Part shown: piece by piece, positions 1-64,000 of the stretch | How the letters are laid out: the number at the start of each line of letters is the position of its first letter | How positions within the stretch are numbered: the stretch's first letter is position 1 | DNA from: Barnesiella sp. An22 | GTDB lineage: Bacteria; Bacteroidota; Bacteroidia; Bacteroidales; Barnesiellaceae | Direction: 5' to 3' | NCBI RefSeq assembly: GCF_002159975.1 | Contig: NZ_NFJR01000001.1 | Coordinates: forward strand, 186,001-250,000 | DNA: 64,000 bases | Translations under genes and position numbers: made by a program | The notes under the pieces: model-generated | What the model saw: only the letters and a program-made list of their open reading frames with translations | Told to the model about the DNA's origin: nothing | Databases searched by the model: none

Positions 1-699
1 CTCGAACACAGCATTCGCGAAGACCTGAACAAGACCGCTACCCGCGTATCGGCCGTGCTCAATCCGGTGAAACTGATTATTACCAACTATCCCGAAGGTC
101 AAGTCGAATACCTCGACATCGAGAATAACCCCGAGGACCCCGAAGCCGGAACTCACAAGATTCCCTTTACGCGCGAGTTGTACATCGAGCGCGACGACTT
201 CATGGAGAACCCGCCGAAGAAGTTCTTCCGTCTGGCTCCCGACCAGGAGGTGCGCCTGAAAGCCGCCTACATCATCAAATGTACCGGTGTGAAGAAAGAT
301 GCCGACGGGAACATCGAGGAGATTTATTGCGAATACGACCCCGAGACCCGCAGCGGCATGCCGGGCAGCATGCGCAAGGTGAAAGGCACGTTGCACTGGG
401 TATCGGCCCAATACAGCTCTACGGCCGAGGTACGACTTTACGACCGGCTCTTCAACGTGGAGAACCCCTCGGAAGAGAAGGATGTCGACTTCAGAGAGCT
501 GTTGAACCCCGATTCGCTGAAGGTAATTGACAACTGCCGCATCGAGCCTTATCTGGCCGAAAATGCCAAACCGGGCGACCGCTTCCAGTTCCAACGCACG
601 GGATACTTCTGTGTCGACCCCGATTCGACCGAAGGTCATCTGGTCTTCAACCGCACCGTGTCGTTGAAAGATAGCTGGGAAAAACTGAAATCGAAATAA
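1..699 (+). CDS. glnS: Glutamine--tRNA ligase, C-terminal part (5' end outside window)
   Basis: The reading frame is open from the first base of the window, so only the last 232 codons are present. It matches the C-terminal anticodon-binding beta-barrels of glutaminyl-tRNA synthetase, including the family segment AVLNPVKLIITNYP near the start and MRKVKGTLHWVSA in the middle. The enzyme charges tRNA-Gln with glutamine in the cytoplasm. The catalytic Rossmann domain lies outside the window. A strong hairpin terminator follows the stop codon, so this is the last gene of its transcript. Confidence 0.95.
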   Translation, partial: LEHSIREDLNKTATRVSAVLNPVKLIITNYPEGQVEYLDIENNPEDPEAGTHKIPFTRELYIERDDFMENPPKKFFRLAPDQEVRLKAAYIIKCTGVKKDADGNIEEIYCEYDPETRSGMPGSMRKVKGTLHWVSAQYSSTAEVRLYDRLFNVENPSEEKDVDFRELLNPDSLKVIDNCRIEPYLAENAKPGDRFQFQRTGYFCVDPDSTEGHLVFNRTVSLKDSWEKLKSK

Positions 700-719
700 G
701 ATACCATTCCATCACTATA

Positions 720-760
720 CTGTCGGATTCCTTGCCAGGCAAGGAGTCCGGCAGTTTTTA
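720..760 (+). terminator. Rho-independent terminator after glnS
   Basis: A long inverted repeat runs from CTGTCGGATTCCTTGCC to AGGCAAGGAGTCCGGCAG, with G-U pairs, and is followed by TTTTTA. It lies 20 nt after the glnS stop and just before the next gene. Confidence 0.85.
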
Positions 761-778
761 TCTGAAAGCCAAGCAAGA

Positions 779-2197
779 ATGTCGTCTAAAAAATCCAATG
801 AACTCATAGAACGGTACGAACAGATGGTGTCGGGGGCGGGCAGTTGCTATTTCGATTCCGACGAAATCGACGAGATTGCCGACCATTACGAGTCCAAAGG
901 GCAGATGCCCAAGGCTCTGCATGCCATCGAGTTCGGGTTGAAGCTGCACCCCGACGATGTGGACCTGCGCCTCAAACAGGCCCGCTATCTGCTCTATCTC
1001 GACCGGACTACCGAAGCCAGAAAGATTATGTCGGAGTTGGCCGATTACAGTCCCGATGCCACCCTCATACGGGCCGAGCTCCTCTTCCTTGACGGGCAGG
1101 TGAAACAGGCTCACCGGTTGATGCTCACGTTGCTCGACAGTGATGAGTTGCAGGAGGATATTTGTTTCGAAGCCATCGACATCTATGCCGACTATAATTG
1201 CTTCGACGGGTTGGTCGAGTTCGTACACAAGGCCGAGAAGGTGTTGCCCGACAGTCGTGAGCTGTTGCGCGAGATGGCTGCCCTTTGCGAAGACCGGTCG
1301 GAGTACGACCGGGCCATCGTGATTTACAACAAGCTGATTGACAAAGATCCCTATTCGGTGACCGACTGGTTTTCTTTGGCCAAGGTCGAGGCTCTGCTCA
1401 AGCACTACGACAAGGCTATCGAGGCTTGCGATTTTGCCCTGGCTGTGAAGGAGGACGACGAGGCGGTGCTTTCGTTCAAAGGGTATTGTTACTACGACTC
1501 GGGCCAATACGACAAGGCCATCGAGCAGTTCAAGGAGTATGCCGAGGTGACCAAAGACAAGTCGGTAGCCTATGAACTGATAGGGGAGTGTTACATCAAG
1601 CGGGAGGATTACAACAACGCCTTGACCTATTTTCACAAGGCTCTCGAAGCCGATCCCGCAAACTCGAATATCTGTTACCAGCTGGCTACGTGCTATTACG
1701 ACCTGGGGAAGATTCGGGAAGCCATCATCTATCTGCAGGACACAATTAGTCTCGACGAACGGGACGACGAGGCCCATTCGTTTCTGGGCGAAATATTTTT
1801 GCAGGTGGGCGATTACGAAAAGGCTTATCGCCATTTGTCCCGTTCGCTGGCGCTGAATGCCAACGATCGGGAGACCTTGCGGCTGAAGGGGGTGGCCTGT
1901 CTGCATCTGGAAAATTACAAAGAGGCCATCGAGGCTTTCGAAGAGGTGCTTCAGGGCGACATGTACGACTTGCAGACCCGTTTCAATCTGGTGTTGGCCT
2001 ATGCCCGCAACCACAACGAGGCCGCTGCCGAGCATCAGGTCGAACTGATTGACAAGATGGCCCACACCTTCGACTTCAGCGAATTGCCGGCCGAGGAGCA
2101 GCAGCAATGGAAAAACGTACAGACGGCCATCCAGTCGCTCAAAGAGTTTTTGCTGGGGAATATCAAACCCGATGAAAACAAAGAACCCCTCTCATAG
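779..2197 (+). CDS. Tetratricopeptide repeat (TPR) protein
   Basis: This 472-residue soluble protein is made almost entirely of TPR-like helical hairpins, with repeated motifs such as NNALTYFHKALEADP and EKAYRHLSRSLALNA spaced about 34 residues apart. There is no signal peptide or membrane segment, so it is probably a cytoplasmic scaffold; the partner cannot be read from the sequence. It begins 80 nt after the glnS stop, past that gene's terminator. Its last codons form half of a hairpin and overlap the convergent metallo-hydrolase gene by 6 nt. Confidence 0.85.
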   Translation: MSSKKSNELIERYEQMVSGAGSCYFDSDEIDEIADHYESKGQMPKALHAIEFGLKLHPDDVDLRLKQARYLLYLDRTTEARKIMSELADYSPDATLIRAELLFLDGQVKQAHRLMLTLLDSDELQEDICFEAIDIYADYNCFDGLVEFVHKAEKVLPDSRELLREMAALCEDRSEYDRAIVIYNKLIDKDPYSVTDWFSLAKVEALLKHYDKAIEACDFALAVKEDDEAVLSFKGYCYYDSGQYDKAIEQFKEYAEVTKDKSVAYELIGECYIKREDYNNALTYFHKALEADPANSNICYQLATCYYDLGKIREAIIYLQDTISLDERDDEAHSFLGEIFLQVGDYEKAYRHLSRSLALNANDRETLRLKGVACLHLENYKEAIEAFEEVLQGDMYDLQTRFNLVLAYARNHNEAAAEHQVELIDKMAHTFDFSELPAEEQQQWKNVQTAIQSLKEFLLGNIKPDENKEPLS

Positions 2198-2208
2198 AAA
2201 GGGGTTCT
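2182..2208. terminator. Hairpin shared by two convergent genes
   Basis: A 9-bp perfect stem (AGAACCCCT / AGGGGTTCT) has a 9-nt loop that contains the stop codons of both convergent genes, at 2195-2197 on + and 2192-2194 on -. U-rich tails are weak on both sides, so its action as a bidirectional terminator is an inference from position. Confidence 0.55.
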
Positions 2209-2830
2209 CGTTGCGTTCGATGCCTATTTCGGTCTCGGGTCCGTGCCCGGGATAGACCACCGTTTCGGGGGGTAATGTCAATAGATTTTTATGAATCGAC
2301 TCGATTAGCTGGCGGTGATTTCCGCCGGGGAAATCGGTGCGTCCGATACTCAACTGAAAGAGGGCGTCGCCCGAAAGGACAAAACCCGATTCGGGGGCAT
2401 AGAAGGCCAGACTGCCCGGCGAATGTCCCGGCACGGCAATGGCTCGAATCTCTTCCGTCCCGAGCGTGAAGATGTCGCCGTGGTCGATGTAGTGGCCGAT
2501 GGGCTCGATTTCTCCTTTGAACGGGATACCGAATGCCTGGCACTGCTGGGGCATGTGCTGCAACAGAAACTCGTCGGCTTGCGAGGCACTGAGGGCGACT
2601 CCGTACCGCTGGGCCACAAAGGCGTTGCCGAAGCAGTGGTCGAAATGCAGGTGGGTAGCCAGCAGATATTTTACCGTCAACCGGTTGTCGGCGATAAATC
2701 GGGCCAGAGTCTCCTCTTCCTTGGGATAGTAGCACCCGGCATCGACAATGGCACACTCCCGGCTCTCGTCGTCCCACAGCACGTAGCTGTTCACGGGGAG
2801 CATGTTGAAGTAGAAACGGTTTATCTTCAT
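2192..2830 (-). CDS. MBL-fold metallo-hydrolase (glyoxalase II-like)
   Basis: This 212-residue protein carries the metallo-beta-lactamase metal motif H60-x-H62-x-D64-H65 (THLHFDH). A second conserved segment, AVPGHSPGS, and a third, VYPGHGPET, supply further metal ligands. The size and motif spacing fit the YcbL/GloB-like family of small cytoplasmic hydrolases, which typically act on thioesters such as hydroxyacyl-glutathione; the real substrate is unknown. It is the last gene of a three-gene operon with rsmG (5-nt gap). Confidence 0.88.
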   Translation of the reverse strand: MKINRFYFNMLPVNSYVLWDDESRECAIVDAGCYYPKEEETLARFIADNRLTVKYLLATHLHFDHCFGNAFVAQRYGVALSASQADEFLLQHMPQQCQAFGIPFKGEIEPIGHYIDHGDIFTLGTEEIRAIAVPGHSPGSLAFYAPESGFVLSGDALFQLSIGRTDFPGGNHRQLIESIHKNLLTLPPETVVYPGHGPETEIGIERNENPFL

Positions 2831-2835
2831 GGTTT

Positions 2836-3465
2836 CTATTTTTTTACAATCTGTACATAGATGACCTTCTTCGTCTCGAAATACTCCTCTTTGAAGTAGT
2901 CGCTCAGGTTGAAGAGAATCGACGTCTTCTTCACCGGGGCGAGTTCGCTCTGCAAGCCACCACCCTTGAGGCAGAGCAATCCGTTGGGCAACGCGTTCTG
3001 CTGCTCGCGCCGGATGTTCTTTCGAATCAGTTTCAGCAGGTCGGGCAGGGTCATGACGGCCCGGCTCACCACGAAATCATACTCGGTCTTGAGCTCCTCT
3101 ACACTGCCGTGCTGGAAGGTGACGTTTTGCAACCCGATGGCTTCGGCCACACTCTGGGCTACCTTAATTTTCTTGCCCACCCGGTCGATCAGGTGGAAAT
3201 GACACTGGGGAAAGAGAATGGCCAGAGGAATACCCGGGAATCCGCCGCCGGTACCCACGTCGAGTATCGTGGTGCCGTCAGTAAAGTCGATGGCCTTGGC
3301 GATACCCAGCGAGTGGAGTATGTGGTGCAGATAGAGGTTGTCTATATCTTTGCGCGAGATTACGTTAATCTTCGCATTCCAGTCGGTATACAAGGGGCCC
3401 AGAGCCTCGAATTGGCTCTCCTGGGTCGGGGTCAGATTGGGGAAATAGGTTTTGATATATTGCAT
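2836..3465 (-). CDS. rsmG: 16S rRNA (guanine-527-N7)-methyltransferase
   Basis: RsmG methylates G527 of 16S rRNA using S-adenosylmethionine. This 209-residue protein has the family SAM-binding loop ILDVGTGGGFPGIPLAI (about residues 68-84) and the following acidic strand HLIDRVGKK. Length matches the family. It sits between a lipoprotein gene (6-nt gap) and the metallo-hydrolase (5-nt gap), so the three are almost certainly co-transcribed. In this phylum rsmG is often unlinked to gidA/mnmG, as here. Confidence 0.95.
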   Translation of the reverse strand: MQYIKTYFPNLTPTQESQFEALGPLYTDWNAKINVISRKDIDNLYLHHILHSLGIAKAIDFTDGTTILDVGTGGGFPGIPLAILFPQCHFHLIDRVGKKIKVAQSVAEAIGLQNVTFQHGSVEELKTEYDFVVSRAVMTLPDLLKLIRKNIRREQQNALPNGLLCLKGGGLQSELAPVKKTSILFNLSDYFKEEYFETKKVIYVQIVKK

Positions 3466-3471
3466 GAGATT

Positions 3472-4317
3472 TTATTTAATCAGTCGTCTAACAGGGCTCT
3501 CGGGGAGCATGTACATCTCGATTTCCTTGAACGGGACCGCTATCTGCACCTGACCGGTAGCATAGCAGGCAATCTCGTAGGGGTTGAATACCCAGCAGAT
3601 GCTGTCGTCGGTGAGGTAGAAGTTCTCGTTGGCCGCAATGTTTTCGGTATCGAAAAATCCCAACTCCAGCAAGGAATCGGGCGAAGCCAGGTTCAGACTC
3701 TTAAGCAACTGGTCCAGCAATACGCGATTTACCTGGTCGGTCAATTCGGGCAGGAAAATATCTTCGAGAACGATACGATGCCAGTTCGAGAGGTCTATTG
3801 TGTAGAACAGGTCGGAATACATGCCGTGGGCTCCACCCGTGTACTCCGAGGTGGAGAGGCTGTAGCAGAAAAAGTCGTTGCGGTTATAGACCGTGGAGAG
3901 GTTGTAATCGAACTCCCACTCGCACGAGTAGGAGGGACCGTTCTCTTTCATCTCTTTTTCAAACTCGGGTTCGAGCTCCTTGTAGGCGGCTATGTGCGAC
4001 GCCACGGCTTTCTGAGCCGAACTTTCGAAGAGGGAGTCGCTGGCATAATCGTCGCCGAATACCAGAGGGGCCAGCATCTTTTGCAACCGAATGCCGTCGC
4101 CCTCCTGCCGATATTTCGTAGGAACGTCGATAGTTACCGAAACTTTACAGGCCGGCATGGCCGTATCGCCAGCGAGATGATAGCTCTCTTTGATGACGAC
4201 CTCTTTCACGGCGACCGTATCGGCCGTTGCGTCGTCGGTCGAGTTGTTGCTCTTGAAATTGCAGGAATATAAACAGCCTACCAAGGCGATTATACTCAGT
4301 AACGATACCTTTTTCAT
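3472..4317 (-). CDS. Lipoprotein with RsiV-like DUF3298 domain
   Basis: The 281-residue product begins with a lipoprotein signal: a hydrophobic stretch SLLSIIALVGCLYSC, with Cys19 as the likely lipidated residue. An acidic/Ser-Thr linker follows. The C-terminal half contains SEYTGGAHGMYSD and a later hydrophobic motif around residues 255-268 (QVQIAVPFKEIEMY), typical of DUF3298 (the C-terminal domain of the anti-sigma factor RsiV, which binds lysozyme). It is probably exported and anchored in the envelope; the ligand is unknown. First gene of the operon with rsmG. Confidence 0.8.
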   Translation of the reverse strand: MKKVSLLSIIALVGCLYSCNFKSNNSTDDATADTVAVKEVVIKESYHLAGDTAMPACKVSVTIDVPTKYRQEGDGIRLQKMLAPLVFGDDYASDSLFESSAQKAVASHIAAYKELEPEFEKEMKENGPSYSCEWEFDYNLSTVYNRNDFFCYSLSTSEYTGGAHGMYSDLFYTIDLSNWHRIVLEDIFLPELTDQVNRVLLDQLLKSLNLASPDSLLELGFFDTENIAANENFYLTDDSICWVFNPYEIACYATGQVQIAVPFKEIEMYMLPESPVRRLIK

Positions 4318-4487
4318 AGCTACAAGTTTTTTACAAAAATACGCCTTTTACCGGGCTCGGCAAGGGAAAAGTGCAAAAAAAGCAAATTGATGTGGGTGAT
4401 GGGGTCGCCGATATGAAAGCAAACTGTACCCAGAACAGGCACGATGTTTTTCTGCAAACAGCTGCGAGCAGAGTCGAAAGAATTGTG

Positions 4488-4495
4488 TACCTTTG
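4488..4495 (+). promoter_or_regulatory. -7 promoter box (TACCTTTG) for the CvfB-like gene
   Basis: TACCTTTG fits the Bacteroidota -7 consensus TAnnTTTG and lies 44 nt before the chosen start at 4540. No good TTG is seen at the -33 position. Its position rules out the upstream in-frame ATG at 4444 as the real start. Confidence 0.55.
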
Positions 4496-4539
4496 CCCAC
4501 GAATCCCATAATGAAACGGGTATTGCAAATAGAATCGGT

Positions 4540-5379
4540 ATGTTACAAATCGGAAAATTCAATACACTCAAGGTCGTTAAGACGGTCGATTTTGGGCTCT
4601 ATCTCGACGGTGGCGAGAAAGGCGAAATCTTGTTACCCCGCAAATTCCTCCCCGAGAAGCCGTGTGCCGAGGGCGACGAGCTGTCGGTCTTTGTCTATTA
4701 CGATTCGGAGGACCGACTGATTGCAACTACCCGCAAGCCGTACGTGCAGGTGGGGCAGTTTGCCCGCTTGCAGGTAAAGTCGGTCACGAAGGTGGGAGCC
4801 TTTCTCGATTGGGGCGTAGAGGCCAAAGACCTGTTGGTGCCGTTTCGCGAACAGCATGGCGAAATGCAGCCCGACCGATATTATATCGTGTATGTCTATC
4901 TCGACTTTGCTACCGGCCGTATTGTCGCATCGGCCAAGCTCGACAAGTTTCTCGATAATGTCCCGCCCGAGTATACCCCCAACCAGCCGGTCGAGATTCT
5001 GGTGGTGCAAGAGACCCAACTCGGCTACAAGGTCATCATCAACAACCTGCATTGGGGTGTAATCTATCACAACGAGATTTTCCGCCCCGTTGCCATCGGC
5101 GAACATCTGCAAGCCTACATCAAGCAGGTGCGCGACGACGAGCGAATAGACGTGTCGCTGCAACCGATCGGTTATGAGCAGCGCATCGACCCGTTGAGCG
5201 AAACCATTTTGAAACGGTTGGACGAAGCCGGTGGCTGTCTGCCCCTCTCCGACAAATCGCCGGCCGAGGAGATAGCCCGCTACTTCCAGTGCAGCAAGAA
5301 GAGTTTCAAGAAGGCGATAGGGGCTCTCTACAAGGCTCGCCGCATCGTTATCGACGAGCGGGAGATACGCAAGGCCTGA
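4540..5379 (+). CDS. CvfB-family S1 RNA-binding protein
   Basis: This 279-residue protein has tandem S1-like folds, visible in DFGLYLDGGEKGEILLP and VGAFLDWGVEAKDLLVP, and a C-terminal winged-helix-like segment rich in Lys (residues about 240-279). This architecture is that of CvfB/YitL, a conserved RNA-binding family. The start ATG at 4540 is chosen because family homology begins at MLQIGKF; the open frame extends 32 codons upstream but crosses a promoter box. It is divergent from the lipoprotein operon. Confidence 0.88.
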   Translation: MLQIGKFNTLKVVKTVDFGLYLDGGEKGEILLPRKFLPEKPCAEGDELSVFVYYDSEDRLIATTRKPYVQVGQFARLQVKSVTKVGAFLDWGVEAKDLLVPFREQHGEMQPDRYYIVYVYLDFATGRIVASAKLDKFLDNVPPEYTPNQPVEILVVQETQLGYKVIINNLHWGVIYHNEIFRPVAIGEHLQAYIKQVRDDERIDVSLQPIGYEQRIDPLSETILKRLDEAGGCLPLSDKSPAEEIARYFQCSKKSFKKAIGALYKARRIVIDEREIRKA

Positions 5380-5509
5380 TTCGTATCGGTTCCATTATCT
5401 TTCGACAAGTTAAAAGAACTTTTTTCTACAACTGTTGTTTAAGAGTTGTAAAGTTTCCCCTTGAGGAAATCAAACAACTTTTAATAGGTACTAAACAACA
5501 AAAACAGTT

Positions 5510-6571
5510 ATGAAAAGAGTTTTCGTTATGTTGGTCGTCGTGCTGGGAAGCGCGGGACTGCTATTCGCTCAAAAAAGCAACCAAAAGGAGGTAAAACAAC
5601 TGCAGAGTTTCTTGCAGCAGACCTCGGCCAAAGGCGATGCCAATTATGTGCGCTTGGAAATCACCAATATCAATAATCCGACCTCTTGGAAGGGGGTGAC
5701 CTGGAGCGGAGGTCGGGTAATCTCGATTGAGTGGTCGGACAAGAATCTGGCCGGAGAGCTCGACCTGGCCGGCTTTACCGCCCTGCAAAAGGTCGATTGC
5801 TCGCGCAACCAGCTTACCGGTATCGAGGTGTCGGGCTGTACGGCACTCAATACCTTGAACGTAAGCCGCAACAAACTCTCGACGTTGAATATCGACAACT
5901 GTCCGGCCCTGATCAAGCTCGATTGCTATAAGAATCGGCTTACCGACCTGTCGCTCGCGGAGCTGCCGGGATTGAAAAATCTGAACTGCTCGAACAATCT
6001 GTTTGTCGAACTTAATGTGAACGGAGCCCAGCAACTGCAAAGTCTGAACGTACAGGGGTGCCACCTCGAATCGCTGATGGTCGACAGTTGCGAGAACTTG
6101 AAAAACCTCTATTGCGGATACAACAAACTGACCAGCCTCAACCTCTTCGGTACGGTGAGCCTCTCGAACTTGAATATCGACGACAACGAAATTGCCAATA
6201 TGGTTATCTCGAAACTGCCTTCGCTCACTTCGTTTGTTTGCAGCGACAACAACATGAAGACACTGGGTCTGCTCGACTGTACCGCCTTGTCCGACCTAGT
6301 CTGCTCGTACAACGACCTCACGACGTTGAGTCTCGACGGGAGCAACAACCTCTATTTTGTCGATTGCTCGTACAACGACCTGACCAATCTCGACTTGAGC
6401 AACCGCACCATGCTGCAACGGCTCATCTGCAACAACAACCAGCTGAATACGCTCGACGTTTCGTTTTGTCCCAATCTGGTCTATATCAACTGCCGGTACA
6501 ACCAGATTATCGACCTGCGCACCATGGGCGACAGCAACCTGCGCATGATTGCCTGCCAGTGGAACTACTAA
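5510..6571 (+). CDS. Secreted leucine-rich repeat protein, 12 exact 21-residue repeats
   Basis: A signal peptide (MKRVFVMLVVVLGSAGLLFA) starts this 353-residue protein. After a short leader domain, 12 repeats of exactly 21 residues follow from about residue 92, each on the pattern xLxxLxCxxNxLxxLxLxxx, plus a partial terminal repeat ending CQWNY. Such arrays form a curved solenoid used for protein binding. No lipobox, membrane anchor or T9SS C-terminal domain is seen, so the product is probably periplasmic or released. It is preceded by a 130-nt gap and followed by a strong terminator. Confidence 0.88.
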   Translation: MKRVFVMLVVVLGSAGLLFAQKSNQKEVKQLQSFLQQTSAKGDANYVRLEITNINNPTSWKGVTWSGGRVISIEWSDKNLAGELDLAGFTALQKVDCSRNQLTGIEVSGCTALNTLNVSRNKLSTLNIDNCPALIKLDCYKNRLTDLSLAELPGLKNLNCSNNLFVELNVNGAQQLQSLNVQGCHLESLMVDSCENLKNLYCGYNKLTSLNLFGTVSLSNLNIDDNEIANMVISKLPSLTSFVCSDNNMKTLGLLDCTALSDLVCSYNDLTTLSLDGSNNLYFVDCSYNDLTNLDLSNRTMLQRLICNNNQLNTLDVSFCPNLVYINCRYNQIIDLRTMGDSNLRMIACQWNY

Positions 6572-6598
6572 CCAACCATATCCCCTTATCTTGACCGA

Positions 6599-6642
6599 AA
6601 GAGCGATTGCTTGCCCGCATGCCGGGCCGTGCAATCGCTCTT
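6599..6642. terminator. Terminator between the LRR gene and mlaF
   Basis: A 12-bp perfect stem (AAGAGCGATTGC / GCAATCGCTCTT) has a GC-rich 20-nt loop. It lies 27 nt after the LRR stop and 24 nt from the convergent mlaF stop, so it can serve both directions. Confidence 0.8.
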
Positions 6643-6665
6643 GTCGTATAGGGGTGTTGGGGCTT

Positions 6666-7493
6666 TTACTGGTGTTTGCTGTCGTGGACCGGCGATTGGG
6701 CCGATTGCTCTTCGGCAGCCTCTTGCTTGCGATACTCCTCGATCATATACCCCTTGACCTCCTTGAAGAGTCGGGTGGCAAATACGAAGTCGTTCAGGGC
6801 TTCGTTCGACGAGGTGAATATCTTGTTTTTGTTGCCGACCCACTCCCGATGGCCCTTGTTGATGAAAACGATATTTTCACCGATACCGATAACCGAGTTC
6901 ATGTCGTGGGTGTTGATGATGGTCGTCATGTTGTATTCGTGGGTGATGTCGCTCAACAGTTCGTCGATAAGAATCGAGGTCTTGGGGTCGAGGCCCGAGT
7001 TGGGCTCGTCGCAAAACAGGTATTTGGGGTTCAGGGCAATGGCTCGTGCAATGGCCACCCGTTTCTGCATACCGCCGCTTATCTCCGAGGGGTAGAGGTC
7101 ATTCACCCCTTTCAGGTTTACACGCTCGAGACAGAACTCGGCCCTCTTCTTGCAGGTGGCATAGTTGTCGCGGGTGAACATGCGCAAGGGAAACATCACA
7201 TTTCCCAGCACCGTCTCCGAGTCGAACAGGGCCGACCCCTGGAACAGCATGCCTATCTCGGTACGCAGCACTTTGGTCTGGGCCGGTGTCATGGCCATCA
7301 CGTCGCGGCCGTCGTAGAGAATCTTCCCCTGGTCGGGTCGCAACAGACCTACGAGACATTTCATCAATACGGTTTTACCCGAGCCGCTCTGCCCGATAAT
7401 CAGATTGGTTTTTCCGGAATAGAACTTGGCGGAAACGTCGTGCAGAATCTCTTTTCCGTCGAATTGCTTGTATATGTTGGTTACCGTTATCAT
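6666..7493 (-). CDS. mlaF: MlaF-like ABC transporter ATP-binding protein (lipid transport)
   Basis: This is the ATPase partner of the MlaE-type permease, involved in phospholipid movement across the envelope. The 275-residue protein has Walker A GQSGSGKT (residues 34-41), the signature EISGGMQKR, and Walker B with FCDEPNSGLDP. The MlaF type is supported by the adjacent MlaE gene, which overlaps it by one base (TGATG). A C-terminal tail (residues about 250-275) is extra and Glu/Gln-rich. No MCE-domain gene (mlaD) follows. Confidence 0.88.
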   Translation of the reverse strand: MITVTNIYKQFDGKEILHDVSAKFYSGKTNLIIGQSGSGKTVLMKCLVGLLRPDQGKILYDGRDVMAMTPAQTKVLRTEIGMLFQGSALFDSETVLGNVMFPLRMFTRDNYATCKKRAEFCLERVNLKGVNDLYPSEISGGMQKRVAIARAIALNPKYLFCDEPNSGLDPKTSILIDELLSDITHEYNMTTIINTHDMNSVIGIGENIVFINKGHREWVGNKNKIFTSSNEALNDFVFATRLFKEVKGYMIEEYRKQEAAEEQSAQSPVHDSKHQ

Positions 7494-8239
7494 CAGAACA
7501 AGATTTGAGTGAGCACTACATCGAGGAGCAACACGATTACACTGCTGACCACAACCGAATCGGTACTGGCCTGACCCACCTGCAAGGCGCCACCTTTGAC
7601 CCGATAGCCGTAATACGAGGCTACGCTACTGATGACAAAAGCAAAGAAGAGGGCTTTGAATATGGCTTGCCAAATGTAGTATTCGACAAAAAAACTTTGC
7701 AGACCGTAGATATATTTCGAGACCGAAATGATGTCGGTAAACTGGGCTATGAGGTAGCCGCCCACGATACCGCTGGCCATACTGAAGACAACCAGCACCG
7801 GGATGAACGAAACCATGGCGGCAATCTTGGGCAGGATGAGCAGGTTGGCCGAGTTGACACCCATGATTTCGAGGGCATCGATCTGCTCGGTTACCCGCAT
7901 GGTACCTATCTCCGAAGCAATGTTCGAACCCACCTTGCCGGCCAGAATCAAGCAGAGTATCGACGAGGAGAACTCCAGCAGAATCACGTCGCGGGTAGCC
8001 AACCCCACGGCGTATGCCGGTATGAGGGGCGACACCACATTCTTCTGCATCTGAATGGCGATAACCGCACCGATGAAGACCGAGATGGTGATGACGATGG
8101 GAATGGAGTCGATGCCCAGTTTGTAGATTTCGGCAATGTATCGTTTGAAAAACTCCCGCCAGCGGTCGGGTCGGGTGAAGACCCGCCTCATCAGCAGGAC
8201 GTAATCTCCGAATTTTCGTAGTGAATCGTCTATAATCAT
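7493..8239 (-). CDS. mlaE: MlaE-like ABC transporter permease
   Basis: The 248-residue integral membrane protein shows the MlaE/YrbE hallmarks: an amphipathic N-terminal helix, then hydrophobic segments and the conserved stretch VTEQIDALEIMGVNSANLL, which contacts the ATPase. It is translated just before mlaF with overlapping stop and start codons, so the two subunits are coupled. It forms the inner-membrane channel of a lipid transporter. A promoter box with both elements lies just upstream. Confidence 0.92.
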   Translation of the reverse strand: MIIDDSLRKFGDYVLLMRRVFTRPDRWREFFKRYIAEIYKLGIDSIPIVITISVFIGAVIAIQMQKNVVSPLIPAYAVGLATRDVILLEFSSSILCLILAGKVGSNIASEIGTMRVTEQIDALEIMGVNSANLLILPKIAAMVSFIPVLVVFSMASGIVGGYLIAQFTDIISVSKYIYGLQSFFVEYYIWQAIFKALFFAFVISSVASYYGYRVKGGALQVGQASTDSVVVSSVIVLLLDVVLTQILF

Positions 8240-8265
8240 ATCCGTCGTTTTGGAATATCAAGGAA

Positions 8266-8297
8266 CAAAAGTAGTGAAAAAGATTGATGTACGGCAA
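8266..8297 (-). promoter_or_regulatory. Promoter for mlaE-mlaF
   Basis: On the minus strand, TTG (8295-8297) is followed after 21 nt by TACTTTTG (8266-8273), matching the Bacteroidota -33/-7 consensus. It is 27 nt upstream of the mlaE start. Confidence 0.6.
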
Positions 8298-8369
8298 TGC
8301 TTTGCCCCTTGAAATGAACTTGACATTATTTTATTTTGTAAAAGTGGCGCATGAATATCTCTATTTCCG

Positions 8370-8377
8370 TATCTTTG
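8370..8377 (+). promoter_or_regulatory. -7 promoter box (TATCTTTG) for lptB
   Basis: TATCTTTG matches the -7 consensus exactly and is 79 nt upstream of the lptB start at 8457. No clear -33 TTG is present. Confidence 0.5.
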
Positions 8378-8456
8378 CACGAGATAGAGCAGGACCGTAT
8401 GCGGTCGACCGAAGGCATACACCTCTCTTGTTGAGTAAAACGCTAATAGATAAAAT

Positions 8457-9296
8457 ATGTTCTCCAAACTATTCAAACATCGGGCCGAAGCTGCCGATGC
8501 CGCACCCAAGGCGACGGCCGAAGTACAACAGCCGGCCTCGGAACCCACGGGCAACAACATGGTGCTGCGTACCGAGGATTTGGTGAAGAAGTATCGCCAG
8601 CGCACGGTGGTCAACCATGTGTCAATCGATGTGACACAGGGCGAAATCGTAGGTCTGCTGGGCCCGAACGGCGCCGGTAAAACGACCACTTTCTACATGA
8701 CTACGGGTCTGATTACACCCAATCAGGGACATATTTATCTCAACGATCTCGATATTACCGACTATCCCGTCTACAAGCGGGCTCAAATCGGTATCGGCTA
8801 CCTGGCCCAGGAGGCTTCGGTATTCCGCAAGCTGTCGGTCGAGGACAACATACGCTGTGTACTCGAGATGACCCCTACCACCAAGGAGTACCAGCGCGAG
8901 AAGCTGGAGAGCCTCATTGCCGAATTCCGTCTGCAAAAAGTGCGCAAGAACCTGGGCGACCAACTGTCGGGTGGCGAGCGGCGGCGTACCGAGATAGCCC
9001 GCTGTCTGGCCATCAGCCCCAAGTTCATCATGCTCGACGAACCCTTTGCCGGTGTCGACCCCATTGCCGTAGAAGATATTCAGTCGATTGTCTACAAACT
9101 GAAAGAGAAGAATATCGGTATCCTCATTACCGACCACAACGCGCCCGAAACCTTGAGTATCACCGACCGTGCCTACCTGTTGTTCGAGGGGAAAATCCTC
9201 TTCCAGGGTACCTCGGAGGAGTTGGCCGAGAATCCTATCGTGCGCGAAAAATACTTAGGCCGTAACTTTATCTTCCATCGGAAGAAATTCCTTTAA
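8457..9296 (+). CDS. lptB: LptB, LPS-export ABC transporter ATPase
   Basis: LptB powers extraction of lipopolysaccharide from the inner membrane by the LptBFG complex. Walker A is GPNGAGKTT (residues 69-77), the signature is QLSGGERRR, and Walker B ends [11 protein letters not shown]; the family segment [15 protein letters not shown] is also present. The 279-residue protein carries an extra N-terminal tail of about 34 residues rich in Ala, Glu and Pro; an internal Met35 (position 8559) begins at the usual family start. The 3' end overlaps the convergent CPBP gene by 29 nt. Confidence 0.93.
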
Positions 9297-10167
9297 CCTC
9301 GCGATCGGCTACGAACACTTTCTTATAAAAGAGATAGAGCAGGAGGGCGGTGGCTACGAGACTTACCCAGGCCAGCCACCCCGTGGACGACTGTGTCGTG
9401 CCCAGTGCTTCCAGCGTATTGTCCGATGCGTTGCCGGTGACGTAGGCGATGCAGACCACCATGCTGTTGTTAAGGAAATGTCCGAAGATGGGCAGCCACA
9501 GGTTGCGGCTCCACACAAGCAGATAGCCGAAAAACGCACCCAGCAGCAACCGGGGGAAGAATCCGTAGAATTGCAGGTGTATGGCACTGAACAAGAAAGC
9601 GCAGGTCCAGATGGCCCAGTGTGCCCGGCGACTTTCTCCCTGTACCACTTGCTGGAGTACCCCTCTGAAAACCATCTCTTCGCCCATGCCGGTGAGTAAT
9701 CCTATACCCAATACCACGGCCAGGAAATGGGCAAACGATTTGATTTGCAGCATCTGTTCGGTCACTGCGGCGGCCGCCTCCTCCTGTTGTCGCATCCACG
9801 CCTCGATGCCGCTGAATGCTGCGGGCAGGCTGATAGACTCGTTCCACTCCACCAGCCGGTTGAACATGGGGGTGGCCACGAAATAGAGCACCACGATACA
9901 CAGCAACTCGACCAGTCGGGGCGCCTTGTTCAAGTGCAGACCCTGGCTGGCATCGCCCCAAAAGAGCATGGCGGCAAACAAGGCCGGCAAGATGAACATG
10001 CCTATGTTTTGCAGATACATGCCAATCAACAGGGCATATTCACCCCGCACGAAAAGCATGGGTATGGCAATGACAAACACGCCGCACAAAATCAAAAGCA
10101 GCAACACGATGAGCTTTACGCCCACCGACGAATGGCGAATGTATTCGGTAATCTTCATAGTGCTCAT
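9268..10167 (-). CDS. CPBP-family intramembrane metalloprotease (Abi/CAAX type)
   Basis: The 299-residue polytopic membrane protein has the CPBP catalytic motif with E163-E164 and R168 (MGEEMVFRG) and downstream His residues in [10 protein letters not shown] and FGHFLNNS. The family includes Rce1-like prenyl-protein proteases and bacteriocin-immunity proteins; the substrate here is unknown. Seven or eight hydrophobic segments are visible. Met4 is an alternative start. A TATTTTTG box at 10191-10198 (minus strand) may be its promoter. Monocistronic by context. Confidence 0.85.
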
Positions 10168-10483
10168 TTTTTTCGTGGGTAAAGATAGTACAAAAATAAA
10201 AGGCGGCCCAGAGAAAAACGTCGTTTTAGTTGGTGCATAAGATTATTTTTGTGCTTCTTTGTATAAGCCTTTAATCTAAAAAGCGCAAAGTGTCTGTCCG
10301 GTTGATTTATTGGAATGTATAAATAAAAGAATATACAATAGGCAAACGGTAAACCGTGAACAAATCACATATAACAAAAAGCAAATAAAATTGCATAAAT
10401 TTATTATTTTGTCAACTTGTTGTTTTGAAGAGTTGGATAAATGTCTATATTTGCACTTTAAAATATGACAAAATAACAGTTTT
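10168..10483 (+). promoter_or_regulatory. Upstream region of the his operon with promoter and 12-bp palindrome
   Basis: This 316-nt gap holds no credible gene. TATATTTG at 10446-10453 is a good -7 box 31 nt before hisH, with TTG at 10425-10427 (18-nt spacing, slightly short). About 90 nt further up is ACGGT-AA-ACCGT (10346-10357), a perfect 5-2-5 inverted repeat that could bind a regulator. No leader peptide rich in His codons is seen, so classical attenuation is not supported. Confidence 0.5.
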
Positions 10484-11074
10484 ATGGAGGTTGCCATTGT
10501 AAAATACAATGCAGGGAATATTTATTCGGTTTTGTGCGCTTTGCGCCACCTGGGTATCGAACCGGTGGTGAGCGATTCGCCCGAGGTGCTCTCGCGTGCC
10601 GATAAGGTGCTGTTCCCCGGGGTGGGAGAGGCATCATCGGCCATGGCGTATTTGCGTGAGCATGGGCTCGACCGGGTGATTGTGGGTCTCACCCAGCCGG
10701 TGTTGGCCATCTGCATAGGCATGCAACTGCTCTGCTCGCACTCCGAGGAGGGTGATGTCGATTGTCTCGGCCTCTTCGATACCGAAGTGCGACGCTTTGT
10801 TTCGCAGACCAGCGAGCAAAAGGTGCCCCACATGGGATGGAATACCTTGCGCGGTCTGCGTGGCCCTCTCTTTCACGGCATCGACGAGGGTAGCCATGTC
10901 TATTTCGTGCACAGCTACTACGCCCCGGTTTCGGCCGATTGCATAGCAGCATGTGACTATATAAACCCGTTTTGTGCGGCTATGAACAAGAACAATTTCT
11001 ATGCCACTCAGTTCCACGTCGAGAAAAGTGGGGCAGTGGGGGTGCGCATCCTTGAAAACTTCCTGGCCCTATGA
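10484..11074 (+). CDS. hisH: Imidazole glycerol phosphate synthase, glutaminase subunit
   Basis: HisH releases ammonia from glutamine and passes it to HisF in histidine synthesis. The 196-residue protein is a class I glutamine amidotransferase with nucleophile Cys77 (AICIGMQLLC) and the His/Glu pair in QFHVEKSG near the C-terminus. It is the first gene of a tight his cluster; its stop overlaps the hisA start by 4 nt (ATGA). Confidence 0.97.
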   Translation: MEVAIVKYNAGNIYSVLCALRHLGIEPVVSDSPEVLSRADKVLFPGVGEASSAMAYLREHGLDRVIVGLTQPVLAICIGMQLLCSHSEEGDVDCLGLFDTEVRRFVSQTSEQKVPHMGWNTLRGLRGPLFHGIDEGSHVYFVHSYYAPVSADCIAACDYINPFCAAMNKNNFYATQFHVEKSGAVGVRILENFLAL

Positions 11075-11802
11075 TTCAACTGATTCCGGCTATCGATATT
11101 ATTGGAGGACGCTGCGTGCGGTTGTCGCAGGGCGATTATGCCCGGCAGCAGGTCTACAACGAGAATCCGCTCGAGGTGGCCAAGGCGTTTGAAGACAGCG
11201 GGGTGACCCGCCTGCACCTGGTCGACCTGGACGGGGCCAAGGCCAGCCACGTGGTCAATTACAAGACACTCGAGCAGATTGCCGGCCACACGAGTCTGAC
11301 AATCGACTTCGGGGGCGGTGTGAAAAGCGACGAAGACCTGCATATCGCCTTTGAAAGCGGGGCCCATCTGGTGACGGGCGGCAGCATTGCCGTGCGCGAC
11401 CGCGACCGGTTTGTCGGGTGGATCGAGCGGTATGGCAAAGAGCGCATCATCCTGGGTGCCGACGTACGGGACGAGAAAATCTCGACCGGCGGCTGGCTCG
11501 ACGACTCGGATGTGGAGTTGATACCCTTTGTGCGCGACTACATGCAGGCGGGCATCGAGCAGGTAATTACGACCGACATTGCCCGCGACGGCATGTTGCA
11601 GGGGTGCTCCGTAGAGTTGTATCGCAAGATGCTGGCCGAATTGCCGGGTATTTACCTGATTGCCAGCGGTGGCGTGGGCTCGTGGGCCGACATCGAGGCA
11701 CTGCAGTCGCTGGGTGTCCCGGCCGTCATTTTGGGAAAAGCCATTTACGAAGGGCGCATTTCGCTCGACGAAATAGCCCGATTCATCATACATAACAACT
11801 GA
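11071..11802 (+). CDS. hisA: ProFAR isomerase
   Basis: HisA isomerises 5'ProFAR to PRFAR, the fourth step of histidine synthesis. The 243-residue beta/alpha barrel starts with MIQLIPAIDIIGGRCVRL and has the internal two-fold repeat with phosphate-binding glycines in FGGGVKSDED and IASGGVGSWAD. Catalytic Asp residues are in PAIDI and ITTDIARDG. It overlaps hisH by 4 nt and is 6 nt from hisF. Confidence 0.97.
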   Translation: MIQLIPAIDIIGGRCVRLSQGDYARQQVYNENPLEVAKAFEDSGVTRLHLVDLDGAKASHVVNYKTLEQIAGHTSLTIDFGGGVKSDEDLHIAFESGAHLVTGGSIAVRDRDRFVGWIERYGKERIILGADVRDEKISTGGWLDDSDVELIPFVRDYMQAGIEQVITTDIARDGMLQGCSVELYRKMLAELPGIYLIASGGVGSWADIEALQSLGVPAVILGKAIYEGRISLDEIARFIIHNN

Positions 11803-11808
11803 CGTATC

Positions 11809-12564
11809 ATGTTGGCAAAACGAATTATACCTTGCCTCGATGTAAAAGAGGGTATGACTGTGAAGGGAACCCGTTTCGTGAACTTCAGAGAGGCCGGCGA
11901 CCCGGTCGAGTTGGGCGAATATTACAGCCGACAGGGGGCCGACGAGTTGGTCTACCTCGACATTACGGCTTCGTACGAGGGGCGTACCACCTTTACCGAT
12001 CTGGTGAAGCGCATCGCGGCTCGCATCAACATTCCGTTTACGGTGGGGGGCGGCATCCACTCGCTGGCCGATGTGGACCGGCTGCTGAATGCGGGGGCCG
12101 ACAAGGTGTCGCTCAACTCTGCGGCCCTGAAAAATCCCCAAATTATCGAAGAGGTTGCAAAAAATTTCGGTTCGCAAGTATGTGTTATCGCAATAGATGC
12201 TAACTTTGAGGACGGAAATTGGATATGCTACCTGAACGGCGGTCGTGTGCCGACCCGTCGCACGCTTTTCGAGTGGGCCGCCGAGGCGACCGACCGGGGG
12301 GCAGGCGAAATATTGTTTACCAGTATCGCTCACGACGGCACACACGGCGGCTATGCCTGCGACGCCTTGCGTGAGTTGCACCGGCAGTTGTCTGTACCGG
12401 TAATTGCCTCGGGTGGAGCAGGGACGATGGCCCACTTCAAGGAGGCTTTTGTGGAGGGCGAAGCCGATGCCGCACTGGCTGCCGGCGTATTCCATTTCGG
12501 GGAGATTGCCATCCCGGAACTGAAAAAATATTTATCGGGATGTGGCATTCCCATAAGATTATGA
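11809..12564 (+). CDS. hisF: Imidazole glycerol phosphate synthase, cyclase subunit
   Basis: HisF joins ammonia from HisH with PRFAR to give imidazole glycerol phosphate and AICAR. The 251-residue barrel begins MLAKRIIPCLDVKEGMTVKG, with catalytic Asp in PCLDV and a second in FTSIAHDGT, and phosphate-binding loops VGGGIHS and ASGGAG. Gene order hisH-hisA-hisF is the usual one. The hisIE start lies 4 nt beyond the stop. Confidence 0.97.
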   Translation: MLAKRIIPCLDVKEGMTVKGTRFVNFREAGDPVELGEYYSRQGADELVYLDITASYEGRTTFTDLVKRIAARINIPFTVGGGIHSLADVDRLLNAGADKVSLNSAALKNPQIIEEVAKNFGSQVCVIAIDANFEDGNWICYLNGGRVPTRRTLFEWAAEATDRGAGEILFTSIAHDGTHGGYACDALRELHRQLSVPVIASGGAGTMAHFKEAFVEGEADAALAAGVFHFGEIAIPELKKYLSGCGIPIRL

Positions 12565-12568
12565 CGAT

Positions 12569-13177
12569 ATGAACGAAGAGACGATGCAACTGGATTTCGA
12601 CAAGATGGGCGGCCTGGTGCCGGCCATCGTTCAAGACGACGTGACACAAAAGGTGCTCATGCTCGGCTTTATGAATCCCGAGGCGGTGCGTAAAACCATC
12701 GATACGGGACGGGTAACCTTTTTCAGCCGGACCAAGGGCCGATTGTGGACCAAGGGCGAGGAGAGCGGCCACTTCCTGCTGGTGAAATCGATACAGAAGG
12801 ATTGCGACAACGACACGTTGCTGATCAAGGCCCACCCTTGTGGACCGGTGTGCCATACGGGGGCCGATACCTGTTTCGGCGAGACCAACCGCGACGATAT
12901 GGCCTTTATCACCTATCTGCAAGACTTCATCGAACAGCGCAAGGCCGAGATGCCCGAGGGGTCGTACACCACCTCGCTCTTCAATTCGGGAGTCAACCGC
13001 ATGGCTCAAAAGGTAGGCGAGGAAGCGGTCGAGACGGTCATCGAGGCCACCAACGGGAGCGACGAACGGCTCATCTACGAGGCTTCGGACCTGCTGTATC
13101 ACCTGATTGTGCTGCTTACCTCGAAGGGGTATCGTATAGAAGATTTAGCTCGTGAATTAAAAAAGAGGCATAAATAA
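12569..13177 (+). CDS. hisI: Bifunctional PR-AMP cyclohydrolase / PR-ATP pyrophosphatase
   Basis: The 202-residue fusion (HisIE) performs steps 2 and 3 of histidine synthesis. The N-terminal HisI domain (about residues 1-105) has the metal-binding Cys region VCHTGADTCF and SRTKGRLWTKGE; the C-terminal HisE domain (about 113-202) has KVGEEAVETVIEA, the MazG-like acidic motif. Met6 is an alternative start. The first genes of the pathway (hisG, D, C, B) are not in this window. Confidence 0.97.
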   Translation: MNEETMQLDFDKMGGLVPAIVQDDVTQKVLMLGFMNPEAVRKTIDTGRVTFFSRTKGRLWTKGEESGHFLLVKSIQKDCDNDTLLIKAHPCGPVCHTGADTCFGETNRDDMAFITYLQDFIEQRKAEMPEGSYTTSLFNSGVNRMAQKVGEEAVETVIEATNGSDERLIYEASDLLYHLIVLLTSKGYRIEDLARELKKRHK

Positions 13178-13183
13178 GACACT

Positions 13184-13855
13184 ATGGAAAAGAAATTGCT
13201 TGTCAAATATACCGATGTGCAGATTTGCCGGGAGGAGTTGACCATACTCGATCATGTAAACTTCGAGTTGTACAGCGGCGAGTTTGTCTATTTCATCGGG
13301 CGCGTGGGCAGCGGTAAGAGTTCGCTGTTAAAGACCATGTATGCCGATTTGCCCATCAGCGAAGGAGAGGCTTCGGTGCTCGACTTCGACGTGCGCCATA
13401 TCCGCAACAAGGAGATACCCCTGTTGCGTCGGAAACTGGGTATAGTCTTCCAGGATTTCCAACTGCTTACCGACCGCTCGGTCTATGAGAATCTGGCTTT
13501 TGTACTGAAGGCCACCGGCTGGAAGGATAAAGAGGAGATTGATACCCGGGTAGCCGAGGTGCTCGACCAGGTGGGCATGCGCAAGAAGTCGTACAAGATG
13601 CCGCACGAGCTGTCGGGCGGCGAACAGCAGCGTATCGTCATCGCACGGGCTCTGTTGAACTCGCCCAAGATTATCCTGGCCGACGAGCCTACCGGAAACC
13701 TCGACCCCCAGACCGGGCAGCAGATTGTCTCGCTGCTTCACCGCATCTGCGAAACGGGAACGGCTGTAATCATGACAACGCACAACCTGAATCTGGTCGA
13801 GGAGTTCCCCGGGCGCATCTTGAAATGCGAAGACAAGAGTCTTGTCGAAGTTTAA
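13184..13855 (+). CDS. ftsE: Cell-division ATP-binding protein FtsE
   Basis: FtsE with membrane partner FtsX controls peptidoglycan hydrolases at the division septum. The 223-residue ATPase has Walker [10 protein letters not shown] (residues 39-47), Q-loop FQDFQLL, signature LSGGEQQR and Walker [12 protein letters not shown]. It follows hisIE by 6 nt and is therefore likely co-transcribed with the his genes, yet no ftsX is adjacent. A generic LolD-type ATPase is the alternative, but sequence and size fit FtsE. Confidence 0.85.
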
Positions 13856-13869
13856 TTTGGCCCGAATAG

Positions 13870-13900
13870 TTGATAATCCGGCGAAAAAAAATTATTTTTG
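13870..13900 (+). promoter_or_regulatory. Promoter for lysC
   Basis: TTG (13870-13872), 20 nt spacer, TATTTTTG (13893-13900): a textbook Bacteroidota promoter. It sits just after the ftsE stop and 46 nt before lysC, and supports the start at 13947 rather than the longer open frame. Confidence 0.75.
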
Positions 13901-13946
13901 CCCAGCGATAAGTATAAATTTACATTTTAAAACAAGTAGAATAGAA

Positions 13947-15272
13947 ATGAAAGTACTCAAATTTGGTGGAACTTCTGTTGGTAGCGCCCAATGTATGAAA
14001 GATGTTGCCAAATTAATTTGTGACGGGAATCAAAAAATCGTAGTGTTGTCGGCCATGGCCGGGACAACGAACACCTTGGTGGAAATATCGGACTATCTGT
14101 ATAAGAAGAATACCGATGGAGCCCGGGAAACGATTGGAAGTCTTGAACGAAAGTACATCAAAGTCATCGATGAACTGTACAGCACCGACGAATATAAGCA
14201 AAAGGCCCTCGATGTAGTGAAGGGTTGCTTCGACCATATACGCTCGTTTACCAAAGACCTCTTCACGCTGTTTGAAGAGAAGGTTATTTTGGCACAGGGC
14301 GAATTGATGTCGACGGCCATGATGCACAACTACCTGTTGGAACAAGGGGTGAAGTCGGTCCTTATCCCGGCTCTCGACTATATGCGTACCGACAAGAATT
14401 CGGAACCCGACAACCAGTTTATCAAAACCAAACTTACGGCATTGTTGCAAGAGAACTCCGATGCCGAAATCTATATCACTCAAGGCTATATCTGCCGCAA
14501 TGCCTACGGCGAGATTGACAACCTGCAACGCGGTGGCAGTGATTATTCGGCTTCGCTGATAGGTGCTGCTATCAATGCCGAGGAGATACAAATCTGGACC
14601 GACATAGACGGCATGCACAACAATGACCCCCGATTCGTGGAGAATACGAAACCGGTTCGTCACCTGCAATTCGAAGAGGCTGCCGAGCTGGCCTACTTCG
14701 GTGCCAAGATTCTGCATCCTACCTGTGTGCTCCCGGCCAAGTTGAACAATATACCGGTACGGTTGCTCAACACGATGCAGCCCGATGCTCCTGGTACCCT
14801 GATTTGCGATACTCACGAAAATACCAACGGCCAGATCAAGGCTATCGCCGCCAAAGAGAACATCACGGCCATCAAGATAAAATCGGGCCGCATGCTGCTG
14901 GCCTACGGTTTCCTGCGCAAGGTATTCGAGATATTCGAGAGCTACCAGACCTCGATCGATATGGTTACCACCTCGGAGGTAGGGGTGTCGCTGACTATCG
15001 ACAACACGAAACATTTGCAGGAGATTCTCGACGACTTGCGTAAGTTCGGTACGGTTACGGTCGACGAAGACATGGTGATTATCTGTGTTGTAGGCGATTT
15101 GGAGTGGAACAATGTAGGGTTTGAATCGGCAGCCGTCCAGGCCATGAAAGATATACCCGTGCGCATGATCTCTTACGGAGGCAGCAACTACAATATATCT
15201 TTCCTGGTTCGCCGGCAAGACAAGGTGAAAGCGCTACGATCGCTCAGCCAGTACCTTTTTGAAAACAAATAA
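13947..15272 (+). CDS. lysC: Aspartate kinase (monofunctional)
   Basis: The enzyme phosphorylates aspartate at the head of the lysine/DAP, threonine and methionine routes. The 441-residue protein starts MKVLKFGGTSVGS, with the kinase Lys at position 5, continues with RGGSDYSASLIGAA, and ends in two ACT domains (from about residue 310) that normally bind a feedback amino acid. It lacks a fused homoserine dehydrogenase. An upstream promoter fixes the start. A 14-bp hairpin separates it from lysA. Confidence 0.95.
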   Translation: MKVLKFGGTSVGSAQCMKDVAKLICDGNQKIVVLSAMAGTTNTLVEISDYLYKKNTDGARETIGSLERKYIKVIDELYSTDEYKQKALDVVKGCFDHIRSFTKDLFTLFEEKVILAQGELMSTAMMHNYLLEQGVKSVLIPALDYMRTDKNSEPDNQFIKTKLTALLQENSDAEIYITQGYICRNAYGEIDNLQRGGSDYSASLIGAAINAEEIQIWTDIDGMHNNDPRFVENTKPVRHLQFEEAAELAYFGAKILHPTCVLPAKLNNIPVRLLNTMQPDAPGTLICDTHENTNGQIKAIAAKENITAIKIKSGRMLLAYGFLRKVFEIFESYQTSIDMVTTSEVGVSLTIDNTKHLQEILDDLRKFGTVTVDEDMVIICVVGDLEWNNVGFESAAVQAMKDIPVRMISYGGSNYNISFLVRRQDKVKALRSLSQYLFENK

Positions 15273-15286
15273 ATAAATTATAACAC

Positions 15287-15326
15287 AGTGTCATGCAGAA
15301 TGTGTTCTGCATGACACTTTACTTTT
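15287..15326 (+). terminator. Strong hairpin between lysC and lysA
   Basis: The stem is 14 perfect base pairs (AGTGTCATGCAGAA / TTCTGCATGACACT at 15287-15300 and 15305-15318) with a TGTG loop, followed by TTACTTTTT. It ends only about 9 nt before the lysA start codon, so it occupies the lysA leader. It may be a terminator, an attenuator, or a site that sets the lysC:lysA ratio. Confidence 0.8.
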
Positions 15327-15334
15327 TGTGACAC

Positions 15335-16471
15335 ATGTTTCCTATTACTCATTTCAATCAAGAAAAAACTCCGTTTTATTATTACGATAAGACGCTGTTG
15401 AACAATACACTCTCTACACTTACCCGCCTGGCCGAAGAACGGAATTTTCAGGTACACTATGCCATCAAAGCCAATGCCAATCCCGAGGTATTGCGACTGA
15501 TTGCCGCTTCGGGAGTAGGGGCCGACTGCGTAAGCGGCGGCGAGATAAAGGCCGCTCTGGAGGCTGGATTCCCGGCCCGAAAGATTGTATTCGCCGGCGT
15601 AGGAAAGGCCGACTGGGAAATCGAGTACGCGCTCGATAACAAAATATTCTGCTTCAATGTAGAGTCGGCCGAAGAGTTGGCCGTCATCGAAGAGCTGGCC
15701 CGCAAAAAAGAGACGGTAGCCTCGATTGCCTTGCGGCTGAACCCCAATATCGACGCACATACCCACGAGTACATCACGACGGGCCTGAGTGAAAACAAAT
15801 TCGGTATTCCCATCGAGATGCTCGATGGCGTACTTGCCCAATTGCAAGGCTATACGCATGTACAGCTTATCGGCTTCCACTTTCATATCGGATCTCAAAT
15901 CTTGAACATGGAGGCTTTCCGGGTACTCTGCGAACGCATCAACCGCCTGCAAGACGACCTGGTGAAACGGAATATCCAGGTAAAGCACATCAATGTAGGA
16001 GGCGGCCTGGGTGTCGATTACGACAATCCGGATAAAAACCCCATCCCCGATTTTGAAACCTACTTCAATGTATTCCGCGACACGCTCGACCTGCGCAGCG
16101 GCCAACAGTTGCACTTCGAGCTGGGACGTGCTATCGTATGCCAGTGCGGTTCGCTCATCACTCGGGTGCTCTATGTGAAGAAATCGCTCAAAAAGCAATT
16201 TGTCATCGTCGATGCCGGTATGACCGACCTTATTCGTCCGGCTCTGTATCAGGCCCATCATCATATCGAGAACATTACCTCCGATATGGCCATGCAGCCC
16301 TACGATGTAGTAGGCCCTATCTGCGAATCGTCAGATTGCTTCGGAAAGAATGTCATGCTGAATGCAACCGAGCGAGGCGATTTGATTGCTATTCGGTCGG
16401 CCGGAGCCTACGGCGAAATCATGGCTTCGCAATACAACTGCCGCCCATTGCCCGGACATTTGATAGAATAA
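15335..16471 (+). CDS. lysA: Diaminopimelate decarboxylase
   Basis: LysA converts meso-diaminopimelate to lysine. The 378-residue fold-type III PLP enzyme has the PLP lysine K45 in HYAIKANAN, the glycine loop VGGGLGVDY, and the active-site segment CESSDCFGKN. It is slightly shorter than many LysA proteins (about 410-420) but all key motifs are there. It follows lysC after a 62-nt gap that holds a strong hairpin and no separate promoter box, so it probably depends on read-through from lysC. Confidence 0.94.
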   Translation: MFPITHFNQEKTPFYYYDKTLLNNTLSTLTRLAEERNFQVHYAIKANANPEVLRLIAASGVGADCVSGGEIKAALEAGFPARKIVFAGVGKADWEIEYALDNKIFCFNVESAEELAVIEELARKKETVASIALRLNPNIDAHTHEYITTGLSENKFGIPIEMLDGVLAQLQGYTHVQLIGFHFHIGSQILNMEAFRVLCERINRLQDDLVKRNIQVKHINVGGGLGVDYDNPDKNPIPDFETYFNVFRDTLDLRSGQQLHFELGRAIVCQCGSLITRVLYVKKSLKKQFVIVDAGMTDLIRPALYQAHHHIENITSDMAMQPYDVVGPICESSDCFGKNVMLNATERGDLIAIRSAGAYGEIMASQYNCRPLPGHLIE

Positions 16472-16516
16472 AATAATTATTAACAATAATTTATGTATTC
16501 GTATTTAGAAATATAG

Positions 16517-16550
16517 TATTTTTGCGATTACAAAATTGTAATCATTACAA
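16517..16550 (+). promoter_or_regulatory. Promoter and PerR/Fur-type operator upstream of the PerR-like gene
   Basis: TATTTTTG (16517-16524) is a -7 box. Directly after it is TTGTAAT-C-ATTACAA (16536-16550), a perfect 7-1-7 inverted repeat of the PerR/Fur box type. The left arm also pairs with an upstream half-site to give GATTACAA-AA-TTGTAATC (16526-16543), so three half-sites overlap the predicted transcription start. This arrangement is typical of autorepression. Confidence 0.8.
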
Positions 16551-16560
16551 ATAAAGAAAG

Positions 16561-16977
16561 ATGAAAGAATCGGCTCAAAACAAACTACGTCGTTACAACA
16601 TAAAGCCCTCGGTACAGCGCATGGCCGTGTTGGATTATCTGATGACTCATCATACACATCCGACGGCCGATACAATATTCAATGCTTTGTATCCGTCTAT
16701 TCCCACACTGTCGAAGGCAACCGTTTACAACACGTTGAATTTGCTGACCGAACAAGGCGTCATTCAAATGATTACAATCGACGAAAAGAATGCCCGTTTC
16801 GATGCCCGTGAAACACCTCACTTGCATTTCAGGTGCAATGAATGCGGCGAAATATTCGATTTCGATTTGCCTCCTTTTGCGATGGATGCACTCAAGGAGT
16901 TCGAAGTTACCGACATTCAGATGTATTGCAAGGGCGTATGTCCGTCGTGCCAGAAAAAGAAAGAGAACATCAACTAA
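16561..16977 (+). CDS. perR: PerR-like Fur-family peroxide regulator
   Basis: The 138-residue Fur-family repressor has an N-terminal winged helix (LSKATVYNTLNLL) and a metal-binding C-terminal half. Structural zinc ligands are C92, C95 and C127, C130. The regulatory site keeps PerR-type residues D81 (ARFD), H87 and H89 (HLH) and D100 rather than the Glu pattern usual for Fur. The next gene is a peroxide-reducing rubrerythrin, and its own promoter holds a PerR-like palindrome, both supporting peroxide sensing over iron sensing. Confidence 0.85.
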   Translation: MKESAQNKLRRYNIKPSVQRMAVLDYLMTHHTHPTADTIFNALYPSIPTLSKATVYNTLNLLTEQGVIQMITIDEKNARFDARETPHLHFRCNECGEIFDFDLPPFAMDALKEFEVTDIQMYCKGVCPSCQKKKENIN

Positions 16978-17014
16978 TCAATAACACAGCATTAACAACT
17001 AAAAATAACCAATC

Positions 17015-17563
17015 ATGAAAAAGTTTATTTGTACTGTATGCGGTTACGTATACGAAGGTGAAGAAGCTCCTGAATTTTGCCCCCAATGCCACCAACCCCG
17101 TTCGAAGTTCAAAGAACTGGTTGAGTCGGACAAACTCGATTTCGTAACCGAACACCATATTGGCGACGGTGTTGTAGAAGACGCCGAGGTTATGGAAGGT
17201 CTTAAAGCTCACTTCGCTGGCGAATGCACCGAAGTAGGTATGTACTTGGCTATGAGCCGTCAGGCCGATCGTGAAGGCTATCCCGAAATTGCCGAGGCTT
17301 TCAAACGCTACGCTTTCGAAGAGGCTGAACACGCTTCGAAATTTGCCGAATTGCTGGGTGAAGTAGTTTGGAACACCGAGAAGAACGTAAAAGCCCGTAT
17401 GGAGGCTGAAAGCGGTGCTTGCGCCGACAAGATGCGTATCGCCAAACGTGCCAAAGAACTGGGTTACGATGCAATCCACGACACGGTACACGAAATGGCC
17501 AAAGACGAAGCTCGTCACGGCAAAGGCTTCGAAGGTCTGTACAACCGCTATTTCAAGAAATAA
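17015..17563 (+). CDS. Reverse rubrerythrin (rubredoxin domain first), NADH peroxidase type
   Basis: The 182-residue protein has a rubredoxin-like iron site at the N-terminus (C6-x2-C9, C22-x2-C25), followed by a ferritin-like di-iron domain with ExxH motifs FEEAEHA and KDEARHG. This reversed domain order defines the revRbr type, which reduces hydrogen peroxide with electrons from NADH via a reductase. It lies 37 nt after the PerR-like gene, so the two are probably one peroxide-induced transcript. A terminator follows. Confidence 0.92.
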
Positions 17564-17584
17564 AAAATTGCCATTAGTTTACAG

Positions 17585-17622
17585 AGAGAGGGCGGCCCGA
17601 AAGAGTTGCCCTCTCTTTTTTG
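17585..17622 (+). terminator. Terminator after rubrerythrin
   Basis: The 9-bp stem AGAGAGGGC / GCCCTCTCT (17585-17593, 17608-17616) is followed by a run of six or more T. It lies 21 nt past the stop codon. Confidence 0.9.
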
Positions 17623-17659
17623 TCTGCTGTGTCGCAATAAAATACAGACCGACCGGAAT

Positions 17660-17719
17660 GAAAAATATCTGAAACGATGTTTCGATATTTTATTCTCCAC
17701 TCATCTTTTTGTATATTTG
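17660..17719 (+). repeat. Diverged copy of the promoter-bearing repeat, upstream of lepA
   Basis: An imperfect inverted repeat (AATATCTGAAAC, GAT, GTTTCGATATT) is followed by ATTTTATTCTCCACTCATCTTTT and the -7 box TATATTTG (17712-17719). The same block of inverted repeat, ATTCTCC pyrimidine tract and promoter box recurs at 23682-23737. The box is 23 nt upstream of the lepA start and is its likely promoter; no TTG -33 element is seen in this copy. Confidence 0.65.
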
Positions 17720-17742
17720 TCGCAATTATCAGACTAATCTCA

Positions 17743-19530
17743 ATGAAGAATATACGCAACTTTTGTATCATAGCCCATATAGACCATGGTAAAAGTACCT
17801 TGGCCGACCGCTTGTTGGAGTACACCAAAACCATTGCCGAGAAAGACCTGCAAGACCAGGTACTCGACAATATGGATTTGGAGCGCGAACGCGGCATCAC
17901 CATCAAGAGCCATGCCATACAGATGGAGTATCTCTACCAAGGTGAAAAATACATTTTGAACCTGATAGATACTCCAGGGCACGTCGATTTCTCGTACGAG
18001 GTTTCTCGCTCCATCGCCGCCTGCGAAGGAGCTCTACTCATTGTAGATGCTTCGCAAGGCATTCAGGCACAAACGATTTCGAACCTCTATATGGCTATCG
18101 AGCACGATTTGGAGATTATTCCGGTAATCAATAAAATCGACCTGGAGAGCGCCCGTCCCGACGAGGTGGAAGACCAGATTGTCGAGTTGCTGGGTTGCAA
18201 ACGCGAAGAGATTATCCGGGCCAGCGGTAAGACGGGGCAGGGTGTCGAGGAGATTCTCGCCGCCATTATCGAGCGGGTAGAGCCGCCCAAGGGTGACGTA
18301 GATGCCCCGCTGCAGTGTCTTATCTTCGACTCGGTGTTTAACTCGTTCCGCGGAATTATCGCTTACTTCAAGATATGCAACGGCCGTATACGGACCGGCG
18401 ACAAGGTGAAATTCGTAGCTACGGGCAAAGAGTATGAGGCCGACGAAATCGGGGTGCTCAAACTGGACATGGTGCCGCGCAACGAATTGCTGGCCGGCGA
18501 TGTAGGCTATATCATTTCGGGTATCAAAACCTCGCGTGAGGTGAAGGTGGGCGACACCATTACCCACATAGACCGCCCGTGTGCGGCAGCAATCGACGGG
18601 TTCGAAGAGGTGAAGCCCATGGTCTTTGCCGGTGTTTATCCCATCGAGACCGAGGACTTCGAGAACCTGCGCTCGTCACTGGAGAAACTGCAGTTGAACG
18701 ATGCTTCGCTTACGTTCCAGCCCGAGTCGTCGGCTGCGCTGGGCTTCGGATTCCGTTGCGGATTTCTGGGGCTGCTCCACATGGAGATTGTGCAGGAGCG
18801 TCTCGACCGTGAGTTCAATATGGACGTGATTACGACCGTGCCCAACGTATCGTACAAAGTCTATGACAAGAAGGGCGGAATGATCGAGGTTCACAACCCG
18901 TCGGGATTGCCCGACCCAACCTTGATCGACCACATCGAGGAGCCCTACATCCGGGCTTCGGTCATCACGGCTACCGACTACATAGGCCCCATTATGACCC
19001 TCTGCCTGGGCAAACGGGGCGAACTGGTAAAGCAGGAGTACATCTCGGGCAACCGGGTAGAAATCATCTACGACATGCCGCTGGGCGAAATCGTTATCGA
19101 CTTCTACGACAAGCTGAAAAGTATATCGAAGGGGTATGCCTCGTTTGATTACCACATTCACGACTTCAGAGAGTCGAAGCTGGTGAAACTCGATATTCTG
19201 CTCAACGGAGAGTCGGTCGATGCCCTGTCGACCTTGACCCACGTAGACAATGCCGTCACCTTTGGCCGGCGCATGTGCGAGAAGTTGAAGGAGCTCATTC
19301 CGCGTCAGCAGTTCGAGATTGCCATCCAGGCCGCCATCGGTGCCAAGATTATCGCCCGCGAGACCATCAAGCCGGTACGCAAGGATGTAACGGCCAAATG
19401 TTACGGCGGCGATATAAGCCGTAAGCGCAAACTGTTGGAGAAACAGAAAAAAGGAAAGAAACGGATGAAGCAAATCGGTTCGGTCGAGGTGCCTCAAAAG
19501 GCTTTCCTGGCGGTGCTGAAACTCGACTAA
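17743..19530 (+). CDS. lepA: Elongation factor 4 (back-translocating GTPase)
   Basis: LepA is a ribosome-associated translational GTPase. The 595-residue protein starts [20 protein letters not shown], with G1 motif HIDHGKST, switch region [12 protein letters not shown]3 DTPGHVDFS and G4 NKID. The LepA-specific C-terminal domain ends in a Lys-rich tail ([13 protein letters not shown]). The start at 17743 agrees with family length; the open frame extends 22 codons upstream through the promoter box. No strong terminator is seen before nhaA, 80 nt away. Confidence 0.97.
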
Positions 19531-19610
19531 GCGGGGTTATCCCTTTTTTGATTCCGAGGCAGAAAAACTGTAACGAGCTTTTTTTTGTTTAAACTACAAA
19601 AACAACCCAT

Positions 19611-20960
19611 ATGGACAGCTTGTATGCCATAAAGAAATCGATCAAGAACTACGCCAGCGGCGGTAACGTGTTGATCGTAGCTACGCTTTTGGCTTTTATC
19701 ATAGCCAATTCTCCGCTCGCCAATCTCTATTTTTCGTGGTGGGCACAACCCATATCCCTTCAGGTGGGCGGGTTCAACCTCTTCAGTCACGGTGGCGAAC
19801 CGATGACGGTCATGACATTCATTAACGATGCACTCATGGCCATCTTCTTTTTCTCTATCGGCCTCGAAATCAAACGCGAGGTGCTGGTGGGCGAGTTGAC
19901 CTCTCTGAAGCAGGCCCTGCTGCCCATTGTCGCAGCTATCGGCGGTATGGTGGTACCGGTGCTGCTCTTCATGTATGTAGGGCGGGGGAGTGATTTCCTG
20001 CGGGGCAGTGCCATACCGATGGCTACCGATATAGCCTTTTCGCTGGGAGTACTGGCGATGCTGGGCAAGCGGGTACCCATAGCCCTGAAGATATTCCTCA
20101 CTACGCTGGCGGTTGTCGACGACATAGGCGGCATTCTGGTGATTGCCTTCTTCTACTCGACACACATCGAGGTAACCTGTCTGCTCTATGCCGTGGGGGT
20201 ATTCCTGGTGCTATGGATAGGCGGACGGGCCGGCGTAAACAGCAAACTCTTCTACTTTGCATTGGGCGGTGTCGTGTGGTTCCTGTTCCTCAATTCGGGC
20301 ATTCACCCCACCATTGCGGGGGTATTGGTCGCCTTCTGTATTCCGGCCAAGCCGGTGTTGGCAACCTCGCACTTTATCTGCACGATACGCCAGGAGATTG
20401 CCAATTTCCCGCAAGAACAATTCGAAGACAGCGACCGCTCGATTATGCTCTCGAAAGAGCAAATCAACTGCCTGAAGAGCATCGAGTCGGCCTCGGATAA
20501 GGTCATCAGTCCGCTGCAGGATTTGGAAGATACGCTGCACCCCGTCATCAACTATCTTATCATTCCGCTCTTTGCCTTTGCCAATGCCGGCATTGTGCTC
20601 TCGGGTCTCGAGTTCTCCTCGCTCTTCTCGGGTATCAGTCTGGCTGTTTTCGTGGGTCTGTTGGTAGGAAAATTCCTGGGTATCTTCCTCTCGTCGTGGC
20701 TGGTCATCAAACTGAAAATCGTGCCGATGCCCACCCGCACCACCTGGAAGTCACTGGCAGCCGTATCGGTATTGGGTGGTATCGGATTCACCGTGTCGCT
20801 CTTCATCGCCAACCTCTCGTTTGGCGACATGGGGCCCGAAGGAGCTGCACTGCTCGAGCGGGCCAAACTGGGTATTGTAGCCGGTTCGTTGGCGGCAGGA
20901 ATACTGGGATATATTTTCTTGAATATGACATTGCCCCGACAGGTAGAAGAGGAGGATTGA
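19611..20960 (+). CDS. nhaA: Na+/H+ antiporter NhaA
   Basis: NhaA expels Na+ in exchange for H+. The 449-residue inner-membrane protein keeps the ion-binding Asp pair D170-D171 (AVVDDIGG) and the unwound-helix Asp D140 (ATDIAF), and the sensor region FFFSIGLEIKRE. It is longer than E. coli NhaA (388) because of a hydrophilic loop at about residues 255-300. It converges on a permease gene 19 nt away; the short gap has only weak hairpin potential. Confidence 0.96.
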   Translation: MDSLYAIKKSIKNYASGGNVLIVATLLAFIIANSPLANLYFSWWAQPISLQVGGFNLFSHGGEPMTVMTFINDALMAIFFFSIGLEIKREVLVGELTSLKQALLPIVAAIGGMVVPVLLFMYVGRGSDFLRGSAIPMATDIAFSLGVLAMLGKRVPIALKIFLTTLAVVDDIGGILVIAFFYSTHIEVTCLLYAVGVFLVLWIGGRAGVNSKLFYFALGGVVWFLFLNSGIHPTIAGVLVAFCIPAKPVLATSHFICTIRQEIANFPQEQFEDSDRSIMLSKEQINCLKSIESASDKVISPLQDLEDTLHPVINYLIIPLFAFANAGIVLSGLEFSSLFSGISLAVFVGLLVGKFLGIFLSSWLVIKLKIVPMPTRTTWKSLAAVSVLGGIGFTVSLFIANLSFGDMGPEGAALLERAKLGIVAGSLAAGILGYIFLNMTLPRQVEEED

Positions 20961-20979
20961 CCCGACCGGGAAGCCGGGT

Positions 20980-22227
20980 TTACTCAAACTTGATGGACTT
21001 GGCCGGACGAATAAGCGAAACTAAATACGAGGGGGCAATCAGCATCAGCACCGAGATGGCCATACAGCCGATGTTCAGCCAGAGGATGTACCAGAAATTG
21101 AGTTCGATGGGCACATAAGGCACGTAGTAGGCCTCGGGGTTGAGTTTGATAATGTGGAACTGCTGTTGCAGGAAACACAAGGCCAGACCGATGACATTGC
21201 CCCAAATCATACCTTTCCCCACGAGGAAGGTCGAAACATAGAGGAATATCTCGCGTATCGAGGTATTGTTTGCGCCCAGCGCCTTGAGAATACCAATCAT
21301 GTTGGCCCGCTCCAGAATGATAATCAGCAGGCCTGAAATCATGGTAAAGCCCGATACGGCAGCCATGAGAATGAGAATAATCCACACGTTCATGTCCAGC
21401 AGGTCGAGCCACCCGAAAAAGATAGGGTTCAGCGTGCGGATAGATTGCGGGTAGTAGTGGGTGCCGTAATCGTCGGGGCGGTCGATTAACTGCGTATATA
21501 GGTCGTAAGCGATATTGTCAGCCTGGTCGAAGTCGTTGACCAGTAACTCGATTTCGCTATACTGGTCGGGGGGCCAGCCGTTGAGCCGTTGCACCTGGCG
21601 CACATCGCCAATCATCAGCAGTTTATCATAGTCCGAGAAGTCGGTTTGATAGATACCCGACACCAGAAACCGGCGGGCCCGTACCTGATCTTGCACAAAA
21701 TAACAGTAGATTTTATCGCCCACATGCAGGTTCATTTTGTCGGCGATAGTCTTGGAGACAATCACCTCGTTGGAGGTTGCCGAATCGGTTATGAGGGGTA
21801 GATTACCCTCAACCAGATATTTCTTGAAAAACGACCAGTCGTAGTCGGGCATCACCCCTTTCAGGACCACACCCATAAAGTCGCTGTCGGTCTTGATCAT
21901 TCCCAGTTTCGTACCTACGGGCTCGACTTTGGCTACCCCTTCGTGAGCCATCAAAACCTGACGCAGGCTGTCGGTATATTGTACCGGCTGCTTTTCGTAG
22001 GTCGTATTGCTGTCGAACGAGGTTATCTGTATGTGAGAGCCGAAGCCTACCACCTTGTCGCGAATCTCCTGTTTGAAGCCAATGACAATCGCTACCGAGA
22101 GTATCATAACGGCCAAACCCAATGCAACCCCGGCCACGGCTACCCGTATGGCCGGAGGTGTTGCCTTCTTCCGATAGCTTTTGTCGAAATGAATGCGATT
22201 GGCAATATATAGTTTCCAGTTATTCAT
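20980..22227 (-). CDS. LolC/LolE-like ABC transporter permease (FtsX family)
   Basis: The 415-residue protein has one N-terminal membrane helix, a large periplasmic domain (about residues 55-265), then three helices: the MacB/FtsX layout. The start (WKLYIANRIHF) and helix 1 (VAVAGVALGLAVMILSVAI) resemble LolC/LolE, which release lipoproteins from the inner membrane. The ATPase LolD is not nearby. Its start overlaps the upstream aminotransferase stop by 8 nt, so they are translated together. Confidence 0.83.
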   Translation of the reverse strand: MNNWKLYIANRIHFDKSYRKKATPPAIRVAVAGVALGLAVMILSVAIVIGFKQEIRDKVVGFGSHIQITSFDSNTTYEKQPVQYTDSLRQVLMAHEGVAKVEPVGTKLGMIKTDSDFMGVVLKGVMPDYDWSFFKKYLVEGNLPLITDSATSNEVIVSKTIADKMNLHVGDKIYCYFVQDQVRARRFLVSGIYQTDFSDYDKLLMIGDVRQVQRLNGWPPDQYSEIELLVNDFDQADNIAYDLYTQLIDRPDDYGTHYYPQSIRTLNPIFFGWLDLLDMNVWIILILMAAVSGFTMISGLLIIILERANMIGILKALGANNTSIREIFLYVSTFLVGKGMIWGNVIGLALCFLQQQFHIIKLNPEAYYVPYVPIELNFWYILWLNIGCMAISVLMLIAPSYLVSLIRPAKSIKFE

Positions 22228-23428
22228 GTACGGCTACACGACCGGGATAGGCCTCCAATGCCTTTTTCAATACAATCAGGGCTTTGGCCAACTCTTCTTT
22301 TTCCAGTACATAGGCCATACGCACCTCGTTCTTTCCCAACCCGGGGGTAGTGTAGAAGCCCGAGGCCGGAGCCATGAATACCGTCTGGCCTTCATACTCG
22401 AATTCGGAGAGGCACCACTCACAGAACTTGTCGGCATCGTCGACCGGCAACTTGGCCACCGTGTAGAAGGCGCCCATGGGGATGGGAGAGTAGCAGCCTG
22501 GGATGCGGTTCAGACCGTCGATCAGGAACTTGCGACGCTCTACATACTCGTTGTACGTGGCAAGCATATAGCTCTCGGGGGCATCGATCGACGCCTCGGC
22601 AATGAGTTGACCGATAAGCGGTGGGCTGAGTCGTGCCTGACAGAACTTCATCACATTCTTCTTCAACTCCTTGTGACGGGTAATCAAGGCACCGATGCGG
22701 ATACCGCACTCGCTGTACCGCTTCGATACCGAGTCGATAAGCACCACTTGCTCTTCGATACCTTCGAGGTGGAATGCCGAAATGTAGGGAGCTCCGGTGT
22801 AACAGAACTCACGATAGACCTCGTCGGAGAAGAGGAACAAGTCGTATTTCTTCACCAGGTCGCGTATCTGGTTCATCTCTTTTTGCGTATAGAGATAGCC
22901 CGTGGGATTGTTGGGGTTACAAATCAGTATCGCCTTGGTTTTCGGGGTAATGAGGGCTTCGAACTTTTCGACCGAAGGCAGCGCAAACCCTTCGTCGATC
23001 GAGGAGGGCAGAGTCTTGATAACCGCTCCGGCCGAGATGGCAAAGGCCATATAGTTGGCATAGGCCGGTTCGGGTACGATGATTTCGTCGCCCGGGTCGA
23101 GGCAGGCCATGAACGAGAACAATACCGCCTCGGACCCGCCGGTGGTGATGATAATATCGTCGGGGGTTACGTGTATGTTGAACTTGGCATAGTATTGAAC
23201 CAGTTTCTCCCGCAAGCTCTTTATCCCTTCGCTGGGGCTATACTCCAGCGTGCGGCGGTCGATGTGCTTGAGCGCATCCAGACCGATTTGAGGGGTAGGG
23301 AGGTCGGGTTGACCAATGTTCAGGTGGTAAACTTTTATACCTCTTTCTTTCGCCTTATTGGCCAGAGGGACCAGTTTACGTATGGGTGAGGCCGGCATAA
23401 TTTCACCTCGATGGGAAATAGTTGGCAT
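22220..23428 (-). CDS. Class I PLP-dependent aminotransferase
   Basis: The 402-residue fold-type I enzyme has PLP-binding Lys236 (DSVSKRYSECG), the NPNNPTG motif (171-177), SDEVYREF and the later arginine region for the substrate carboxylate. It belongs to the broad AspC/AlaT-like group; the amino donor cannot be assigned. It is the first gene of a two-gene unit with the permease. A TATCTTTG box lies about 50 nt upstream on the same strand. Confidence 0.88.
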   Translation of the reverse strand: MPTISHRGEIMPASPIRKLVPLANKAKERGIKVYHLNIGQPDLPTPQIGLDALKHIDRRTLEYSPSEGIKSLREKLVQYYAKFNIHVTPDDIIITTGGSEAVLFSFMACLDPGDEIIVPEPAYANYMAFAISAGAVIKTLPSSIDEGFALPSVEKFEALITPKTKAILICNPNNPTGYLYTQKEMNQIRDLVKKYDLFLFSDEVYREFCYTGAPYISAFHLEGIEEQVVLIDSVSKRYSECGIRIGALITRHKELKKNVMKFCQARLSPPLIGQLIAEASIDAPESYMLATYNEYVERRKFLIDGLNRIPGCYSPIPMGAFYTVAKLPVDDADKFCEWCLSEFEYEGQTVFMAPASGFYTTPGLGKNEVRMAYVLEKEELAKALIVLKKALEAYPGRVAVHE

Positions 23429-23477
23429 ATCTTCTTCTTTAATGTATAAATAGACTAAACTGAAATTTTTTGAAATG

Positions 23478-23485
23478 CAAAGATA
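23478..23485 (-). promoter_or_regulatory. -7 promoter box (TATCTTTG) for the aminotransferase operon
   Basis: On the minus strand TATCTTTG lies 50 nt before the start codon at 23428. It points away from the repeat cluster that fills the rest of this 420-nt gap. No TTG is at the expected distance. Confidence 0.5.
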
Positions 23486-23610
23486 AAAATTTTACTTTTC
23501 TATCCGTCCATAAAAAAGAGAGAATGTGCATGACAAGGGGTTAAATAGAACAAATATGACCATTTACAGAAAGTTATAGAGGGGCTGTCCCGTATCATCA
23601 GGATAAGAAA

Positions 23611-23820
23611 GCGCCCCTTTCGTTTGTCTCTACGCTCATCTTTCACTATCTTTGTAGAAGATAGGGGGTGATTCGGAATAAAAAATACCGAAACAAGTTT
23701 CGATATTTTATTCTCCGCTCACCTTTCGCTATCTTTGAATAAGATAGGAGTCGGTTCGGCAGAGTCAAAGTTGAAAACTGCGTTTTCCTTTGCCTCTACT
23801 CTCATCTTTCACTATCTTTG
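23611..23820 (+). repeat. Three tandem promoter-bearing repeats
   Basis: Three related blocks of about 75-83 bp end at 23654, 23737 and 23820, each with TATCTTTG preceded by a pyrimidine tract (CTTTCACTATCTTTG or CTTTCGCTATCTTTG). Copies 1 and 3 have a full promoter: TTG at 23624-23626 and 23790-23792, each 20 nt before the box. Copy 2 lacks TTG and instead resembles the lepA copy, with CCGAAAC/GTTTCG inverted repeat at its start. Copies 1 and 2 have a 7-bp inverted repeat CTATCTT/AAGATAG across the -7 box. The last copy is 28 nt from the next gene. Confidence 0.8.
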
Positions 23821-23848
23821 TTACACGAATCTGAATAAAGCGAGTTCT

Positions 23849-24409
23849 ATGGATGAATTGAAACATCTCTTTTTGCTCCTGGTTTTTCCCGAAAAGACCT
23901 GGCAAAAGACAGACAAGGCACCTTGTGCTACACAGCTATTTCTGAATCAGTTTCTTTACCCGCTGATGGGGGTTACGGCTGTGGTCTGTTTTCTGGGATA
24001 TTTCTTCCACGACATTTCGCTGTCGCGGGCTCTGCAACTGGCCATCATCGAATTTGTAAAATTTTTCGGGGGATTCTATGCGCTGGTGTATGTGATGAAA
24101 GTTTTATCGACGCACCTGTTGGAGGTGGTACAGCCCGAGTCGCGAATCAAACGATTCGTAGGGTACAACCTGGGGTTGTACATGTTGTTCGACATCTGCA
24201 TTCTGGTGGTGCGCTACTTCTGCGAAGTACCGGCCATAGTCGATTTTCTGCCGCTGCTGCTGGCGTATGTCATTTGGAACAGTCAAAAATATATGGAAAT
24301 ACCCGAGCAAAAAAGCATCTTGTATGTGGTGACTACCACAGTGTTGTTTCTGGCTATCCCGATGGCCATACAGAAACTGCTCTACTTTTTCATGCCCGGT
24401 GTCATGTAA
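23849..24409 (+). CDS. Yip1-like integral membrane protein of unknown function
   Basis: The 186-residue protein has about five hydrophobic segments from residue 40 on and an N-terminal cytoplasmic part with LFLLLVFPEKTW, a pattern seen in Yip1-domain proteins of Bacteroidota. Its function is unknown. The start at 23849 is chosen because the upstream in-frame ATG at 23735 lies inside the promoter repeats. It precedes smpB by 24 nt and probably shares its transcript. Confidence 0.7.
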   Translation: MDELKHLFLLLVFPEKTWQKTDKAPCATQLFLNQFLYPLMGVTAVVCFLGYFFHDISLSRALQLAIIEFVKFFGGFYALVYVMKVLSTHLLEVVQPESRIKRFVGYNLGLYMLFDICILVVRYFCEVPAIVDFLPLLLAYVIWNSQKYMEIPEQKSILYVVTTTVLFLAIPMAIQKLLYFFMPGVM

Positions 24410-24433
24410 CCATTAAAAGATGAAGATTAAACG

Positions 24434-24886
24434 ATGAAACTACCACAAATAAATATTCGCAACAAACGGGCCTCTTTCGACTACGAGTTGCTCGATACGT
24501 TCAATGCCGGCATCGTATTGTCGGGGACCGAAATCAAATCGATCAGGCTGGGCAAAGCGGGGTTGAACGACTCTTTCTGCTACGTCAACAACGGCGAGGT
24601 ATGGATTAAGAACATGTATATCGCCGAATATTTCTACGGCTCGTACAACAACCATTCGTCGCGCCGCGACCGCAAGTTGCTGCTCAACCGCAAGGAGATT
24701 GCGAAAATCGAACGGGCCTCGCGCGAGTCGGGTTTCTCCATCATTCCCACCCGGGTCTTCATCAACGACAAGGGGCTGGCCAAGGTGACCATAGCCATAG
24801 CCAAAGGGAAGAAAGAGTACGACAAGCGTGACTCGATTAAAGAGCGGGAAGACAAGCGGCAGATGGACCGCATGTTCAAGCATTGA
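24434..24886 (+). CDS. smpB: SsrA-binding protein
   Basis: SmpB delivers tmRNA to stalled ribosomes for trans-translation. The 150-residue protein has the beta-barrel motif [16 protein letters not shown], the conserved [14 protein letters not shown], and the basic C-terminal tail ([14 protein letters not shown]) that fills the decoding site. The 3' end overlaps the convergent methyltransferase gene by 11 nt. The tmRNA gene itself was not found in the window. Confidence 0.97.
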
Positions 24887-26078
24887 TAGCTTTACGGGTA
24901 ATAATCAACACCTTTCGATTGTCGGCAAGTGTGGTGGCAAAGAGATAAAATTCGCTGCCGTCTTTGCACTTGAGTCGTTTTTGCAACTCGTTTGCCGTGA
25001 GCGGAAAGTTTCGCGTCGAGAGGTTGATGCGGGGATATTGTTTCCCAACCGTCTTCAAACTCTTGGCGTTGAAATCGATGACTTCGACCACCTCGAATTT
25101 CCGTCCCGGAAAATCGGGCAGGTAACAATCCGATGTATATAGATGGCTGTTTATTTGCACCTTGTCGACTCCATACGCAGCCGCTACCGATTTATAGGCC
25201 CCCGCTTTGAGAATAGACGAGTTGGGCTCGTACAGGTATCGGGCCACTGTATCGCAAGGGGCAGAGTGGGGAAGTTGCCTCTCTTCATCGAGACGGAAAG
25301 TGAACGTAGATTCCCGACCCGCAGCATCCATATCGACACAGTGAATCGTCGTGGCCATCTCTTGGGTTGAAGTATCTGAGTTTATGACCAGAAGCAGCTC
25401 CTTGCACTCGTTTCGTACCGATACGACATGTACCTCGCCGACCTCGGGCAAAAGCGTCAGAATAGCCGAAATATCAGCCATAGGCGAAACCTTCACGACA
25501 ATACGTCGGCCATGGCGCAACAGTTGGGGCATCAGTGCCACCACATTAGGCTCGCATTCGTCGAGGGCAAAAATCCGTTTGTTGCCGCTTCCCCTCCGGG
25601 CTGGATCGATATAGAGCGTATCGAAACAGCGGTTACAATACTGTATGAAGTGGGTACTGTCATCCTCGACCACCGTGATGTTGTCGGCCCCCAGCCATTT
25701 GAAGTTGGAGCGGGCAGCCTGGCAATATTCGGCCATGCGCTCCACGTAAACGACCTGCGTGGCCTTTTGCGCCAGGTAACAGGTATCTATGCCCAAGCCT
25801 CCGGTCAGGTCGGCCAAATCGCCCGATTGGATGAGTCGTTGCTTATACCGGGCCGTCTGTTCGGAAGAGCATTGCTCGGTCGAGAGGAGTGAGGGAAATA
25901 CCAGATTCGGGTTAGCTGCCCAGTCCGGCAATTTGTGGCGAATTTTTTTGCGGGCCTCGATTTGCAGAATGGCCCACGCCACATCGAAGTCGGCCTGTAT
26001 ATTCATCAGCCGCAACCGATTGGTATCGGCATCGGCATATTCGGAGATGAAATCTTGGATGGTTCGCTGGTATTTCAT
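24876..26078 (-). CDS. Class I SAM-dependent methyltransferase with THUMP-like domain
   Basis: The 400-residue protein has a Rossmann SAM site ([17 protein letters not shown]) with an acidic partner ([11 protein letters not shown]), then [11 protein letters not shown], a motif near the catalytic site of RNA base methyltransferases. The C-terminal third resembles the THUMP-like fold, so RNA is a likely substrate. The start at 26078 ([10 protein letters not shown]) matches the family; the open frame runs 28 codons further up. A TATCTTTG box ends only 4 nt before this ATG. Confidence 0.78.
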
Positions 26079-26082
26079 GGAG

Positions 26083-26090
26083 CAAAGATA
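26083..26090 (-). promoter_or_regulatory. -7 box (TATCTTTG) immediately before the methyltransferase start
   Basis: On the minus strand the box is followed by CTCC and then ATG. Transcription would begin at or within the start codon, giving a leaderless mRNA, unless the box is a chance match or translation starts further downstream. Confidence 0.45.
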
Positions 26091-26148
26091 GAAAAAACTC
26101 CTGCAAGTTTGGCTTTTTTGTTTCCACCTTTCCATATCCATATAGACG

Positions 26149-26302
26149 CTCGGCAAAGTCAAATGTCGAAAACTGTGCTTTCCATTTGTCTCTGCTCTCG
26201 CCTTTCACTATCTTTCCAGAAGAAAGGAGGCGGCTCGGCAGAGTCAAATGTCGAAAACTGTGCTTTCCATTTGTCTCTGCTCTCGCCTTTCACTATCTTT
26301 GC
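26149..26302 (+). repeat. Two near-identical tandem promoter-bearing repeats upstream of pyrK
   Basis: Units 26149-26217 and 26234-26302 are identical over 69 bp except for two bases, and repeat with an 85-bp period. Each starts CTCGGCA, passes through GTCAAATGTCGAAAACTG and ends CTTTCACTATCTTT. The second copy has a perfect promoter, TTG (26271-26273), 20 nt, TATCTTTG (26294-26301). In the first copy the box is TATCTTTC, losing the last consensus G, so it may be inactive. They share most of the sequence of the third copy at 23754-23820. Confidence 0.88.
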
Positions 26303-26330
26303 AAAGAAATGCAAAACAAGGTTGCGGATG

Positions 26331-26354
26331 CTTGCCGGCATGGTGTCAGGCAAG
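26331..26354 (+). promoter_or_regulatory. Leader hairpin between the repeat promoter and pyrK
   Basis: A 6-bp stem, CTTGCC / GGCAAG, lies in the roughly 85-nt leader 37-60 nt before the pyrK start. It has no U-tract, so it is not a terminator; a role in mRNA stability or translation is possible but unproven. Confidence 0.3.
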
Positions 26355-26390
26355 AGTCTCACCACCGGATTTTGCCAGTAAAACAGATTT

Positions 26391-27170
26391 ATGAAAAAAT
26401 ACATTCTCGATTTTCGAATAGCCGAAAATGTACAGTTGCATGACAACTATGCACTCTTGAAATTGACACCTGCCAACGGGCAACCGTTGCCCCCCATGCT
26501 GCCGGGGCAGTTTGTCGAGGTGCGGGTCGATCGCTCTCCCGCCACCTTTTTGAGGCGTCCTATCTCCATCAATTTTGTCGATTATGACCGCAACGAGTTG
26601 TGGTTGCTCATCCGTAAAGCCGGTGAGGGAACCCGTACCCTGTGTGCTCTGCCGGCCGGCGAAACCTTGAACCTGGTTCTGCCGCTGGGTAATACCTTTA
26701 CACCCCCCGAGAACCCGAACGAGAAGATTCTGCTCGTAGGTGGCGGTGTGGGTATAGCTCCTATGCTCTACTGGGGTAAATACCTGAAGGAAAAGGGTTA
26801 TACGCCCCGGTTCCTGCTGGGTTTCCGCAGCGACAAAGACCTGCTGCAATACGAGCAGTTCAAGCAGTGGGGCGAAGTTTATCTATCGACCGAAGACGGT
26901 TCACTGGGTGAAAAAGGTTTCGTAACCCAGCACTCGGTGCTTGAGCAACCGTTCGACCGGCTCTATGTGTGTGGCCCCAAGCCCATGATGGTAGCCGTGG
27001 CCCGGTATGCCCGTGAGCGGAATATCTTTTGCGAGGTATCGCTCGAGAATACGATGGCATGCGGCGTGGGTGCCTGCCTCTGCTGTGTAGAAGACACGGT
27101 CGAAGGCCATGTGTGTGTATGTAAAGAAGGTCCTATCTTTAATATAGAAAAACTCAAATGGCAGATTTAA
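26391..27170 (+). CDS. pyrK: Dihydroorotate dehydrogenase electron-transfer subunit
   Basis: PyrK passes electrons from PyrD to NAD+. The 259-residue flavoprotein has the FAD motif RRPISI (55-60), NAD-binding GGGVGIAPM (117-125) and a [2Fe-2S] Cys cluster (C224, C229, C232, C244 or neighbours). It overlaps pyrD by 13 nt, which couples translation of the two subunits of the type 1B enzyme. The promoter appears to be the second tandem repeat copy. Confidence 0.95.
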
Positions 27171-28069
27171 AAGTTAATATAGGTGCACTGTCCCTGAAAA
27201 ATCCGGTGATGACCGCTTCGGGGACGTTTGGTTATGGCGAAGAGTTTGCCGATTTCATCGACCTGTCTCGTCTGGGCGGTATCATAGTCAAAGGTACCAC
27301 GCTGCATCATCGCGAGGGCAATCCGTATCCCCGTATGGCCGAGACGCCTGCGGGTATGCTCAACGCCGTAGGTCTCCAGAACAAGGGCGTAGACTATTTC
27401 ATCGAGCACATCTATCCCCGTATCCAGGAGATCGATACCCACTTTCTGGTGAATGTGTCGGGAGCCTCGGTCGAGGACTATGTGGCTACCGCCGAGAAGA
27501 TTGCAGCCTTGGACCGTATCCCGGCCATCGAGTTGAATATCTCGTGCCCCAATGTAAAGGAGGGCGGAATGGCTTTCGGTACCTCGTGCCAGAGTGCGGC
27601 TGCCGTTGTGCGGGCCGTGCGGGCTGCCTACCCGAAGACACTGATCGTGAAACTGTCGCCCAACGTGACCGACATTACCGAAATAGCCCGAGCCGTCGAG
27701 GCCGAAGGGGCCGATGCCGTGTCGTTAATCAACACCTTGCTGGGTATGGCTATCGATGCGCAGCGGCGTCGCCCGGTACTCTCGACCGTCACTGGCGGAC
27801 TGTCTGGAGCCTGTGTCAAACCCATTGCCCTGCGTATGGTTTGGCAGACCTATCATGCCGTGAAGATTCCTATTGTGGGGCTGGGGGGTATTATGAATGC
27901 CACCGATGCCATTGAATTCCTGTTGGCCGGAGCTTCGGCCATCGAGGTAGGTACCGCCAACTTCATAGACCCTCAGATTTCGGAGAAAATCGTCGACGGA
28001 ATCGACGAATATCTCGAAAAAAATCATATCTCGTCGGTAAAAGAGTTGATAGGCGGACTTATTCTATAA
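27158..28069 (+). CDS. pyrD: Dihydroorotate dehydrogenase, type 1B catalytic subunit
   Basis: PyrD oxidises dihydroorotate to orotate in pyrimidine synthesis. The 303-residue TIM barrel contains FMN-binding motifs and Cys130 as the catalytic base ([13 protein letters not shown]), which marks class 1 enzymes; partnership with pyrK marks type 1B. It is cytoplasmic. A long hairpin follows the stop. Confidence 0.96.
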
Positions 28070-28093
28070 GCTGTTTATTAACAGATAAATAAA

Positions 28094-28143
28094 AAATAGC
28101 GAATATAGATTGCAGTAATGCAGCAAATCTATATTCGCTATTT
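28094..28143. terminator. Long AT-rich hairpin after pyrD
   Basis: A 17-bp perfect stem (AAATAGCGAATATAGAT / ATCTATATTCGCTATTT) has a 16-nt loop that can form a further TGC/GCA pair. It lies between the convergent pyrD and htpG genes. A second, shorter inverted repeat (CTTTATAT / ATATAAAG, 28152-28183) is next to it on the htpG side. Neither has a long T-run on the + strand. Confidence 0.65.
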
Positions 28144-28225
28144 GAGTATTGCTTTATATGCTGGGTGAGAGGGTGATATAAAGTATTACTTCATATCTGT
28201 TCCCCTCACCGGCATCAACAAGTCA

Positions 28226-30280
28226 TTAAAGAATCTCGACAGAGCGTTTGATGAAGTTGCTCAAAGCCTCGCCCTTCAGCATGTTGTTGGAAAGGAGAGC
28301 CAGGTCGACCAACTGACGAACCAGCGGGTTCTTGTCGGCATAGCTCTTCAGTACGTCCGACTCTTTGGCACGCAATTCCTTGGCCTTCTCTTCGGCACTT
28401 TTCAAAGCCTCTTTGTCGGCTACGGGTACCTCTTCGTCCTTCTTGTCTTTCTTGGCCTCTTGCAGACGGGTGATTTCGGCATTGATCGTGTTCAACTCGT
28501 CGAGTATCGGGGTCAACTGCTCTTTGCACGACGACTCGGTGTCGGCGATAATCCGTTGCGTCAAGGGGTGCTCGGTGTTGACAATGAGGTTGTAGCTGTC
28601 GGGCAGTTCGCCATAGATGGCCATACCCGGTTGTATGGCAGCCATATCCTTCATACGACGCATGAACTCGTTCTGCGTAATCACAATAGGTTGTGCCGTA
28701 GCACCTACGGGCTCGAACATAACCAGGAAGTCGCTCTTCTCGATGACAGGAATCTGCGATTTGAATACCGTAGTCATCACTTCGCGCTGTTGCTCATTGA
28801 GGGCAACCGACGACTTGTTGTCGCTCTTCTGAATCAATCGGTCTATCAAGTCGCTGTCGACCCGTACGAAACGACATTTACCCAACTTCTGCTCCAACAT
28901 ACCGATGAAGTGGGGGTCTAACTGACCGTTCATCAGCAACACATCGTAACCCTTCGCGGTAGCGGTCTCGATGTAGCTGTATTGGGCCTCCTTGTCGGTG
29001 GCATACAGGTAGATGAGTTGTCCGTCCTTGTCGGTCTGGTTGCCTTCAATCAGCGTCTTGTACTCGTCGAGGGTGTAGTATTTCTCTTCGGTATCTTTCA
29101 GCAGAACGAATTTCTGAGCCCGTTCGTAGAACTTCTCGTCCGAGAGCATACCGTACTCGATGAAGATCTTCAGGTCGTCCCATTTCTCTTCGAACTGTTT
29201 GCGGTCGCTGTTGAAAATCTCTTGCAAACGTTCGGCCACCTTCTTGGTGATGTAACCCGAAATCTTCTTCACATTCGAGTCGCTTTGCAGGTACGAACGC
29301 GATACGTTCAGCGGGATGTCGGGCGAGTCGATGACACCTTGCAGCAACATCAGGAAGTCGGGGACGATACCTTCGACCGAATCGGTTACAAATACCTGGT
29401 TGCAGTACAGCTGTATCTTATACCGGTTGATGTCGATGTTGTTCTTGATTTTCGGGAAGTAAAGAATACCCGTCAACTTGAAGGGGTAGTCGATATTCAG
29501 GTGAATCCAGAAGAGCGGTTCGTCGATGCCGGGATAGAGGTCGGAATAGAATTTCCTGTAATCCTCGTCGGTCAGGTCGGTCGGTTTGCGAGTCCAGGCC
29601 GGCTCCAAGTCGTTGATGACTTTGTCTTTGTCGGTATCGACATATTTGCCGTCTTTCCACTCTTGCTCTTTACCGAATACAACGGGTACGGGCAAGAAGC
29701 GGCAATACTTCTTCAGCAGCGTCTCGATGCGTTGCTCTTCGAGGAACTCCTTGTTCTCATCGTCGATATACAACACAATATCGGTACCGCGTTCGCTCTT
29801 GTCGATGTCGGTCATCTCGTAGGCAGGCGAACCGTCGCAGCTCCACATGACACCTTTTGCCCCCTCTTTATAGGACAAGGTGCGAATCTCGACCTTCTTC
29901 GAAACCATGAAGGAGGAGTAGAAGCCCAAGCCGAAGTGGCCGATGATGGCGTTGGCATCGTTTTTATATTTCTCCAGAAACTCTTCAGCACCCGAAAAGG
30001 CAATCTGGTTGATATATTTGTCTATCTCTTCGGCCGTCATGCCTATACCGTGGTCGGAGATGGTAAGCGTGCCGGCCTTCTTGTCGATCGAAACCGATAC
30101 GTTCATCGCACCCAGCTCGCCTTTGAAGTCGCCAAAAGATGCCAGAGTCTTCAGTTTCTGCGTAGCATCGACGGCATTGGATACCAGCTCTCTCAAGAAT
30201 ATTTCGTGATCGCTGTACAAAAACTTTTTGATAACGGGGAAGATGTTGTCGGTTGTAACCCCGATAGTACCTTTTTGCAT
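28226..30280 (-). CDS. htpG: Molecular chaperone HtpG (Hsp90)
   Basis: The 684-residue protein has the GHKL ATPase N-domain with the family motifs LRELVSNAVDATQKL, SDHGIGM and GHFGLGFYSSFMV, then the middle and dimerisation domains. A Lys/Glu-rich insert with coiled-coil character (about residues 610-645) is seen near the C-terminus; slightly extended Hsp90s are common in this phylum. It lies 102 nt from clpC in the same direction, separated by clpC's terminator, so it probably has its own promoter. Confidence 0.97.
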   Translation of the reverse strand: MQKGTIGVTTDNIFPVIKKFLYSDHEIFLRELVSNAVDATQKLKTLASFGDFKGELGAMNVSVSIDKKAGTLTISDHGIGMTAEEIDKYINQIAFSGAEEFLEKYKNDANAIIGHFGLGFYSSFMVSKKVEIRTLSYKEGAKGVMWSCDGSPAYEMTDIDKSERGTDIVLYIDDENKEFLEEQRIETLLKKYCRFLPVPVVFGKEQEWKDGKYVDTDKDKVINDLEPAWTRKPTDLTDEDYRKFYSDLYPGIDEPLFWIHLNIDYPFKLTGILYFPKIKNNIDINRYKIQLYCNQVFVTDSVEGIVPDFLMLLQGVIDSPDIPLNVSRSYLQSDSNVKKISGYITKKVAERLQEIFNSDRKQFEEKWDDLKIFIEYGMLSDEKFYERAQKFVLLKDTEEKYYTLDEYKTLIEGNQTDKDGQLIYLYATDKEAQYSYIETATAKGYDVLLMNGQLDPHFIGMLEQKLGKCRFVRVDSDLIDRLIQKSDNKSSVALNEQQREVMTTVFKSQIPVIEKSDFLVMFEPVGATAQPIVITQNEFMRRMKDMAAIQPGMAIYGELPDSYNLIVNTEHPLTQRIIADTESSCKEQLTPILDELNTINAEITRLQEAKKDKKDEEVPVADKEALKSAEEKAKELRAKESDVLKSYADKNPLVRQLVDLALLSNNMLKGEALSNFIKRSVEIL

Positions 30281-30322
30281 GGTTATATGTTTTTATTGTT
30301 ACAATTTTCTACTCGAAATTTT

Positions 30323-30360
30323 TTCAAAAAAAATGCCAGACTCAAAAAGTCTGACATTTT
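30323..30360 (-). terminator. Terminator after clpC
   Basis: Reading the minus strand, AAAATGTCAGAC pairs with GTCTGGCATTTT (12 bp, one G-U) with a 7-nt loop, and is followed by a run of T. It lies 22 nt past the clpC stop and separates clpC from htpG. Confidence 0.88.
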
Positions 30361-30382
30361 GGCTTATTCTCTTTCTGTCGTG

Positions 30383-32947
30383 TCACGCCTCTTTCTTCGA
30401 GTCGATAATCGACGAAACGATTTTGTGATTTTCCTGGTCGAAGTCGACCCGTATCGTATCACCCTCCTGAACGGTAGCCCGGATAATCATCTCGGCCAAC
30501 TCATCCTCGAGATATTTCTGGATGGCCCGTTTCAAGGGTCGGGCACCGAACTGCACATCGTACCCCTTCTCGGCAATGAAGTTTTTGGCAGCATCGGTGA
30601 TTTCGAGGTGATACCCCAACGTCTCTACCCGTTTGTAGAAGCCGCTCAATTCCAAGTCTATAATCTGGAAGATGGCTTTCTTGTCGAGCTGGTCGAACAT
30701 GACGATGTCGTCGATACGGTTCAGGAACTCGGGCGAAAAGGCACGGTTCAGAGCCTTTTGGATGACACCCCGCGAGTAGTCTTTCTCCGAAACGGTATTG
30801 GTCGAGAAACCTACGCCCTGGCCGAAATCCTTCAACTGGCGGGTACCGATGTTCGAAGTCATAATCAGGATGGTATTCTTGAAGTCGATACGACGGCCCA
30901 GACTGTCGGTCAACCGGCCTTCGTCCAAGACCTGCAACAGCAGATTGAATACATCGGGGTGAGCCTTCTCTATCTCGTCGAGCAGTACGACCGAATAGGG
31001 TTTGCGGCGTACCTTCTCGGTGAGCTGGCCACCCTCTTCGTAACCCACGTATCCCGGAGGGGCACCAACGAGCCGCGACACGGTGAACTTCTCCATATAT
31101 TCACTCATGTCGATGCGGATAAGGGCATCTTTCGAGTCGAACAGATACTCGGCCAACTTCTTGGCCAGATGCGTTTTACCTACGCCCGTCGGACCCAGGA
31201 ACATAAAGGTACCGATAGGCTTGTCGGGGTCTTTCAATCCCACCCGATTGCGCTGTATGGCCTTCACCACTTTGTCTACAGCCTCGTCCTGACCGATAAT
31301 TTCGCGCTTCAGTTCTCCAGCCATGGCCAGCAGTTTGTTGCCTTCGGCCTGAGCAATACGCTGCACGGGCACGCCGGTCATCATGGCTACCACCTCGGCC
31401 ACTTTCTCTTCGTCGACAATCTCGCGGTGTTGCTGCATCTGTTTCTCCCAGTTGTCTTTGGCCGTCTCCAGAGAGAGCTGCAACTCCTTCTCCTTGTCGC
31501 GGAAGCTGGCTGCCAATTCGTAATTCTGCGATTTCACGGCGTTTATCTTGTCCTCGCGGCAAGTCTCGATTTGAGCCTCCAGACTCTCGATCTCCTTAGG
31601 TACCGTAATGTTCGACACATGTACCCGGGCTCCCGCTTCGTCCAAGGCATCGATGGCCTTGTCGGGGAAATTCCGGTCGCTGATATAGCGGTCTGTCAAT
31701 TTGACACAAGCCTCCAGCGCAGCGTCGGTATAGGTTACGTTGTGATGGTCTTCGTAACGGCCCTTGATGTTGTTGAGAATCTGCAGGGTCTCTTCGGGTG
31801 TCGTAGGCTCGACCATAATCTTCTGGAACCGACGCTCCAAGGCTCCGTCTTTCTCGATATTCTTGCGATACTCGTCGAGCGTGGTGGCACCGATACACTG
31901 TATCTCGCCCCGCGAAAGTGCCGGCTTCAGCATGTTGGCCGCATCGAGCGAACCGGTAGCGCCACCGGCCCCCACGATGGTGTGAATCTCGTCGATAAAC
32001 AAGATGATATTGGGGTTTTTCGAGAGTTCGTTCAAGATAGCCTTGATGCGCTCTTCGAACTGTCCGCGATACTTGGTGCCGGCTACAATCGAAGCCATGT
32101 CGAGCGAAATGAGCCGTTTGTCGAACAACACACGCGATACCTTACGCTGCACGATGCGCAGAGCAAGCCCCTCGACAATAGCCGATTTGCCCACACCCGG
32201 CTCACCGATGAGTACCGGGTTGTTCTTCTTCCGGCGGCTCAATACCTGGGCCAGCCGCTCTATCTCGTTGTCACGGCCTACGACGGGGTCGAGACGACCC
32301 TCTTCGGCCGCCTTGGTCATATCGGTACCGAAGTTGTCGAGCACGGGTGTATCGTTATTGCTGCGCTGTGTCGAAGCGCTGCTGCCACTGCCGCCTTGCT
32401 GTTGTTCGCGGCGATAGTTGCGCTCATCCTCCAGTTCGTCGTCATCGTCGTCGGTAAAACCGGCTCCCATGCCGCGAGGGGAGGGGTGTTGTTCGGCCTC
32501 TGCTTCGCCAGTCGCTTCACCTTTTAAAAAGGCCGACACTTCGTCGTAGGTGATGTCGTTCGTATGGAGTATTTTCGCAGCCGGAGAATCCGATTCTTTC
32601 AAAATGGCCAGCAACAAGTGCTCCGAGTCGGTCTCTTGGCTCTTCATAAATCGAGCCTCGAGCATACTCATTTTCAACACTCTGTCTGTGCTTTTACTGA
32701 TAGTCAGCTCGCTCGACTGCTGTTCCATGTGATTGTTGGAAGCGGATAGTTCATTTTCCAGCGAACTCTTTATCGTGCGAAGAGAAGCACCCAGCCCCAC
32801 TAAGGCATCGACAGCCCGATTGGCCCCATCGCGTATAATTCCCAGCAACAAATGCTCGGGAACGATGTTGGAATTTTGAAGGCGTTCGGCTTCCTCCCGG
32901 CTGTAACCGAGAATTTCCTTTACATGTTGTGAAAAGTTTCTTTCCAT
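30383..32947 (-). CDS. clpC: ATP-dependent Clp protease ATPase subunit ClpC
   Basis: ClpC unfolds proteins and feeds them to ClpP. The 854-residue protein has two N-terminal Clp repeats (from [21 protein letters not shown]), a first AAA+ module with GEPGVGKSA, a UVR-like middle region ([20 protein letters not shown]) and a second AAA+ module with GPTGVGKTH. The middle region separates ClpC from ClpB. A Gly/Ser/Gln-rich linker is seen around residues 160-195. The start at 32947 matches the family and lies after a -7 box. Confidence 0.95.
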
Positions 32948-32977
32948 AAACAAATCTGTCTCCTTATATTGATTTAG

Positions 32978-33008
32978 CAAATATACCACCTTTACGCCAA
33001 ATATTGGC
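32978..33008 (-). promoter_or_regulatory. clpC -7 box and adjacent inverted repeat
   Basis: On the minus strand TATATTTG (32978-32985) lies 30 nt before the clpC start. Just upstream is GCCAA-ATA-TTGGC (32996-33008), a perfect 5-3-5 palindrome in the -20 to -30 region, with partly matching TTTAC/GTAAA flanks. It could be a regulator site; it does not match CIRCE (HrcA) or known CtsR boxes. Confidence 0.5.
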
Positions 33009-33111
33009 AGGTAAATATTATTTCTTGTGTATAACAAATAACATGCCGAATTTTCCCATTTGCCGAAGATTATTTATTGAGGGAGATACCTCGGTTTTTT
33101 CAAAAAATTGG

Positions 33112-33119
33112 TATCTTTG
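33112..33119 (+). promoter_or_regulatory. -7 promoter box (TATCTTTG) for gyrA
   Basis: TATCTTTG lies 40 nt before the gyrA start in the 212-nt gap divergent from clpC. No TTG is seen at the -33 distance. Confidence 0.55.
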
Positions 33120-33159
33120 TACGCTAAAGAATCAATGTATAACCAATTTTCACTAATAA

Positions 33160-35658
33160 ATGATTGACCAGGATAGAATTCTAAAGATAGACATCAATCA
33201 AGAGATGCAATCGGCCTACATCGATTACTCCATGTCGGTGATTGTAGCTCGAGCCTTGCCCGATGTGCGCGACGGTTTCAAGCCGGTACACCGCCGGGTG
33301 TTGTTCGGTATGGACAAACTGGGAAACACATCGGATAAACCTTACAAGAAATCTGCGAGAATCGTCGGTGACGTATTAGGTAAGTATCACCCGCACGGCG
33401 ATTCGTCGGTATACTATGCACTGGTACGTATGGCCCAACCGTGGTCCTTGCGTTACCCGCTGGTCGACGGCCAGGGTAACTTTGGTTCGGTCGACGGCGA
33501 CAGCCCTGCCGCCATGCGTTATACCGAGGCGCGACTCTCGCGCATTGCCGAAGAGACGCTTCGCGATATTGAAAAGGATACGGTCGATTTTACCCCCAAC
33601 TTCGATAACACGCTCGAAGAGCCTACCGTATTGCCCACCCGCATACCGCAACTGCTGGTAAACGGGGCCTCGGGTATTGCCGTAGGTATGGCGACCAACA
33701 TGCCGCCTCACAACCTGTCGGAGTGTATCGATGCTTCGGTTGCTCTGATCGACAACCGCGACATCACCATCGAGGAGTTGATGCAATATATCAAGGCTCC
33801 CGACTTCCCCACAGGGGGCATCATCTACGGCTATGCCGGTGTAAAGGATGCTTTCGAAACAGGCCGCGGTCGTATCGTCATCCGTGCCAAAGCCGAAATC
33901 GAGGTAGACAGCTCGACGGGTCGCGAATCGATTATCGTATCGGAAATTCCCTATGCCGTCAACAAGTCGGAATTGATTAAGAAAATCGCCGACCTGGTCG
34001 AAGAGAAACGTCTGGACGGAATCTCGAACATCAACGACGAGTCCGACCGTGCCGGCATGCGCATCGTTATCGAAGTCAAAAAAGATGCCAACGCCAGCGT
34101 GGTGCTGAACAAGCTGTTCAAAATGACCGACCTGCAGTCGTCGTTCAGCGTCAACAACATTGCACTGGTACATGGTCGTCCTCAAACCTTGAACCTGAAA
34201 CAACTGCTCGAATCTTTCGTTGACCACCGTCACGAAGTGGTTTTGCGCCGGACTCGATTCGACCTGGCCAAAGCCGAGGAGCGGGCCCATATACTCGAAG
34301 GTCTGATTATTGCATCGGACCACATCGACGAGGTTATCAAGATTGTAAGAGCTTCGCAGACTCGCGAAGAGGCCCGCACGCGCCTGATGGAGCGCTTCTC
34401 GCTCAGCGACAAGCAGGCTCAGGCCATTGTCGATATGCGTATCGGTCAGTTGACCGGTCTCGACCAGGACAAACTGAGAAACGAGTATGCCGAAATCGAA
34501 AAGATGATTGCCTATTATCACCAGATTTTGGCCGACGAAGCGGTCTGCATGAAGGTGATAAAAGACGAGCTTATCGAAATCAAAGAGAAATATGGCGACG
34601 AGCGCAAGACCGAAATCGTCTACTCGTCCGAAGAGTTCAATGCCGAAGACTTCTATGCCGACGACGAGATGATTATCACCATCTCGCACATGGGCTATAT
34701 CAAACGTACGCCGCTCTCCGAATTCCGTGCACAAAACCGGGGTGGAGTAGGGGCCAAGGGCAGCAACACCCGCGAAGAAGACTTCATCGAATATATCTAT
34801 CCCGCTTCGATGCACAACTACATGCTCTTCTTCACGCAGAAAGGTAAATGCTACTGGCTCAAGGTATACGAGATACCCGAAGGCTCCAAGAGCTCGAAGG
34901 GTAGGGCCATACAGAATATGCTCAATATCGACTCGGACGACAAGGTAAATGCCTTTATCCGCGTGAAACGGTTGCAAGACCCCGAATACAACATGTCGCA
35001 CAACCTGCTCTTCTGTACGCGCAAGGGTATCATCAAGAAGACCAAACTCGAAGCCTATTCGCGTCCTCGCCAGAACGGTGTGAATGCCATCACCATTCGC
35101 GAAGACGACCAGGTGATACAAGTGCGGCTCACCACGGGCGACAGCCAGATTGTCATTGCCAACCGTCACGGCCGGGCCATCCGCTTCCACGAGAGCGCCG
35201 TACGTGAAATGGGACGTAATGCTACCGGTGTAAAGGGTATGACCCTCGACAACGACGACGATGCCGTAGTAGGAATGATTTGCGTAAACGACCCCGAGAA
35301 AGAGACCATCATGGTGGTTTCGGAGCAGGGATACGGCAAACGCTCGCTCATCGAAGACTACCGCATAACCAACCGCGGTGGTAAGGGTGTGAAGACCTTG
35401 AACATCACCGACAAGACCGGTTATCTGGTTGCCATCAAGTGTGTAACCGACGAGAACGACCTGGTCATCATCAACAAGTCGGGTATCACGTTGCGCATGA
35501 AGGTAGCCGACGTGCGTGTCATGGGCCGAGCTACGCAAGGTGTTCGGTTAATCAACCTCGAAAAACGGAACGACGAAATTGCTTCGGTCTGCAAAGTCTT
35601 GTCGGACAGTGTCGATGAGAACATGCAGGACGACAACGTCACCGAAATCACAGAATAA
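33160..35658 (+). CDS. gyrA: DNA gyrase subunit A
   Basis: GyrA is the DNA-cleaving subunit of gyrase. The 832-residue protein has catalytic Tyr121 ([10 protein letters not shown]), the winged-helix domain, and a C-terminal beta-pinwheel with the GyrA box QNRGGVG. The quinolone-determining region reads [17 protein letters not shown] with the Ser kept at position 82; Tyr at position 86, where E. coli has Asp87, is most likely natural to this phylum. A secreted TPR gene follows after 25 nt. Confidence 0.98.
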
Positions 35659-35683
35659 TTGTTAATCCTAAAATAAACACGCA

Positions 35684-36973
35684 ATGAAAAAAACAACATT
35701 AACCGCAGTATTACTGCTTTCAGTCATTTGCGCATTTGGCCAAAAGAAAGCGGTGAACCGAGCTTTCAGCGAAGCCAAGATGGAGAATCCTAACTTCCAG
35801 GAGGCCCGTACCACCATTCAGGGTGCACTGACCGATCCCGAATCGAAAGACGATGCCAAGACTTGGTATGTAGCCGGTTTCATCGAAAACACCTATTTCG
35901 AAAAAGACAATGTTCAAAAAACATTGGGTATGACGTTGAAAGACGGCGACGGTCCCATGTACGACGCTCTGGTAAAAAGCTACGAGTATTTCCTGAAATC
36001 TATCGCGCTCGATACGCTGCCTAACGAAAAAGGCAAAGTAAAGCCCAAATATGTAAAAGACATTCGTAAAACACTGAAACAAAACATCGATGGATTTGCC
36101 AATGCCGGCGTATACTATTTCACACAGAAAGACTACAAGAAAGCCTACGATGTGTGGGGTATCTACCTGGACATTCCCAAACTCTCGATTATGAAGGGTG
36201 AGAAAAGCGGTCTTCCTGCCGACTCGACTATCGCCATTCTGGAGTTCAACCGGGCTTTGGCTGCCTTGCAGACACAAGATCACGCTCTGGCTATCAGCGC
36301 ACTGAACGACGCTAAAGGCAACGGCTACAACCAGAACGACATCTACAAATACCTCGTTTACGAATATGAGCAAACTCAAGACACGGTCAACCTGATTCAA
36401 ACCCTCCAGGAAGGCGAGAAGCTGTTCAAAAACGAAATGGTAGAGGTTAAAGACGAAATGGGCAACACGGTGATGGACGAGAACGGCCAGCCCAAAATGC
36501 AAAAAGAAAATACCTACACGCTGAAACTGATTAACCTCTATATCTACAGCGGTAAGTACGACGAGGCTATCGCCACGCTCGATGCCATCTTGGCCGAAGA
36601 ACCCGACAAAGCCGAGTATTGGAATGTAAAAGGTAATCTGTACGAGTCGCAAAAGAAATACGACCAATCGATCGAGTGCTTCGAGAAGGCTATCGAAATC
36701 AATCCTACCTATGCCGATGCTCTGGGCAACATGGGTCGTATCTACTTCAACCTCGCCGTACAGAAAAACAACGAAATCAGCTCGATTACCGACAACGTAA
36801 AATATACCGAAGCTCGTGAAAAAGAGGTAATTCCTCTGTTCGAAAAATCGCGTCCGTACTACGAAAAAGCATACGAACTGAAACCCGATGAACCGGACTA
36901 TAAGTATGCGTTGCGCAACATCTATTACAACTTGAACGATGCCGAGAAACTGAAAGCTATCGAAGGCCAATAA
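35684..36973 (+). CDS. Exported TPR protein
   Basis: The 429-residue protein begins with a signal peptide (MKKTTLTAVLLLSVICAFG) and contains TPR units; the clearest are YDEAIATLDAILAEEPDKAEY and the following YDQSIECFEKAIEINPTYAD near residues 285-350. It is probably periplasmic. Function is unknown. Codon use shifts to A-rich forms seen in highly expressed genes (AAA, GAA). It follows gyrA by 25 nt and ends with a strong terminator. Confidence 0.85.
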   Translation: MKKTTLTAVLLLSVICAFGQKKAVNRAFSEAKMENPNFQEARTTIQGALTDPESKDDAKTWYVAGFIENTYFEKDNVQKTLGMTLKDGDGPMYDALVKSYEYFLKSIALDTLPNEKGKVKPKYVKDIRKTLKQNIDGFANAGVYYFTQKDYKKAYDVWGIYLDIPKLSIMKGEKSGLPADSTIAILEFNRALAALQTQDHALAISALNDAKGNGYNQNDIYKYLVYEYEQTQDTVNLIQTLQEGEKLFKNEMVEVKDEMGNTVMDENGQPKMQKENTYTLKLINLYIYSGKYDEAIATLDAILAEEPDKAEYWNVKGNLYESQKKYDQSIECFEKAIEINPTYADALGNMGRIYFNLAVQKNNEISSITDNVKYTEAREKEVIPLFEKSRPYYEKAYELKPDEPDYKYALRNIYYNLNDAEKLKAIEGQ

Positions 36974-36993
36974 TAGTCAATCGGTAAAAACCA

Positions 36994-37034
36994 TAAAAAA
37001 AACAGCCATTCTTTCGGAGAGTGGCTGTTTTTTT
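36994..37034 (+). terminator. Terminator after the exported TPR gene
   Basis: A 10-bp stem (CAGCCATTCT / AGAGTGGCTG, one G-U) with a TTCGG loop is flanked by A and T runs. It is 20 nt past the stop and closes the gyrA transcript. Confidence 0.92.
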
Positions 37035-37053
37035 ATACCGATGGAGCGACTTG

Positions 37054-37305
37054 CTACCATTGTAAAAGATCTGTGCCCTCGAAAAATACACGCCCACGAA
37101 CCTCTATACAATTCCGGCCTTCATTATACCAGATGCGCATAGGGCGACCATTCATACTACCCGAAGCTCGTTGAATATTGACTGTGGATATTTTCCGATC
37201 GATAAACTCCTGAATAATGTCCCAATGCTTAACCTAGGCAGTTTCATCGTTGAATAGGTCGCAAAGCTGCTCAGCACTCAGTTTCTTCAAATCGATATTT
37301 TCCAT
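37054..37305 (-). pseudogene. Small unknown gene interrupted by an in-frame TAG
   Basis: Read on the minus strand from ATG at 37305, the frame gives 23 codons (MENIDLKKLSAEQLCDLFND...), then TAG at 37234-37236, then 59 more codons without interruption (VKHWDIIQEFIDRK ... GTDLLQW) to a TAG at 37054-37056. I do not recognise the family. It has a complete promoter and a perfect AAGGAGG ribosome site 5 nt before ATG, which is rare in Bacteroidota. This suggests a formerly functional, perhaps imported, small gene with a recent nonsense mutation; a short 23-residue peptide is the alternative. Confidence 0.55.
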
Positions 37306-37393
37306 TTAATCCTCCTTTTTAGTATACCATAAATCGAGAAAGCGAGAATAAATTACATCCATCCAAAGATATGAAAGGAGAGGATAAAAACAA
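37306..37393 (-). promoter_or_regulatory. Promoter and Shine-Dalgarno site of the interrupted small gene
   Basis: On the minus strand, TTG (37391-37393), 19 nt, TATCTTTG (37364-37371) forms a full promoter. AAAAAGGAGG (37311-37320) lies 5 nt before the ATG. Confidence 0.6.
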
Positions 37394-37466
37394 ACCTAAT
37401 CCGCAATATTTTAGGGCTCGCATGCAACATATAAAAGCTCGCAAAGCAGCACTTGAAACCCACAAA

Positions 37467-37535
37467 ACATAAAACATTTCGTTTTTACAATTCTGCACTT
37501 CACGTATAAAGATTATATGCAACCATTGAAAATAC
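37467..37535. repeat. Diverged direct repeat, copy A
   Basis: This copy, and copy B at 37789-37851, share about 62 bp at roughly 75% identity by eye. Common blocks are ACATTT, TTTTTACAATTCT, TATAA and ATATGCA followed by CACTGAAAAT/CATTGAAAAT. They are about 320 bp apart in the same orientation. Both have short AT-rich surroundings and no clear coding role. Confidence 0.55.
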
Positions 37536-37599
37536 GCGTATAACCGCTCGTTATTCCATGCTTGGGAAAGGTATCACCAGCAATAAATAACTACGATAA

Positions 37600-37674
37600 A
37601 AACGGCTTAAAGGAGGCTCAAATGCCACAAATGTAGATTAGGTTTGAAGACCTGCAATCACCATTAAGCCGTTT
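37600..37674. repeat. 11-bp inverted repeat with 53-bp loop
   Basis: AAACGGCTTAA (37600-37610) is matched by TTAAGCCGTTT (37664-37674). The loop contains AAAGGAGG followed by ATG and only three more codons before TAG, so no gene is enclosed. It may be the remnant of a mobile or regulatory element. Confidence 0.5.
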
Positions 37675-37788
37675 CTGCTATAACAGAGATATCCATTGTT
37701 GGTCAGGTATCATCTATTCATCTCTCGGTTTCCAACAAATATTCATCTTCGTATATTTCTCTCGATTGTCTATTTATCATAATATAAA

Positions 37789-37851
37789 TTATAGAACATT
37801 TTATTTTTTACAATTCTACTCTCGTTTATAAGAGATATGCACCCACTGAAA
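37789..37851. repeat. Diverged direct repeat, copy B
   Basis: Partner of copy A at 37467-37535 (see its shared blocks). Copy B lies directly beside the broken gene at 37876-38165, on its 3' side. Confidence 0.55.
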
Positions 37852-37875
37852 ATTATCCCAGCTCGTGCCGAGGAC

Positions 37876-38165
37876 TCATTCTTTAAGCCTCACACTGCGA
37901 CCGTCCTATTCATAAAATAGTCCCCACTGGTCGGCATCTTCCGAATCGACAGGATAGATTGACCGGAAAGGTTGACCGATGGAGGCCGACGTATGTAGTC
38001 GATGGTCTTGTAGCTGAGGTTACCAGCAGGATAATGGCGAGCGCCGCAATAAAGAGAGCGGTACCCCAGGAACCTTATCCAGGCATTGAGCCATTGGGTG
38101 GCGTAGTAGTCGTAGTATCCGCTCAGGTAGAGGAAGGTGCCTTGGTCACACTCTACATCAGCATA
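37876..38165 (-). pseudogene. Degenerate gene remnant, possibly FISUMP-like
   Basis: On the minus strand one frame is open for 91 codons (37893-38165) with no ATG near its start; it encodes a Tyr-rich stretch (GTFLYLSGYYDYYATQW, YRSLYCGARHYPAG). A second minus frame encodes SIYPVDSEDADQWGLFYE, a TAG, then DGRSVRLKE and a stop at 37876. The ending GRSVRL recalls the GxSVRxV end of Fibrobacter-type paralogous (FISUMP) domains. The pattern suggests frameshifts in a dead gene. Its GC is higher than the surrounding island. Confidence 0.35.
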
Positions 38166-38304
38166 TCATGTGTATAGGCATACTACACTCGAACTCGAGG
38201 GTTCGGTTTAGCTTAAAATTTGCCCAGACTGGATTTACGGGGTCCAACAGATGTTAGGGAGAACCTGAAAGCAAAAAAATCGAGCGTAATTGAAACTCTT
38301 GAAT

Positions 38305-38886
38305 CTAAGACTCGGGAGAGAAGCTCTCGAAAGTGTTGTCGGAGTAGAAAATCATGATTTTGACGATTCGTCTATTTTTAGCATCGGCTTCACGAGTTGG
38401 AATATACGGGATATTTTTCGATCTTTCACTCTCATTTTCAGCAGGATTTGCAAAATTTATAGCCCTATTTGAGCTATTTTCCTTCGCATATTCGGGTTTG
38501 CTCGTATCCTCGGCCGTATTTTTACCACTCTCGTCATCGAATAGCGACATGAACGGAGAGCCACCAGCAGGTAAACCCGAATCATCTTCGGTCGGGATGA
38601 TAGTCGACGATTCGATTGCTGCGGAAAAGGCGCCATTCGACTCTGACAGGAGCATCGGGCCATTACCATACAGCAGCCAATAAATAGAGAGGTCGGGGTA
38701 CCTCTCATGTATCTTACCGATAGTCGTGATACTGATTTTCTGGTTGCGACCACTTAGCATCTGCGACATCGACGGACGTTGTATCCCGGTGTTGTCGGCA
38801 AATTGTGTAATGGTAATTCCCAGGTAGTCGATAAATTGTTTGATACGATCGGCCACGGCAAGTGCCACAGTTTTATCATTTCCCAT
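38305..38886 (-). CDS. XRE-family helix-turn-helix regulator
   Basis: The 193-residue protein has an N-terminal XRE DNA-binding domain (about residues 13-66: ITQFADNTGIQRPSMSQML is the helix-turn-helix). A long low-complexity polar linker (about 80-170) follows, then a conserved hydrophobic tail RRIVKIMIFYSDNTFESFSPE. This layout is common in Bacteroidales regulators of unknown target. It stands alone beside an AT-rich region with repeated TTACAAAT-type words, and its promoter contains a palindrome, suggesting autoregulation. Confidence 0.82.
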   Translation of the reverse strand: MGNDKTVALAVADRIKQFIDYLGITITQFADNTGIQRPSMSQMLSGRNQKISITTIGKIHERYPDLSIYWLLYGNGPMLLSESNGAFSAAIESSTIIPTEDDSGLPAGGSPFMSLFDDESGKNTAEDTSKPEYAKENSSNRAINFANPAENESERSKNIPYIPTREADAKNRRIVKIMIFYSDNTFESFSPES

Positions 38887-38913
38887 AAAGCAGATTTTTA
38901 AGCCTGAAAAACG

Positions 38914-38946
38914 TTACAAATGTAATCAATACAATTTAAAAATCAA
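38914..38946 (-). promoter_or_regulatory. XRE gene promoter with overlapping palindrome
   Basis: On the minus strand TTG (38944-38946), 19 nt, TACATTTG (38917-38924) is a full promoter 30 nt before the start. TTACA-AA-TGTAA (38914-38925), a perfect 5-2-5 inverted repeat, covers the -7 box, as expected for an autorepressor site. Confidence 0.6.
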
Positions 38947-39577
38947 AATCCTATGAGTAGTTTTCGTAAATAACAGATGTAAACAGCAGTACCCGCAAAT
39001 TTGCAAATTGAATATGCGAGGTAGATGTCACATTTGTAATTCGGGTATCACATATATTAAATTTATACTTTATAAAATATATCTTAAGTTATTGATAATA
39101 AGTATATAAAAATAGCATATATGCCGATTTGATAAGGATTTTGATCGATGATGATATTTTATTATAAATAAAAACTACACATATAGACATACAATATATT
39201 GATATATAAGTATATATAGCATAAAATATTACAGATAACTAATATTTATTGGCTTGTGTATGCTGTATTTACAAAATTATCTCCTACCCCCTACTCTATT
39301 TACATTTAAATTAAAAGAATAAATACAACAGTAAATTTTCACTGAGTTGTATTTGTAAATTATTGATTTGCAAATGTAATTTTAATAATAATTGCATCGC
39401 TCCTACTTTTTTGGAGGCTTATCTCGCCTACGATTTATTTTTGATGTACCGATGTAAATCGTTTCGTAAATAGCTCAAGGATTTTGCATCAAAACGGCAC
39501 AATTTCGAATCTACTGTTTTTATATACAATCAATTATACAAATACAAACAGCTATACAAACCAATACGAAATAGAAA
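38947..39577. other. AT-rich intergenic region with repeated TTACAAAT-like words
   Basis: About 630 nt with no gene. Words related to ATTTGTAA/TTACAAAT and TTTACA recur at about 38978, 39029, 39267, 39295, 39346, 39370 and 39455, including the palindromes GCAAATTTGC and ATTTGCAAAT. Composition is extremely A+T-rich (39060-39250). It could hold multiple regulator sites or be a decayed mobile region; no DnaA boxes, direct-repeat iterons or tRNA were seen. Confidence 0.45.
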
Positions 39578-39612
39578 AAAAGAGGCCCAAAGCCTAAGCC
39601 TTGAGCCTCTAT
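39571..39612 (-). terminator. Terminator after uvrA
   Basis: On the minus strand AGAGGCTCAAGGC pairs with GCTTTGGGCCTCT (G-U and one mismatch) with a TTA loop, followed by TTTTTTTCT. It lies 30 nt past the uvrA stop. Confidence 0.85.
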
Positions 39613-39642
39613 AACCGTTTTATCGGCGTTTATCGATGTTAC

Positions 39643-42462
39643 TTAATCTTTCAACTCTTCACGCAGGTAACGAGCCGTAAATGTATCGCATTGACTAACC
39701 TTCTCGGGGGTTCCCGTAGCTAACACGTAACCGCCGTTGCGTCCACCCTCCGGCCCCATGTCGATAATGTGGTCGGCACACTTGATGATGTCGAGGTTAT
39801 GCTCAATAACAATCACGGTATTTCCTTTCTCGACCAGTCGGTTCAGCACCGACAGCAATACACGTATATCCTCGAAGTGCAAACCGGTGGTTGGTTCATC
39901 GAGTATGTAGAGCGTTTTGCCGGTATCGCGTTTGGAAAGTTCGGCAGCCAGCTTCACCCGCTGGCTCTCTCCACCCGACAGCGTGGTTGAGGGTTGCCCC
40001 AGTTTGATGTAGCCCAGCCCCACCTCTTGCAGCACTTTGATTTTGGAGATGATGGCCGGAATATTTTCGAAAAACTCGACAGCCTGGTTGATGGTCATGT
40101 CCAGCACATCGGCAATCGATTTTCCTTTGAAGCGCACCTCTAGAGTCTCACGGTTGTAGCGTTTGCCATGGCATGCTTCGCACGGCACCAGTACATCGGG
40201 CAGGAAATTCATCTCGATAGTCTTGTAGCCGTTGCCACCACACACCTCGCAGCGCCCGCCGGCTATGTTGAACGAGAAGCGTCCCGGCTTGTAGCCGCGG
40301 ATCTTTGCCTCGGGCAACTCGACAAACACATTTCGGATGTCGGCAAACACCCCGGTATAGGTAGCCGGATTGGAGCGCGGCGTGCGCCCCAGCGGCGACT
40401 GGTCTACGGTCACCACCTTGTCGATATTCTCCAGCCCCTCGATTTTTTCGTAGGGCAACGGAGCTTGCAACGAGCGATAGAACTTCTGGCTGAGAATCGG
40501 CTGCAGTGTTCCGTTAATCAGGCTCGACTTGCCGCTGCCCGATACGCCGGTCACACAGATAAATTTACCCAGAGGAAACTCGACCGTTACGTTTTTGAGG
40601 TTATTGCCCGTAGCCCCCGACAGCACAATCTTCTTACCATTGCCTGGCCGACGCTGGTGCGAATACTCGATTTTCTTCTCGCCGTTCAGATATTGCGCTG
40701 TGAGCGTGTTGGTCTTGAGCATCTCTTCGGGGGTACCGGCAAAGACGATGTTGCCACCGAGGCGCCCGGCCCGAGGGCCCAGATCTACCACATAGTCGGC
40801 GGCCAGCATCATCTCTTTGTCGTGCTCCACGACGATAACCGAGTTGCCCATATCGCGCAGCTCCTTCAGCGAATTGATGAGCCGGGTATTGTCGCGCTGG
40901 TGCAACCCGATACTGGGCTCGTCGAGAATATAGAGCACATTGACCAGTTGCGAGCCTATCTGCGTAGCCAGCCGTATGCGTTGGCTCTCGCCGCCCGACA
41001 AGGTGGCCGAGGCCCGGTTGAGACACAGATAGTCCAGCCCCACATCGACCAGGAAGTGCAACCGGCTGCGTATCTCTTTCAATATCTCCACGGCAATTTT
41101 GCGTTGCTGCGGTGAGAGTTCGTATTCGACCTGATTGACCCACTCGTACAGTTCCGAAATATCCATCTCAGCCAATTCGGCAATGTTCTTCCCGGCTATC
41201 CGGTAATGCAGGGCCTCGCGGTTCAGCCGTCGGCCTTCGCAACTGGGGCATACGGTCGTCGTGACAAACTGTCCCGCCCACTTCTGGGCCTGCGACGAGG
41301 CATCGCTCTGCTGTTGTACCTCGATATATTTGATCAAGCCATCGAACGAGAGAAAGTAGTTCGATGTACCCAACGACTCGTTTTTGATTTGCAATCGTTC
41401 GTCCGTCCCGTTCAGAATATCGTCGAGCGCCTCCTCGGCTAGGTCTTTGATGGGAGTCTTCAGCGTGTTGCCATACTTCTCGCAGATAGCGGCAATCTGC
41501 CAAAATATCAAGGTATTTTTATATTTACCCAATGGGACGATGCCTCCTTCGTAAATCGACTTCTCGTCGTTGGGGATAATCTTTTCACGGTCTATGATAT
41601 TGACATAGCCCAACCCCTTGCATCGGGGGCAGGCACCTTGCGGCGAGTTGAACGAGAAGTTGTGCGGGGCCGGTTCGCTATACGACAAACCCGTTTGGGG
41701 GTCCATAAGCGTGCGGCTGTAATGGCGCAATTCCTGCGTGTCGGCATCAAGAATCATCAACTGGCCGTCGCCCTGTTTCATGGCTGTCTTTACACTCTCT
41801 TGCAGCCGGCGTTCGTCGTCCTTGTCGACCACCAGCTTGTCGACCACCAGCTCGATGCTGTGATTCTTGTATCGGTCGAGCTTCATGCCGTGTGTAATCT
41901 CGCGCAATTCACCGTCGATACGTACGGTCAGGTATCCCTTGCGGCGCACCTGTTCGAACAGCTCCTTGTAGTGCCCCTTCCGGTTACGCACCAGCGGTGC
42001 CAGTATGTAGGTACGGCGGCCCTGGTACTTCTCCAGAATAAGTTCGATAATCTTCTCCTCGGTATATCGCACCATTTTCTCGCCCGACAAGTAAGAGTAA
42101 GCCTCGCCGGCCCGGGCAAAGAGCAACCGCAGAAAATCGAAAATCTCGGTCGTCGTTCCTACCGTCGAACGCGGATTCTTGTTGGTTGTCTTCTGCTCGA
42201 TAGAGATCACGGGGCTCAACCCGGTAATCTTGTCCACATCGGGACGCTCCATATTGCCGAGCATGTTGCGGGCATAGGCCGAAAATGTCTCGATATAGCG
42301 TCGCTGCCCCTCGGCAAAGATGGTATCGAACGCCAACGACGATTTGCCGCTGCCGCTCAATCCGGTAATCACCGTCAGGCTGTTGCGCGGGATGGTGACA
42401 TCTATGTTTTTGAGGTTATGCACACGAGCGCCATATACCTCGATTTGATCTTCTGCTTTCAT
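39643..42462 (-). CDS. uvrA: Excinuclease ABC subunit A
   Basis: UvrA detects bulky DNA damage for nucleotide excision repair. The 939-residue protein has two ABC ATPase modules with Walker A GLSGSGKSS and GVSGSGKSS, two LSGGESQR signatures, and zinc modules with CPRCKGLG, CPSCEGRR and CEVCGGNG...CEACHGKRY. Length fits the family. Its start overlaps the lytic transglycosylase stop (ATGA), so it is the last gene of a three-gene operon. Confidence 0.98.
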   Translation of the reverse strand: MKAEDQIEVYGARVHNLKNIDVTIPRNSLTVITGLSGSGKSSLAFDTIFAEGQRRYIETFSAYARNMLGNMERPDVDKITGLSPVISIEQKTTNKNPRSTVGTTTEIFDFLRLLFARAGEAYSYLSGEKMVRYTEEKIIELILEKYQGRRTYILAPLVRNRKGHYKELFEQVRRKGYLTVRIDGELREITHGMKLDRYKNHSIELVVDKLVVDKDDERRLQESVKTAMKQGDGQLMILDADTQELRHYSRTLMDPQTGLSYSEPAPHNFSFNSPQGACPRCKGLGYVNIIDREKIIPNDEKSIYEGGIVPLGKYKNTLIFWQIAAICEKYGNTLKTPIKDLAEEALDDILNGTDERLQIKNESLGTSNYFLSFDGLIKYIEVQQQSDASSQAQKWAGQFVTTTVCPSCEGRRLNREALHYRIAGKNIAELAEMDISELYEWVNQVEYELSPQQRKIAVEILKEIRSRLHFLVDVGLDYLCLNRASATLSGGESQRIRLATQIGSQLVNVLYILDEPSIGLHQRDNTRLINSLKELRDMGNSVIVVEHDKEMMLAADYVVDLGPRAGRLGGNIVFAGTPEEMLKTNTLTAQYLNGEKKIEYSHQRRPGNGKKIVLSGATGNNLKNVTVEFPLGKFICVTGVSGSGKSSLINGTLQPILSQKFYRSLQAPLPYEKIEGLENIDKVVTVDQSPLGRTPRSNPATYTGVFADIRNVFVELPEAKIRGYKPGRFSFNIAGGRCEVCGGNGYKTIEMNFLPDVLVPCEACHGKRYNRETLEVRFKGKSIADVLDMTINQAVEFFENIPAIISKIKVLQEVGLGYIKLGQPSTTLSGGESQRVKLAAELSKRDTGKTLYILDEPTTGLHFEDIRVLLSVLNRLVEKGNTVIVIEHNLDIIKCADHIIDMGPEGGRNGGYVLATGTPEKVSQCDTFTARYLREELKD

Positions 42463-43412
42463 TTCTTATCGATTACCCACTCTTTTCTGTAAGCTGTAAA
42501 CTTACGTTTCGTGTAATACAAATCCTCTTTTTGTGGTATCTTGATGTAATAGACTCTTCTCGACTTGTCGGGCATGGTGCGAGCACGTAACCAAGGGTTG
42601 GCCTCTTTGAGCTGGGCATAGGATACGCCATGCTCCTGAGCAAAAAGTGCCAGGTTTTCGATGGTCGTGTCGACCCGTATCTCGGTATAGCGAATAGGTT
42701 GGTACAGCTGACGGGTCTTCAGCTTGTACCCGTATTTGGCCGGTGAAGAGAAAATCTCTTTCATGGCCAGGATGCGGAACACATAGCGCGAGGTCTCTTC
42801 GTTCAGCCACAAGTCGAACGAATGGTCGGCCAACTGCTTTTTGAGCTCCGAAGAGATGCGCCCCATGCCGGCATTGTACGATGCCGCTACGGTGGTCCAA
42901 CTTCCATACTTGGCATAAGCCTCTTTCAGGTAACGGCATGCGGCCCGGGTCGACTTCTCCACATGGCACCGCTCGTCGATGTCGTCGTTGACCTCCAGGC
43001 CGTATTCACGCCCCGTGCGTGGCATAATCTGCCAGATGCCCATGGCCTTGGCCGGAGAGACAGCCCGCGGGTTGAGGGTGCTCTCGATAACGGCCAGATA
43101 GAGGAAATCGCTCGGGATGCCCTCCTCTTTCAGGATAGGTGCCATGATGGGGAAATAGCGGTTGGCCCGCTTGATGGCCAGCGAGGTCGAGGAGTGCATG
43201 TAGCACAGCGTGGTCAACTCGCGGTCGAAGCGTTCGTACATGTCGAGCCGGTCCAGGTCTACCACCTCTCCGGCGAATTTCACTTGCAACGGAAATTCGG
43301 GAATCACTACATCCGAAAACTCCTTTTGCGCCATCTCCTCGCCCTGTACCTGTTGTACAAAAAGGGGCGAAACAACCGACAGCGCAACCATAAAATATTT
43401 GTTCAATCTCAT
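42459..43412 (-). CDS. Lytic murein transglycosylase (SLT/GH23 domain)
   Basis: The 317-residue exported protein has an N-terminal signal sequence, a GH23 SLT domain with catalytic Glu110 (AVIESTLNPRAVSPAKAMGIWQIM region) and ASYNAGMGR, and a C-terminal LysM-like segment (about residues 240-300) ending RRVYYIKIPQ. It cleaves peptidoglycan glycan strands to 1,6-anhydro products; overall it resembles MltD. It sits 16 nt after a surface-protein gene and overlaps uvrA by 4 nt. Confidence 0.9.
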   Translation of the reverse strand: MRLNKYFMVALSVVSPLFVQQVQGEEMAQKEFSDVVIPEFPLQVKFAGEVVDLDRLDMYERFDRELTTLCYMHSSTSLAIKRANRYFPIMAPILKEEGIPSDFLYLAVIESTLNPRAVSPAKAMGIWQIMPRTGREYGLEVNDDIDERCHVEKSTRAACRYLKEAYAKYGSWTTVAASYNAGMGRISSELKKQLADHSFDLWLNEETSRYVFRILAMKEIFSSPAKYGYKLKTRQLYQPIRYTEIRVDTTIENLALFAQEHGVSYAQLKEANPWLRARTMPDKSRRVYYIKIPQKEDLYYTKRKFTAYRKEWVIDKK

Positions 43413-43428
43413 CGGTTACAGCGTTTTT

Positions 43429-44745
43429 TCAATCTTTGGAACGCATGATGTTGATGTGTCCCTTCAGTTTAATCTTTTGGCCGTTGGAGCCTTTTGCCTC
43501 GATCACATAATAATAGACTCCGGGGTCGACATACTTGCCATGATACTTCCCGTCCCAACCATTTTCGGGGTTGTCGAGATAGCACATCTGTACCCCCCAT
43601 TTGTTGAATATCCAGCATTTGAAGCTCACAATCGACTTGTAGGCCACCTTCCATTCGTCGTTCACGCCCGGACTTGTACCCGGCGAGAAGGCATTGGGAG
43701 CCTCGAGGCGGGGCTCGCCGATGTTGACGGTAAAGGTCTCGCTGTAAGCCTGACACTCGGCCGTACTGTTGCTACCTACCAGGCGCACATACGTGACCCC
43801 TTCGTCGCGGAAAGTGTAGCGCAGGGTCTGGTCGTTGTAACGGGCAATCGTGGTCGAGAAATCCTCCTTGTCCGAAAACTCCCATTCGATGTGAGTCACG
43901 GCATCGGTCGTATAGGCCTGAAACTCGATTTCGGCCGGAGCCGAACCGCCCAGGTATTCGGTCGGATGCCGGTCGTCTTCGTTGAGCGCATCCTCCCGAT
44001 AGCTCTGCTCGGCGACAGCCGTCACCCCTATCGCCGTAGTTACATACTCTCCTGTCGATACAGTCTGCTCCATACCCCAATAGTTGAGCAATTGGTCGCC
44101 CGAGATGACAAAGTCGGTATTGCATAGCGGTGCCGTCACTTGGACGGTCGACGTGAAATTGTCAATCGTCTCCGACTGGGCGGTCTGCACATAGGTGAGC
44201 GCTTCGGCATTCCACACCAGACTCATGTAACTGACAGAAAGTTCACGATTCAGCACCTTGGGTGCACCGTTTATCGAGTAGTAGTTGAGCCGCGAGCCGC
44301 TCCCGTCGAGCAGCAGCGTGGTGAGTTCGCACTGCCCCGAGTCGTTCGAGACCGATGCCCCGTTCAGCACGAGAGGAGCCTGCGAATAGTCGATTATCCA
44401 CAGGTAGTAGCTGCGTCCGTTCTGTTCGATTATATATCCGCAATCGGCTTCGGTCAGGGTGAGTGTCGAGAGGTACCCGTTCTGCACCGCACCGGTGACC
44501 GGTGTGGATGTAGCTGCCCCCGACGGGCCAAACTTGCTCCACGAGATGAGCGAATCGTCGGCACCCGAAAATTCGACTGTCGCCTGGTCGAGCGAGTAGA
44601 CGACAAAGACTCCCCCATTCAGACCGGTACTGGCCTCGGGAGTATAGCTGTATGCCGGTTTCCCCCCACCCGTCACGGTTATCTGTTGGGCACACAAGCC
44701 GCCAAATGTAAAGAGAGCTGTCAAAAACAAGAGGAATCTGTACAT
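43429..44745 (-). CDS. Exported protein with gliding-motility/T9SS type B C-terminal domain
   Basis: The 438-residue protein has a signal peptide (MYRFLLFLTALFTFGGLCAQ), an N-terminal beta-rich region, an Ig/PKD-like segment (residues 240-340), and a C-terminal CHU_C domain: APNAFSPGTSPGVNDEW, IFNKWGVQM, NGWDGKYHGKYVDPGVYYYVIEAKG. This C-terminal domain directs secretion by the type IX system. It implies a T9SS elsewhere in the genome. The start at 44745 is chosen at the signal peptide; Met residues 5 and 10 codons upstream are alternatives. First gene of the operon with the transglycosylase and uvrA. Confidence 0.85.
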   Translation of the reverse strand: MYRFLLFLTALFTFGGLCAQQITVTGGGKPAYSYTPEASTGLNGGVFVVYSLDQATVEFSGADDSLISWSKFGPSGAATSTPVTGAVQNGYLSTLTLTEADCGYIIEQNGRSYYLWIIDYSQAPLVLNGASVSNDSGQCELTTLLLDGSGSRLNYYSINGAPKVLNRELSVSYMSLVWNAEALTYVQTAQSETIDNFTSTVQVTAPLCNTDFVISGDQLLNYWGMEQTVSTGEYVTTAIGVTAVAEQSYREDALNEDDRHPTEYLGGSAPAEIEFQAYTTDAVTHIEWEFSDKEDFSTTIARYNDQTLRYTFRDEGVTYVRLVGSNSTAECQAYSETFTVNIGEPRLEAPNAFSPGTSPGVNDEWKVAYKSIVSFKCWIFNKWGVQMCYLDNPENGWDGKYHGKYVDPGVYYYVIEAKGSNGQKIKLKGHINIMRSKD

Positions 44746-44772
44746 ATCAATCCGAATCATAAATGTGAATGA

Positions 44773-44780
44773 CAAAGTTA
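44773..44780 (-). promoter_or_regulatory. -7 box (TAACTTTG) for the T9SS cargo-SLT-uvrA operon
   Basis: On the minus strand TAACTTTG fits TAnnTTTG and is 27 nt before the chosen start at 44745. It falls within the longer open frame and so argues against the earlier ATG at 44775. Confidence 0.5.
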
Positions 44781-44884
44781 CAACTTTTCGACCAATCGCA
44801 TTTCTATCCGCAATTTAAAATTTCCCAATAAAGCCGCTTCGATAAGAATAATTGAGACAAAGGCCCTACCCATACGTTTTTGAC

Positions 44885-44915
44885 TTGCATCTGACAATAT
44901 TTTTATATACTTTTG
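44885..44915 (+). promoter_or_regulatory. Promoter for the LysM/binding-protein gene
   Basis: TTG (44885-44887), 20 nt, TACTTTTG (44908-44915), 46 nt before the start at 44962. Both elements match the consensus. Confidence 0.7.
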
Positions 44916-44961
44916 TTTCTTGTATATTACCATCAGACACAAAACGCAAACCATTAACAAT

Positions 44962-47031
44962 ATGAGATATACACGAATAACGATAGTTTTGCTATTCTGT
45001 TTTACTGCACTCTTTATGCTTTCGGCTCAAACCGAAAATTTACAAACCAAGGTTATCGACGGAAAAGAATTTTATATCTACAAGGTAAAACCCTCGGAAG
45101 GGTTCTATGTGCTCAGCCAGAAATTCGGCATTTCTCAAGAGGAGATTATCCGCTACAATCCAGCTGCCAAAAACGGGCTGAAACGGGGACAACTACTGAT
45201 GATCCCGACTCACAGAACAGCTCAGGGCGAGCCCGAAGGCTCTGAAATAGAAAGCACCTTCGAGCATACCATCGTGCGAGGCGAATCGCTCTACTCCATC
45301 TCGAAGATGTACAAAGTGACTATTCAGAGCATCATCGACCTGAACCCCGGTTCCGAGCGGGGTATCAAGGCGGGAGCCACACTGAAAATTCCACAACGCT
45401 ATAAAAAAACGACCTCGAAAGCCCAAAACAAGACTGTCACTACGGCAACAGCCAAATCGCAAGGTACAGCCGTAACGGCAACATCCACCCCTACTCCCGA
45501 AAATACAACCGCTACGACCGACAACGGAAACGGAGAGTATGTATATCATACTATCGGCGAAGGCGAAACGCTCTTCTCCATATCGAAAAAGTACGATATC
45601 GACATAGAAACCATTCTCAAACTTAACCCCGGCATCTCTCCCAACCACCTCAAGAAGGGGTCGGTCATTCGACTTACCCCCGATACCAAAGAGATAAACG
45701 TGACTATCGAGCAAAAACAACTCTACACACAGTACAAGGTGCGCAAGAAAGAGACCTTGTACAGCATCTCCAAAAAATTCGGGACCACAGTCGAGGAGAT
45801 TAAAAAGTGCAATCCCGACCTCAAGCAAATTCGTCAGGACGACATCATCAATATCCCGGCCGGTATCGAATACAATACCGTGACGGCCGAAAACCCCATC
45901 ACCAGCGCCGAAATCAACAACATATACAACAAGCTGTACAAGAGCGACAAACGGGGAGTAATCAACGTAGCCGTGATACTGCCGTTCATGTTGCAACAAA
46001 CACACCCCGACACCAAAGCCAGCCTGTATACCGAATACTACCAAGGTTTCCTGATGGCCGTAGACAGCCTGAAACGCCAAGGAGCCTCGATCAACGTGTA
46101 CGCCTACGATTCCGAAGAGTCGGACGCTACGGTACGCCGCATCCTGACCAATCCCGAGATGAAGGAGATGGACTTGATTATCGCTCCCGAAAGCGACAAT
46201 CACATCAAACTGATTGCAGACTTCGGCCTGGCCAACGACATCAATGTGGTCAACACCTTCTCCCTCAAGAACGAAGAGGTTTCGCACAATGCCAAAATCT
46301 TCCAGACCAATATTCCTCACTCGTACCTCTACGCCGAAGCCGCCGACCGGTTCATCCGTTATCTGGGCAACCGCAAGGTGATATTCCTCACCCACACGGG
46401 CGAAGAGAACGACAAGCGCGACTTTATTGCCGGACTGAAAGAGGAGCTTTCACGTGCCCATATCGCATACAGCGAGATTCGATTCGACAACGAACTGAAC
46501 CTGTTGAATCAGGATTCCATTCTAACCGGAGCAAGCGGAATCGTATTCGTTCCTACATCGGCCAAGAAAAAAGAGCTGTCGTTGATTGTTGCCCCTATCG
46601 AGACCCTCAAAGAGAACCGGACCGACCTCGACATCGCCCTCTTCGGTTATCCCGAGTGGCTCACGCAGGTACCCGAATATCTGAACGAGTTCTATAAGTT
46701 GAACACCTATCTCTACTCCCGCTTCTATGCCAACCCCTTCGACGAAAATACCAAGGCGTTCCACAAGCGGTTCCTCTATTGGTACAACAAAGACATGATC
46801 AATGCCAGCCCGCAATATGCACTGCTCGGTTTCGATACCGGCATCTACTTCCTCACGGCCATACGGGCCAACGGCAAGAATTTCGCCACCCAGCAGTTGA
46901 CCTCTTCGAGCGACCGTATCCAGACCGATTTCTCGTTCCAGCGCATCAACAACTGGAGCGGATTCATCAACAAGTCGTTCTATTTTGTCAACTTTGCTCC
47001 CGATTTCACGATCAAAAAAATTAGAGAATAA
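44962..47031 (+). CDS. Exported protein with four LysM domains and a periplasmic-binding-protein-like domain
   Basis: After a signal peptide the 689-residue protein has four LysM units: about residues 35-85 (YKVKPSEGFYVLSQKFG), 95-145 (RGESLYSISKMYK), 190-240 (EGETLFSISKKYD) and 248-300 (KKETLYSISKKFG), split by a Thr-rich linker. The C-terminal half (from about 330, VINVAVILPFML) is a type I periplasmic-binding-protein fold. LysM binds peptidoglycan; the second domain has no transporter partner here. Architecture recalls LpoA, which activates a penicillin-binding protein, but this is inference. Confidence 0.85.
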   Translation: MRYTRITIVLLFCFTALFMLSAQTENLQTKVIDGKEFYIYKVKPSEGFYVLSQKFGISQEEIIRYNPAAKNGLKRGQLLMIPTHRTAQGEPEGSEIESTFEHTIVRGESLYSISKMYKVTIQSIIDLNPGSERGIKAGATLKIPQRYKKTTSKAQNKTVTTATAKSQGTAVTATSTPTPENTTATTDNGNGEYVYHTIGEGETLFSISKKYDIDIETILKLNPGISPNHLKKGSVIRLTPDTKEINVTIEQKQLYTQYKVRKKETLYSISKKFGTTVEEIKKCNPDLKQIRQDDIINIPAGIEYNTVTAENPITSAEINNIYNKLYKSDKRGVINVAVILPFMLQQTHPDTKASLYTEYYQGFLMAVDSLKRQGASINVYAYDSEESDATVRRILTNPEMKEMDLIIAPESDNHIKLIADFGLANDINVVNTFSLKNEEVSHNAKIFQTNIPHSYLYAEAADRFIRYLGNRKVIFLTHTGEENDKRDFIAGLKEELSRAHIAYSEIRFDNELNLLNQDSILTGASGIVFVPTSAKKKELSLIVAPIETLKENRTDLDIALFGYPEWLTQVPEYLNEFYKLNTYLYSRFYANPFDENTKAFHKRFLYWYNKDMINASPQYALLGFDTGIYFLTAIRANGKNFATQQLTSSSDRIQTDFSFQRINNWSGFINKSFYFVNFAPDFTIKKIRE

Positions 47032-47034
47032 TTC

Positions 47035-47712
47035 ATGAGACTGTTGCGATATATCTGTTTGCTTGCCGCCCTCGTCACCCTGCAGACGGGTTGGGCACAG
47101 CGTAGCGATTACGAGCCCGAATTTACCGTGGGCATAAAGGGGGGGACCACCTTGTCGAGTGTATCGTTCACCCCTACCGTCACCCAGTCGCTGCTGTTGG
47201 GATACACGGGTGGAGTCTCGGTGCGCTATATCGAAGAGAAATTTTTCGGACTCATTGCCGAGGTCAACTTCACCCAATGCGGTTGGAACGAGACCTTCGA
47301 TACCGACCCCTATACCTACTCGCATACCCTCAATTATGTGACGGTACCCTTCCTCACCCACTTCTTTTTCGGGAACCGGGTGGTGCGCGGTTTTATCAAT
47401 GCCGGGCCACAGATTGGATTTCTTCTGGGCGACAGCTACAAGAGCAATTTCGACATCCACAATCTGCCCGAATTCAGCCAGAAAAGCAAGGTGAAAGAGA
47501 TATATACCATGGACATCGCCCACAAGATAGACTACGGTATCATGGCCGGTGCCGGTATCGAGTTCCGCATAGCCCGCTCGCACGGTATCGTACTCGAGGG
47601 TCGCTACTACTACGGATTGGGCGACATCTTCAGAAACCGAAAGAAAGATGTTTTCTCGGCTTCACATAACCAGATTATCACTATCTCGCTGGGGTATCTC
47701 TATCACTTCTGA
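47035..47712 (+). CDS. PorT-like outer-membrane beta-barrel protein
   Basis: The 225-residue protein has a signal peptide, alternating hydrophobic beta strands (FTVGIKGGTTLSSVSF, VRGFINAGPQIGFLLGD) and an aromatic C-terminal residue (GYLYHF), all features of outer-membrane barrels of the PorT/OmpW-like type. It starts 3 nt after the LysM protein, so the two are translated from one mRNA and may act together in the envelope. It overlaps the convergent holA by 10 nt. Confidence 0.82.
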   Translation: MRLLRYICLLAALVTLQTGWAQRSDYEPEFTVGIKGGTTLSSVSFTPTVTQSLLLGYTGGVSVRYIEEKFFGLIAEVNFTQCGWNETFDTDPYTYSHTLNYVTVPFLTHFFFGNRVVRGFINAGPQIGFLLGDSYKSNFDIHNLPEFSQKSKVKEIYTMDIAHKIDYGIMAGAGIEFRIARSHGIVLEGRYYYGLGDIFRNRKKDVFSASHNQIITISLGYLYHF

Positions 47713-48743
47713 TACGGGCTGTACAGAATTTTGAAAACCAGTTCGCGCAACAGGTCTCCATCGTTGCTCGAAGCTCCCGACCCGATACCTTTCGACCGGG
47801 CATCGTACTGCCGGATAAGGGCAATGATGTCGATACACTTGAACGCGTTGTAGATCCGCATGGCCGTCAGATAGTCGCGTGCCTGAGAGGGGTAACGTAA
47901 GTTGAGTTCCTTGGCTATGCCATTGTCCGACCGATCGGCCGAAAAGAAACAAAGTAACAGATTGGCAAAGAAGTTGAACAGCACACTTATGGTCACCACC
48001 AGCGGGTTGTTCTTGGGATTCTGCTCGAAATGGTTTACAATTCGGGCCGCCTTCGGCACATTGTGCGCGACGATGGCATTGAGCAGTTCGTAGTTGTTGT
48101 AATCTTTACTGATACCCACATTCTGCTCTACCGCCTCGGGAGTGATGCGCATGCTCCCCTCGGGCAGCGAAATGGCCAGCTTGTCGAGCTCGCCGCTCAA
48201 CCGGCTCAGGTCATTCCCCACGAAATCGGCCAGCATCGACACCGCTTTGGGGTCGATCGACAGTTTTTTCGCAGTCACATAGGTATTGATAAACGCCGGC
48301 AGCTGGCTGTCGTACAATTTTTTCGACTCGTATACCAGTCCTATTTTCTCGATACCGGCTATAATCTTTTTATTCTTGAGCGAGCCGTTTTTGTAGCAGA
48401 TAACCAGAATCGTGCGCATCTGAGGCTTCTGCAGATAGTACGATAGATTGTCTATCCCCTTGATATTCTGAGCCTCCTTGACAACAATCAGCTGATGTTC
48501 GGCCATCATCGGGAATCGTTTGGCCGCATTCACCACCAGAGCAAAGTCGTCGACATCGGCTCCATACAGAATGGTCTGGTTGAAATCCCGCTCCTCCTCC
48601 CTCAAGGCATTGGCAATGATGGCATCACAAATCAGGTCGATGTAATACGACTCATCGCCCATGAGCAGGTAGACAGGCTTGAACAACTTCTTGCGAATAT
48701 CCTGCAAGATGGCAATATGCTGGTTGGAATCTTTCTTGGCCAT
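47703..48743 (-). CDS. holA: DNA polymerase III subunit delta
   Basis: The delta subunit opens the sliding clamp within the clamp loader. The 346-residue protein starts with the family segment IRKKLFKPVYLLMGDESYYID and shows the delta-type domain order with an AAA-like fold lacking Walker motifs, then a helical C-terminal domain. It lies 5 nt upstream of amn? No: amn lies upstream of it on the minus strand and ends 5 nt before its start, so both are one transcript. Confidence 0.92.
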   Translation of the reverse strand: MAKKDSNQHIAILQDIRKKLFKPVYLLMGDESYYIDLICDAIIANALREEERDFNQTILYGADVDDFALVVNAAKRFPMMAEHQLIVVKEAQNIKGIDNLSYYLQKPQMRTILVICYKNGSLKNKKIIAGIEKIGLVYESKKLYDSQLPAFINTYVTAKKLSIDPKAVSMLADFVGNDLSRLSGELDKLAISLPEGSMRITPEAVEQNVGISKDYNNYELLNAIVAHNVPKAARIVNHFEQNPKNNPLVVTISVLFNFFANLLLCFFSADRSDNGIAKELNLRYPSQARDYLTAMRIYNAFKCIDIIALIRQYDARSKGIGSGASSNDGDLLRELVFKILYSPYQK

Positions 48744-48748
48744 AGCGG

Positions 48749-49528
48749 TTAATCCTCGTCAAATCGCAGATGCTTCACGGTTGTCCGTTTGTCGATAATC
48801 AATTTCAGCGCCTCGACCCCGATCAAGACATGCTCCTCTACGAAGTCTTGAGTGATTTTCTTGTCGCTCTCGGCTGTCTTCACACCGCTTGAAATCATGG
48901 GTTGGTCCGAAATAAGCAACAGAGCCCCCACCGGAATGCGATTGGCAAAACCCACCGAAAAGAGGGTGGCCGTCTCCATATCGACTGCCATACAGCGAAT
49001 GCGGCGCAAATACTCCTTGAAGTTGTCGTCAAACTCCCATACCCGTCGGTTGGTCGTATACACGGTCCCCGTCCAGTAATCGCGGTGATGGTTCCGCACG
49101 GCTGTCGATACGGCCCGCTGCAACATGAAGGCCGGCAGAGCTGGCACCTCGGGCGGGAAATAGTCGTTCGAGGTACCCTCGCCCCGTATGGCGGCAATCG
49201 GCAAGATGTAGTCGCCCAACTTGTTCACCTTCTTGATACCGCCGCATTTCCCCAAAAACAGAACTGCCTCGGGAGCCACGGCACTCAACAGGTCCATGAT
49301 GGTAGCGGCGTTTGCGCTACCCATGCCAAAGTTGATAATCGTTATCCCCTCGGCCGATGCACTGGGCATATTGCTGTCTTCGCCCAAGATTGGCACGTTG
49401 AAATGGGAGGCAAATATCTCGACATACTTCGAGAAGTTGGTCAGCAGGATATGCTTCGTAAACTCCTCGACCGGACGTTGCGTATATCGGGGTAACCAAT
49501 TTTCGACAATCTCTTGCTTTGTTTTCAT
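48749..49528 (-). CDS. amn: AMP nucleosidase
   Basis: AMP nucleosidase splits AMP into adenine and ribose 5-phosphate. The 259-residue protein is the short Bacteroidota form with phosphorylase motifs INFGMGSANAATIMDLL, GKCGGIKK and CMAVDMETATLFSVG. The start at 49528 (MKTKQEIVENWL) is the family start; the open frame runs far upstream into the divergent gene. It is followed by holA after 5 nt. Confidence 0.92.
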   Translation of the reverse strand: MKTKQEIVENWLPRYTQRPVEEFTKHILLTNFSKYVEIFASHFNVPILGEDSNMPSASAEGITIINFGMGSANAATIMDLLSAVAPEAVLFLGKCGGIKKVNKLGDYILPIAAIRGEGTSNDYFPPEVPALPAFMLQRAVSTAVRNHHRDYWTGTVYTTNRRVWEFDDNFKEYLRRIRCMAVDMETATLFSVGFANRIPVGALLLISDQPMISSGVKTAESDKKITQDFVEEHVLIGVEALKLIIDKRTTVKHLRFDED

Positions 49529-49543
49529 AAATCGATATTTTTG
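49514..49543 (+). promoter_or_regulatory. Promoter for the PD-(D/E)xK protein gene
   Basis: TTG (49514-49516), 19 nt, TATTTTTG (49536-49543), 48 nt before the start. The -33 part overlaps the first codons of the divergent amn. Confidence 0.6.
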
Positions 49544-49591
49544 GAGTAAATTTACAGAAATAATTAGAAAGCACAAATTTTCTACTGCGAG

Positions 49592-50041
49592 ATGATTGAA
49601 CTGAACCTGCCCCCCTATCCCTGCAAGCTGAAACAGGAAAAGGATAAAATCCTTATCTTCGACGAGTTGCGCCGGCGATATGTAACGCTTACTCCCGAGG
49701 AGTGGGTGCGGCAACATTTCGTGGCCTTCCTGGCCAACGAAAAAGGATTTCCTCGCGGACTGATGGGTAACGAAATTTCGCTCACGCTCAACAAATGCAG
49801 CCGACGGTGCGATACGGTGGTCTACGACCGCAATGGTCGCCCCCTCTGCATCGTCGAATACAAGGCCCCGCACATCGAGATTACCCAAAAGACCTTTGAC
49901 CAGATTGTACGCTACAACCAGGTGCTTCAGGTAAACTACCTGCTGGTCTCCAACGGGCTCACGCACTACTGCTGCCGCATCGACTATGCCTCCGGCAGCT
50001 ACGCCTTCCTGCCCGACATCCCGACCTATACCGACTTGTAG
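49592..50041 (+). CDS. Stand-alone HsdR N-terminal-like nuclease-fold protein
   Basis: The 149-residue protein matches the type I restriction HsdR N-terminal domain and keeps a PD-(D/E)xK constellation: E61, D74 (CDTVVYD), E89-x-K91 (IVEYKAP), then a conserved Gln-containing helix (FDQIVRYNQVL). No other restriction-modification gene is nearby and it is the size of one domain, so it is a house-kept nuclease-like protein of unknown role common in Bacteroidetes. It ends before a bidirectional terminator. Confidence 0.82.
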   Translation: MIELNLPPYPCKLKQEKDKILIFDELRRRYVTLTPEEWVRQHFVAFLANEKGFPRGLMGNEISLTLNKCSRRCDTVVYDRNGRPLCIVEYKAPHIEITQKTFDQIVRYNQVLQVNYLLVSNGLTHYCCRIDYASGSYAFLPDIPTYTDL

Positions 50042-50086
50042 CAGCTCCGCCTCGCCCGGCTCGACAAGCTATATATAACCCTATAC

Positions 50087-50122
50087 AAAAAAAGACCCGC
50101 TACGTAAGCGAGTCTTTTTTTT
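50087..50122. terminator. Bidirectional terminator between the nuclease-like gene and tRNA-Cys
   Basis: Stem AAAGACCCGCT / AGCGAGTCTTT (11 bp with one mismatch) with an ACGTA loop, flanked by A-run on the left and T-run on the right. It can end both the + strand gene and the minus-strand tRNA. Confidence 0.88.
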
Positions 50123-50125
50123 GTG

Positions 50126-50196
50126 AGGTTCCTAGCAGAATCGAACTGCTGTAAACGGTTTTGCAGACCGGCGCCTAACCACTCGGCCAAGGAACC
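50126..50196 (-). tRNA. tRNA-Cys (anticodon GCA)
   Basis: The minus strand folds as a 71-nt tRNA: acceptor GGTTCCT/AGGAACC, D-loop with GAGTGGTTAGGC, anticodon loop CTGCAAA with GCA, and T-arm loop TTCGATT between CAGCAG-type arms. The 3' CCA is not encoded. Confidence 0.95.
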
Positions 50197-50263
50197 ATAT
50201 GTCTTTCGAGCGATTGCGAGTGCAAAGATAGAGTATATTTTCCGATTATGCAACACTCTTGCC

Positions 50264-50440
50264 CTATTTTTTTACTCTCTTCGATTTTATTTCTCGCAAC
50301 TTGCAATCCACATCACAGCCGCAGCAAGACGATGGCGGTTCGTTACGATTCTGCACCATCTTGACTATCTTGTAAATAGCGTATGCAAAGGCCATCGCTA
50401 CGATGCCTGTGACTATCCAGGATTGAATCGAGGCACTCAT
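50264..50440 (-). CDS. Small FeoB-associated Cys-rich membrane protein
   Basis: This 58-residue protein starts at 50440 and ends at 50264. It has one membrane helix (SWIVTGIVAMAFAYAIYKIV) and then a short tail with four Cys (CCGCDVDC) and basic residues. This is the pattern of the FeoB-associated Cys-rich family, small proteins found with ferrous iron transporters. Its ATG overlaps the upstream DUF3267 stop by one base (TGATG), and feoAB is two genes up, so it belongs to the iron operon. Confidence 0.8.
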   Translation of the reverse strand: MSASIQSWIVTGIVAMAFAYAIYKIVKMVQNRNEPPSSCCGCDVDCKLREIKSKRVKK

Positions 50441-51072
50441 CACTTTTTCTCCAGAAAATAGGTGTAACGGTTGTCAATATCGTCGACGGTATAGACCTCG
50501 CGCCCCTTGTACCGGCTCATATAGGCGAGCATCATCAAGTCGCCCGAGCACGAGAGCAGGTGCAGCAGCAAAAGAACAGCGACTGCAATCTTGCCCCACA
50601 ACGGCATCGGGAAAAGCAACAGCACAATGAGCAAACCCGATAAAAAACGGAAAGGAGCCAAAGCTATGCGTTTGAACGTTTTGTAGTCGGCCAGGAAATT
50701 GTGTGCCGCAGCAAAGAAGACAAACGAGCGCCAGATAGCCCCGAAACGCACATCGGCTGCCCCTTCGGAACGATATACGAGCCAGTGTATAAATTCATGC
50801 AGAGGTATCATAAGGGCATAGCCCACCACTACCCACACAAGACTCGCCCCTATTTCGAGAAAGAATTGGCTCGCCGATTGGGATTCTTGCCACAGAGCTA
50901 TCATAAACCCGACACCGAAAAGCACCAGCAGCAGAACTCCAATATAGATGGCGCGGAATGTCGTTTTGGGGAGGTTGCGCATCAAGAATAGTTTAATGTC
51001 GCTATACGTAAACGAGTCGATTACCCGATAGCCAGCCTTTTCATAAAAGGACAAAAAGGTTTCTTTATCCAT
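50440..51072 (-). CDS. DUF3267 membrane protein with HExxH motif
   Basis: The 210-residue protein has four or so membrane helices and H92-E93-x-x-H96 (LHEFIHW) within helix 2, as in DUF3267 proteins, which resemble intramembrane zinc metalloproteases (site-2-protease-like). Its activity is unproven. It lies 6 nt after feoAB and overlaps the small Cys-rich gene, so an iron-linked role is suggested by context only. Confidence 0.8.
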   Translation of the reverse strand: MDKETFLSFYEKAGYRVIDSFTYSDIKLFLMRNLPKTTFRAIYIGVLLLVLFGVGFMIALWQESQSASQFFLEIGASLVWVVVGYALMIPLHEFIHWLVYRSEGAADVRFGAIWRSFVFFAAAHNFLADYKTFKRIALAPFRFLSGLLIVLLLFPMPLWGKIAVAVLLLLHLLSCSGDLMMLAYMSRYKGREVYTVDDIDNRYTYFLEKK

Positions 51073-51078
51073 AGTTTA

Positions 51079-53484
51079 CTATATAAATAATGATCCAATC
51101 TGATAAACGATAAATGCAACAATCCACGCCACACAAGTATTATATATAACAGTAAAGGCTCCCCATTTCCAGCTGCCCGACTCTTTGATGACAGCCACGA
51201 CCGAAGCGATACAAGGGAAATAGAGCAGCACGAATACCATGAACGTGAGAGCAACCAGCGGCGTAAAATCGGGAGTACCCGTTGCCGGGTTGGGTTGCGA
51301 GATGCGTTGTGACAACGTGAGAGTTTCGTCCGAATCGTTCTCGGAGTACAACACCCCGAGAGTACTCACCACCAACTCTTTGGCTGCTGTTCCCGAAAGT
51401 AATGAAGTGGTTACTTTCCAGTTAAAGCCCAATGGCTCGACAAGCGGTGTCATCGCCTGCCCTATCCGGCCGAGGTAAGAATTGCTTTGCTGCTCCATCT
51501 GTTCGTGCGGGGTAAGCTCCCGCTCATACGAAGCTTCGGGACGAGGGAAATAGCTCAGGAACCAGATAATGACCGAGGCTACCAATATCACCCCTCCCAT
51601 TTTGCGCAAATATTGCTCGGCTTTACTCCACATGTGGCGGATAGTGGCTTTGGCCGTAGGCATACGATAGGGTGGCAGTTCCATAACAAAGGGAGTCTCG
51701 TCGACCTTAAAGAGAAAGCGGCGCATCAACTTGGCCGTAACGACTGCTACAACGATGCCCAACACATAAAGACCGACAAAAACCAAACTGGCATAGCGTG
51801 GGAAAAATGTACCCACCAGCAGGATATAAATAGGAATGCGTGCGCTGCATGAGATAAACGGGTCGATAAGTATGGTTATCAGTCTACTGCTCCGGCTCTC
51901 GATGGTGCGGGTAGCCATAATGGCCGGTACGTTGCAACCGAAGCCCATGACCAGAGGAATGAACGATTTTCCGTGCAGCCCTATCTTGTGCATGATCTTA
52001 TCCATGATGAAGGCCGCTCGGGCCATATATCCCGAGTCTTCCATAAACGAAATGAAAAGATAGAGTATCAAGATGTTGGGCAGAAACACAATGACACCTC
52101 CTACTCCGCCAAGAACACCGTCGATGAGTAAATCTTTCAGCGGCCCGGCCGGCATATAAGTACCTACCAGCCCCGACAGCCACGCCACAAAGCTCTCAAT
52201 CCACTCCATCGGATAGGCTCCCAACGAGAAAGTGGCTTCGAACATGAGCCACATGAGGAGAATAAAGATAGGGAATCCGAACAGCTTGTTGGTGACAAAC
52301 GAGTCGATAATGCGTGTCGAGCGGGCCTCTTCCTTATCGCCCGGCGTATAGGTCTCGGCCAAAGCTCCTGAAATGAAGCCATATTTTTCATTGGCAATAG
52401 CCGACTCTATGTCTTCGTTCAGGGTAGCTTCTATCTCTTTCACCTCCTGGTCACGCAACTTCATCAGTTCGGGATAGGAGTCTGCCCCCTCCAGAATTTT
52501 TTTCACCTCGGCATCGCCTTCGAGAGTCTTGATGGCCAGATAACGGGGCGAGAACTCCCGCGTGCAGGTGGGGTCCTGTTTCAGCAGGTTTTTCAGCGGA
52601 GTGATACCGTTTTCAATCACATTCCCCAGATTGACGTGAACGTGACGCACCGATTCGTTACGCCCCTCATACACGTCGATAACCGTGTCGAACAGCTGGT
52701 TTACCCCCTTGCCCGACCGGGATACCGTGGGAACAATGGGCACACCTATCATGTTGCCCAAGTACTTGTAGTCGATTTTGCCACCGCTCTGCTCCAGCTC
52801 GTCGAACATATTCAGGGCGATGACCATGCGATAGTCCATATCGATTAACTCGGTAGTGAGGTAGAGATTCCGCTCCAGATTCGAAGCCACCACTACGTTC
52901 ACCAGCACATCGGGTGTCTCGTCTTTCAGATAGCGGCGCACATACAGCTCTTCGGGCGAATAGGCCGACAGCGAATAGGTACCCGGCAGGTCATAGATAT
53001 TGAAGTGGTAGCCTTTATACTCGAAGAAACCCTTCTTGGCATCGACTGTCACACCACTGTAATTGCCCACATGCTCGTGAGCACCCGAAGCGATATTGAA
53101 CAACGAGGTCTTGCCGCAGTTGGGATTTCCCACCAGGGCGATATTGATGGTCTTGGTACTTTTCGAGAGAGCCCGTTTTATACATTCGTCCTCCTCCGAA
53201 GGAGTCAACTTCGACTCTCCGCTGGCTTTGTTGGCATCACCAAATACGGCCTCGGCCTCTTCGGGAGTAATCACTTCGACCAGCGAAGCCTCGCTGCGCC
53301 GCAGCGAGATTTCATAATCCATGATCTTATATTTGATAGGGTCTTTCAACGGAGCATTCAACTCGACAAGGACTGTTTGTCCTCTGACAAACCCCATTTC
53401 GATAATCCGTTTTCGGAATGCCCCGTGACCTAACACTTTAACAACAACGGCTTTATCGCCTGTTTTCAAATCGGACAACCGCAT
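51079..53484 (-). CDS. feoB: Ferrous iron transporter, FeoA-FeoB fusion
   Basis: The 801-residue protein imports Fe2+. Residues 1-75 are a FeoA-type SH3-like domain; the GTPase domain follows with G1 GNPNCGKTS (119-127), DLPGTYSLSAYSPEE and NMFDE; the rest is a polytopic channel with the Gate motif CNVPAIMATR. FeoA-FeoB fusions are typical of Bacteroidota. It heads a three-gene operon. No clear iron box was found upstream; the -7 candidate GAACTTTG is imperfect. Confidence 0.96.
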   Translation of the reverse strand: MRLSDLKTGDKAVVVKVLGHGAFRKRIIEMGFVRGQTVLVELNAPLKDPIKYKIMDYEISLRRSEASLVEVITPEEAEAVFGDANKASGESKLTPSEEDECIKRALSKSTKTINIALVGNPNCGKTSLFNIASGAHEHVGNYSGVTVDAKKGFFEYKGYHFNIYDLPGTYSLSAYSPEELYVRRYLKDETPDVLVNVVVASNLERNLYLTTELIDMDYRMVIALNMFDELEQSGGKIDYKYLGNMIGVPIVPTVSRSGKGVNQLFDTVIDVYEGRNESVRHVHVNLGNVIENGITPLKNLLKQDPTCTREFSPRYLAIKTLEGDAEVKKILEGADSYPELMKLRDQEVKEIEATLNEDIESAIANEKYGFISGALAETYTPGDKEEARSTRIIDSFVTNKLFGFPIFILLMWLMFEATFSLGAYPMEWIESFVAWLSGLVGTYMPAGPLKDLLIDGVLGGVGGVIVFLPNILILYLFISFMEDSGYMARAAFIMDKIMHKIGLHGKSFIPLVMGFGCNVPAIMATRTIESRSSRLITILIDPFISCSARIPIYILLVGTFFPRYASLVFVGLYVLGIVVAVVTAKLMRRFLFKVDETPFVMELPPYRMPTAKATIRHMWSKAEQYLRKMGGVILVASVIIWFLSYFPRPEASYERELTPHEQMEQQSNSYLGRIGQAMTPLVEPLGFNWKVTTSLLSGTAAKELVVSTLGVLYSENDSDETLTLSQRISQPNPATGTPDFTPLVALTFMVFVLLYFPCIASVVAVIKESGSWKWGAFTVIYNTCVAWIVAFIVYQIGSLFI

Positions 53485-53610
53485 ATTCTATCTGTTTAAC
53501 TTTGTTTCCAAATGCAAAGTTCGCAATTTGTTCCGATTTATTGCTATATATCACCCCTATATTATTTATAATCCGTATAAATAATAACATATTTTCACTA
53601 TTTTACAAAA

Positions 53611-53646
53611 CAAAAGCGGACCGGCGATTATTCTCACCGGTCCGCT
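53611..53646 (-). terminator. Terminator after the PurF-like gene
   Basis: Ten perfect base pairs (AGCGGACCGG / CCGGTCCGCT, 53615-53624 and 53637-53646) with a 12-nt loop, followed on the minus strand by TTTTG. It lies 24 nt past the stop and isolates the gene from feoAB. Confidence 0.88.
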
Positions 53647-53669
53647 CTGTTCCTATTCGTAGCGTATGC

Positions 53670-55562
53670 TTACAGTTGTCGTTTGCTGACAGCGCCCTCT
53701 ACAAAATTTATAAAGGCATTGTTTACCAATCGGTTACCGCCAGGCGTAGGATAATCGCCCGAGAAATACCAGTCGCCCGGATGGCTGGGAATAGCCTCAT
53801 GCAATCCCTCCAGAGTCTGATAGATAATCTCGACTTGGGCCGAAATATCGTCGGAGGTAAGCATTTGGGCTATCTTCTCCGACACCTCCTCCTGGGTAAA
53901 GGGGGCGTAAATCTCCTTTACATAGTTGACAATCTCCTCTTTGGGTCTGTTTTGCTGTGCTTTGGATTTGCGGTATACCTCGTCGATTACCGACTGCATG
54001 CCCCGCTCTTTCAGCAGTTCCATGGCAGCCTTGAAGGCAATAAACTCGCCCATGCGCGACATGTCTATACCATAACAGTCGGGAAAACGCACTTGCGGCG
54101 ACGACGAAACGATGATGATTTTTTTCGGGTGAAGCCGGTCCAGTATCTTGATGATACTTTGCCGCAACGTGGTACCACGCACAATACTGTCGTCGATAAC
54201 CACCAGATTATCTACCCCCGGTTCTACCGTGCCGTAGGTGATGTCGTAGACGTGGGCGGCCAGATCGTCGCGGGTATCGCCCTCGGCGATGAAGGTACGC
54301 AGTTTAATGTCCTTGATGGCCACCTTCTCCGAGCGGACCTTGAGCGAAAGTATCTGCCTCAGTTCGTCGTCGGTAAGGCTGTCGCCGGCCTGCCGGATGC
54401 GGGCCAGCTTCTGTTCGCTCAGATAGCTGTCCAACCCCTCGAGCATACCGTAAAAGGCCACCTCGGCCGTGTTGGGTATAAACGAAAAGACACTGTGCGC
54501 CAGGTCGTAGTCGACACTCTTGAGAATCTGGGGGGCCAGGTGGCGCCCCAACTCCTTGCGCTCGCGATAGATGTCGACGTCGCTACCCCGCGAGAAATAG
54601 ATGCGTTCGAACGAACAGGCACTGTAATTGGCCGGCGGGAGAATCTGCTCGATGTGCATGTTGCCCCGACGGTTCACCACCAGACATTCACCAGGCTGCA
54701 GCTCTTTCACCTGCTCGACCGAGAGGTTCATGGTGGTTTGTATGACCGGACGCTCCGATGCCACGACCACAATTTCGTCGTCGGCATAATAGAAAGCCGG
54801 GCGTATGCCCCGCGGGTCGCGGAAGGAGAACATATCGCCGCTGCCGGTCATGCCGCAGATGACGTAACCACCGTCCCAGATGCGCGAAGGTTTCTTGAGT
54901 ATCTCGGCCAGATTCAGGTTGTTTTCAATCGACTCGGTAATTTCGATGTCGTCGAGCCCCTCCTTCTTGTAGAGGTCGTACAACCGCTGGTTCTCCATAT
55001 CAAGGGCATGCCCCAGTTGTTCCAGCAAGACAAAGGTATCGGCATAGCTGCGGGGGTGTTGCCCCTTGGCCACAATGCTCTCAAATATCTCGTCGACGTT
55101 GGTCATGTTGAAGTTGCCACACAACAACAGGTTGCGCGAACGCCAGTTGCCCCGGCGCAAAAACGGGTGTACATACGACAGTCCCGAGCGGCCGGTGGTG
55201 CTGTAGCGCAGGTGGCCCATATAGACTTCGCCGGCAAAAGGCAGGTGCAGGGCCGCCCACTCGGCATCGGTCGTATCGTGGGGCGTATTCTGAATTTGGG
55301 CCTTTACATTGGCAAAAATCTCTTGTATGGCACCGGTCCCCAAAGCGCGTTCCCGGTAGATAAACTCCTCGGCCGGACGTGCGTGCAACTTCACGCAAGC
55401 CAACCCGGCCCCCTCCTGCCCCCGATTGTGTTGCTTCTCCATGAGCAGGTAGAGCTTGTTCAACCCATACATGTACGAGCCATACTTTTGCTGATAATAA
55501 GCGAGTGGTTTCAACAACCGCACCATGGCGATGCCACACTCGTGTTTGATAACTTCTGTCAT
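53670..55562 (-). CDS. Amidophosphoribosyltransferase-like protein, extended form
   Basis: The 630-residue protein has a class II glutamine amidotransferase domain whose nucleophile is Cys9 after an eight-residue propeptide (HE|CGIA), and a phosphoribosyltransferase domain with PRPP motif VVIDDSIVRGTT. PurF makes phosphoribosylamine, the first purine intermediate. This form is about 120 residues longer than typical PurF, mainly in inserts and a C-terminal extension, so a specialised role or a paralogue beside a normal PurF is possible. Confidence 0.85.
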   Translation of the reverse strand: MTEVIKHECGIAMVRLLKPLAYYQQKYGSYMYGLNKLYLLMEKQHNRGQEGAGLACVKLHARPAEEFIYRERALGTGAIQEIFANVKAQIQNTPHDTTDAEWAALHLPFAGEVYMGHLRYSTTGRSGLSYVHPFLRRGNWRSRNLLLCGNFNMTNVDEIFESIVAKGQHPRSYADTFVLLEQLGHALDMENQRLYDLYKKEGLDDIEITESIENNLNLAEILKKPSRIWDGGYVICGMTGSGDMFSFRDPRGIRPAFYYADDEIVVVASERPVIQTTMNLSVEQVKELQPGECLVVNRRGNMHIEQILPPANYSACSFERIYFSRGSDVDIYRERKELGRHLAPQILKSVDYDLAHSVFSFIPNTAEVAFYGMLEGLDSYLSEQKLARIRQAGDSLTDDELRQILSLKVRSEKVAIKDIKLRTFIAEGDTRDDLAAHVYDITYGTVEPGVDNLVVIDDSIVRGTTLRQSIIKILDRLHPKKIIIVSSSPQVRFPDCYGIDMSRMGEFIAFKAAMELLKERGMQSVIDEVYRKSKAQQNRPKEEIVNYVKEIYAPFTQEEVSEKIAQMLTSDDISAQVEIIYQTLEGLHEAIPSHPGDWYFSGDYPTPGGNRLVNNAFINFVEGAVSKRQL

Positions 55563-55606
55563 AAAATCGAATCCTTATAAAAACGATATGCAAGTGTCAT
55601 AACGCA

Positions 55607-55650
55607 AAACGAGCCACAACAAGATTTTTCAGGTCTGTTATAGCTCGTTT
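55607..55650 (-). terminator. Terminator after glnN
   Basis: On the minus strand AAACGAGC-T-ATAAC pairs with GTTGT-G-GCTCGTTT, enclosing a loop with a further AGA/TCT pair, then TTTTG. It lies 48 nt beyond the stop. Confidence 0.65.
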
Positions 55651-55697
55651 CTGTATCATGGGGTCATCTATCCGATAGGTTATTCACTCAATATTCA

Positions 55698-57887
55698 TTA
55701 ACGGATAAACAACAGTTCTCTGTACTTGGGAAGCGGCCACATCTCGTTGTCGATCATCAGTTCGAGCTTGTCGATGTGGTAGCGAATCTCGTCGAGGTGC
55801 GGAGCCACGGTGTCGTGATAGGCAATGGCTTTTTCGCGCTCGTTCTCAATCTTGTTGGCCACCTTGCGGGCCTCGACCATGGTGTGAACCTTCTCCTTGA
55901 TGGTGAGCAAGTGGTAGGCTATCTTCTCGATTACCTCCATGTCTTGCGTAGCTATCTGCTCGCTCTTCTCGGCCGGGAACAGACTCTTGATTTTGAACAC
56001 GTTGTCGAGCAGGAGCGACTGATACCGTGTGGCTACCGGCACGATGTGATTGATGGCCAGGTCGCCCAGCACACGGGCCTCGATCTGTATCTTCTTGGTG
56101 TAGATTTCCCACTTCACTTCATTGCGGGCCTGCAGTTCGACGCGGGTAAATACGTGGGTACGCTCGAACATCTTCACCACATCGTCTTTCAGGTAGTTGT
56201 CAAAGATAAGCGGCACACTCGTTTCGCAATCGAGTCCGCGACGCTCGGCCTCGGCCTTCCACTCGTCGCTGTATCCGTTGCCGTCGAAGCAAATGTCTTT
56301 GCTCTCGTTGATAAGCTCCTTGAGAACCGTGAGGATGGCCTGTTCTTTCTCCTTGCCTTCGGCAATGAGGGCATCGACCCGTTGTTTGAACTCCTGCAAC
56401 TGAGAGGCCACGGCAGCATTCAAGGCAATCATGGCGCTGGCACAGTTGGCCGACGAACCTACGGCCCGGAACTCGAATCGGTTGCCGGTAAAGGCGAAGG
56501 GCGATGTACGGTTGCGGTCGGTATTGTCCATCAAGATTTCGGGAATCTGGGCAATATCCAGTTTCAAGCCCGACTTGCCGCTCATGTTCAACACATCTTC
56601 CGAAGTGCTCTTGGCCAGTTTGGCGAGGATTTCGCTAATCTGTTTGCCCATGAAGATGGAGATGATGGCCGGGGGAGCCTCATTGGCACCCAGACGGTGA
56701 CCGTTGGTAGCCGACGAGATGCTGGCTTTCAACAAACCATTGTATTTATAGACGGCAGCCATTACATTGACAATAAACGTAATGAACTGCAGATTCTCTT
56801 TGTGTGTCTTACCGGGGGCAAAGAGCAACACGCCGGTATCGGTGCCCAGCGACCAGTTGTTGTGCTTGCCCGAACCGTTTACGCCCTTGAAAGGCTTCTC
56901 ATGCAGCAACACTCTGAAGTTGTGCCGACGGGCCACTTCGCGCATAACCGACATGAGCAGCAGGTTGTGGTCGTTGGCCAGGTTGGTCTCTTCGAAGATA
57001 GGAGCAACCTCGAACTGGTTGGGAGCAACTTCGTTGTGACAGGTCTTTACCGGGATACCCAACATGTGGCACTCGATTTCGAGGTCTTGCATGAAGGCTT
57101 CGACGCGAGAGGGAATGGCTCCGAAATAGTGATCTTCGAGCTGCTGGTTCTTGGCACTCTCGTGTCCCATAAGGGTGCGACCCGTAAGCACCAGGTCGGG
57201 ACGAGCGGCATAGAGGCTCTCGTCGACCAGAAAATACTCCTGCTCCCATCCCAGATAGGAGTAAACGTGGTTGACATGCTCGTCGAAATATTTGCAAACG
57301 GCAGTCGCCGCTTTGTTTACACTGTTCAATGCTTTCAGCAACGGAGCTTTATAGTCGAGCGATTCGCCGGTATACGATATGAATATCGTGGGAATACACA
57401 GCGTTTTGTCAAGTATAAATGCAGGCGAAGAGATATCCCAGGCCGAGTATCCCCGAGCCTCGAAGGTATTGCGGATACCGCCATTGGGGAAACTCGACGC
57501 ATCGGGCTCCTGCTGGATGAGCAGTTTGCCCGAGAACTCCTCGACTACACCGCCTTTGCCGTCGTGCTCGATAAAGGCATCGTGCTTTTCGGCCGTACCG
57601 TCGGTGAGCGGGTGAAACCAGTGGGTATAGTGCGTAGCACCCATTTCGAGGGCCCATTTGCGCATGCCGGCAGCGACGCTATCGGCTACCTCGCGGCTCA
57701 GCGGAGTGCTGTTGTCGATCGCCTCGATTACGGCTTCGTAGGTCTTTTTGGGCAGATACTTGAACATCTTCTCCCGGTTGAAGACATATCGTCCGTAATA
57801 CTCAGACGGTCTCTCCTTCGGATAATTGACGGGGACTGCTTTCCGACTAAAAGCTTCTTTCGTCACTTTGAATCTTAGCATTGACAT
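55698..57887 (-). CDS. glnN: Glutamine synthetase type III
   Basis: GlnN joins ammonia and glutamate. The 729-residue length and motifs ATHYTHWFHPLT, EVAPNQFEVAPIFEE, GSGKHNNWS and NRTSPFAFTGNRFEFRA identify the dodecameric type III enzyme found in Bacteroidetes. It is 38 nt downstream of dapL with no terminator between them, so it is probably read from the dapF-dapL transcript as well as any own promoter. A hairpin follows. Confidence 0.97.
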   Translation of the reverse strand: MSMLRFKVTKEAFSRKAVPVNYPKERPSEYYGRYVFNREKMFKYLPKKTYEAVIEAIDNSTPLSREVADSVAAGMRKWALEMGATHYTHWFHPLTDGTAEKHDAFIEHDGKGGVVEEFSGKLLIQQEPDASSFPNGGIRNTFEARGYSAWDISSPAFILDKTLCIPTIFISYTGESLDYKAPLLKALNSVNKAATAVCKYFDEHVNHVYSYLGWEQEYFLVDESLYAARPDLVLTGRTLMGHESAKNQQLEDHYFGAIPSRVEAFMQDLEIECHMLGIPVKTCHNEVAPNQFEVAPIFEETNLANDHNLLLMSVMREVARRHNFRVLLHEKPFKGVNGSGKHNNWSLGTDTGVLLFAPGKTHKENLQFITFIVNVMAAVYKYNGLLKASISSATNGHRLGANEAPPAIISIFMGKQISEILAKLAKSTSEDVLNMSGKSGLKLDIAQIPEILMDNTDRNRTSPFAFTGNRFEFRAVGSSANCASAMIALNAAVASQLQEFKQRVDALIAEGKEKEQAILTVLKELINESKDICFDGNGYSDEWKAEAERRGLDCETSVPLIFDNYLKDDVVKMFERTHVFTRVELQARNEVKWEIYTKKIQIEARVLGDLAINHIVPVATRYQSLLLDNVFKIKSLFPAEKSEQIATQDMEVIEKIAYHLLTIKEKVHTMVEARKVANKIENEREKAIAYHDTVAPHLDEIRYHIDKLELMIDNEMWPLPKYRELLFIR

Positions 57888-57925
57888 AGTTGAATGTATT
57901 AGGTTTAGTTTGTGTTATTTCTTGT

Positions 57926-59161
57926 TTACAGCTTCCAGTTTTGAATACGCGAAATAGCCTCTACCGTATCCTCGTATCGTCCGAAGGCCGTCAAGCGGAA
58001 ATATCCTTCGCCCGAGGGGCCGAACCCGACTCCGGGAGTACCTACGATATGACACTCGTGCAACAGACGATCGAAAAACTTCCACGAAGATAATCCATCG
58101 GGAGTCTTTACCCAAATATATGGAGCATTATCTCCTCCAAATATTTTCAACCCGACATTCTGAAGCGACTCTTTCAAGAGCCGGGCATTGCGCATATAGT
58201 ACTCGATAGACTCTTTTATCTGCTTGTTACCCAGCGGACTATATGCAGCTTCGGCAGCTCGTTGCACAATATAGGAAGTGCCATTGAATTTGGTTGTCTG
58301 CCGGCGGTTCCACAGCGGGTTCACCATCACCTTTTTGCCGGCTGCGTCGTAGAGTTTCAATGCCTTGGGCACTACGGTATAGCCGCAACGCAGACCGGTG
58401 AAACCGGCTGTCTTGGAAAAGCTGCGGAACTCGATGGCTACCTCTTTGGCACCCTCCATCTCGTAGATGCTGTGCGGAATATCTTCGTCGTGAATGAAAG
58501 CCTCGTAAGCCGCATCGAAGAGAATGAGCGACTCGTTTTCACGGGCATAGTCGACCCACTTTTGCAACTCGGCTTTCGACAGAGCGGTTCCCGTGGGATT
58601 ATTGGGGTAGCACAGGTAGATAATGTCGGGGCGTTCGGCAGGCAAAGCGGGTACGAAATTGTTCTCGGCCGTACAGGGAATATACACGATTTGGCTCCAG
58701 TGCTCCCCATCGCCGGCCAACTCGCCGGCTCGACCGGCCATCACGTTGGTATCGACATAGACGGGATAAACCGGGTCGGTCACGGCCACCCGATTCTTCA
58801 CACTCAGAATATCGCCGATGTTACCCAGGTCGCTCTTGGCACCGTCGCCGACAAAAATTTCGTCGGGATCGAGTTCAACGCCTCGCGTTCTGAAGTCGTG
58901 TTCGATAATGCGCTCCTGCAGGAAACGGTATCCCTGCTCGGGACCATACCCCCTGAAGGTCTCGGCACGACCCATCTCGTCGACTGCCTTGTGCAGCGCC
59001 TCGATGATGGCCGGGACGATGGGCCGCGTCACATCGCCTATGCCCAGGCTGATGATGCGGGCTTCGGGGTTCTGCTCCTTATAGGCGTTTACTTTCTTCT
59101 TTATATCTGAAAACAGATAGCTCTCTGCGAGCTTCAAATAATTTTCATTAATCAATACCAT
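57926..59161 (-). CDS. dapL: LL-diaminopimelate aminotransferase
   Basis: DapL converts tetrahydrodipicolinate directly to LL-DAP, bypassing succinylated or acetylated steps. The 411-residue PLP enzyme has K250 ([15 protein letters not shown]) and the DapL-specific start [12 protein letters not shown] and [13 protein letters not shown]. It overlaps dapF by 10 nt. Together with lysC and lysA at 14-16 kb this shows lysine synthesis by the aminotransferase pathway. Confidence 0.96.
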
Positions 59162-60009
59162 ATACTTCTATTATTATCGTCGGGCCATTCACCCTCAAAT
59201 ACGGTGACGGCACCGCCAGTCATGTAAATTCGATTGTTTTGTTCGTTCCACTCGATCGACAAATCTCCACCCAGCAGATGCAACTTGGCCCGGCGGTCAG
59301 ACTTGCCATTCAGTACGGCAGCCACCAGCGTAGCACAAGCGCCGGTTCCGCACGCCAGAGTCTCGCCGGCCCCGCGTTCCCACACGCGCATTCTCAGGTG
59401 TTGTGGCGACTGCACCTCGACAAACTCGACATTGGTGCGCCGCGGGAAGAGTTCGTGATGCTCGATCAGCGACCCGATGTGATGCAGGTCGTAGCGGTCC
59501 ATGTCGTCGAGAAAGATAACCGCATGCGGGTTACCCATCGACACGCAGGTGATGGCAAAACGATTCCCCTCAATCTCGAGAGGTTGCGATACGACAGGAC
59601 TCTCCGAAAGATTTACCGGTATATCGGGAGCCGACAATATGGGCTCACCCATATCGACCGTAACCTGTTCGACCTTATTGTCTTGAATATGCAGTGTGAG
59701 GTGTTTGACGCCGGCAAGCGTCTCGAGAGTCAACTCCTTTTTGGTGGTCATCCCCTTGTCATATACATATTTGCCTACGCAGCGCGAAGCATTTCCGCAC
59801 ATCTCGGCTTCACTGCCGTCCGAGTTAAACATCCGCATTCTGAAGTCACAACTCTCCGAGGGCATGATAATCACCAATCCGTCGGAGCCCACCCCAAAAT
59901 GCCGGTCGCTCATCTGTCGGGCCAACTCGCCCAAGTCGGCAGGCAACGGTTCAAATCCATTCAGGTAAATATAGTCATTGCCTGCACCTTGCATTTTCGT
60001 GAATCTCAT
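59152..60009 (-). CDS. dapF: Diaminopimelate epimerase
   Basis: DapF converts LL-DAP to meso-DAP for peptidoglycan and lysine. The 285-residue protein has the two catalytic Cys motifs, C71 in EMCGNASRC and a second in [12 protein letters not shown], and starts [15 protein letters not shown]. It overlaps dapL by 10 nt, so the product of DapL is used by the enzyme made just before it on the same mRNA. Confidence 0.97.
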
Positions 60010-60070
60010 AAGAACACTCTTTTTGATACAACATTTCGGTTTTCGAAAACTAAATGCAATTATTTCGTTG

Positions 60071-60078
60071 CAAAATTA
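60071..60078 (-). promoter_or_regulatory. -7 box (TAATTTTG) for dapF-dapL-glnN
   Basis: On the minus strand TAATTTTG lies 61 nt before the dapF start. No TTG is seen at the expected spacing. Confidence 0.45.
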
Positions 60079-60249
60079 CCCTTTTTGACAAACATACTTA
60101 CAGATTGAAAGTATAAATATTGTATAAATACATTTATATATTATAAAAACAGCAACACATTTAACTACCCTCCCGTACAGCCGATGCACAGTTCGAAAAT
60201 TTATTTTTACAATCTGGCGGTAAAACCTGCGGAATAGGGATTTTTTTCC

Positions 60250-60257
60250 TATCTTTG
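60250..60257 (+). promoter_or_regulatory. -7 promoter box (TATCTTTG) for carAB
   Basis: TATCTTTG lies 71 nt before carA, leaving a leader of about 60-65 nt. No TTG is at the -33 position. Confidence 0.55.
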
Positions 60258-60328
60258 CATGGTTTTCACGATAGAAATCCACCCTACTTACTTAAGCTAA
60301 TTACTAATACATATATAATTCTATCGTA

Positions 60329-61399
60329 ATGCAAACAACAAAAAAGGCTTCTCTAATCCTGGATGATGGTACCGTATTCGTCGGGAAATCATTTGGCTAC
60401 GAAAAACCTGTTGCCGGCGAGGTCGTCTTCAACACCGCAATGATGGGCTATCCCGAAAGCCTGACCGACCCCTCCTACTCCGGACAAATCTTAGTGACCA
60501 CCTACCCGCTTATCGGAAATTACGGAGTGCCTCGACGTGAAGAGGTAAATGGATTGTCACGATTCTACGAATCGGAAAAAATCCACGTCGAAGCACTGGT
60601 CGTATCGGACTACTCGTTTGAATACAGCCACTGGAATGCCGCCAAGAGTTTGGCCGACTGGCTGAAGGAAGAAGAGATTGTGGGTATCTACGACATCGAC
60701 ACCCGCGAGTTGACCAAGCGATTGAGAGAGCACGGCTCCATGAAAGGCAAAATCGTAATCGAAGGCGGCGACGACATCGAGTTCGTAGACCCCAACCTTA
60801 CCAATCTGGTAGCCAAGGTGAGCTGCAAAGAGGTGATTCGCTATGGAAACGGCGATAAGAAAGTGGTGCTGGTCGACTGCGGCGTGAAGCACAACATCAT
60901 CCGCTGCCTGCTCAAGCGCAACGTGACCGTCATTCGCGTGCCCTGGGACTACGACTTCAACACGCTCGAGTACGACGGCCTGTTCATCTCGAACGGCCCG
61001 GGCGACCCCGACATGTGCGGCATTACCGTAGACCACATACGCCAGGCCATGAACGGCACGAAACCCATTTTCGGCATCTGCATGGGCAACCAACTGCTGT
61101 CGAAAGCCGGAGGGGCCCGCACCTACAAACTCAAATATGGACACCGCAGCCACAACCAACCGGTGCGCCAGGTGGGCACAAACCGCTGCTTCATTACCTC
61201 GCAGAACCATGGCTTTGCCGTAGACAACTCGACTCTGGGAGCCGACTGGGAACCGCTCTTCATCAACATGAACGACGGTACCAACGAAGGGATACGTCAC
61301 AAATCGAAACCCTACTTCTCGGCCCAGTTCCACCCCGAGGCTGCCAGCGGTCCTACCGACACCGAGTTCTTGTTCGACGAATTTGTAAAACTGTTGTAA
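60329..61399 (+). CDS. carA: Carbamoyl-phosphate synthase small subunit
   Basis: CarA supplies ammonia from glutamine to CarB for arginine and pyrimidine synthesis. The 356-residue protein has the N-terminal CPSase domain ([31 protein letters not shown]) and a class I amidotransferase domain with nucleophile Cys in [11 protein letters not shown] and the His/Glu motif FSAQFHPEA. carB starts 19 nt after the stop. Confidence 0.98.
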
Positions 61400-61418
61400 A
61401 CCCGGAAATACCATACCT

Positions 61419-64000
61419 ATGAACCAAGAAGAGATTAAAAAAATAAAGAAAGTATTGCTGTTAGGCTCCGGAGCCTTGAAAATAGGTGAAGCCGGTGAAT
61501 TTGACTATTCCGGGTCGCAGGCCTTGAAAGCCCTCAAAGAGGAAGGCATCACGACGGTTTTGATCAACCCCAACATCGCCACGGTACAAACCTCGGAGGG
61601 TGTGGCCGACAAGATTTACTTCCTGCCGGTTACCCCCTACTTCGTCGAGCGGGTTATCCAAAAGGAGCAACCCGACGGCATCCTGCTGGCCTTCGGCGGG
61701 CAAACGGCTCTCAACTGCGGTGTACAGCTCTATCAGGCCGGCACGCTCGAGAAATATAACGTGAAGGTATTGGGTACGCCGGTACAGGCCATCATGGATA
61801 CCGAAGACCGCGAACTCTTCGTCAAAAAACTCGACGAAATCGATGTCAAGACCATCAAGAGCGAGGCCGTCAACTCGATAGAAGATGCAGTTCAGGCTGC
61901 CGCCGAGCTGGGCTATCCCATCATCATCCGGGCTGCCTATGCGCTGGGTGGATTGGGCAGCGGTTTCTGCGACAACGAAGAGGAGCTGCGGTTGAAAGCC
62001 GAAAAGGCGCTGTCGTTCTCGCCCCAGATTCTGGTAGAGAAATCACTTAAAGGCTGGAAAGAGATTGAATACGAGGTGGTGCGCGACCGCTACGACAACT
62101 GCATCACGGTATGTAACATGGAGAACTTCGACCCGCTGGGTATCCACACGGGCGAAAGTATCGTGGTGGCTCCGTCGCAAACACTCACCAACAGCGAATA
62201 TCACAAATTGCGCGAACTGGCTATCCGCATTATCCGCCACATCGGCATCGTGGGCGAGTGTAACGTGCAGTATGCCTTCGACCCCAAGTCGGAAGACTAC
62301 CGGGTAATCGAGGTGAATGCCCGTCTGAGCCGCTCGTCGGCCCTCGCCTCGAAAGCTACGGGTTATCCGTTGGCCTTCGTGGCTGCCAAACTGGGTTTGG
62401 GCTATGGCCTGTTCGACCTGAAAAACTCGGTCACCAAAGAGACCAGCGCCTTCTTCGAGCCGGCTCTCGACTACATTGTCTGCAAAATACCCCGTTGGGA
62501 CCTGGGCAAATTCCAGGGCGTAGACCGCGAGCTGGGCTCCAGCATGAAATCGGTCGGCGAGGTAATGGCCATCGGCCGCACCTTCGAGGAGGCTATCCAG
62601 AAAGGTCTGCGCATGATTGGTCAGGGCATGCACGGCTTCGTGGAGAACAAGGAACTGGTTATTCCCAATATCGACAAGTCGCTGCACGAACCTACCGACA
62701 AACGTATCTTTGTCATCAGCAAGGCTATGCGCGCCGGTTATACGGTAGACCAGATACACGAACTAACCAAAATAGACTGCTGGTTCCTGCAAAAACTGAT
62801 GAATATCGTACGCACGGCTCACGACTTGGAAGAGCTCGACGAGTCGATTACCCGCGCCGAGAATCCCCAGGAATACTACGACCTCATGCGTCGGGCCAAG
62901 ATACAGGGCTTCTCCGATTTCCAGATTGCCCGCGCCATCTGGAAGGAAAAGATGGAAGACTGCCACATGCAGTGGGTGCGCCAGTTCCGTAAATCGCTCG
63001 GCATCGTCCCCGTGGTGAAACAGATCGACACGCTGGCCGCCGAGTATCCGGCACAGACCAACTATCTGTACCTGACCTACAGTGGCATCGCCAACGATGT
63101 GAAATATCTGGGCGACCACAAGTCGATTGTGGTACTGGGTTCGGGTGCTTACCGCATAGGCTCTTCGGTTGAGTTCGACTGGTGCGGCGTACAGGCCCTG
63201 AATACCATTCGCAAAGAGGGCTACCGCAGTGTAATGATCAACTACAACCCCGAAACGGTATCGACCGACTACGACATGTGCGACCGCCTCTACTTCGACG
63301 AGCTGACCTTCGAGAGGGTGATGGATATTCTCGAACTCGAGAATCCTCACGGCGTAATTCTCTCGACCGGCGGACAGATTCCCAACAACCTGGCCACGCG
63401 CCTCGACGAGCAGCACGTGAGCATATTGGGCACGACGGCCGACAGCATAGACCACGCCGAAGACCGACACAAATTCTCGTCGATGCTCGACTCGCTGGGT
63501 ATCGACCAGCCGCGCTGGCGCGAGCTGACCTCGCTGGCCGACATCTACGACTTCGTGAAAGAGGTGGGTTACCCCGTGCTGGTTCGGCCCTCGTATGTGC
63601 TCTCGGGTGCTGCGATGAACGTCTGCTCGAACAACGCCGAGCTGGAACAGTTTCTGCAACTGGCCGCCAACGTATCGAAGAAACACCCGGTCGTAGTGAG
63701 CGAGTTTATCCAGCACGCCAAAGAGATCGAGATGGATGCCGTGGCCCGCAATGGCGAAATCATCATCTACGCCATCTCGGAGCACATCGAGTTTGCCGGT
63801 GTACACTCGGGCGACGCCACCATACAGTTCCCGCCGCAAAAGCTCTATGTCGAGACCGTGCGACGCATCAAGAAGGTGGCCGGGCAGATAGCCCAGGCGC
63901 TCAATATATCGGGTCCCTTCAACATCCAGTTCCTGGCCAAAAACAACGACATCAAGGTAATCGAGTGCAACCTGCGTGCCTCGCGTAGCTTCCCGTTCGT
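61419..64000 (+). CDS. carB: Carbamoyl-phosphate synthase large subunit (3' end outside window)
   Basis: The frame is open from ATG at 61419 to the window end, about 860 codons of an expected 1,070 or so. It begins [20 protein letters not shown] and has the first ATP-grasp domain ([19 protein letters not shown]), the oligomerisation domain, and most of the second ATP-grasp domain, ending at [15 protein letters not shown]. It makes carbamoyl phosphate from bicarbonate, ammonia and 2 ATP. The allosteric C-terminal domain that responds to UMP/ornithine is missing. Confidence 0.98.

Follow-up and report, generated by a model that had tools for sequence, protein, structure and literature searches.

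Correia elements of Neisseria are described in PMC2649163 and PMC10969869 as non-coding inverted repeats, present in about 120–250 copies, many of them 5′ of genes, which carry promoter parts at their ends and for which no mobilising mechanism has been determined. According to the same accounts, they often insert at TA, with two cases at CA, and some of the insertions complete a −10 element (PMC2649163, PMC10969869). BrickBuilt, a MITE of Porphyromonas gingivalis, is presented in PMC4596501 as an intergenic element with tandem repeats and promoter activity and is likened there to a putative mobile promoter; its repeats are 23 nt long and lie within a MITE-like element, of which 19 copies were examined (PMC4596501). 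According to PMC6006769, cleavage of REP sequences requires a short guide located 5′ to the foot of the hairpin, and in IS200/IS605 elements the cleavage position is set by interactions of a guide in the same location with the target (PMC6006769). BIMEs, as outlined in PMC2817692, hold REPs in alternating orientation. The sigma-ABfr consensus given in PMC7366714 consists of TTTG near −33 and TAnnTTTG at −7.

Tandem Array at 23.6 kb and the Repeat Family

The window, that is, the whole 64-kb stretch of DNA analysed, corresponds to C1:186001–250000 of G000, a genome of 3.35 Mb in 56 contigs. An earlier note on this DNA had described a tandem array of three promoter-bearing repeats, and this array is real: three head-to-tail copies begin at 23607, 23690, and 23773, with a period of 83 bp (83 and 83), and each of them ends in TATCTTTG, the boxes beginning at 23647, 23730, and 23813. 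Over 49 nt, the identity to copy 1 is 61% for the middle copy and 84% for the third one. The complete promoter that had been claimed for copies 1 and 3 was found in both as TTTG-N20-TATCTTTG, while direct reading of copy 2 (CGAAAC/GTTTCG subtype) revealed no TTTG. The description of the array as three blocks holds for the three 3′ ends with their boxes, but only two of the units are complete, copy 1 having no recognisable 5′ arm. Copy 3 is matched by the covariance model R1, described below, at G000:C1:209741–209819 (E 3.8e-20). The gene-proximal box of a second array lies 89 nt from the ATG at 26391 of an oxidoreductase-type gene (26.4 kb). The features are listed in Table 1.

Table 1. Hairpin units and adjacent genes in the window, numbered from its first nucleotide.
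Feature	Position	Strand	Remarks
Copy 1, 3′ part of unit	23590..23654, start approximate	+	5′ arm not recognisable; TTTG 20 nt upstream of TATCTTTG 23647–23654
Copy 2, complete unit, CGAAAC/GTTTCG middle hairpin	23658..23737	+	Hexamer AAGATA 23658–23663, box TATCTTTG 23730–23737
Copy 3, complete unit, GTCAAAG/CTTTGCC middle hairpin	23741..23820	+	Hexamer AAGATA 23741–23746; gene-proximal TATCTTTG 23813–23820, TTTG-N20
Native 5′ untranslated stretch, 28 nt	23821..23848	+	Reaches ATG 23849
Gene downstream of array, 186 aa	23849..24409	+	No Pfam match
smpB	24434..24886	+	Pfam PF01668, E 7.6e-57
Single unit before lepA, middle type as in copy 2	17641..17719	+	Hexamer AATACA, box TATATTTG 17712–17719
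Array 2, unit 1, 5′ end incomplete	26146..26216, start approximate	+	Internal box TATCTTTC 26209–26216
Array 2, unit 2	26220..26301	+	Hexamer AAGAAA 26220–26225; gene-proximal TATCTTTG 26294–26301

The 3′ end pattern CTCHYCTTTCNCTATCTTTG, with at most two mismatches, gave 106 matches (44 + 62) in G000 versus 2 (1 + 1) for the reversed pattern, and the 5′ end pattern gave 88 (33 + 55) versus 1 (0 + 1) for the control; the repeats therefore constitute a family rather than chance matches. The further copies for which the earlier note had proposed a search were thus found both by pattern (106 matches) and by the covariance model R1, built from 59 units, which matched 125 times in G000 among the at most 150 candidates scored. 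In total, 228 units were parsed, 107 of them from the fetched stretches of G000.

The units are non-coding and typically 68–81 bp long, with the typical order AAGATAGGATGCGGYTCGGCA – middle palindrome – CTYRCCTTTCRC – TATCTTTG; their ends are AAGATAGG and CTATCTT, and the target is TATNTTTG. Between these common ends, at least six kinds of middle palindromes were distinguished by eye, and the CGAAAC and GTCAAA sequences, earlier interpreted as two interleaved subtypes, are only two of them. The whole unit is itself a palindrome and is seated in native −7 boxes, two points which the earlier note did not contain.

Adjacent tandem units are separated by linkers of 3 nt at 110 of 160 junctions (range 2 to 12 nt), the commonest being CAG, GAT, TAG, TTACACG, CAT, and AAT. 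Unlike units are stacked in the 23.6-kb array (one truncated, one of the CGAAAC type, and one of the GTCAAA type), like units are repeated in L038 and L069, and a pair of unlike units is repeated in L060. Arrays seem to have grown in two ways, by the stacking of unlike units and by the duplication of like ones. The longest array fetched, L036 (G000:C1:386658–387078, minus strand), contains six 3′ ends and three middle types, as sorted by eye, and is a natural record of successive insertions. The unit at L059 (G000:C34, about 73.05 kb) is symmetric and has a promoter end that can be read on both strands, perhaps a divergent promoter pair provided by a single hairpin.

A longer copy in which these ends enclose a gene was not seen in G000. 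The search for an autonomous copy covered the 5′ ends of G000 without a nearby 3′ end, of which nine new and three known stretches were opened (C6:2148 was left out); these 5′-only stretches turned out to be mostly decayed units after a native-type box, and one of them, L168, looks like a chance match. In L164, L165, L166, and L167 of G000, 3′-decayed units are located just downstream of a native-type box, and the hairpin would there become part of the 5′ leader of the transcript.

Probable Insertion Sites in Filled and Apparently Empty Relatives

Comparison with relatives was carried out for 27 loci, 10 with G001 and 17 more through the orthologs of the respective genes in G001, G003, G004, and G008 (L063 in G004 only), the classification of a site as empty being a matter of judgement. 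At 13 of them, one genome was judged to be filled and another to be empty; L054, L074, and L075 were kept outside the 13 owing to unclear remnants or starts. At six of these 13 informative loci (23.6 kb/L090, C1:49 kb, C1:52.8 kb, L046, L071, and L057 in G004), both borders lie at the native −7 box, and a box stands on each side of the insert, the right one being either a copied target or borne by the element. The 30-nt left flanks at these six loci showed an identity of 0.63–0.87, compared to 0.30–0.47 for shuffled sequences, and L048 is a weaker seventh case with both borders (0.63–0.67 versus 0.52–0.54). At six further loci (L037, L041, L067, lepA, C1:20 kb, and C1:55 kb), only the right border was readable, and it lies at the box; alignment of the left border failed there. 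The left flank could not be aligned to empty relatives for L037/G003 (0.50 and 0.17) and L057/G000 (0.47, 0.10, and 0.03), and a loose scan revealed a possible 3′ end in the “empty” relative at L067, L048, lepA, and C1:55 kb. The relatives are distant, with 67–77% nucleotide identity over the 23.8–26 kb stretch, and insertions of recent date are therefore not represented.

The gene at 23.8 kb was followed through six named records, five of Barnesiella and one of an uncultured Bacteroidales, which, as their coordinates show, are the genomes G004 (L089), G008 (L090), G003 (L091), G002 (L092), G005 (L093), and G007 (L094). Only a TATCTTTG or TATATTTG box is present in L091–L094 and in G001, while L090 has one unit, in the order native upstream sequence – TATCTTTG – unit – TATCTTTG – native leader, and L089 has two, the upper of which lacks a clear 5′ end. 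The distance from the last box to the ATG is 26–29 nt in eight genomes (the six named relatives, G001, and G000), whether units are present or not. A unit could not be recognised at the lepA ortholog of G001, where a TATATTTG box is present.

At 11 of the 13 loci, the gene-proximal box shares its fourth base with one or more of the empty relatives, the exceptions being L037 (TATCTTTG in the relatives and TATATTTG in G000) and L067 (TATTTTTG in G001 and G008 and TATCTTTG in G000). The rarer TATTTTTG is found at L046 and L071 both as the native and as the right-hand box; at L046, the right box is decayed in G001 and G008. Judged by the distance to the next ATG, the small, multicopy units are largely intergenic: 50 of the 65 gene-proximal boxes in G000 are within 100 nt of a same-strand ATG of a frame of at least 60 codons (median 37 nt, a count without a random control), and 26 of the 65 lie under some frame of at least 150 codons on either strand. 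The suggestion that such a promoter could spread between genes is supported by the recurrence of units at dozens of genes and by their entry into promoters that are empty in relatives.

In our opinion, the units are likely to be non-autonomous mobile hairpins that target −7 boxes and rebuild the promoter. The hairpin would enter the −7 box (TAnnTTTG) of a sigma-ABfr promoter, co-oriented with the gene, after which the native box would be left of the insert with the hairpin next to it, and the right end, ...CTYRCCTTTCRC-TATNTTTG, would place a similar box at the position of the native one, in most cases along with a TTTG of its own 19–20 nt upstream. Since the right end would re-place the box at the native position, the gene would retain its promoter at the former start distance, the −33 and upstream region being new. 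Every insertion would add a box, making head-to-tail stacking possible, and part of the arrays would have grown by tandem duplication. Units are found in front of lepA, recR, obg, the genes of a Holliday junction resolvase, a Y-family polymerase, a methionyl-type tRNA synthetase, and many more; if the box is indeed both entered and restored, this would explain how a parasite is tolerated before lepA, recR, obg, and other such genes, and many promoters of the genus would have a mobile origin. The units would also be potential tools for promoter replacement in gut Bacteroidales.

Hairpin Structure and the 5′ Hexamer

The unit is a full-length imperfect hairpin, whose 26 pairs extend from base 1 to the penultimate base. 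Its pairing was analysed in the alignment A1, comprising 59 non-redundant units (of the 228 parsed) from at least four families (f1, f22, f61, and f89), which were 79–81 nt long, started with AA, and had no middle of the CGAAAC/GTTTCG type; near copies were removed. Paired cells made up 90.4% in A1 and 85.0% in shuffled alignments, and 19 pairs were changed on both sides, compared to 8.0 upon shuffling. In a tally that counts sequences rather than events, 76 cells were changed on both sides versus a mean of 20.7 in shuffled alignments, none of the 500 shuffles reaching as high a value, and slid registers gave 9–28. For example, columns 15/71 alternate between CG and UA, and columns 3/83 between GC, UA, and AU. 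A strand-symmetric score averaged 58.5 for 120 non-redundant units versus 37.2 (s.d. 6.3) for shuffles of 60. Helix 1 is formed by the paired ends of the unit, and its 3′ arm is the box, which is also the target.

No preference for one strand of the hairpin is claimed, because two indicators disagree: with RNA parameters, the top strand had the higher stability in only 26 of 140 units, and with DNA parameters in 16 of 140, while in a strand-symmetric count its G.T mismatches outnumbered A.C ones by 170 to 94 in 120 non-redundant units (141 to 106 in 60 shuffled ones).

The 5′ hexamer of complete units (AAGATA, AAGACA, AAGAAA, AAAATA, AATACA, AATATA, and the like) is for the most part complementary to TATNTT. 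In 89 gene-proximal units, remaining after 9 of 98 were dropped because their hexamer did not start with AA, the combinations of hexamer base 3 and box base 4 were GC in 57 cases, TA in 16, AT in 3, and others in 13 (four of them G.T), that is, covarying and paired in 76 of 89, while the margins alone would give a proportion of about 0.55. For 88 of these 89 units, a contingency test returned p of about 3e-18, a value to be taken with caution since related copies are not independent. Hexamer base 5 and box base 2 form a Watson–Crick pair in only 117 of the 228 units and 36 of the 59 aligned ones, with C opposite A in most misfits, and a subfamily with 9-nt linkers has mostly AAAATA at TATCTTTG or TACCTTTG boxes, which is a mismatch. 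We infer from this complementarity that the hexamer may help to choose or cut the target.

Boxes on either side of the insert could also be produced by an ordinary MITE mobilised in trans by a DDE transposase, the box being an 8-bp target duplication, and the size, copy number, and absence of coding capacity are MITE-like. However, the inverted repeats formed by the ends of the unit inside the duplicated box are, as read, only weak, the box itself belongs to the pairing arms as a part of helix 1, and a random 8-bp duplication would leave the covariation between the hexamer and the target unexplained. We consider this origin unlikely.

The hexamer is also able to pair with the box on its left, and in long-linker families the end of the linker lengthens this arm, in 46 of 64 pairs versus 30.6 with shuffled linkers, as in the extended junction TATCTTTG-TTACA-CGAAGATA. 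Junctions consisting of inverted arms around a short loop, such as this one, together with the tandem arrays and the repeated pair of unlike units in L060, would fit cassette-like site-specific recombination, in which the junction of box, loop, and hexamer is the core site of a recombinase and circles excised from arrays integrate at half-site promoters. Such a process would have to operate on a target that is merely a half site and with linkers varying from 2 to 12 nt, and it has, in our estimate, about the same small chance of being correct as a MITE. Insertion of a hairpin into the −7 box and restoration of the latter by its right end is the reading we prefer.

Distribution among Genomes

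Besides G000, R1 found 37–111 matches in each of the 8 other genomes of the genus, and the family is therefore carried by 9 of the 9 genomes of the genus examined; it found 14–83 matches in 10 genomes of seven other families, which had been picked as carriers of the 3′ pattern (at most 150 candidates being scored per genome in both sets). Overall, R1 matched 14–125 times in 19 of 19 chosen carriers and not at all in 9 of 9 chosen non-carriers. A shorter 3′ pattern matched in 61 of 393 genomes of the order Bacteroidales, with at most 2 matches for the reversed control; counts of 10 or more were confined to f1 (Barnesiella) and to certain members of f22, f29, f69, f75, f89, f106, and f109. The families f61 and f107 reach 7 and 4 matches, respectively, and the f61 unit L189 is alignable with the units of other families. 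Among 247 genomes sampled across the phylum, of which only three belong to this order, G000 alone had more than one match.

The distribution is patchy even within genera: G076 has 39 matches and three congeners (G180, G272, and G338) have none, G342 has 35 versus none in its congener G276, and G096 and G197 have 26 and 25 versus none in G284. A 46-kb plasmid of Phocaeicola massiliensis (OY726013.1) carries one intact unit (L284:3007–3101), flanked by TATCTTTG at 3007–3014 and 3094–3101, with HTH_17 and AAA/Toprim-type genes nearby, and is a possible vehicle of horizontal spread. Three IMG/VR stretches match the 3′ pattern, and no unit was found in the contexts displayed for them. Three records of “phages” also match, and the two that were opened, L285 (MT836672.1) and L286 (MT835991.1), deposited as “Bacteriophage sp.”, carry units together with genes reading as ordinary chromosomal ones, in one case with the gene order of the 49–57 kb stretch of G000. 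In view of this chromosomal gene content, they are probably mislabelled chromosome contigs, and viral spread on their basis was rejected.

The patchiness is difficult to reconcile with an immobile promoter module of a regulon, duplicated or recombined and kept by selection for a palindrome bound by a regulator. The mostly promoter-proximal, gene-co-oriented location of the copies, the core appearance of many downstream genes, and a dyad symmetry suitable for a dimeric regulator would agree with such a module. Nevertheless, congeners range from 39 copies to none, an insertion with two boxes was found at 6 of the 13 informative loci, the at least six middle sequences sorted by eye have the ends alone in common, and the identified downstream genes share no function; a regulon is accordingly improbable.

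Promoter Features and the Box in Use

The ends of the units match sigma-ABfr-type promoter sequence. TTTG at N19–20 is present in 94 of 146 gene-proximal units, while in 41 of 146, TTTG and TTG are both absent from N19–21. The internal boxes of G000 keep the core TATCTTT in 35 of 42 cases, but the final G of TTTG is present in only 17 of 42 of them, compared to 59 of the 65 gene-proximal ones (Fisher p 3e-8) and 29 of the 49 leftmost left-hand boxes. In G036, the core is intact in 1 of 11 internal versus 11 of 14 gene-proximal boxes (p 0.001). Since the internal boxes lose promoter features that the gene-proximal ones keep, an array probably offers one working promoter rather than a stack. We infer from this base conservation that the gene-proximal boxes would fire and the upstream ones would be mostly silent; tuning of expression by promoter copy number, as the earlier note had envisaged, seems less likely on the same grounds.

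That the element acts instead as a 5′-leader RNA (a hairpin terminator, attenuator, or insulator) and is not a part of the promoter, as 3′-decayed units right after a native-type box might suggest (L164, L165, and L167, as well as G001 and G008 at L046), is even less probable than a regulon, since the gene-proximal box is well kept at most loci of G000 (the 59 of 65 with a final G), placing the hairpin upstream of the probable start site, and an Rfam scan of 17500–26500 of the window matched no family, the best hit having an E of 0.61.

Search for a Mobilising Enzyme

The Y1 transposase profile PF01797 had no match in G000. Within the genus, it was above the cut-off in one of 9 genomes (G006), and four others had weak hits below the cut-off; no unit was found in the 3.3-kb locus around the match in G006. 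Outside the genus, PF01797 was absent from 8 of the 10 carriers and present in G212 and G342; none was found in 6 non-carriers. On the basis of this gene content, mobilisation by Y1/RAYT enzymes was rejected as the general mechanism at present. A lone Y1_Tnp-like frame in G006, L125 (C1:236191–236526), retains NHVH and has RRHIEEQ where its relatives have a YIENQ-type sequence; judged from these residues, its catalytic tyrosine may have been lost.

A more far-reaching proposal, which we put forward only tentatively and consider rather doubtful as a whole, is that the units represent a new class of mobile DNA targeting promoters. The hairpin would pick its own type of box (TATCTTTG, TATATTTG, or TATTTTTG subfamilies) by means of complementary sequence, insert, and return a complete promoter, accumulating harmlessly at housekeeping genes, while being moved by some enzyme and partly carried between species by plasmids.

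Comparison with Known Systems

A published description of the Barnesiella hairpin element was not found in the open-licence literature, with preprints outside the scope of the search. As far as this literature shows, the family is undescribed; in kind it is a mobile promoter whose target and architecture are not known from any named family.

Being high-copy extragenic hairpins, the units resemble REPs and BIMEs, and the box-complementary bases beside the hairpin foot recall the pairing between guide and target outlined for IS200/IS605 elements and REPs in the account cited. Unlike in REP/RAYT systems, G000 and 8 of the 10 carriers outside the genus lack a Y1 gene, and instead of a GTAG-type guide tetranucleotide, the box-complementary part of the units is formed by six bases varying with the box. 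In contrast to the alternating orientation outlined for BIMEs, the Barnesiella units are arranged head-to-tail. They differ from IS200/IS605 elements in that G000 has neither a TnpA-encoding copy nor a Y1 gene, a unit consists of one hairpin, and the insert is boxed on both sides.

In taxonomy, BrickBuilt is the nearest system. The comparison with it is one of descriptions rather than sequences, and the account of BrickBuilt in PMC4596501, in the parts available, describes no promoter box as a target.

In kind, the nearest are Correia elements, which, as described, are likewise small non-coding inverted-repeat elements with ends able to supply promoter parts. In the available parts of the cited descriptions, neither they nor BrickBuilt are reported to enter and restore an existing promoter box. 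The Barnesiella unit differs from Correia elements as there described in its target, TATNTTTG instead of TA, and in its ends, which are not the Correia terminal repeats; it enters an existing −7 box, has a box on both sides, stacks in tandem, and carries box-complementary hexamers.
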